Shown here in pieces: positions 1-32,880 of a DNA stretch of 32,880 bases (positions within the stretch are counted from its first letter, which is position 1; each line of letters starts with the position of its first letter). The translations under genes and the position numbers were made by a program. The stretch is from Candidatus Azambacteria bacterium RIFCSPLOWO2_01_FULL_44_84 (lineage in GTDB: Bacteria > Patescibacteriota > Minisyncoccia > UBA10092): positions 1-32,880 of the forward strand of contig MEYR01000040.1 in assembly GCA_001774075.1 (NCBI GenBank), in the 5' to 3' direction. The notes below the pieces were generated by a model. That model did no database searches, was not told the DNA's origin, and saw only the letters and a list, made by a program, of their open reading frames with translations.

Positions 1-553
1 AGAAATTCTTGCCGGCGACGTGTAACGTCGCGACAATCCGCTCCCTGTCCTTGAAATAAATCCCAGCGCTGTTCCTCCTGACCTCCACCGAGCCGTCCGA
101 ATACCGGATTTTCTTCATGGCAAGCGGCATCATAAGAATGTTCCCGAGAGTCGAGAACCTTACGCTGCCGGTTTCGTTGATTTCCGAAACAACGCCGAGC
201 TCATTGGTGGCCGGCTCCAAAAGAAAGGTATAAACAGTATTATCAACCCAAGGTTTGGGCTCGCACAAAAACGCGCCCTCTTCGCAAGGCCCGCAAATGG
301 TCGGCATCTTTCTACCGGACTCCGGGTCTTTCTCAATCTTGATAATAATACCGGCCTCAAGGCAGACTTCGCGCATGACCGTCTCAAAGAGGGTCTCACC
401 ATTCTCGTCGCCGCCGCCGGGCAATCCGTCTCCCTCGAATTTACCCTCCTTGCCGTCTGGCCCGACTGGGTCGGCCTCATTATGAACGAGCGGAATGCGC
501 GGAGGAATCTGATCTACATAAAGAACCACGCCCTTGCAGGTAGTCGTAGGCAC
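1..553 (-). CDS. Nudix hydrolase-like protein, partial (runs off left edge); probable GTG start at 553
   Basis: Manual minus-strand translation gives MPTTCKGVVLYVDQIPPRIPLVHNEADPVGPDGKEGKFEGDGLPGGGDENGETLFETVMREVCLEAGIIIKIEKD...VAGKNF with no stop to position 2. Nudix-box-like GGDENGETLFETVMREVCLEAGI. GGAG lies 8 nt upstream of the GTG. Missed by the ATG-based ORF track. Confidence 0.6.
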   Translation of the reverse strand, partial: MPTTTCKGVVLYVDQIPPRIPLVHNEADPVGPDGKEGKFEGDGLPGGGDENGETLFETVMREVCLEAGIIIKIEKDPESGRKMPTICGPCEEGAFLCEPKPWVDNTVYTFLLEPATNELGVVSEINETGSVRFSTLGNILMMPLAMKKIRYSDGSVEVRRNSAGIYFKDRERIVATLHVAGKNF

Positions 554-667
554 TGTTGCGGCTCCATTTTTTTAAAGAATTCTCCGTGATCTGACCCCGC
601 GCTTGCGAGGTAACCACAGATTCGGATTGACTCAATATTACATATTTTTAGCTATTTTGTCAAATGC

Positions 668-696
668 TTGACAGAATTATATAAGTATGATATATT
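668..696 (+). promoter_or_regulatory. sigma70-type promoter for the 822-1844 CDS
   Basis: TTGACA (668-673), 17-nt spacer, TATATT (691-696). Confidence 0.75.
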
Positions 697-821
697 TAAG
701 GCACTTAGTTCCTACAACAACGGGTTCAGCTTTCCGGGACCATGGCGGTTTCCGGAGGTTAAAACCCACCAAGTGTCCCTAAGTTCTCGCCGTCGAGCGA
801 GACAGGGATAGGAGGTGCCTC

Positions 822-1844
822 ATGGCAAGCAAGAGTCCAGTTCGAAACCCGGATGAGCGGTTCGTGGATGCGGTCAAGGCCGGCATCGAGAAGCTGGCCG
901 CGGACCTGAACGTCCCCCTGTCCATGGGAATGGGCTTGACCAAGGCCTACTTCCTCGAGAAGGGGAAGGTCCAGGCCAAGGTGACTGCGGCCGAATTCGA
1001 AGCCGCCTACGGCGAGATCAAGGCCATGCACAGGTCCCAGACCGATGAGAAGAAGGTCGAGGCCAGCGACAACGGCCGTCTGCCTCTCTCCGAGGGGGGG
1101 CAGGCCGAGTGGGATCGCGGCCGCAACAGTCGATGGTTCAAGAAGTTCAGCATCCAGGACATCAGGGATCGCTTCGTCACCAAGATCAAGGGTAGCGAGG
1201 AGGTCACGGAAGCCGACCTAGACACTCTCGCCGGCGAGAAGGACGCCGAGAAGGCCGTCATCGCTGGCCTCGTGAACGCCCGGGACGACGGTGCCAAGGA
1301 GAACTGTGGCTCGCCAGCCCACTCGGACGCCGTGGCCAAGGAGTTTCAGCCCGTCGCCAAGTTCCGTATCGAGTGGTTCCTAACGCCCGAGGGCAACAAG
1401 TCCTGGCGGCGCCGGAAGCACGCTCAGGGCAACGACGACATGGAGTACGGAAACGTGCTCGTCGTCGATAATCAGCAAGTCTTCTACTGCGACCCGTGCC
1501 GCCAGGCGGCATGGGACGTGATCGCCGACGCGAAGGCGGAGCTCGCCAAGCGCGGGCCGGCGATGCGCGAGGCGATCGCCGCGGAGCAGGACGCGGCCAA
1601 GAAGGTCACGCTCCAGATGGAGTTGGACGAGCTCGCCGAGCTTGCCAACACCAAGCTCACCCTTTACACCAGGGCCGGTGCCGATCGGAAGATCGGCGCG
1701 ATTGCCAAGGCCGCGAGCAAGAACTCAGCTCTCGTCGACCAGCTGAAGGCCGCGGGCGGCCGCATCGGCGGGTCGCGTTACTCGGGCCCCCGGCAGTCCA
1801 AGATGGACCGGCTCAACGTCCGGTTCGCCAAGCGCGGCAACTAG
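822..1844 (+). CDS. Hypothetical protein, 340 aa, unusually GC-rich codon usage
   Basis: Long ORF with AGGAGG-like RBS (ataggaggtgcctcatg), strong upstream promoter and downstream terminator. No family recognised. Confidence 0.8.
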   Translation: MASKSPVRNPDERFVDAVKAGIEKLAADLNVPLSMGMGLTKAYFLEKGKVQAKVTAAEFEAAYGEIKAMHRSQTDEKKVEASDNGRLPLSEGGQAEWDRGRNSRWFKKFSIQDIRDRFVTKIKGSEEVTEADLDTLAGEKDAEKAVIAGLVNARDDGAKENCGSPAHSDAVAKEFQPVAKFRIEWFLTPEGNKSWRRRKHAQGNDDMEYGNVLVVDNQQVFYCDPCRQAAWDVIADAKAELAKRGPAMREAIAAEQDAAKKVTLQMELDELAELANTKLTLYTRAGADRKIGAIAKAASKNSALVDQLKAAGGRIGGSRYSGPRQSKMDRLNVRFAKRGN

Positions 1845-1872
1845 CCGCAATCCCCGCCCACAAGGCGGTTCC

Positions 1873-1928
1873 AGGGCGGAAGGGGCGCGCGAATCCCACA
1901 AGGGTTTGCGCGCTCCTCCGCCCTTTTT
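1873..1928 (+). terminator. Rho-independent terminator
   Basis: AGGGCGGA...TCCGCCCT with inner GCGCGC pairing, followed by TTTTT. Confidence 0.75.
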
Positions 1929-1974
1929 CATTTCTGGTCCAAATCTTTGATTTGGCGACCAGAAATAGAACCCC

Positions 1975-2114
1975 GTTCTAATTTTGCCAATATTTTACTA
2001 ACTACGTCCGGCAGATTGATTTGATGAATTGCATCTGCAAACCGCGCGCCGCGAATAGCGGCATCCTAATTAGGGCGAAGCGGTTTGCCGCAATAAATGT
2101 TACAAAATTAGAGC
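1975..2114. repeat. Nested inverted-repeat element (structured RNA or MITE-like)
   Basis: GTTCTAATTTTG (1975-1986) pairs with CAAAATTAGAGC (2103-2114). GCAAACCGC (2037-2045) pairs with GCGGTTTGC (2080-2088). Inner hairpin GCCGC-GAATA-GCGGC (2048-2062). Confidence 0.5.
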
Positions 2115-2330
2115 GTGGGCTTTTTACATTAAAAATTTGACATAATACAAAATTCAAGGTATAGTATCATTATAAAGGTTTGATAAATGGTAAGCAGAAC
2201 GACATATCGAAGTTTCGATATATAGCATTGAACTGATTATCATTTATTAGGTCTTTGTGAACTGAACAGAAAACCGAAAACCCCGCCTGCCGGCAGGCAG
2301 GCACAACCCTTTAAAACAGGAGGGCAAGTC

Positions 2331-3716
2331 GTGAAATTCACAGCGCTTGGAGGAGGGATTCCGCTCGGCGGATCCCACCATATTCTGAATTTAGAAGAAG
2401 GTAGGCGCGTCGCTTTTGACTGCGGCGCCATTCAGAGCCAAGGCGGCAAGATTTCCGCCCCGCCGATTGCAGAAGGCAACATTGACGCCCTTTTCGCTAC
2501 CCACGGTCATTTTGACCACGTAGGGATGCTTCCGCTCTTTGGGAAGATGCATCCCGAAACCCCGATTTACGGGACAGAGGTAACGAGGCGTTTCGCTTCG
2601 ATGCTTCTCGGGGACTCGCTTAAGATCACCCGCAAGAAGATTGAAGCGGGTGAGAAGAACGCCCAGGCGTATTTCAACATCGCGGACGCTATCCGGGTGT
2701 TGACACGCCACGAACGGTACAAGCAGGTTCTCCGGCCAGAGTGGTTCGAACTGAAACCCGGCTGGAAGATTCGCTTCTGGCCCGCCGGCCACATCAACGG
2801 CGCAGTCAGCTCCCAGATCATAACACCCAAGGGACTTAAGATAATGCACTCGGGTGACATCAGCTTTACCAACATGCCCACTATCAAAGGGGCGGATATT
2901 GCCCCGGATTTTCGGCCCGACGTGCTCATTACGGAAGCCACTTACGGCGACCGCGACCTGCCGAACCGCGCCGCCGAAGAGCAGCGGTTTGTCAATCGCG
3001 TGATCGAAGTGCTGCGGCGCGGAGGTCAGGTATTGATTCCGGCTTTCGGTATCACTGGCCCGAACATCGCCATCACTTTGGCGCGGGGCCTGACTGCAGC
3101 TGGCATCGATACCCCGATCCACATTGATGGGATGATCCGCAAAGCGGCCCGAATTATTTACGGGTCGAGCGAGTGGAATGCGGAAAATAAGTCGGTACCA
3201 TTCCCCGATAATATCATCTGTATGCCCGATGGTCGCGAGGGCTATATCCATCGCCAGCGCCTTTTGAGCGGTCCGGCCGTTATTCTGGCATCCCACGGGA
3301 TGCTTGAGGGCGGGAAGATCATGGAGTACCTGCCTACGGTTCTCTCCAATCCGCTCGGCGCGATCCTCATTCCCGGCTATCAGGCCGAGGGGACCGGCGG
3401 CCGCAAGCTCTTGGAGCTGGAGCGGGGCGCGAACTTCCTCATCCCCGGCTTCGAACGAAGGAAGGGAGAAGTCGTTTCGATCTACTGCGATGTGGAGCGG
3501 TTCTATCTCAGCTCTCACGCCTCCGGCCCGGAACTCGCGAATTGGATCGAGGAGCTTGATCCGAAAGTCCTAATCGTGGTTCACGCCACGGCCGAGGGCT
3601 TCGCGGGCCTGAAGCGGCGGTTCCAAGAAAGAGCCAAGCGTCCGTTGATGATCATCCCCGCTTTCAACGGCGAGGAAATCAGTATTGACGAGTGCCTCGC
3701 GCGCCGACGAGTTTAG
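2331..3716 (+). CDS. MBL-fold/beta-CASP ribonuclease (RNase J/CPSF73-like)
   Basis: HGHFDHVG metallo-beta-lactamase motif, HSGDISF, ASHGML.GG beta-CASP motif, C-terminal VVHATAEG; 461 aa. Confidence 0.85.
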   Translation: MKFTALGGGIPLGGSHHILNLEEGRRVAFDCGAIQSQGGKISAPPIAEGNIDALFATHGHFDHVGMLPLFGKMHPETPIYGTEVTRRFASMLLGDSLKITRKKIEAGEKNAQAYFNIADAIRVLTRHERYKQVLRPEWFELKPGWKIRFWPAGHINGAVSSQIITPKGLKIMHSGDISFTNMPTIKGADIAPDFRPDVLITEATYGDRDLPNRAAEEQRFVNRVIEVLRRGGQVLIPAFGITGPNIAITLARGLTAAGIDTPIHIDGMIRKAARIIYGSSEWNAENKSVPFPDNIICMPDGREGYIHRQRLLSGPAVILASHGMLEGGKIMEYLPTVLSNPLGAILIPGYQAEGTGGRKLLELERGANFLIPGFERRKGEVVSIYCDVERFYLSSHASGPELANWIEELDPKVLIVVHATAEGFAGLKRRFQERAKRPLMIIPAFNGEEISIDECLARRRV

Positions 3717-3722
3717 CCACCA

Positions 3723-3766
3723 CCCCCGCCCGGGGACCATAATGTCCGGCCGGGGGATTTTAATTT
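3723..3766 (+). terminator. Terminator hairpin after the beta-CASP gene
   Basis: CCCCCG...CGGGGGATTTTAATTT. Confidence 0.6.
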
Positions 3767-3810
3767 CACGCATCGCAATATTATGCTATAGCATAGTAAT
3801 GCGATAGACA

Positions 3811-3839
3811 TTGACAGATTCAAAATAAATCACTAAAAT
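3811..3839 (+). promoter_or_regulatory. Promoter of ftsH
   Basis: TTGACA (3811-3816), 17 nt, TAAAAT (3834-3839). Confidence 0.65.
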
Positions 3840-3873
3840 ATTACAATTGCTATAATTATTAAATTTTGATAAA

Positions 3874-5754
3874 ATGAAATCACAAAAAAAGTCTCCCTAC
3901 GGGGGATCTCCCGAAGGGAGAAAGAACAAGCCCATGAAAAAACTCCTGAATCAATTCCTAATAGCGCTTATGGCCCTTTTTCTGCTGGCCGCGGTTTTTG
4001 CATATGTGAATTCAACAATTCAGGCGCCAAAGATTATTACCCTTTCTGAACTCGTCGGCAATATAAACCAGGAAAAAGTGGAAAAAATCGTAGTCAAAAA
4101 CGATAATCTGGAAATAACTCTAAAGGATAAATCCGAACTTCTAGCGAAAAAAGAGTCCGAAGCATCGCTTACGGAAACTCTTAAAAATTATAGCGTTGAC
4201 CCGGCAAAATTAGGCGCCATCAACATTGAAGTTAAAGAAGATCTTGGGTTGGCTTTTTGGCTCGGAAACATTTTGCCGATTGTTTTGCCTTTTGCGTTAG
4301 TCGGCTTTTTAATCTGGTTTATGTTGAGACAGGCTCAGCATTCCGGCATGCAGGCTTTTATGTTCGGCAAATCAGGGGCGCGCCTTACCGGTCCTTTTGA
4401 TGGCAAAAATAAAATAATGTTTTCCGACGTCGCCGGAGCCAACGAAGCTAAAGAAGAGTTGTGGGAAGTGGTGGATTTCCTGAAAAATCCCAAAAAATTT
4501 CTTGAAATCGGCGCGCGTATTCCCCGAGGCGTACTTCTTATAGGCGCTCCGGGAACCGGTAAAACACTTTTAGCCCGCGCCGTGGCCGGCGAGGCCAATG
4601 TTCCCTTTTTCTATATTTCCGGCTCTGAATTCGTTGAAATGTTCGTAGGCGTAGGCGCTTCCCGTGTTCGCGATTTATTTAATAATGCCAAAAAATTCGC
4701 GCCTTCCATTATTTTCATTGACGAGATTGACGCGGTCGGCCGCCAGCGTGGCGCGGGCTTAGGCGGAGGGCACGACGAGCGCGAACAAACCCTTAATCAG
4801 ATTCTGGTTGAAATGGACGGCTTTGACCGCGATACCAATGTCATCGTCGTCGCCGCCACCAATCGCCCCGATATTCTTGACCCGGCCCTTTTGCGTCCGG
4901 GCCGTTTTGATCGGAGAATTATCATAGATGTTCCCGACATTAACGACCGCGAAGCAATTTTGAAAATCCACGCCATCGGCAAGCCATTGGATAAAAACAC
5001 CAATCTCCGCCGCGTCGCGGAGCGCACGCCCGGATTTTCCGGTGCGGATCTGGCCAATGTCATCAATGAGGCGGCGATTTTAACCGCTCGCCAAAACAAA
5101 AAAATCGTTGAGCAGGAAACGATGTACCATGCTATTGAAAAAGTAATGCTGGGTCCGGAACGCCGAAGCCACATCCTTTCTAAAAAAGAAAAAGAAATCG
5201 CGGCTTACCACGAAGCCGGACACGCGTTGGTTGCCGGAGTACTCCCCAAGGCCGATCCGGTCCATAAAATTTCCGTAGTATCGCGCGGCCGAGCCGCCGG
5301 TTATACAATGAAACTTCCCGTTGAGGACCGTCATCTTCACGCCAAGGGAGAATTTTTGGCGGACCTCGCGACTTTGATGGGCGGCTATGCGGCTGAAAAA
5401 ATTGTATTTAAAGAGATTACCACCGGCGCCTCCGACGATCTTAAAAAAGCCACAGACCTCGCGCGGCGCCTCGTTACCGAATTTGGCATGTCCGATAAAT
5501 TCGGGCCGATCGCTTTGGGCGAAAAAGAGGAAATGGTGTTTTTGGGCCGGGAACTGGGAGTTGAGAAAAACTACTCCGAATCCGTAGCGCAGATGATTGA
5601 CAGCGAAATTAAGAACTTTCTTACCTCGGCCTATGACACGGCTAAAAAGATCATCACTATCCGACGAAAGAAACTTAACGAAATCGCCACGCGGTTGATA
5701 GAAAAAGAAACGATAGAGCGGGATGAATTTGAAATAATAATGGCGGCCGCCTAG
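3874..5754 (+). CDS. ftsH: ATP-dependent zinc metalloprotease FtsH (actual start may be ATG 3934)
   Basis: N-terminal TMs, Walker [17 protein letters not shown] zinc protease motif. Confidence 0.97.
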
Positions 5755-5812
5755 AGACACAAAACTTGAATCGTGAAGCGTGGAACGTAAAAAAATAGAA
5801 ACAAAAATCCTC

Positions 5813-5848
5813 TCCCCCACCCTTGCCTTCGGAGGCAAGGGTGGGGGA
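5813..5848. repeat. Perfect 15-bp hairpin TCCCCCACCCTTGCC-TTCGGA-GGCAAGGGTGGGGGA
   Basis: Direct reading of inverted repeat. Confidence 0.7.
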
Positions 5849-5857
5849 CCAAAACAG

Positions 5858-5890
5858 AATCCTCCGGTAGACATCGGAGGATTTTTGTTG
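5858..5890 (+). terminator. Rho-independent terminator downstream of ftsH
   Basis: AATCCTCCG...CGGAGGATTTTTGTTG. Confidence 0.7.
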
Positions 5891-5910
5891 TAAATTAGTA
5901 CCATTAAAAT

Positions 5911-5983
5911 GCGCCCGTAGCTTAGCGGTTAGAGCACGCGACTTATAATCGCGGGGTCCTTGGTTCGAATCCAAGCGGGCGCA
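5911..5983 (+). tRNA. tRNA-Ile(TAT)
   Basis: GCGCCCG...CGGGCGC acceptor; anticodon stem CGCGA/TCGCG, loop CTTATAA; T-arm CTTGG TTCGAAT CCAAG. Confidence 0.9.
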
Positions 5984-6050
5984 CAGACGATCTTTTATAT
6001 GTTAATAACTCGTTAGTGCACGTTAGTACATTTGAGAGTATCATTTATAC

Positions 6051-6749
6051 ATGAAGTCGAAGTGGTACGGTCTAAAAGAAAAAGCGATAAAATTGCGTAA
6101 AAGCGGTTTATCTCTCGGCAAAGTTGAGAGAAGGTTGGGTGTGCCAAAATCAACTCTTAGCAGTTGGTTCAAAAATGTCGAACTATCGACAAAGCAAAAA
6201 GAGAAATTAAATAACGATTGGAAAAATGCCCTTGTTAAAGCCCGTGTGAAGGCGGTTCTTTGGCATAATGCACAAAAAGAGAAAAGATTGCTGGAAGCCA
6301 AAAATTCTGCGTTGAAGACTTTAGAGAAAATAAATATTAAAAATCAATCCATTCTTGAGTTAGCATTAGCCATGCTTTATCTGGGAGAAGGTTCAAAAAT
6401 TAATACGGAAACCGCTCTTGGTAGTTCTAATCCCTTAATTTTGAAATTCTTTTTAAAGATTATTAAAGACATATATAAAATAGGAAACAACAAAATAAAA
6501 TGTGAATTAGGGCTAAGAGCCGATCAAAATCCTCAGAAAATGAAGATATTCTGGGCCAAATCGCTTAAACTGCCTATCAAAAATTTTTATCGTATTAACG
6601 TGGACAAAAGAACAATAGGATTCAAAACTTATCCATATTACAAAGGAGTGTGTCATGTAAGGTGTGGCAATTCGGCAGTCCAGCGGAAATTAATATATTT
6701 GGCGAATCTGTTCTGCAACAAATCAATAGAAAATATTCAGGGCAATTAG
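6051..6749 (+). CDS. HTH + LAGLIDADG-like (homing-endonuclease-like) protein of the type common in CPR genomes
   Basis: N-terminal helix-turn-helix (GLSLGKVERRLGVPKSTLSSWF), then LALAMLYLGEGSK...SSNPLILKFFLK resembling a LAGLIDADG motif. Lies between two tRNAs. Confidence 0.55.
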   Translation: MKSKWYGLKEKAIKLRKSGLSLGKVERRLGVPKSTLSSWFKNVELSTKQKEKLNNDWKNALVKARVKAVLWHNAQKEKRLLEAKNSALKTLEKINIKNQSILELALAMLYLGEGSKINTETALGSSNPLILKFFLKIIKDIYKIGNNKIKCELGLRADQNPQKMKIFWAKSLKLPIKNFYRINVDKRTIGFKTYPYYKGVCHVRCGNSAVQRKLIYLANLFCNKSIENIQGN

Positions 6750-6814
6750 CTCAATGGTAGAGCGCGTCGTTGACATCGACGAGGCTGCTGGTCCGATTCC
6801 AGCATTGCCCACCA
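6740..6814 (+). tRNA. tRNA-Val(GAC), CCA encoded
   Basis: GGGCAAT...ATTGCCC ACCA; anticodon stem CGTCG/CGACG, loop TTGACAT; T-arm GCTGG TCCGATT CCAGC. Confidence 0.93.
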
Positions 6815-6956
6815 AGTAACATTACTTGACTGTTTAAAACCAAAGTGAGCCAAAATTATTAATGTGATTTACAGAAAAAATATCTTCGATTAAATATAAA
6901 GAACCTCGCAGTTTTAAGCTGGACGAGCTTCTGTCAAGCAATGTTACTGGGCACAC

Positions 6957-7703
6957 ATGTTTAAGATCGAACCGGATTTTTCCATCCCTCTTGAAATTGT
7001 CTATGAAGACGATGATGTTATTGTGATAAACAAACAACCGGGTATCAGCGTTCACCCTTCTATTAACGAAAAGAGTGGGACGTTGGCCAACGCTCTTGTA
7101 GCGCATTACCCGCCGATGGCCGAGATCGGAGAGGACCCTGCCCGTCCGGGCATTGTCCATCGTCTGGACAAAGACACTTCCGGACTTTTAGTCGCCGCTA
7201 AAAATCAAGAAGCTTTTGAATTTCTTAAAAACCAATGGCAGAAAGGCATGGTTACGAAAAAATATCTAGCGCTCGTTGTCGGACGAATCAACAAAGAAAG
7301 AGGCGAAATAAAATCCGAACTCGCCCGGTCAAAAAAAGATTTCAGAAAGAGAATGGTTGTTATGCCGAAATTTGAGAGTAAGGTAGAGGGGAAGATGGCA
7401 ATTACCGAATACAAAGTTCTTCAGAGATTCAAAGATTACACTTATCTTGAGGTCTATCCCAAAACGGGGCGCATGCACCAGATAAGAGTCCACTTTGCTT
7501 CAATGGGAAATCCTGTAGCCGGCGATAAAATTTACGGGAAACAAAAGAAAGTCCCTGTGGGGCTTGCCCGTCAATTTCTTCACGCTTATTATCTGAGCTT
7601 CAGCCTACCTGCGCAGGCAGGTTTGCCCGGCGGAAAAAAACTGGCGCTTGAAGCCGACATTTCCGGCGACTTAGCCGAGATACTTGCCAAATTGGAAAAA
7701 TAA
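6957..7703 (+). CDS. RluD/RluA-family pseudouridine synthase
   Basis: PGIVHRLDKDTSGLLVAAKN catalytic motif; RMHQIRVHFASMG. Confidence 0.92.
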   Translation: MFKIEPDFSIPLEIVYEDDDVIVINKQPGISVHPSINEKSGTLANALVAHYPPMAEIGEDPARPGIVHRLDKDTSGLLVAAKNQEAFEFLKNQWQKGMVTKKYLALVVGRINKERGEIKSELARSKKDFRKRMVVMPKFESKVEGKMAITEYKVLQRFKDYTYLEVYPKTGRMHQIRVHFASMGNPVAGDKIYGKQKKVPVGLARQFLHAYYLSFSLPAQAGLPGGKKLALEADISGDLAEILAKLEK

Positions 7704-8143
7704 TGATACAAAACATAAGTAAAAATATGGACAAATTTGCTTTACTAAATAAAATCGGTCTGCGCACCGACTTGCCTATTTTGAAAGCAGGCATGAAAGT
7801 GCGCGTTTGGCAGAAGATCAAAGAAGCCGACAACAAAGAGCGTCTTCAAGCATTTGAAGGTATTGTTATCGCCATGAAACACGGCTTGGGCAAAACCGCC
7901 ACTTTTACCGTAAGGAAGGTTTCATCGGGCATTGGCATTGAAAGAGTTTTTCCGATGCACTCGCCGATGGTCGCGAAAATTGACGTTTTAAGCCAAGCGA
8001 AAGTCAGACGAGCCAAACTTTATTACTTGCGTGGCCGGATCGGCAAGAAGGCCAGAATTAAGCAGAAAGAATTGGCGGAGGTGATAGCTGTGCCGGCAAC
8101 GGAAGAACAAAAAGAAACCGAAGAAATAAAAGAAAAGAAATAA
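7703..8143 (+). CDS. rplS: 50S ribosomal protein L19 with lysine/glutamate-rich tail
   Basis: FEGIVIAMKHGLGKTATFTVRKVSSGIGIERVFPMHSPMVAKIDVLSQAKVRRAKLYYLRGRIGKKARIK. Confidence 0.95.
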   Translation: MIQNISKNMDKFALLNKIGLRTDLPILKAGMKVRVWQKIKEADNKERLQAFEGIVIAMKHGLGKTATFTVRKVSSGIGIERVFPMHSPMVAKIDVLSQAKVRRAKLYYLRGRIGKKARIKQKELAEVIAVPATEEQKETEEIKEKK

Positions 8144-8149
8144 GATACA

Positions 8150-8175
8150 AAATCCCGCCATGGCGGGATTTTGTA
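8150..8175 (+). terminator. Terminator after rplS
   Basis: AAATCCCGCCATGGCGGGATTTTGT. Confidence 0.7.
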
Positions 8176-8216
8176 AAAAGATATTTGGTATACACTAGTA
8201 ACTCGAGGTTAAATCC

Positions 8217-8246
8217 TTGAAATTATTGCCAAAAATGTATTATAAT
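8217..8246 (+). promoter_or_regulatory. Promoter for the tRNA-Leu/tRNA-Phe unit
   Basis: TTGAAA, 18 nt, TATAAT. Confidence 0.55.
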
Positions 8247-8326
8247 GGCGACGTTGTTTGTCTATCTAAAAAGTGTTTTAAAATAGAAAAAGCTTTAAAT
8301 ACGGTGGATAAAAAACCATAGAATAT

Positions 8327-8414
8327 GCGCGGGTGGTGAAATCTGGTAGACACGCAAGGTTGAGGGCCTTGTGGGAGCAATCCCGTGGAGGTTCAAATCC
8401 TCTCCCGCGCACCA
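8327..8414 (+). tRNA. tRNA-Leu(GAG), CCA encoded
   Basis: GCGCGGG...CCCGCGC ACCA; CAAGG TTGAGGG CCTTG; long variable arm. Confidence 0.92.
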
Positions 8415-8471
8415 AGGCAGTAGGGCCGACGCTACGGTCGGCTTACCGACTTCCGACAAGGTCGGAGCGCT

Positions 8472-8534
8472 GGGACTCGGTAGTCAGCGATCGTCGACGG
8501 CGACAGGTCGTAGGTTCAATTTCTATATCGCCCA
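8472..8534 (+). pseudogene. Degenerate tRNA-like remnant
   Basis: T-arm-like GTAGG TTCAATT TCTAT followed by ATCGCCCA, but no good 5' acceptor partner and a weak anticodon stem. Confidence 0.3.
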
Positions 8535-8579
8535 CGCACAAATTGCGGGAAATAATTTGCTGATATAAAATCTAATAAT

Positions 8580-8651
8580 GCCGCGGTAGCTCAGTGGCAG
8601 AGCGCATCCCTGAAGAGGATGGCGTCGGGTGTTCGATTCACCCCCGCGGCA
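8580..8651 (+). tRNA. tRNA-Phe(GAA)
   Basis: GCCGCGG...CCGCGGC; CATCC CTGAAGA GGATG; T-arm with TTCGATTC. Confidence 0.93.
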
Positions 8652-8721
8652 CTTTGTAGATAATCTTTCAAAAATTGCGAGAGTGATTTTATTCCTTAAA
8701 AAAAATTCTACTTCTCAAATC

Positions 8722-9183
8722 CTATTCTTTATCTTCGTGGATTACGCTGATTTTCTTTGTTTTGAGTTTCGCGGCCTTAGGAAGTTTGATGGTCAGGACG
8801 CCATTTTTTAAACTGGCCATGGCCTTATCGGCTTCAACATCCACGGGTAGGATTACCGATCTTGAAAACGGCCCCCAGTAACACTCCTGGTAAAAATAGT
8901 CGTCGTGAGAAATATTCTCGTCTTTATCGCGCCGTCCGCGAACCGTAACCATGTCATTGGTAATGGCAATATCCAGTTCGTCGGGTTTTACGCCCGCGAT
9001 CGTAGATTTGATTACAATGTCGGAGGGTGTCTGGAAAACATCAATTGTAAGCTGGCCTTCCGCATCAGCGCCTTTCCAGCCCCTTTGAGAGTCCTTTGTT
9101 TCCGGTTCCGCCGATACCCTTGGCTCTTCTTTGTCTTGGCCCAATACTCCGCCGGTCAATTTTTCTAAAAATGATTTCTTCAT
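8722..9183 (-). CDS. Hsp20/alpha-crystallin small heat shock protein
   Basis: IKSTIAGVKPDELDIAITNDMVTVRGRR...YFYQECYWGPFSRSVILPVDVEADKAMASLKNGVLTIKLPKA. Confidence 0.93.
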   Translation of the reverse strand: MKKSFLEKLTGGVLGQDKEEPRVSAEPETKDSQRGWKGADAEGQLTIDVFQTPSDIVIKSTIAGVKPDELDIAITNDMVTVRGRRDKDENISHDDYFYQECYWGPFSRSVILPVDVEADKAMASLKNGVLTIKLPKAAKLKTKKISVIHEDKE

Positions 9184-9283
9184 ACGCTTATGCTATACGA
9201 TACTAATATACTAATTTTACTAATCTATACGAATATTAGTATTTATTTGTATCATTAGTACTCATTTGTATATTGGTATCATA

Positions 9284-10039
9284 TCACGGGTTATTTTCAA
9301 CATCAACTGCCGAGTACTCTGTGTGATATTTCAGGCGATTGAAAAGATAAAGCACCAAAACTCCTACTCCTCCCAAAATCACGCCCACTGCGGCCAATAA
9401 TCGCGGCTCGTCTAAACGTATTATAAGCGAGTTATAAACGCCATGCAAGGTGATTGCGAAAATCAATCCTAAAAAAATAAGCCATACATTTTTTCTTTTG
9501 AAGTAATACAGAGCGAAGAAGTAACCGACAATAGCCGAGGCAAAACCATGCAGCGCCACGGCGCTGACGAAACGAAGCGACATAAAATTGATTGTTTCTC
9601 CGAAGACATTCGGAATAGTTGGCGGCAAGTTCCCGAAAATCGCGATTACGTTTTCAATAGCCGCGAATCCCAGAGCTGAGACGATCATATAGATCATGCC
9701 ATCGGCCGGCTCGTCCAGAACCGGGTTTTTATTCAAGGTCAAATGGACTATCCCGTATTTTGTAACCTCCTCCACAAGAGGCGCTACCAGAAAAAGAAGC
9801 AGGCCCCCGCTCCCAAGCAGTAAACTTATCGAGTCGTTATCGGTAAATTTAATTAGTAGTGTTTCCAGGAAAATTACCAAAGGCGCTGAAGTGACCCCCA
9901 TCAGGAAGATTATAATAAGCCAATATTTCGGTTCGGGGTGGAGGTCTTCTTTGAGGTAGAAAAAAATCCAGACAAGGCTCGGCGCCAAAGCTAATGCAAT
10001 AGCCGTAACTAAATAAGAAAGGTCATATTCCATGGTCAT
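9284..10039 (-). CDS. PrsW-family intramembrane protease
   Basis: Multi-TM; APLVEEVTKYG, ALHGFASAIVGYF, TLHGVYNSLI motifs. Confidence 0.85.
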   Translation of the reverse strand: MTMEYDLSYLVTAIALALAPSLVWIFFYLKEDLHPEPKYWLIIIFLMGVTSAPLVIFLETLLIKFTDNDSISLLLGSGGLLLFLVAPLVEEVTKYGIVHLTLNKNPVLDEPADGMIYMIVSALGFAAIENVIAIFGNLPPTIPNVFGETINFMSLRFVSAVALHGFASAIVGYFFALYYFKRKNVWLIFLGLIFAITLHGVYNSLIIRLDEPRLLAAVGVILGGVGVLVLYLFNRLKYHTEYSAVDVENNP

Positions 10040-12212
10040 GGTTTAACCAGCTTTCAATGATAAGCAGGTCGGTTTTAAAGCCGTAATGACTTTTCAGCGT
10101 TTGCCAGATTTCTTCAGTGACGAACGGTATAAATGGATGGAGAAGTTTCAAGATATTCGTGAAGACGTAAAACAGGGTCTCTTCGGTTTCGAGGCCCGCC
10201 TGTTTTTTTGAAGTTTCTATATATTTATCAGCCCACTCATGCCAGAAAAAATCATAAAGTTTGTGAAGCGCTCTGCCGAACTCGAGGACTTCGATATCGT
10301 CGGTAATTTCTTCGGAAACTTTTTCAAATGACGCGTGTATTTGCTTATCGGCTTCCGAAAGATTTTTCTTGGTTGTTTCCGGGAAGTCAGCTGATTTTAC
10401 TCTTGTCATAACGAATCTGGCTGCGTTCCAGATTTTGTTGCAGAATTTTTTTCCGGCGACCACGTGTTCCTCGCTGAAACGTATGTCTTGGGTGCCGAGG
10501 TTCTGGTAAATCAACCCGAAACGCGTGGCGTCGGCGCCGTATTTCTCAATCAAAAACAGTGGATCAATGCCGGTGCCCAAAGATTTGGACATTCTTTTCC
10601 CTTCGCGGGTTAGGATGGTGGCGTGAATGTAAACCGTTTTGAAAGGAACGGCCTCCATGAACTCTTTTCCGGAAAAAATCATTCGGGCGATCCAAAGATT
10701 AAGAATTTCCCGCGCCGAGGTGATGAAGTCTGTCGGATAGTAAGTCGCAAGATCCTCGGTTTTTCCCGGCCAGCCAAGAGTCGCAAACGGCCAAAGAGCG
10801 GATGAGAACCAAGTATCCAGCACGTCTTCTGACTGGACGAATTTAGCGTCGCAAAACTCGCATTTCGGTTCTGTTATCGAGACCGCATATTCTTTGCATT
10901 TTACAATATCGCCTTCATGTCCTTTTCTCGGTATGCATTTTGGTTCATGGAACCAAACGGGTAATTGGTGGCCCCACCAGAGCTGGCGAGAAATATTCCA
11001 GTCTTTGATATTTTGCAGCCATTCGGTTAAAATGCCGGCCCACTTTTCCGGATAAAAAACCGTTTCTTTTTTTTCTATAGCCTCTTGCGCCAACTTTGCC
11101 AGTTCGGACATTTTTAAAAACCATTGCTTTGAAAGTCGCGGCTCGACAATCGTGCCGGATCGCTCGCAATAGGCGACGTTGTGAGTATAATCCCCAACTT
11201 TTTCAAGCAATCCGAGTTCCGAAAGCTTATCAACAATCTTTTGCCGGCACTCATCCGTTTTGAGGCCTTCGCAAAACGCGCCTGCCTCTGAAGTCATGAC
11301 GCCCTTCCCGTCTATTATCCGGAATTTAGGCAGGTCGTGGCGCAGTGAGATCTCAAAGTCTGTTACGTCGTGGGCTGGCGTGATTTTTACCGCCCCGGTT
11401 CCAAAAGTCGGATCAATGCTGTGATCAGCGATAATCGGAATTTCGCGTTCTTGGATCGGCAGGATTAACTTTTTACCTATAAGTTTCTTATAGCGTTCGT
11501 CCGAGGGGTGCACTGCGACAGCCGCGTCGCCAAGCATTGTTTCCGGTCTTGTTGTAGCGACCGTGATAAAGCCGGATTTATCGGTCAGAGGATATTTTAT
11601 ATGATAGATCTTGCCATTTTCTTCACGATACTCAATCTCAAGATCAGAGATGCCCGTTTCACATTTTGGGCACCAATTAATTACGCGCTCGCCTCGGTAA
11701 ATCCAGCCCTTTTCATAGTAGTTAATAAATGCCGCTTGGACCGCTTTAACGTAACCGGGATCAAGCGTGAACCTGGTTCGCGACCAATCGGGCGAGACAC
11801 CAAGTTTTTTGAACTGGTCAAAAATCAGGCCGCCGTATTTTTCTTTCCACTCCCAAATTTTTTCAACAAATTTTTCCCGTCCTAAATCTTGCCGCCTGAT
11901 ATTTTGTTTGCGAAGTTCTTTTTCAACGACATTTTGGGCGGCAATACCGGCGTGATCAATCCCCGGCAGCCAAAGAGTTTTAAAGCCCTGCATGCGTTTG
12001 GCGCGAACCAAAATATCAACGGAAACGTTTTCCAACGCGTGCCCCATATGAAGCGAGCCGGTAATGTTCGGTGGCGCCATCATGACCGAAAATTTTTTCC
12101 GGTGTTTTCCGGGCAATTTATCGGGATCGAAGTAACCGCTTTCTTCCCAAAGCCGGTAGATTTTTTCTTCAACATCTTTTGGGTTGTAAGCGGGGTTCAA
12201 CTCTTTTGTCAT
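10023..12212 (-). CDS. valS: Valyl-tRNA synthetase
   Basis: PPNITGSLHMGHAL, WLPGIDHAGIAAQ, KRMSKSLG. Confidence 0.97.
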   Translation of the reverse strand: MTKELNPAYNPKDVEEKIYRLWEESGYFDPDKLPGKHRKKFSVMMAPPNITGSLHMGHALENVSVDILVRAKRMQGFKTLWLPGIDHAGIAAQNVVEKELRKQNIRRQDLGREKFVEKIWEWKEKYGGLIFDQFKKLGVSPDWSRTRFTLDPGYVKAVQAAFINYYEKGWIYRGERVINWCPKCETGISDLEIEYREENGKIYHIKYPLTDKSGFITVATTRPETMLGDAAVAVHPSDERYKKLIGKKLILPIQEREIPIIADHSIDPTFGTGAVKITPAHDVTDFEISLRHDLPKFRIIDGKGVMTSEAGAFCEGLKTDECRQKIVDKLSELGLLEKVGDYTHNVAYCERSGTIVEPRLSKQWFLKMSELAKLAQEAIEKKETVFYPEKWAGILTEWLQNIKDWNISRQLWWGHQLPVWFHEPKCIPRKGHEGDIVKCKEYAVSITEPKCEFCDAKFVQSEDVLDTWFSSALWPFATLGWPGKTEDLATYYPTDFITSAREILNLWIARMIFSGKEFMEAVPFKTVYIHATILTREGKRMSKSLGTGIDPLFLIEKYGADATRFGLIYQNLGTQDIRFSEEHVVAGKKFCNKIWNAARFVMTRVKSADFPETTKKNLSEADKQIHASFEKVSEEITDDIEVLEFGRALHKLYDFFWHEWADKYIETSKKQAGLETEETLFYVFTNILKLLHPFIPFVTEEIWQTLKSHYGFKTDLLIIESWLNHDHGI

Positions 12213-13291
12213 AGCTTAAGATTAGCAGACATTTTTATTTTTTTCCATGAGTCTCTGCTGGTTTTTTTGGCCAGATGCCTGAAGTAGCCGCAGGCGGCGA
12301 TCATTGCCGCGTTATCGGTCGTATAGGGCATTTCCGGAACTAAAAACGGTATTTTTAGAAATCCAAAAGTCTCTGTCATTTTTTCTCTCAGATTTTTGTT
12401 TGCCGCCACTCCTCCGGCAATCATTACTGTTTTGGGTCTGTATTTTTTGGCGGCTTTTAAAGTTTTAGCGACGAGCACTTCCGTTATCGCTTGCTGGACT
12501 TCAAAGCTCATTGCCGGCCTGATAACTTTGGGCGCGTATTTTTTTATCAAATCTTGATAAGCATAAAGAACCGCGGTTTTTAATCCGGAAAAAGAAAAAT
12601 CAAAATCATTAGAATTAATCATCGGCCGAGGTAAAGTAATTTTAAATTTTAAATTTAAAATTTTAAATTTATCGGCTTCAGCCGCGATAGCAGGGCCTCC
12701 GGGGTATCTTAGCCCTAATAGCCGCGCGGTTTTATCAAAGGCCTCGCCGGCCGCGTCATCTCGCGTCCAGCCGATGATTTTGTATTTGCCGTAATTTTGC
12801 ATCAGGACCAATTCCGTGTGCCCGCCCGAAACAATAAGTATTAAAGCGGGGAATTTAATTTGTTTCGGATTTCGTGCTTCGGATTTCGGATTTACTCCAA
12901 TTGGCTCAAGCCAATTGGAGTAAATGTGTCCTTCAATGTGGTTCACGCCGATAACCGGTTTCTTCCACGCGTAAGCAAGGGCGCGGGCGGTATTTATGCC
13001 TACCAAAAGCGATGGCGCCAAACCCGGTCCGCGGGTCACGGCAATCAAATCAATTTGTTTTTCTTTTAGGCGCGCCCGTTCAAGGGCCGTTTTTATAGTT
13101 GGAATTATTTTTTTGAGATGGTCGCGCGAGGCGAGATTGGGTACTACGCCTCCGAATTTTCTGTGGGTGGCAACTTGTGAATAGGAGAGGTTCGATAAAA
13201 CAGAAAAAGACGGCTTTTTTAGTCCGCCTTCCGCCTTGATTACTGCCGCCGCAGTGTCGTCGCATGATGTCTCAATGCCAAGGATATACAT
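12209..13291 (-). CDS. tsaD: tRNA threonylcarbamoyladenosine synthase subunit TsaD (start corrected to MYILGIETSCDD; the longer ORF overlaps tRNA-Glu)
   Basis: LGIETSCDDTAAAV, NHIEGHIYSN, ILIVSGGHTELV, MIAGGVAANKNLR. Confidence 0.95.
   Translation of the reverse strand: MYILGIETSCDDTAAAVIKAEGGLKKPSFSVLSNLSYSQVATHRKFGGVVPNLASRDHLKKIIPTIKTALERARLKEKQIDLIAVTRGPGLAPSLLVGINTARALAYAWKKPVIGVNHIEGHIYSNWLEPIGVNPKSEARNPKQIKFPALILIVSGGHTELVLMQNYGKYKIIGWTRDDAAGEAFDKTARLLGLRYPGGPAIAAEADKFKILNLKFKITLPRPMINSNDFDFSFSGLKTAVLYAYQDLIKKYAPKVIRPAMSFEVQQAITEVLVAKTLKAAKKYRPKTVMIAGGVAANKNLREKMTETFGFLKIPFLVPEMPYTTDNAAMIAACGYFRHLAKKTSRDSWKKIKMSANLKL
12861..12886. repeat. Dispersed repeat copy (26 nt identical to 18666-18691), here inside the tsaD CDS
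   Basis: TGTTTCGGATTTCGTGCTTCGGATTT found at both loci. Confidence 0.85.
12891..12924. repeat. 16-bp perfect inverted repeat with 2-nt loop inside tsaD
   Basis: TTTACTCCAATTGGCT-CA-AGCCAATTGGAGTAAA. Confidence 0.9.
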
Positions 13292-13292
13292 G

Positions 13293-13365
13293 TAGCGCCA
13301 ACGGGATTCGAACCCGTGTAACAAGCTTGAAAAGCTTGTGTCCTAGGCCTCTAGACGATGGCGCC
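13293..13365 (-). tRNA. tRNA-Glu(TTC)
   Basis: Reverse complement GGCGCCATCGTCTAGAGGCCTAGGACACAAGCTTTTCAAGCTTGTTACACGGGTTCGAATCCCGTTGGCGCTA. Confidence 0.93.
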
Positions 13366-13494
13366 AAGATATTTTGAGCTCAAAATATCTTGATATATTA
13401 TATTATTTTTTTGTTTTTGACAAATCGGGGGTTTTGAAGTTTGATAATAATCAATTGTTCTCTAAAAACACAACTGTCGCGGGCGGGGACAAAG

Positions 13495-14373
13495 ATGCCG
13501 CCATGGGTCGCATATCTTTTTTTAGTTATTACCGGTCTCACTGTTTTTATAGTTTTGCGGCTTAAAAGAAAATTTATCGCCGCTTCAAACCTTCATCAAG
13601 CGGTGAGAGCCGCCGAAAGGCTTTCTCAAGAAGGATTTACGCCTATCATAAATTTGCTCGGTGAGCACTATCATTCCCGTGAGAAAATAGAGCGGACCGT
13701 CGATCAATACCGTTATTTGATTGATCTTTTGGCGCAATCCGGCATCCAAGGAAAGATATCCATAAAGCCGACCCAGATAGGTCTCGCTTTTTCCAAAGAC
13801 CTCTATCATCAAAATCTTATTGCGATCCTACGGAGGGCCAATACTCACAATCCGAGAATTCAGGTTGAAATTGATATTGAAAACGCGCGGTACAAACATG
13901 ACACACTCGGCGTTTTCCTGGAAATCCCCGGCGAATACGACGCGCGTCAGGCCGTCCAGGTTTATTTTTACGGTTCCAGCGAAAAAGACATCGAGAAGCT
14001 TTTGAGGCAGAACAGGAAAATTCGTTTGGTCAAAGGCGCTTACGCTGAAGGCGATCTGACGCCCGCACAGGTTGAAGATCAGATGCGTAACTGTTCCCAG
14101 CACCTTGTGCTTTGCGCCAGAGATCCGGCAATTGCCACGGTGCGTGACGAACATTTGTTAAGGACCATTATTGAGTTTGTAACTGACATAAAAACCATCC
14201 AAAGGGACAGTTTTGAAATCCAAATGCTTTACGGCCGTCGGGACGATCTTAAGCGGTTTTACAAAGCCCACGGTTATCGGGTGGCGGTTTACATGCCGGT
14301 CGGCCCCGCCTACAAGGCTATTCCTTATATCTGGCGTCGGGTTAAAGAATTAATTAAGTCTCGTTTTAGATAA
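13495..14373 (+). CDS. Proline dehydrogenase family protein with N-terminal TM anchor (track ORF begins at TTG 13441; ATG 13495 preferred)
   Basis: IRLVKGAYAEG, FEIQMLYGRRDDLKRFYKAHGYRVAVYMPVGPAYKAIPYIWRRVKE typical of PRODH; N-terminal VAYLFLVITGLTVFIVL. Confidence 0.85.
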   Translation: MPPWVAYLFLVITGLTVFIVLRLKRKFIAASNLHQAVRAAERLSQEGFTPIINLLGEHYHSREKIERTVDQYRYLIDLLAQSGIQGKISIKPTQIGLAFSKDLYHQNLIAILRRANTHNPRIQVEIDIENARYKHDTLGVFLEIPGEYDARQAVQVYFYGSSEKDIEKLLRQNRKIRLVKGAYAEGDLTPAQVEDQMRNCSQHLVLCARDPAIATVRDEHLLRTIIEFVTDIKTIQRDSFEIQMLYGRRDDLKRFYKAHGYRVAVYMPVGPAYKAIPYIWRRVKELIKSRFR

Positions 14374-14400
14374 ACCCCAAATCGGGGGTTTAATTTTTTA
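14371..14400 (+). terminator. Terminator after the PRODH gene
   Basis: AAACCCCAAATCGGGGGTTTAATTTTTT. Confidence 0.7.
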
Positions 14401-14587
14401 TAAGACCTGAGGCGAAAACCATGGCCGTAAGGCCATGGATGAAGCCAAGCCCCGGAGCGAAAGGCGGAGGGGTCTTAAGCAACTCCCCGTCGCTATAAAG
14501 CGGCTGAATAGCCGCGCGACGGAAGGTATCTCTTGCGGCGCCCGAAGGGCGTATCAAGAGATATCACGGGCGTAAGCCCGTGGAGTT
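14401..14587 (+). ncRNA. Candidate multi-branched structured RNA (unclassified; possibly HEARO/omega-RNA-like)
   Basis: Helix TAAGACC (14401-07)/GGTCTTA (14471-77). AACTCC (14481-86)/GGAGTT (14582-87) encloses three hairpins. Hairpins 14419-38 (GTAA loop), 14487-14522, 14527-14563, 14565-14582 (GTAA loop). Confidence 0.65.
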
Positions 14588-14616
14588 TCATAATGATATT
14601 TAACGATGCCTATTTG

Positions 14617-14652
14617 TGTGCCATTACTGTGATATATCACAGTAATGGCACA
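14617..14652. repeat. Perfect 36-bp palindrome upstream of mpa
   Basis: TGTGCCATTACTGTGATATATCACAGTAATGGCACA is identical to its reverse complement. Confidence 0.95.
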
Positions 14653-14684
14653 AAGGAGATAGGAGATTTGTTATTTTTTCGGCT

Positions 14685-14713
14685 TTGACAAAAACCGAAA
14701 TCTTTTTTATATT
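14685..14713 (+). promoter_or_regulatory. Promoter of the mpa-like gene
   Basis: TTGACA (14685-14690), 17 nt, TATATT (14708-14713). Confidence 0.75.
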
Positions 14714-14772
14714 ATGGAAATTATCCCGCACTTTAAAAATATGATTTCTGCTGTAAAGAACGGAGGCCGGTC

Positions 14773-16545
14773 ATGCCTGAACGGAAAACCCGTAATGAGC
14801 TCGAGTCACAAATCAAAGAGCTTGAGGCCAGGGTAAAGGAATTATTGGATTTACGTCTTGCCGAAAGCGAAGATGCCACCCCGGTTGAAATCAAGAAGCT
14901 CAAAGATCTTCTGCACGCCGCCAAGGACCAAATTGCCGCTTTGCGCGAGGAAGTGGACAAATTGTTGGCTCCCCCGCAAAGTTACGGCCGCGTCAGGCGC
15001 GTTAATAATGATGGGACAGTTGTCGTTTTTATCGGGGGACGCGAACTTAAGGTCAATTTGTATCCGGCTATTAGTGCCGGCAGTCTCAAGGTGGGCGATA
15101 AGGTAGCGCTCAATGACTCGCTCAACATTGTTGAAGTTGATGCCGAGTCGCCAACCGAGGGCGAAGAAGGCAAAGTTGTGTCACTTCGCGGTGACCTTCA
15201 TGTCGCGCGCGTTTCAACGCATGCTGATGAAATGCGCGATGTGATTCTGGCCCAATGGCTTTGGGACAAAAAGATCCGCGAAGGCGACCCTCTGCTGATT
15301 TCCGGCCAGATCGCCATTGACATTCTGCCTAAGTCAAAAGAAGTCGAGCATCTGTTCTTGGCCGAGTCTCCGACCGCTACCTACGAACAGGTTGGCGGCC
15401 TTGACCGTGAAATTAAGCTTATCCGTGAACTCATTGAATGGCCTTATTTGTATTCTAAAGAGTTCATAGAGCACGGACTTAAAGCGCCGAAGGGCATTTT
15501 GTTTTTCGGCCCTCCGGGCTGCGGCAAGACTTTAATTGCCAAAGCCGTGGCTAACGCTCTCGGCCAAAAGGCCGGTGGGCGAAGCCATTTCATGAACATT
15601 AAGGGCCCGGAACTGTTGAACAAGTTTGTCGGCGAGACCGAACGGTTCATTCGCGAGGTTTTTGCCCGCGCCAAAGAATTAGCCACCGAGGATGTGCCGG
15701 TTATCGTGTTTTTTGACGAGATGGACGCCCTGTTTCCGGTCCGTGGCAGCCAGATTTCATGCGATACCGCCGGCACCATTGTACCGCAGTTCACGACCGA
15801 AATGGACGGCGTTGAGGGTTTCAAGAATATTATCGTCATCGGCGCTACCAACCGTCATGACAGAATAGATCCGGCCGTAATCCGTCCGGGACGTTTCGAC
15901 CACAAAATTGAAATCGGTCGTCCGAATAAAGTTGAAGCGCGCCAAATTTTCAGGATTTATCTGACAGGGAAGACCATCTTTCATCCGCAGTATTTCGATC
16001 CCGCCAATTATGAAGGCGATAATTATATTCCGAGGAGCAAGGACGGAAAGCCCCGCCGCAATGACGACGGCAGTATTAAGAAGTACAAATTGGCGCGCGA
16101 TCCCGAAAAGATTCTGGATTATTTGGCGGATACAGCCCTTGACCGGCTCTTTGATCCGGGCAAGGAGCTCAACCAGCTTCTTGAACTGACGTTCAGGAAC
16201 GGTCACAAGCAAGTTCTTTACGCGACCGATTTTATTTCCGGTGCCATCATTGAAACCATCATTAACAAAGCTAAGATGCTGGGTTTCGGGCGCTACATCG
16301 AAAGCGGCCTAAAAAAGGAAGAAAAGGGTTTGAAACTTGGCCATTTGATGGAAGCCCTGGAAGAGGAATTCGCCTCTCAAGAGAAATTGCCCAGCGTTTC
16401 CAATCCTGAAGAGTGGGCCAGTATCGTCGGTATTCGCGAGCAGATTGTTCACGTTAAACCCTTGGCCGAAGAGCGCAAGCGAAGAGTCGAAGAAAAATCT
16501 AAGGAGCGAAAGGTTGAGACTCAGACTCCCGGACACTATCTGTAA
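14773..16545 (+). CDS. mpa: Proteasome-associated AAA+ ATPase (Mpa/ARC family)
   Basis: N-terminal coiled coil (LESQIKELEARVKELLDLR...), OB-domain region, Walker A GPPGCGKTLIAKAVAN, Walker B VIVFFDEMDALF, C-terminus ...TPGHYL comparable to actinobacterial ...GQYL. Confidence 0.93.
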   Translation: MPERKTRNELESQIKELEARVKELLDLRLAESEDATPVEIKKLKDLLHAAKDQIAALREEVDKLLAPPQSYGRVRRVNNDGTVVVFIGGRELKVNLYPAISAGSLKVGDKVALNDSLNIVEVDAESPTEGEEGKVVSLRGDLHVARVSTHADEMRDVILAQWLWDKKIREGDPLLISGQIAIDILPKSKEVEHLFLAESPTATYEQVGGLDREIKLIRELIEWPYLYSKEFIEHGLKAPKGILFFGPPGCGKTLIAKAVANALGQKAGGRSHFMNIKGPELLNKFVGETERFIREVFARAKELATEDVPVIVFFDEMDALFPVRGSQISCDTAGTIVPQFTTEMDGVEGFKNIIVIGATNRHDRIDPAVIRPGRFDHKIEIGRPNKVEARQIFRIYLTGKTIFHPQYFDPANYEGDNYIPRSKDGKPRRNDDGSIKKYKLARDPEKILDYLADTALDRLFDPGKELNQLLELTFRNGHKQVLYATDFISGAIIETIINKAKMLGFGRYIESGLKKEEKGLKLGHLMEALEEEFASQEKLPSVSNPEEWASIVGIREQIVHVKPLAEERKRRVEEKSKERKVETQTPGHYL

Positions 16546-16557
16546 AATTTTACAGTC

Positions 16558-16587
16558 CCCGCATTCGTAAACGAATGCGGGTTTTTA
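16558..16587 (+). terminator. Terminator after mpa
   Basis: CCCGCATTCGT-AA-ACGAATGCGGGTTTTTATTTT. Confidence 0.85.
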
Positions 16588-16664
16588 TTTTGGTTTTGAC
16601 AAATGCCGGTAAAAATCGCTAAGCTAAATCCAATACAGTTCTTTAAAATAAACTCGGACGAGCG

Positions 16665-18536
16665 ATGAACGAAAAGCCCAAGATCAGTGACGATTGGGAA
16701 AATGACATTTTTACCGAAGACCGCGAGGAAGAATTGATTTATCCCTATATTTTAAGGGACGCGCGGGAAGAAGATGACGATGACAGCGGTATTATCAAAA
16801 CTGTACTCTTTAAGAAAAAGATGGGTCGTTATTACGACTGGGATGGGAATCTGCCGATGCTTTTTGGCAGTGAAACCGAATTGGGTTTTCATATCGTCAA
16901 AGAGTTTGACTTGCAAAAATCGCGCCGCATTTATTATTGTCCGGAAGCAATGTATCCGTTTTTCTTGAGAAGGGTTGCCGAAGCGGCAAACGCCTTCAGC
17001 CGCGATCCGGAAACGCCGTGGTTGCGCTCGGCTCTCAACCATTTCGACATTGCGCGCGCTAAGCTTATGGCCAAGGCGGCCGTCGAAGAAAGTGTAAGCG
17101 GACTGCCCGACGCAATTAAAGAAAAAATTTCTGAAAAAGGGCTTTCGGCGAAAGATTTCTTTTTTGGCGAGGTCGGCGTTTTTCTGCCGAACTCATCGCG
17201 CTTGTATATTGACTGCGGTCACCTTGAGTATTCAATAGCCGAATGCCGCGAACCAAGGGACGTAATTTCACTTGAAAAAGCGATGGAATCCTGGATTATG
17301 CAGGTTAAGCCGGAGATTGAAGAGTTCAGCGGCAGGCGAGTCCGTTTGCTTAAGGATAACACCGACCGGAAAGGCAACAGCTACGCCTGCCATACCAATT
17401 TTCTGCTGGGCCGAAGATTTTTCGAGGAAATCTACAAAGGTAATGTCTGGAGCAAGTCATGGGCTAGTTTTCTCGTGACAAGCATCATTTATACCGGTGC
17501 CGGCAAAGTCGGCTCGGAGCGCGGTCAGGAACCCTGCGAATTCCAGATTTCCCAGCGCGCCGATCACTTTTTCCAGATGTTCGGAATGGATACGATGGCG
17601 GATAGGCCGATCATTAATTTCCGCGGCGAAGCTCTGGCGGATGACGAAAAATGGGGCCGCCTGCACGTCATTCTTCACGATTCGAATATGTCGGAATGGG
17701 CGATTTATCTGAAAATGGGCGTTCAGGCGCTGGTTTTGAACATGATGCAGGCCCATTTTTACAACAAGATTGCGGACGATGATTACACCAAATATATTCT
17801 CAAACATCCGATAAGTGATCTGTGGGCGGTTTCGCGCGATCTGACTTGCAAAATCCCTCTGTTTCTTGAAGCCAACGTTCTTGACGCTGACGGCATTGAG
17901 ACCGAATCGGTTTCACCGATAAAAATACAAAAAGTCTGGCACGATTGCGCCAAAAGATTTTACGAAGCGCGCCGTTATTATCCCCGCTGGATTCATGACG
18001 TTCTCTGGAAATGGGGACAGGTTCTCAATTGGCTGGAAGAAGATAATCCTCAACTCGACCGTGTTTTAGACTGGCGGATCAAGAAAAATATCTGTGAACG
18101 GGTTATTGCCCGACGCGCCGAAAAGGGTCAGGAGCTTTCCTGGCATGACGGCAAAATCAAAAACATTGACGGTCTTTACCACGACCTCGGTCCCGACGGT
18201 TATTACAACAAAGCCTTGCGCGCCGGATTGGTGGAGCGCATTGTTACTGACGCCGAGATTCAGAAATTCCGAGAGAACGCCCCCGAAGACACCCGCGCCT
18301 GGGCGCGCTCACAGTTTATCAAGCATTATCTTCCGCATCTTCTTGACGTCAGCTGGGAGATGGTCTCTTTCCTTCTCAAAAAAGACGATATTTTTCAGAT
18401 TCCGGTGATCGTTGAGCTGGAGCCTCTTAAGGGAACCCGCCGGCAAGTCCAAGACATGTTTTTCAGACATTTGTCGTTTGAAGCCTTTTCCTGGGATTAT
18501 CTTGAGAAATTCTTGAACAAGAGAAGCCCCTTCTAA
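16665..18536 (+). CDS. Dop-like member of the PafA/Dop family (paralog 1)
   Basis: LFGSETELG, RLYIDCGHLEYSIAEC, CEFQISQRADH, WGRLHVILHDSNMSEWAIYLKMG; C-terminal LEPLKGTRRQV similar to Dop LEPLRGSKAHV. HENY replaced by HTNF. Confidence 0.88.
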   Translation: MNEKPKISDDWENDIFTEDREEELIYPYILRDAREEDDDDSGIIKTVLFKKKMGRYYDWDGNLPMLFGSETELGFHIVKEFDLQKSRRIYYCPEAMYPFFLRRVAEAANAFSRDPETPWLRSALNHFDIARAKLMAKAAVEESVSGLPDAIKEKISEKGLSAKDFFFGEVGVFLPNSSRLYIDCGHLEYSIAECREPRDVISLEKAMESWIMQVKPEIEEFSGRRVRLLKDNTDRKGNSYACHTNFLLGRRFFEEIYKGNVWSKSWASFLVTSIIYTGAGKVGSERGQEPCEFQISQRADHFFQMFGMDTMADRPIINFRGEALADDEKWGRLHVILHDSNMSEWAIYLKMGVQALVLNMMQAHFYNKIADDDYTKYILKHPISDLWAVSRDLTCKIPLFLEANVLDADGIETESVSPIKIQKVWHDCAKRFYEARRYYPRWIHDVLWKWGQVLNWLEEDNPQLDRVLDWRIKKNICERVIARRAEKGQELSWHDGKIKNIDGLYHDLGPDGYYNKALRAGLVERIVTDAEIQKFRENAPEDTRAWARSQFIKHYLPHLLDVSWEMVSFLLKKDDIFQIPVIVELEPLKGTRRQVQDMFFRHLSFEAFSWDYLEKFLNKRSPF

Positions 18537-18560
18537 AATCCGACTTGAAGTCGGATTTTT
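18535..18560 (+). terminator. Terminator after Dop-like paralog 1
   Basis: AAAATCCGACTTGAAGTCGGATTTTT. Confidence 0.8.
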
Positions 18561-18665
18561 AAATTCGAAATTCGAATATCGAAATTCGAAACAAATTCAA
18601 ATAATTAAAATTAAAAATTCTAAACCGGTTTAAGTTTTTGAATTTATAATTTAGGTATTGTTTCG

Positions 18666-18691
18666 TGTTTCGGATTTCGTGCTTCGGATTT
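18666..18691. repeat. Dispersed repeat copy (26 nt identical to 12861-12886)
   Basis: TGTTTCGGATTTCGTGCTTCGGATTT. Confidence 0.85.
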
Positions 18692-18698
18692 AATCTTG

Positions 18699-18710
18699 TG
18701 TTATCTTTGG
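18699..18710 (+). promoter_or_regulatory. Shared extended -10-like element TGTTATCTTTGG (copy 1)
   Basis: Identical 12-mer at 20639-20650; both followed by YTCTTTGA and an AT-rich leader. Confidence 0.5.
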
Positions 18711-18753
18711 TTTGTTCTTTGAAATTTTAATCCGCCAACCGGAGGAGTTTTGC

Positions 18754-20373
18754 GTGGACCGGAGGATAGTAGGAGAAGAAATTGAGTATTCCAAAGTTTT
18801 AAGAGTAAAAGATTCTGAAGGTAAGTATGTTTATCGGGAGGCGGATGATGAATTTATGCGCCAGATCTTCAAGCAGATTGTTGAGCCCGAACATCCACTT
18901 CAACATGTACAGGACGGGTTTTTTATGGGAAACGGCGGCCAAATTAGGCTTGAACCCAGCGGTCAGCACGTTGAGATAAACACGCCGGAGTGTCTCACCT
19001 TGCGGGATATTGTAGCGCAGGATAAGGCGACCGAGCTTACAGCGCTTCGGCTTACTGCCGCGATTAAGACCAAATTCAATACCGATGTGGTTTTCCACAA
19101 AAAGAATTCCGATTTTCAATCTATTTTTTCAATTGAAGACCGTATCGTTTTGACCGCGGGTAATACAAGGGGATGCCATGAAAATTATTGCGTCGAATCG
19201 GAATTAATATCGGAAATCCAAACGGCGTACCAGAAAACGATCAACCCAAGTTCGTTTCCTGGTTATGAGCAGTTAAGTCTCCGACACCTTTTGCTTTTTA
19301 TGGAGACCCGCCAGATTTTAAGCGGCGGCGGTGGTCTCAAGCGCTTGGCCCGCAAAAACGGTCAAAGCGAGATTATTTATTGCGTTTCGCCTCGCGCATT
19401 GCATACGCATCTTAACTTCGGCAGGTCGACTACCGTTGACGAAACACGTGGCATCATTAACGCGGGCCGCGCCAACGAAGCGCTCGCCGATCCCCACCGA
19501 TTCGGTCGGCTCCATATAGACAGCGGCGACGCCAATATGGCAGAGGTCAGCACTTTTTTGAAATTCGGCACGACCTCTGCGGTACTCGAGATGATCGAAA
19601 ACAAATGTTGGGATGAAACACTTTTGGGCGAAGATCCGGATTATAACGCTTCTTTATTTAGGGCCATCTCGCGCGATCTAACTTGCCGGAGCATCCCGAT
19701 CCGGTTAACGAACGGCGATATCTACGGCGCAATAGACATACAGAAGTTATTTGCCAAGCGATGGAAGGAATATGTTAAGACGCTCGGTTTCCCGGAAGAA
19801 AAAGCGCGGCTTTCCGAACTTTGGCTGGAAGCGCTGCGGTGTCTTGAAACCGACGACCCCAAGGCCGGTCGCTTGCTTGACTGGAAGATAAAACTTCAGT
19901 TTTTCAAAAAATATTGCAAAAAGAAATCCCTGCCGATTGAGCATGAACGGATCGCTACTCTTGATTTGGAGTATCACAATCCAGATCTGCAAAATGGCAT
20001 TTACAACCGTCTTAAAAATAGAGGTTTAGTCGAGCGACTGATTTACGATAGGGATATCGAAAATGCTATCTTGATACCGCCCCAAAATACCCGCGCGAGG
20101 CTTCGGCGGCATTTGTTTGACATTTTTACCGCTTTAGATGTAAAATTCAGCGTGAGATGGGACTTTATCGGTTTTAAATCGGAGAGGTTCTCCGAGTTCG
20201 AATTCCAGTCAACCACCCCCATTGATCTATTAGACCCTTTCGTTTATAGCGTTGAATCCCTTGACATCACCAAAAAAGAAAAGATTATTGTTGAACTTCT
20301 GGAAACCGTTAAAAGAAAACATGACGAAACTAGGGTAGGAGGATCGGACCATGGCGGAGCAGAAGCGGGTTAA
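18754..20373 (+). CDS. Dop/PafA-family paralog 2, catalytic Asp missing; GTG start preferred over 18712
   Basis: GTG 18754 preceded by GGAGGAG (18741-18747). VGEEIEY, CHENY, RGIINAGRANEALADPHRFGRLHIDSGDANMAEVSTFLKFGTT. The expected RLYxD region reads RLEPSGQHVEINTPEC. Confidence 0.88.
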   Translation: MDRRIVGEEIEYSKVLRVKDSEGKYVYREADDEFMRQIFKQIVEPEHPLQHVQDGFFMGNGGQIRLEPSGQHVEINTPECLTLRDIVAQDKATELTALRLTAAIKTKFNTDVVFHKKNSDFQSIFSIEDRIVLTAGNTRGCHENYCVESELISEIQTAYQKTINPSSFPGYEQLSLRHLLLFMETRQILSGGGGLKRLARKNGQSEIIYCVSPRALHTHLNFGRSTTVDETRGIINAGRANEALADPHRFGRLHIDSGDANMAEVSTFLKFGTTSAVLEMIENKCWDETLLGEDPDYNASLFRAISRDLTCRSIPIRLTNGDIYGAIDIQKLFAKRWKEYVKTLGFPEEKARLSELWLEALRCLETDDPKAGRLLDWKIKLQFFKKYCKKKSLPIEHERIATLDLEYHNPDLQNGIYNRLKNRGLVERLIYDRDIENAILIPPQNTRARLRRHLFDIFTALDVKFSVRWDFIGFKSERFSEFEFQSTTPIDLLDPFVYSVESLDITKKEKIIVELLETVKRKHDETRVGGSDHGGAEAG

Positions 20374-20557
20374 GAAGGGCAAGAATGAAGAGGTTGAGCC
20401 GGAGGAGGCCAAGACGGTCAAGAAGACCGTCGAGCAGAGTGCTAAAGAAAAGGAGCGCGATAAAGCGCTTGACGCGCTTGTCGACGAGATCGACGATGTC
20501 TTGGAAGAAAACGCCGAGGAATTCATGAAGTCCTATGTCCAGCGCGGCGGACAATAA
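20351..20557 (+). CDS. pup: Prokaryotic ubiquitin-like protein Pup
   Basis: 68 aa, ends DEIDDVLEENAEEFMKSYVQRGGQ, nearly identical to the mycobacterial Pup C-terminus as I recall it (DEIDDVLEENAEDFVRAYVQKGGQ). Overlaps the preceding gene by 23 nt; RBS GGTAGGAGG. Confidence 0.96.
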   Translation: MAEQKRVKKGKNEEVEPEEAKTVKKTVEQSAKEKERDKALDALVDEIDDVLEENAEEFMKSYVQRGGQ

Positions 20558-20578
20558 TAGATAAAATATAAAAAATAA

Positions 20579-20602
20579 CCGAGTATTTACTCGGATTTTT
20601 TT
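20579..20602 (+). terminator. Terminator after pup
   Basis: CCGAGT-ATTT-ACTCGG then ATTTTTTT. Confidence 0.75.
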
Positions 20603-20638
20603 ATACATAAATTTTGCATTTTGATTTTTGATTTTTTA

Positions 20639-20650
20639 TGTTATCTTTGG
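20639..20650 (+). promoter_or_regulatory. Shared extended -10-like element TGTTATCTTTGG (copy 2)
   Basis: Same 12-mer as 18699-18710, 36 nt upstream of the paralog 3 ATG (20686). Confidence 0.5.
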
Positions 20651-20679
20651 GGCGCTCTTTGATAATTTAAAATCAAGGA

Positions 20680-22167
20680 TTGGACATGCAGAAGCGGCTG
20701 TTTGGCTTGGAAACTGAATATGCCCTTGTGACGGACGAAGAATTCGACTGGCTAGCTATCCAAGAACTTTTGGGCTGTCTCCAGAAACTACCCATTGATC
20801 TTTTCGGTCAGAATACCGACAACTACATTGTAGAGTGCTGGCTTGAAAACGGCGCGAGAATTTATCGCGATCAATCGCATCCGGAATATGCCACGGCCGA
20901 GTGCGAGAATGTTTATAATTTAATTTGCCACGAAAGGGCGGGAGACGAACTGCTTAAAGCCGCTTATGACATTTATTTGCAAAAGCATCCGGAGGCTAGG
21001 GGGAAGATTAGACTTTTAAAAAGCAATTTTGCCGCGCCGAAAATTGATGAGCATACTTCCGAAAGATCCGAGGAGGTTTCTTGGGGTTCTCATGAAAATT
21101 ATCTTGTTGCCAAAAAAGCGAAAATTCGTTTACTGGAGGAGAATCTCCCTCCAATGCTCGTAAGTCGTCAGATTTTCAGTGGCGCAGGCCATATCCAGCC
21201 TCTGCTGGAAAGGTTTGTGCTTTCGGGCCGTCCCTATCATCTGACTCAAGTCGGAAATATTAAAGACGGCGGCCACGCCAAGCAAGCCTTTTTCGTGCGC
21301 GCGCACAGCGAAGCGTCCGATATTGACCATGATCGTTGGTGGCGAATACAGGTCAGCTCATCGGAATCAAACATGCTTGAATTTCCTGTGTGGTTGCGGT
21401 TTATGACTACGCACTTTTGTTTGAGAATGGCGGAAGAAGGTCTTGGTATCAGTAAAGCAAGATATCTCGGTCAGAATTCCACGGATGTTTTCAAAAAGAT
21501 CGGTGAAGATATTCTGCTTAAGGCCACTATTCCGACCCGTTCCTACCATTACTACAGAGCGTTAGAATTCCAGCGCTATTATCTTGAACGCGCTAAACGC
21601 CTCGCACCATTGAACGCTGAAGAGCAAATGGCGCTTCGGGACTGGGAATGGATTTTAGGGCTTTTGGATTGTGATTTGGAACAAGATGAAAATTTATTCC
21701 GTCTTTTCGGAGTTTTGGACTGGGCCACTAAGCTCTGGCTAATAAAACAGCTGATGAGGAAGAATAATCTGGCGCTCGATTCACAGAAAGTCGCGGCCTT
21801 GGACGCCTGTTATCATCTTTTGGGAGGGGCGCCGGGAGAAAGCGTATGGCTGGCGCTTGAGGCCAAGGACAGGATTGAGCCTTTCATCAAAAGATTTGTC
21901 AGACCCGAAGACATTAAACGCGCCATAAATACCCCTCCGGATTCCAGGGCGCGACTTCGCTCGGATTTTCTGAAATTATCCAAAAAAATTAAAGCCGAAT
22001 CTCCGGAATTCGAGCTTTCTGTCACGCGCATGGATTGGGGAAATGCCTGGTTTTATACCGGCAAGAATAATAATCGGGGATGTGTTGATTTTGGCATTAA
22101 AAATCCCTTTTTGAAAAAGTCAAACTCGTTGGAACGTTTTCGCGAGAAATATGCCAATGGAACGTAG
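20680..22167 (+). CDS. PafA-like Pup ligase family protein (paralog 3); start may be ATG 20686
   Basis: KRLFGLETEYAL, NGARIYRDQSHPEYATAEC, WGSHENYLV, C-terminal ...CVDFGIKNPF resembling PafA ...KDPF. Confidence 0.88.
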   Translation: MDMQKRLFGLETEYALVTDEEFDWLAIQELLGCLQKLPIDLFGQNTDNYIVECWLENGARIYRDQSHPEYATAECENVYNLICHERAGDELLKAAYDIYLQKHPEARGKIRLLKSNFAAPKIDEHTSERSEEVSWGSHENYLVAKKAKIRLLEENLPPMLVSRQIFSGAGHIQPLLERFVLSGRPYHLTQVGNIKDGGHAKQAFFVRAHSEASDIDHDRWWRIQVSSSESNMLEFPVWLRFMTTHFCLRMAEEGLGISKARYLGQNSTDVFKKIGEDILLKATIPTRSYHYYRALEFQRYYLERAKRLAPLNAEEQMALRDWEWILGLLDCDLEQDENLFRLFGVLDWATKLWLIKQLMRKNNLALDSQKVAALDACYHLLGGAPGESVWLALEAKDRIEPFIKRFVRPEDIKRAINTPPDSRARLRSDFLKLSKKIKAESPEFELSVTRMDWGNAWFYTGKNNNRGCVDFGIKNPFLKKSNSLERFREKYANGT

Positions 22168-23665
22168 GCTGATGGGCGAGGAGTTAGAGCTGGGTTTGTT
22201 TGTTGCCGAATCCAAAGTCGGCGCCACCGATCATCCATCGTCTTATTTGCTATCGCATCTTCAAGACTGCGGCATTAAATTAGTCGTTTTTAACGGAATT
22301 ATTGATAATTTTGGCGAAATACCCTGCGCGGAACTCGAAAGAATTTATTATTATTGGCTTGAAAACGGAGCGAAGCTCTACACTGATACCGGCGATCACC
22401 CGGAATATGCTACTCCGGAGTGCCAAAGCGCCAGTGAGGTAGTGGCTCATGATAAAGCCGCTGAAATTATATTAAGAAACCTCGCTTTATCGGCGCGCGA
22501 TAAAGTGAAATTAAACATTATAAAAAATAATGTTTGCTATGCCCCGGGGCTTAAAGCTATCGATGTTTTGAATGGCGAAACTTCGTGGGGATTGCATGAA
22601 AATTACCTGGTATCGTCAAGTATTTCACCCTTTGTTTCTCGCGAAGATCAGCCCATAAACGATTTGATTCCGCATTTAGTAAGCCGTACCGTTTACACGG
22701 GAGCCGGGCATATCAAGTTTGACGGTTCCGATTCCAAATACGTGCTTTCAAGCCGCGTTTCATTTTTGGGAAAAGTTTTTGGCGGTTCAACGGGCGCCCT
22801 AAAACCTTTTATCATTAACCGATCGGAAGCGCATACTGACGAAAATAATTTTGGGCGCGTTCAGATTGCTTCAACCGAAGCTAATATGCTGGAATTGCCG
22901 ATTTATTTAAAGTTTTTGACAACCCATTTGTGCTTGCGGCTTCTTGAAGAAGGCTGGCGCTTGCCTGAGGGCTTTGCGCTAGCCAGTCCGATCAGCGTCT
23001 CCGCGTTGAATGAAGATTTGAACTGTAAACTCAATCTGCCGCTTGTGAATGGCGACTCGGTTTCCTCCATAGCGATACAGCGGATGTATTTGGAACAAGC
23101 CCAAAGACTTTCGCCGCAGAGCGATGAAGAACGTCGCGGGCTTGAATTATGGGCCTGGGTTTTGGATCTTCTTTCCCAGGACTTGACCCAAAAAGAAAAT
23201 TTCAAGGGGCTCGTCGGAGTTTTGGACTGGGCGACTAAATTGTATCTGATTAAAGAAAACGCGGCCCGGCATAATCGCTCGCTTGGCGATCCCAGAATTC
23301 TCGTTAAGAATTTCAGTTATCATTCTTTAGACCCTTCTCCCAAAGAAAGTTTGTGGAGTCGGATTTGCGCTCAAGATAAAGAAAAGCCGTTTATCTGCCG
23401 CATCGTAACACCCGCTGATATTGAAGAGGCTATCCGTAAAGCGCCCAAAGGGCGCGCCGCTTTGCGGGGGGAATTTATTAGGCTCGCACACGATTTCTCT
23501 AGTGAGATCGTATTAGGCGCTATCGATTGGCAGGAAGCCAGATGTCTTGTCAAAAACATTAATCAAGTGCTGAAAATTGATTTTGGCTATTCCAATCCTT
23601 TTGCCGAGTTCTCTGAAACTCTGGAATTTTTAAAACAAACCTTAGGAAATACCCCGAACCATTAG
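22151..23665 (+). CDS. PafA-like Pup ligase family protein (paralog 4); overlaps paralog 3
   Basis: RRLMGEELELGL, NGAKLYTDTGDHPEYATPEC, WGLHENYLV, FGRVQIASTEANMLELPIYLKF, shared GVLDWATKL with paralog 3. Confidence 0.88.
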   Translation: MPMERRLMGEELELGLFVAESKVGATDHPSSYLLSHLQDCGIKLVVFNGIIDNFGEIPCAELERIYYYWLENGAKLYTDTGDHPEYATPECQSASEVVAHDKAAEIILRNLALSARDKVKLNIIKNNVCYAPGLKAIDVLNGETSWGLHENYLVSSSISPFVSREDQPINDLIPHLVSRTVYTGAGHIKFDGSDSKYVLSSRVSFLGKVFGGSTGALKPFIINRSEAHTDENNFGRVQIASTEANMLELPIYLKFLTTHLCLRLLEEGWRLPEGFALASPISVSALNEDLNCKLNLPLVNGDSVSSIAIQRMYLEQAQRLSPQSDEERRGLELWAWVLDLLSQDLTQKENFKGLVGVLDWATKLYLIKENAARHNRSLGDPRILVKNFSYHSLDPSPKESLWSRICAQDKEKPFICRIVTPADIEEAIRKAPKGRAALRGEFIRLAHDFSSEIVLGAIDWQEARCLVKNINQVLKIDFGYSNPFAEFSETLEFLKQTLGNTPNH

Positions 23666-23680
23666 GTCTCGGGGATTTTT
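23652..23680 (+). terminator. Terminator after paralog 4
   Basis: CCCCGA...TCGGGGATTTTTATTTTT, overlapping the stop codon. Confidence 0.75.
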
Positions 23681-23714
23681 ATTTTTATGTTGTTTGTTGT
23701 ATGTTGTTTGTTGT

Positions 23715-25292
23715 ATGTCCGATAAGTATTATTTAAAAATCGGAACGGCCGGCGATCTTAAAGACAAGCGGGGAAGGGTATTTTACCGGTTTCTGGAAAT
23801 TTTTTCAGGACTCTTATCGTGGCTGACGATTGCCGCGATTATTTTATTTTCGTGGCTTGCGCCGTTTTGGGCCGCGATTTTTATTATCGCCTTTGATATT
23901 TACTGGCTTTTCAAAGCAATCTATTTATCGCTTCATATGCGCGCTTCATTCGGTAAGATGAGAGCCAATCTAAAAAAGGATTGGCTACAGGAACTTCGCC
24001 AAGTTGAGGCAAAGTCTGAAGACTTAAAAGATTTTAAATGGCAAGATATTTACCATCTAGTTATTCTGCCGATGTCCAAAGAGCCCTTTGAGGTTGTCCA
24101 CGAAAGTTTTGCCGCTTTGCGCAATGTCAACTATCCGCTTGATAAATTTATAGTCGTTTTGGCGACAGAGGAACGTGCCGGCGCGGTCGCCCAAGAGGTG
24201 GCTAATAAAATTGAAAAAGAATTCGGCCATATTTTTTTCCGCTTTTTGGTGACCGCGCATTCCGACGGCATGGCGGGGGAAATCCCCGGAAAAGGTTCTA
24301 ACGAAAACTGGGCCGCGCGTAAAGTAAAAATAGATGTTATCGATGTATTAGGTTTAGATTACCGTCAAATAATTACTTCCGTTTTTGACGTGGACACGGT
24401 CGTGCCGTCAGATTTTTTCGGATGCCTGGCCTGGAATTATCTTACAACGCCCGTCCCGCTCCGATCTTCATTCCAGCCGATTCCTCTTTTCACGAATAAC
24501 ATTTGGCAGGCGCCCGCTTTCGCGCGCATTTTCGCTTTTTCCACCACTTTTTGGCAGATGATTCAACAGGTGCGTTCGGAGCGCCTAATCACTTTTTCTT
24601 CGCAATCCATAAGCTTCAAAGCGCTTGTAGACATTGATTTTTGGCAGACTAATGTTGTGTCCGAGGACTCAAGGATTTTTTGGCAATGCCTTTTGTATTA
24701 TGATGGCGACTGGCGGACGGTGCCGCTTTTCTTTCCGGTTTATATGGACGCCAATGTCGCGTCGACATTCTGGCATACGATGAAAAACCAATATAAGCAA
24801 ATTAGGCGCTGGGCCTATGGCGTGGAAAACAATCCCTATTTTCTGTTCGGTTTCCATAAAAACAAAAAAATACCGCGCTATAAAAGATGGTATCTTAGTT
24901 TTTCAATGATTGAGGGCGCGCATTCGCTTGCCACCAATTCTTTTATAATATTTTTCTTAGGCTGGCTGCCGACTTTTATAGGTCGGGGTGAGTTTTCCGG
25001 CACCCTTCTTTCTTATAACTTGCCGAGAATTACGCGCTATATTATGACATTAGCGATGATTGGCCTTGTTTCGTCAGCTGTTATTTCCGTAATGATTCTT
25101 CCGCCAAGACCTAATCAATTCGGACGGATTAGATTTATCTGGGTGGTTTTACAGTGGATATTATTTCCTATAAATCTAGTCTTTTTCGGTTCAATCCCCG
25201 CGCTTGACGCTCAAACCCGCCTGATGCTCGGAAAATATATGGGATTTTGGGTAACGCCTAAACATCGTGACAATCCTACGAATTACGAATAA
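23715..25292 (+). CDS. Membrane glycosyltransferase family 2-like protein (start MSDKYYLK at 23715 preferred over 23694)
   Basis: Multiple TMs; VFDVDTVVPSDFFG (DxD-like) and QYKQIRRWAYGVE (Q..RRW-like) motifs typical of processive GT2. Confidence 0.7.
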   Translation: MSDKYYLKIGTAGDLKDKRGRVFYRFLEIFSGLLSWLTIAAIILFSWLAPFWAAIFIIAFDIYWLFKAIYLSLHMRASFGKMRANLKKDWLQELRQVEAKSEDLKDFKWQDIYHLVILPMSKEPFEVVHESFAALRNVNYPLDKFIVVLATEERAGAVAQEVANKIEKEFGHIFFRFLVTAHSDGMAGEIPGKGSNENWAARKVKIDVIDVLGLDYRQIITSVFDVDTVVPSDFFGCLAWNYLTTPVPLRSSFQPIPLFTNNIWQAPAFARIFAFSTTFWQMIQQVRSERLITFSSQSISFKALVDIDFWQTNVVSEDSRIFWQCLLYYDGDWRTVPLFFPVYMDANVASTFWHTMKNQYKQIRRWAYGVENNPYFLFGFHKNKKIPRYKRWYLSFSMIEGAHSLATNSFIIFFLGWLPTFIGRGEFSGTLLSYNLPRITRYIMTLAMIGLVSSAVISVMILPPRPNQFGRIRFIWVVLQWILFPINLVFFGSIPALDAQTRLMLGKYMGFWVTPKHRDNPTNYE

Positions 25293-25296
25293 GATC

Positions 25297-25318
25297 GAAT
25301 TACGAATATTCGTAATTC
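25297..25318. repeat. 22-bp perfect palindrome GAATTACGAATATTCGTAATTC with flanking partial copies
   Basis: Self-complementary; further TACGAATTACGAAT and TTCGTAATT copies adjacent. Confidence 0.85.
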
Positions 25319-25347
25319 GCAAAAATTCGTAATTGGTAGGTAAACTT

Positions 25348-27468
25348 TTATTCGAAGTGGACTCGCTTTTTAAACTCTACAAGTTTTTGGACGAGCAGGG
25401 GATAATCTTTCAGGTTCACGTCTTTAATTAGCAGTTTTTTGGCGCTTTCCCGCGTTTGTTCTATCAATTCCAAATCTGATAGCGAAGCTATGGCCAAATC
25501 AGGCAAACCCGATTGGCGAACGCCGATGAAGTCGCCTGGTCCTCTGATTTCCAGATCTTTTTCCGCCAGCTCAAAACCGTTTTGAGCGGTGGAAACTGCT
25601 TTCAGCCGCTTTGCCGTATTAGCTGATGACGAGTCGGTGAACAGGAAACAATAGGATTGATGTTCGCCCCGACCCACGCGACCTCTGAACTGGTGAAGCG
25701 AAGCCAAGCCGAACCTGTCAGCGCCTTCTATTACTATGGCCGTGGCATTAGGGACGTCAATGCCGACCTCTATCACCGATGTGGCAACTAAAATCTGTAG
25801 CTTCCTGCCGACAAAAGCGGCCATCACAGCCTCTTTTTCTTTTGGTTTGAGTTTGCCGTGCAAGAGGCCGATTTTGAATTCCGGAAATATTTTATAAAGT
25901 TTTTCGTATTCCTGTTTTGCCGATTTCACTTCAAGAACGTCGGACTCGTTGATGAGTGGGCAAATTACAAAAGCTTGTCTGCCGTTTTTGATTTCTTTTC
26001 TTATAAATTCATGGGTTTCTTCGCGCGCGGCACGCGGCACTATTTTAGTGATTATCGGCTTGCGGCCTCTGGGCATCTGGGTCAATCGCGATAAATCGAG
26101 ATCGCCCCAAATCGTAAGTCCCAAAGTTCTTGGTATCGGCGTTGCCGACATGCTCAAAAGATGTGGAATCATGAATTTTGAATCATGAATTATGGGTTTT
26201 TTACCCTTCTCATAATTCTTAATTCTTGATTCATTATTCTGTAGTGCCGCCCGCTGGTCAACTCCAAAGCGATGCTGTTCGTCTATGACTACCAGCGCCA
26301 AATTCTTGAATTCGACGTTTTTTTGTATCAAAGCGTGCGTCCCGATGACAATCGGCGCCTCGCTCGATTTTATTTTTTTGCAAAGCGCGGCTTTTGTTAG
26401 AGGTTTGCCCGAAAGTCCCGCTTCTGAAGAAGTCAGCAAGGCGACTTTAACGCCGAAGTTATCCAGCATCGGCCAGATTTTTTCATAATGCTGGCGGCTT
26501 AGAATTTCGGTCGGGGCCATAAACGCGATTTGCGCTTGATTTTTTGCCGCCATAAACGCGGCCAAGGTGGCTACTATAGTTTTTCCCGAACCCACGTCGC
26601 CCTCTAAGAGCCGATTCATCGGTTCCGGCCGCTCCATGTCACGAATGATTTGCCAGGCCGATTTTCGTTGGTCTTCGGTCAGTTTATAGGGGAGAGAATC
26701 GACAAATTCTTTGGCGAGATTTTGATAAAAATTTATTTTTGGGGCTTTTTGTCTGGTTATCATTAGGCGTTTTCTCGCCATGAAAAGCTGGAGCACAAAC
26801 AGTTCGTCAAATGCGAATCTTTTTTTCGCCAATTCCGCGTTTTCAATATTTTCGGGAAAATGGATTTGATCCAGAGCCCATTTTATGGCCGGCAGGCGGT
26901 ATTCTTTTTTCATCGCTTCGGGTAGGATATCGGGAACTTTATCGGTAAATTTGAGAAGCGGTTTTATAATAAAACGCAAAAATCGGGAGGACAAACCGAA
27001 TGTCTCCGGATAAACTGGCACTAGGCGTCCAGTGTGAAGCGGTTCTTTGGCAAAGGTATTTTGGTAGATTATTTCATAAGCTGGATTTGAGAAGCAGGCG
27101 TCGTTTTGAGCCAATACTACTTTTCCGGACAAATTGACGAGAGTGTCGCGCCTAATATTTTTTGCTAAATACGGCTGGTTGAACCATACGGCTTTTATGA
27201 CTCCGGAGTTGTCTTCGACAATCGCTTCCGTTACATACATTCTCTTTTTCCAAGTCCGGATATTTTTTATGTCAAGAATTTTTCCTTGAACGGTTACGGA
27301 GGCGCCAATAGCAATATCGGCTATCTGGCAAATAGCGGAAAAATCTTCATAGCGGTGGGGAAAATGGAACAAAAGATCGCGGACGGTCTTTATTCTGAGT
27401 TTTTCAAGTTTTTTCCTTGTGCCAAGCCCAATACTTCTTATATTTTCTATTGGAATTTCGAGAAACAT
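25348..27468 (-). CDS. recG: ATP-dependent DNA helicase RecG
   Basis: LLEGDVGSGKTIVA, VVIDEQHRFGVDQR, SATPIPRTL, FRGRVGRG. Confidence 0.96.
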   Translation of the reverse strand: MFLEIPIENIRSIGLGTRKKLEKLRIKTVRDLLFHFPHRYEDFSAICQIADIAIGASVTVQGKILDIKNIRTWKKRMYVTEAIVEDNSGVIKAVWFNQPYLAKNIRRDTLVNLSGKVVLAQNDACFSNPAYEIIYQNTFAKEPLHTGRLVPVYPETFGLSSRFLRFIIKPLLKFTDKVPDILPEAMKKEYRLPAIKWALDQIHFPENIENAELAKKRFAFDELFVLQLFMARKRLMITRQKAPKINFYQNLAKEFVDSLPYKLTEDQRKSAWQIIRDMERPEPMNRLLEGDVGSGKTIVATLAAFMAAKNQAQIAFMAPTEILSRQHYEKIWPMLDNFGVKVALLTSSEAGLSGKPLTKAALCKKIKSSEAPIVIGTHALIQKNVEFKNLALVVIDEQHRFGVDQRAALQNNESRIKNYEKGKKPIIHDSKFMIPHLLSMSATPIPRTLGLTIWGDLDLSRLTQMPRGRKPIITKIVPRAAREETHEFIRKEIKNGRQAFVICPLINESDVLEVKSAKQEYEKLYKIFPEFKIGLLHGKLKPKEKEAVMAAFVGRKLQILVATSVIEVGIDVPNATAIVIEGADRFGLASLHQFRGRVGRGEHQSYCFLFTDSSSANTAKRLKAVSTAQNGFELAEKDLEIRGPGDFIGVRQSGLPDLAIASLSDLELIEQTRESAKKLLIKDVNLKDYPLLVQKLVEFKKRVHFE
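26167..26235. repeat. 69-nt AT-rich repeat-like insertion within recG, in frame
   Basis: aatcatgaattttgaatcatgaattatggg...ctcataattcttaattcttgattcatt, imperfect inverted repeat encoding NESRIKNYEKGKKPIIHDSKFMI. Confidence 0.6.
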
Positions 27469-27474
27469 AATATG

Positions 27475-27546
27475 CGCGCCCGCGAGGAATCGGACCTCGA
27501 TCTTGGGTTCCGCAAACCCACACTCTGTCCATTGAGCTACGGGCGC
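27475..27546 (-). tRNA. tRNA-Arg(GCG)
   Basis: Reverse complement GCGCCCGTAGCTCAATGGACAGAGTGTGGGTTTGCGGAACCCAAGATCGAGGTCCGATTCCTCGCGGGCGCG; loop TTGCGGA. Confidence 0.9.
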
Positions 27547-27550
27547 AATT

Positions 27551-28063
27551 TTAAAAGTAAGCCTTTCTTAGCAAATCAACCAGCGATTCTTTTTCCTCCT
27601 TTTCGGGGAGGTGTTCCAGCATAAGTTCTCTTAATCTGTTCGCGTCAATACTGTGCGGTATGGGAATAAGGAAAAGCGGCGAAAAGCGTCTTTCACTGCG
27701 CAAAGCCAATTCCTGGCCGTGTTCATGTTCTTTGCCGAAAATCCAAAAAGACTGGAAGCTGTCATAGCGGTATGGTTTGCCGTTTATCTCTACGCCGTCT
27801 TTTTCAACGGCAAAAAATAAGCTTTGAATTCCTTTTTGTCTTTGCATATAAAGAATAAATCCGACAAGAACTATAATTACCACAAATAGATAATTTTTGG
27901 TAATTATTCCAAAAAACAAAAGTCCCAAAGCGATAATAGTTAACGCCAAAGAAATTTCCGGCGAACGGGGCGCCGAAAGAGTTTCTTCGGCCTGCCATTC
28001 CAATCTTTTCTCCGATCCGTCTTTAATCACTTCGGGCCTGATTTTATAAATTTTTTGTTCCAT
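27551..28063 (-). CDS. Hypothetical membrane protein with two TM helices
   Basis: 170 aa ORF with hydrophobic LALTIIALGLLFFGIITKNYLFVVIIVLVGFILYM. Confidence 0.7.
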   Translation of the reverse strand: MEQKIYKIRPEVIKDGSEKRLEWQAEETLSAPRSPEISLALTIIALGLLFFGIITKNYLFVVIIVLVGFILYMQRQKGIQSLFFAVEKDGVEINGKPYRYDSFQSFWIFGKEHEHGQELALRSERRFSPLFLIPIPHSIDANRLRELMLEHLPEKEEKESLVDLLRKAYF

Positions 28064-28097
28064 AAAAATTTCTTAGCCCACTTTTGCGTGGCGAAGG

Positions 28098-28182
28098 CGG
28101 AGGGTAGAGGACTCGAACCTCTAAGCCCCTTGCGGAGCCCCAGTTTTCAAGACTGGTGCCTTACCATTCGGCGCAACCCTCC
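28098..28182 (-). tRNA. tRNA-Ser(TGA)
   Basis: Reverse complement GGAGGGTTGCGCCGAATGGTAAGGCACCAGTCTTGAAAACTGGGGCTCCGCAAGGGGCTTAGAGGTTCGAGTCCTCTACCCTCCG. Confidence 0.92.
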
Positions 28183-28304
28183 AATAGTAACTATGTTTCA
28201 GTCCAGAACCGACAGTATCAAGTATTATAGCCTTTTTCAGGCGATTTTTCCAGAGGAACGCACTGTGTAGTACCGCGAGTAAAATTATAGTATCTTTAAA
28301 AGAT

Positions 28305-30917
28305 ATGGCAATTAATTGGGAAATAATAAAAGAACCTTTTTGGTCTATGGACGCCAAGGAGATTTTTGGTGTACTTAAAAATTCTCTTTCCGGCCTGAAC
28401 AACGAAGAAATCGCATCGCGTCTTAAAATATTCGGTCCAAATGTTATTAAAGAATATTCAAGGTCTTCCAAAATAAAAATTATCCTGCGTCAATTCCAAA
28501 GCTTGCTTATTGTTATTTTGGTCATTGCCGGCATTGTCACTGTCTTTTTAGGCGAATGGGTGGAAACGGGAGTGATTTTTGCCGCGGTCATAGTAAATGC
28601 GATTTTCGGCTTTTGGCAGGAGAATAAAGCCGAAACCGTCCTTGAACTTCTTAAAACATATATTCGTGTTCGTGCCCGTGTTCGCCGTAATGACGAGGAA
28701 CACGGAATTGATGCTTCCGAACTCGTGCCGGGCGACATTATTCGTATTACACAAGGCGATCGCATTCCTGCCGACGCGCGGCTTTTATTTATAAATAATT
28801 TGGAAATAGATGAATCAATTCTTACCGGCGAATCCCTGCCGGTAGAAAAAAATATTTCATCTTTACCCCCCGCGACAACCCTAAGTGAAAGAAAATCAAT
28901 GGTATTTAGCGGTACTTTGGTAATGCAAGGTTTTGCCGATGCTGTGGTTACTGCCACGGGAAATGAAACTGAATTCGGGAAGATTGCCGGATTGATCGCG
29001 GAAAAAGATCGGAAATCAACCCCTCTCCAACGCTCCGTCGGGCGTTTCGCGGCATATGTGGGAATAACGCTTTTAATTTTCACATTGCTGCTTTTTGGCC
29101 TTGGAATTTATTTTGGCAAAGACATCTATGATATGTTTATAATTTCCGTCGCCGTGGCGGTTTCGGCCGTACCCGAAGGATTGCCGATAGCGCTTACCGT
29201 GATTATGGCTATAGGGGTGCAGCGCCTCGCGACCCGCAATGGAATCGTTAAAAAACTTTTAGCCGTTGAGACATTGGGGTCAACCAGTATCATTCTTACC
29301 GATAAAACCGGAACACTTACGCAAGCCAAAATGGAACTTACTTCCATAATGCCGTATAAAAATAATAACGCGGAAAATAAAAATAATCTTTTAAGTTACG
29401 CGCTGATTAATACCGATGTGGTTATTGAGAACCCCAAAGACGTTCCCGAAAAGTGGTTAATGTCAGGTCGCGCGCTTGAAATCTCTTTAGTGAAAGGCGC
29501 CGCTAAAAACGGCATATTACTCTCGGAAATTTTGAAAGAGGCAAAAATCATTGATCGCTTGCCGTTTGATTCAAAGTATAAATTTTCCGCGTCAATCTTT
29601 AAAACCGATTCCCACGTTCATCTTATTCTTTTCGGGGCTCCCGAAATTATTTTGCGCTTTACCGTTCTTTCGCGCGAAGAACAAGAAAAAGTGACCGCGG
29701 AAATTGAAGAAAGAGCCTTTGCGGGGGAACGCGTGTTGGGAGTGGCCTCCAGGTTTGTCAACGCGGGTCATGAAAACATCTTGCGCCAAAAAGATTTTAA
29801 TAATCTCAATTTTGACGGTTTGATAACCTTTCGCGATCCTTTGCGTCCCAACGTATCCCGAGCTATTGGTGAAATTGCCGCGGCGGGCGTTAAGACTATT
29901 ATTGTGACCGGAGATCATCGCGGAACGGCCGAAGTGATCGCGCGAGAGCTGGGTTTGGTTGATGGAAAAGGAGCGATAATTACGGGAGATGATCTTATGT
30001 ATCTCACCAAAGAAGAGCTTGAGGCGCGCTCTAATGAAGCGACCGTATACGCGCGCGTGACGCCGGAACAAAAAGTAATGATTACAAAACTTTTTCAAGA
30101 AAGGGGAGAAGTAGTCGCGGTAACCGGCGACGGCATAAACGACGCGCCGGCGCTTCATGCGGCCGATATAGGCATTGCCGTCGGTTCGGGCACTGATGTT
30201 GCCAAAAGCGCGGCTGACTTAGTTATTCTAGACGATAATTTTGAGACGATCGTAGCCGCTATTAAAGAGGGAAGAAGAATTTTGCGTAATATCCGCAAAG
30301 TTATTATTTATCTTCTTTCCGATTCATTAGATGAAGTATTTTTAATTGGAGGCGCGCTATTAGCCGGAGTCACTATACCAATCAGCGCTCTTCAGATTCT
30401 TTTTATCAATCTTTTTTCCGATAGTTTTCCCGCCATTGCCTTTGCTTTTGAAGACGGTATTGATGACCCTGGAAACCATCCTTATAAATTGCGCAAAAAT
30501 CTATTTGATGGCGAGATGAAATTTTTTATCTTGATTATCGGCGTTTTAAGCAGCGCTTTCCTTTTTATTTTATATCTTATTTTGCTTAAAATCGGATTCG
30601 CCGAAGAATTAACGCGGACTTTTATTTTTGCTTCTTTCGCAAGCTATACGCTTTTTCTAACTTTTTCGCTTCGCAGTCTTGGGAAGAGCATTTTAAGCTA
30701 CAACCCTTTTTCTAATAAACCTCTAACTGTTGGCGTTGGCATTGGGCTGACGCTGATTGCCGCGGCAATATATTTTCCGTGGCTCCAACAGATTCTTAAT
30801 ACGATTTCGCTTCCGCCCGTTTGGTTATTGGGAGTCGCCGGCGTTGGAATTCTCAACATTTCAGCGGTTGAATTCGGCAAATGGTTTCTCCGTAAGAGAA
30901 TCTTCAAGTTTGTTTAA
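28305..30917 (+). CDS. Cation-transporting P-type ATPase (Ca2+-ATPase-like)
   Basis: ILTDKTGTLTQ, TGESLPVEK, VAVTGDGINDAPAL, cation ATPase N- and C-terminal domains. Confidence 0.94.
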   Translation: MAINWEIIKEPFWSMDAKEIFGVLKNSLSGLNNEEIASRLKIFGPNVIKEYSRSSKIKIILRQFQSLLIVILVIAGIVTVFLGEWVETGVIFAAVIVNAIFGFWQENKAETVLELLKTYIRVRARVRRNDEEHGIDASELVPGDIIRITQGDRIPADARLLFINNLEIDESILTGESLPVEKNISSLPPATTLSERKSMVFSGTLVMQGFADAVVTATGNETEFGKIAGLIAEKDRKSTPLQRSVGRFAAYVGITLLIFTLLLFGLGIYFGKDIYDMFIISVAVAVSAVPEGLPIALTVIMAIGVQRLATRNGIVKKLLAVETLGSTSIILTDKTGTLTQAKMELTSIMPYKNNNAENKNNLLSYALINTDVVIENPKDVPEKWLMSGRALEISLVKGAAKNGILLSEILKEAKIIDRLPFDSKYKFSASIFKTDSHVHLILFGAPEIILRFTVLSREEQEKVTAEIEERAFAGERVLGVASRFVNAGHENILRQKDFNNLNFDGLITFRDPLRPNVSRAIGEIAAAGVKTIIVTGDHRGTAEVIARELGLVDGKGAIITGDDLMYLTKEELEARSNEATVYARVTPEQKVMITKLFQERGEVVAVTGDGINDAPALHAADIGIAVGSGTDVAKSAADLVILDDNFETIVAAIKEGRRILRNIRKVIIYLLSDSLDEVFLIGGALLAGVTIPISALQILFINLFSDSFPAIAFAFEDGIDDPGNHPYKLRKNLFDGEMKFFILIIGVLSSAFLFILYLILLKIGFAEELTRTFIFASFASYTLFLTFSLRSLGKSILSYNPFSNKPLTVGVGIGLTLIAAAIYFPWLQQILNTISLPPVWLLGVAGVGILNISAVEFGKWFLRKRIFKFV

Positions 30918-30941
30918 TTGAAATAAAGAAATTTATTTAAT

Positions 30942-31889
30942 ATGGCTTTTACCATTTTTCTCTTTTTCATCGGATTTTATATCCTCATTAAAGGGGCGAA
31001 CTTTTTAGTGGACGGCGCTTCATCTATCGCAAAATTTTTCAATATTTCAAGTTTTGTGATTGGACTTGTTATCGTCGGCATCGGTACTTCAATTCCCGAG
31101 TTCGCGATTACCTTGGTTGATCATATTACCGGCGCGGGCGATATCGGTCTCGGAACCATTATTGGAAGCAATACTTTTAATATCCTTTTTATTCTCGGCA
31201 TTACTGCGATTTTTTTTACCCTTCCTTTCAAACAGGAGTGGGTCCAGCGCGACCTTAAATGGAATATGGCTGCGATCGCGGCAGCGGCTCTTTTTGTGTT
31301 TCTCTTCAGTAAAGGCGAAATTTCGCGATTTGAAGGGAGCGCTCTAATAGGTCTTTTTCTTTGGTGGCTTTTTGTAGTCATCAAAAAAACTAACCATACT
31401 GTCGAAGACGAAAGACCTGTTAAAGTTGTCGCGTTCCCATTGGCGTTTGGCCTTATACTTGCCGGTATTGTGGGAACAATTTTGGGCGGGGAGTGGGTTG
31501 TTGACGGCGCGATGGTAATGGCGCAGGCGTTCGGTGTCGGCGAATCGCTTATCGGACTCACTATTATCGGAATCGGCACTTCGCTGCCGGAACTTGCAGT
31601 TACCTTTACCGCGGCGTATCGCGGCCGCTCGGGTATCGCGATAGGCAATATTATTGGTTCAAATATCTTTGATTTTCTTATGATTTTAGGGGTGGCATCA
31701 GTAATATACCCTGTCTCTGTATCTTCGGGGTTCACAATAGATATTACTATGACAATTTTGGCCGCTGCACTGCTTTATGGTTTTATGTTTATTGGCAAGC
31801 TATATACACTAAAAAGATGGCAGGGATTCGTTTTCGTCTTTCTTTACATAATTTATATTCTTTATCTCTATGCCACCATAGCAGCTTGA
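30942..31889 (+). CDS. Calcium/sodium antiporter (CaCA family, YrbG-like)
   Basis: Duplicated alpha-repeats: GIGTSIPEFAITLVD...GSNTFNILFILG and GIGTSLPELAVTFTAA...GSNIFDFLMILG. Confidence 0.93.
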   Translation: MAFTIFLFFIGFYILIKGANFLVDGASSIAKFFNISSFVIGLVIVGIGTSIPEFAITLVDHITGAGDIGLGTIIGSNTFNILFILGITAIFFTLPFKQEWVQRDLKWNMAAIAAAALFVFLFSKGEISRFEGSALIGLFLWWLFVVIKKTNHTVEDERPVKVVAFPLAFGLILAGIVGTILGGEWVVDGAMVMAQAFGVGESLIGLTIIGIGTSLPELAVTFTAAYRGRSGIAIGNIIGSNIFDFLMILGVASVIYPVSVSSGFTIDITMTILAAALLYGFMFIGKLYTLKRWQGFVFVFLYIIYILYLYATIAA

Positions 31890-31959
31890 CCAAGATTGTA
31901 TTATTCTAGCGGCGATAGTCTTAAGCTGTCGTACAAGCTTTAAAATCTTAATCAGTAAA

Positions 31960-32040
31960 AACATACGGCTTATAAATGTCCAAAATGTGTTCATATTTCA
32001 GACCAGCCTGGGAACTGTCCTACATGTAATTTGAAATAGC
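31960..32040 (+). pseudogene. Possible remnant of a small zinc-ribbon/heavy-metal-binding-domain protein
   Basis: Frame reads ...HTAYKCPKCVHISDQPGNCPTCNLK-stop with no in-frame start after an upstream TAA. Confidence 0.35.
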
Positions 32041-32104
32041 TGAAGAAAAAGAAAAAACTGCTGCCTAATTTTACAAGACGACAAATTAAAATGACTACAC
32101 AAAA

Positions 32105-32140
32105 TTAAAAACCCTTCATTTTAAATGAAGGGTTTTTAAT
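32105..32140. terminator. Bidirectional terminator-like hairpin
   Basis: AAAAACCCTTCATTTTAAATGAAGGGTTTTT. Confidence 0.65.
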
Positions 32141-32227
32141 TTATTTTAATTTTAAATACACACGAAGCATTGTGGGTCGCACTGCAACCTCAAGATGTTG
32201 GATCATGCCGATAAAAAGTTGTCAATG

Positions 32228-32314
32228 CGGAGGCGGAAGGATTCGAACCTTCGGTACCCTTCCGGGTACAACATCTTAGCAGGATGCTGCTTTAAGCCAC
32301 TCAGCCACGCCTCC
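32228..32314 (-). tRNA. tRNA-Ser(GCT)
   Basis: Reverse complement GGAGGCGTGGCTGAGTGGCTTAAAGCAGCATCCTGCTAAGATGTTGTACCCGGAAGGGTACCGAAGGTTCGAATCCTTCCGCCTCCG. Confidence 0.93.
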
Positions 32315-32318
32315 GTAT

Positions 32319-32339
32319 TTTATATGTTTGATTGATATA
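32319..32339. repeat. 21-nt direct repeat, copy 1 (copy 2 at 32395-32415)
   Basis: TTTATATGTTTGATTGATATA at both positions. Confidence 0.85.
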
Positions 32340-32426
32340 TTTTACACTAAAATACGCATTTTACAAATTAAAGTTTTATGACTCGAAGCAATCTTTTATA
32401 TGTTTGATTGATATAAGTCATTTAAA

Positions 32427-32474
32427 TATGTTTCACACAAAATTATGATATATCATAATTTTGTGTGAAACATA
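32427..32474. repeat. Perfect 48-bp palindrome
   Basis: TATGTTTCACACAAAATTATGATATATCATAATTTTGTGTGAAACATA is identical to its reverse complement. Confidence 0.95.
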
Positions 32475-32527
32475 GATATATATTTAGACTTAGATAAAAA
32501 TCTAGATAAAGATCTAGATATAGAGAT

Positions 32528-32880
32528 TTAGATTTGGAAAAGCTTCATTAATTTTTTGTCGCCTTCAAAATCGGAAACATTCATAATAAGAACGTGATCC
32601 CTCACATTAAAAATAGAAGAGATGAATTCTATTTCTGCTTCACATGGAAACGGATAAATGTAGATACTTTTCTGTAATTGATAAAGCCCCAATTCTTTGC
32701 ATTTTGCCCTCAGAGCGTTGCTGGCCGCCCTTTTCCTATCGGGGATGTCAAAGACTATCAAGCGCCATTTTTTGTCCCATTTTGGAGGCCTATTTATCCT
32801 CATATTATCAATCTCGTAACGCAAAATTTGCTTTTTACCCGCGCTTTTTAATGATATTTGGAGCTCTCCGGTTGGCAATG
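32528..32880 (-). CDS. PaaX/Cas2-like regulator, partial (runs off right edge)
   Basis: WDKKWRLIVFDIPDRKRAASNALRAKCKELGLYQLQKSIYIYPFPCEAEIEFI matches the PaaX C-terminal/Cas2-like ferredoxin fold common in CPR. Confidence 0.7.
   Translation of the reverse strand, partial: LPTGELQISLKSAGKKQILRYEIDNMRINRPPKWDKKWRLIVFDIPDRKRAASNALRAKCKELGLYQLQKSIYIYPFPCEAEIEFISSIFNVRDHVLIMNVSDFEGDKKLMKLFQI

Follow-up and report, generated by a model that had tools for sequence, protein, structure and literature searches.

Locus and predicted fold

The 32,880-nucleotide stretch of DNA analysed here (the window) carries a proline dehydrogenase gene (13441 to 14373) and, downstream of it, the proteasomal ATPase gene mpa. 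The intergenic segment between them, at 14401 to 14587, had been proposed from a sequence-only reading to encode a multibranched structured RNA. All of the stems named in that reading were found, in place or a few bases off, including the GTAA hairpin CCATGGCC/GGCCATGG (14419 to 14438), AACTCC with GGAGTT, CCGTCGC/GCGACGG, TATCTCTTG/CAAGAGATA, and the right hairpin at 14564 to 14583. The absence of a reading frame was confirmed at the level of 80 codons, with no ORF of at least that length overlapping 14401 to 14587. Folded as RNA, the plus strand of this segment gave −108 kcal/mol against a mean of −72 for dinucleotide shuffles (z = −7.8), far better than the shuffled sequences, and with DNA parameters the z score was −7.9. 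The minus strand folded nearly as well (z = −6.2), as expected of DNA palindromes.

Comparison with relatives placed the unit slightly beyond the earlier limits, as a TTAT target at 14398 to 14401 followed by an element of 190 bp at 14402 to 14591, which has no ORF and is too short for a transposase gene (Table 1). These boundaries were set by analogy, from multicopy relatives and one empty site. The palindromes near the two ends have the same polarity, and there are no inverted terminal repeats. The GCC within the ATGAAGCC tract that follows the left hairpin pairs with GGC at 14411 to 14413. Between the element and mpa lies a promoter-like sequence, TTGACA-17-TATATT (14685 to 14713).

Table 1. 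Features of the element upstream of mpa and of its left flank
Feature	Position	Strand	Evidence
Terminator-like hairpin and T tract 3' of the proline dehydrogenase gene; element at the T tract	14371–14397	+	
C_L, putative left cleavage site and target TTAT, stays in left flank	14398–14401	+	TTAT/TTAC start in 39/40 full-length relatives; homology of near-identical copies begins here
Helix 1, 5' arm TAAGACC, partner 14471–14477	14401–14407	+	Covaries: TTAAACC/GGTTTAA in relatives, TTAGCCC/GGGGCTAA in G185
Element, very probably non-autonomous IS200/IS605 type, 190 bp, no ORF	14402–14591	+	Covariance-model match 14398–14591
G_L, proposed left guide AAAA	14415–14418	+	Guide/cleavage-site rule; function would be as in IS608 (PMC5934647)
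Left-end hairpin CCATGGCC-GTAA-GGCCATGG	14419–14438	+	Both sides changed in 4/8 pairs (relatives); same position in autonomous L039 and G319
Tract ATGAAGCC 3' of left hairpin	14439–14446	+	Near-invariant in A3; ATGAAG common to autonomous elements
Helix 1, 3' arm GGTCTTA	14471–14477	+	Covariation with 5' arm in relatives
Internal branched domain closed by AACTCC/GGAGTT, with stems CCGTCGC/GCGACGG and TATCTCTTG/CAAGAGATA	14481–14588	+	Kept in G269 and G337 copies
G_R, proposed right guide GATA	14560–14563	+	Guide/cleavage-site rule
Right-end hairpin TCACGGGC-GTAA-GCCCGTGG	14564–14583	+	Pattern in 20/387 class genomes; ends of L039 and G319 elements
C_R, putative right cleavage site TCAT, last bases of element	14588–14591	+	Right edge in multicopy relatives; empty site

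Homologues and covariation

When genomes of the same class were searched with BLAST, only the 3' hairpin CCACGGGCGTAAGCCCGTGGAG was at first recurrent. A pattern search for this hairpin matched 20 of 387 class genomes, while a reversed-pattern control matched none, and the loci so retrieved yielded two full-length homologues, in genomes G269 and G337; a second G337 copy was added by the model search. The homologues of G269 and G337 shared 76 to 78% DNA identity with the window copy. In the alignment of the four sequences, 98.1% of the pair cells of a 52-pair structure were kept, a percentage biased upwards by a structure drawn partly from the same sequences. Both sides had changed in 11 of the 52 pairs, compared with 0 to 2 for controls with slid partners. 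These compensatory changes weigh more than the percentage paired, within an alignment whose four sequences are few. The fold and the covariation, for which the sequence-only reading had proposed checks, were borne out, with the architecture retained in homologues from two other host families. A search of the genome for further copies, also proposed there, gave none, by sequence or by covariance model. BLAST searches of plasmids and phages with the element were without a match.

A dispersed family with shared ends

A covariance model, R1, built from three of the four homologous sequences matched relatives in 30 of the 387 same-class genomes, many of them with multiple copies; the weak matches have mainly the two ends in common. 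Members of the family measure 120 to 250 bp, and other subfamilies combine the same ends with quite different cores. Near-identical copies at unrelated sites and with sharp edges were observed within G337 (2 copies), G185 (3), G036 (4 aligned), G274 (5), G198 (2), G078 (2), G064 (2), and G081 (3). Of 40 copies, 39 had TTAT or TTAC as their left edge; the model itself starts with TTAT, and independent support for this edge comes from the point at which copy-to-copy homology ends. The right edge was TCAT, CTAT, or a close variant. None of the seven same-family genomes searched contained a copy, and the patchy distribution suggests horizontal spread.

Twelve of 39 copies lie 3' of terminator-like hairpins, compared with 1.6% of background TTAY sites, a background that includes coding DNA. 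Insertions into the T tract at such hairpins were seen at L166, L168, L185, L194, L195, L199, and in the window.

Empty sites were sought with three pairs of joined flanks, of which one gave a junction-spanning match, and a single empty site is therefore claimed. In this case a copy in G064 interrupts a small membrane-protein gene that is intact in G125, of the same genus, and the alignment places exactly one element between GATTTAT and TTAA, with no target duplication beyond the AT common to both edges. At the other G064 site the match covered one side only, and for the G081 site nothing but its own two flanks was retrieved. When the flanks of one G121 copy are joined, a hairpin is re-formed, GCCGTTCGG-TTTTAC-CGAACGGC. 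For the window copy, the comparison was with G002, which lacks the element and also the proline dehydrogenase gene at that place. Insertion at TTAY (39/40 copies) and a precise empty site without duplication (G064/G125) were seen in relatives.

In a further observation, the element at L187 (G064:C1, about 811815 to 811965) lies in frame within a membrane-protein gene; with 147 bp and no stop in the host frame, it could be read through, adding 49 residues.

These surroundings bear on the earlier proposal that the segment regulates the pup locus in cis. A leader of mpa and the pup genes would suit the position of the element, 180 bp upstream of mpa, but the best candidate promoter of mpa lies between the element and the gene, the relatives occupy unrelated sites, one of them within a membrane-protein gene, and in G002 mpa stands directly behind a tRNA with no element. 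We consider a leader function highly improbable.

Proposed guides and cleavage sites

IS608 inserts 3' of TTAC, and its guides AAAG and GAAT, located 5' of the hairpins, pair with TTAC and TCAA, respectively (PMC5934647). In the present family, the hairpin arm was fixed at 8 bases, and the tetranucleotide immediately 5' of each hairpin was read as the guide. Guide positions 1 and 2 complemented site positions 1 and 2 in 36 of the 38 left ends and 31 of the 38 right ends; for position 4 of guide and site the corresponding counts were 36 and 33. The total was 136 of 152, whereas guides shuffled among ends gave a mean of 90, and none of 10,000 trials reached 136; the shuffling ignores the relatedness of the copies, among which there are 16 distinct combinations, and since the rule was spotted on the same sequences before counting, the test is not fully independent. 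This count replaced an earlier one with variable stem length (111/152), in which several hairpin feet were one base off; both exceeded every shuffle. Part of the misses were due to hairpins misplaced by the script (e.g., L166, L167, L179, and L181).

The window copy fits the rule with AAAA/TTAT on the left and GATA/TCAT on the right, and the IS608 pairs TTAC/AAAG and TCAA/GAAT obey it too. Where the target was TTAC the last guide base was G, and most CTAT right ends had AGTA as their guide. Such covariation of target and guide is as the IS608 model predicts, and the family amounts to a natural test of DNA-guided target choice, in which the TTAT/TTAC and TCAT/TCAC/CTAT variants track matching changes in the guides. 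Copies without a guide/site match may be immobile.

Autonomous relatives and the transposase

Two loci were found in which ends of this kind enclose a transposase gene. On an Elusimicrobium contig (L039), the left hairpin followed by ATGAAGTC, a 144-aa TnpA, and the right hairpin followed by AGTTTCAC succeed one another. In G319, which belongs to the class of the window's host, the order is TTTTAT, left hairpin with ATGAAGGC, a 148-aa TnpA frame, and GATA-right hairpin-TTCTTCAT. The common pattern around TnpA is a left-end hairpin with ATGAAG and a right-end hairpin with TTCAY. The ends of the G319 element match, yet its left guide breaks the guide rule. Both proteins passed Pfam Y1_Tnp and also the NCBIfam model transpos_IS200, with 113 and 121 bits, respectively, at a cut-off of 55. 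They also matched transposase structures that we take to be those of IS608 (2a6m and 2vhg) and ISDra2 (2xm3 and 2xma).

No Y1_Tnp match and no recognisable IS200-type TnpA were found in the genome of the window, whose assembly is 92% complete, and the TnpA search of the class listed none for G269, G337, or G036. Because the window copy is the only one found and its assembly holds no recognisable TnpA, it is probably stranded and immobile now; at 92% completeness the assembly does not amount to proof.

A different Y1-family enzyme was also considered. The element might be a palindromic repeat of the REP/REPIN type, mobilised by a RAYT (TnpA_REP), as the class has many longer Y1 genes of RAYT length and the palindromes are short; REP/REPIN repeats are likewise short palindromic DNA moved by such an enzyme. 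Against this, the L039 and G319 transposases scored 23 and 22.5 bits on the REP model, with a cut-off of 80, while passing the IS200 model, and the flanks of the Y1 loci examined lacked this type of hairpin. Unlike REP/REPIN repeats, the present family is linked to an IS200-type transposase and consists of whole elements with distinct left and right ends and a precise empty site. A REP/REPIN origin is thus very unlikely. The RAYT-length Y1 genes of relatives were rejected as the source of the mobilising enzyme on account of their flanks, which at the loci examined are without these hairpins.

Nature of the element

The element is almost certainly a non-autonomous member of the IS200/IS605 family (Y1, HUH transposase) of the PATE (palindrome-associated transposable element) kind. 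The assignment draws on what can be read in the sequences, namely, the ends, the target, the covariation, the dispersal across the family, one empty site, the guide/site correlation, and the hairpin ends of the autonomous relatives. Having no transposase gene of its own, the element would be mobilised in trans by an IS200-type TnpA, which would bind the left and right hairpins of the element as single-stranded DNA. Base pairing would bring the tetranucleotide guides AAAA (left) and GATA (right) together with TTAT and TCAT, respectively, where cleavage would occur. The element would leave its site as a single-stranded circle and enter a new one on the 3' side of TTAT, with no duplication of the target. 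The biochemistry of TnpA, the single-stranded circle, and mobilisation in trans are carried over from IS608 and are presumed to apply here.

The PATEs of Haloquadratum walsbyi have near-terminal palindromes related to IS605-type elements and lack inverted terminal repeats, target duplication, and a transposase (PMC3119063). The present family resembles them in being short, without an ORF and without inverted terminal repeats, with near-terminal palindromes akin to those of IS605-type transposons, no target duplication, and dispersed copies. It differs in its bacterial host with a very small genome, its size of 120 to 250 bp, its TTAT/TTAC target, and an additional internal branched core that is conserved by compensatory changes. 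Forms of approximately 50 bp that have just one hairpin and a right end of the usual kind were noted at L042, L043, and L038, and these resemble the terminal-only PATEs of Haloquadratum.

With IS608 of Helicobacter pylori, an IS200/IS605 family member (PMC5934647), the element shares subterminal hairpins, insertion 3' of a TTAY that is kept on the left, and guides (AANR left and GANN right) that fit C_L and C_R. Unlike IS608, it has neither tnpA nor tnpB; its target is mostly TTAT rather than TTAC, with the guide changed to match, and its right end is TCAT or CTAT rather than TCAA.

The sequence-only reading had tentatively compared the segment with HEARO/IscB-type RNA. An omega RNA of the HEARO/IscB or TnpB type, intact or orphaned and guiding an RNA-guided nuclease, would be of similar length (the HEARO model has 211 positions; the RNA is approximately 200 nt and multibranched) and would share the branched fold and the IS200/IS605 context, but this context itself accounts for the likeness. 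A search of the window with the HEARO model RF02033 found nothing, even with the threshold relaxed to E ≤ 10, and the model was also unmatched in the window's own genome and in nine genomes in which the element family or its TnpA occurs. Across these ten genomes, the TnpB-type domain PF07282 gave no match above the cut-off. No IscB-like or other nuclease ORF adjoins the element, its neighbours being the proline dehydrogenase gene and mpa. Both the HEARO and the TnpB omega RNA were rejected as candidates, with no RF02033 match, no adjacent RuvC/HNH ORF, and no overlap with a tnpB 3' end, and we regard such an identity as extremely improbable.

The earlier reading had also envisaged a stand-alone mobile-RNA remnant or a new class of noncoding RNA. 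The mobile part of the former is upheld, whereas the RNA part is not, as the element is best read as DNA; the latter is not needed, since the IS200/IS605 family fits the ends, the target, the empty site, and the guide rule. A noncoding RNA with a function of its own, either the cargo of the mobile element or identical with it, would be in keeping with the internal helices, which covary in the window's subfamily and which TnpA, to judge from IS608, does not need for recognition. However, the core differs greatly among subfamilies that have the same ends, the element sits between a terminator and a promoter-like site, and no Rfam family covers it. A search of the whole window with Rfam 15 gave only tRNAs above threshold, and at E ≤ 10 nothing was found in the element region, with chance miRNA matches on a separate palindrome (14617 to 14652). 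The end hairpins themselves showed no preference for G-U: among 23 distinct left and 29 distinct right hairpins there were 10 G-T and 15 A-C mismatches, small numbers that concern the ends only. Selection on RNA pairing should favour G-U over A-C, and the lack of such an excess fits selection on DNA. A separate RNA function is therefore judged unlikely.

In the mobile DNA element itself, compensatory changes have preserved the core (14481 to 14588) across three host families, at approximately 77% DNA identity, and by analogy with IS608 the conserved internal branches exceed the known needs of TnpA binding. The core might do more than take part in end recognition by TnpA, e.g., by folding as single-stranded DNA in a way that promotes excision or shields the circle, or as an expressed RNA controlling the trans-acting TnpA, which we consider a conceivable though rather doubtful addition.

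The element is ordinary in kind, and the family, new within a known kind of mobile element, seems undescribed. Searches of the open-access literature, outside of which most subscription papers lie, yielded no account of such elements from these bacteria. What had appeared to be an orphan structured RNA is in our reading a family of mobile DNA elements that occurs across a class of bacteria with small genomes, and covarying intergenic folds should be compared with transposon ends before they are named as RNAs.

Other features of the locus

In G002 (L204), a genome of the same family, tsaD, a tRNA, and mpa are found in the same order, without the proline dehydrogenase gene and the element. Downstream of the element and ahead of the promoter-like site of mpa, the window contains a perfect 36-bp palindrome, TGTGCCATTACTGTGATA/TATCACAGTAATGGCACA, at 14617 to 14652; it looks like an operator and was not seen in the other loci retrieved for comparison. 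Behind mpa, four adjacent genes (16665 to 23665, at 16665 to 18536, 18712 to 20373, 20680 to 22167, and 22151 to 23665) each match Pup_ligase (PF03136); the PafA/Dop family appears to have expanded here.
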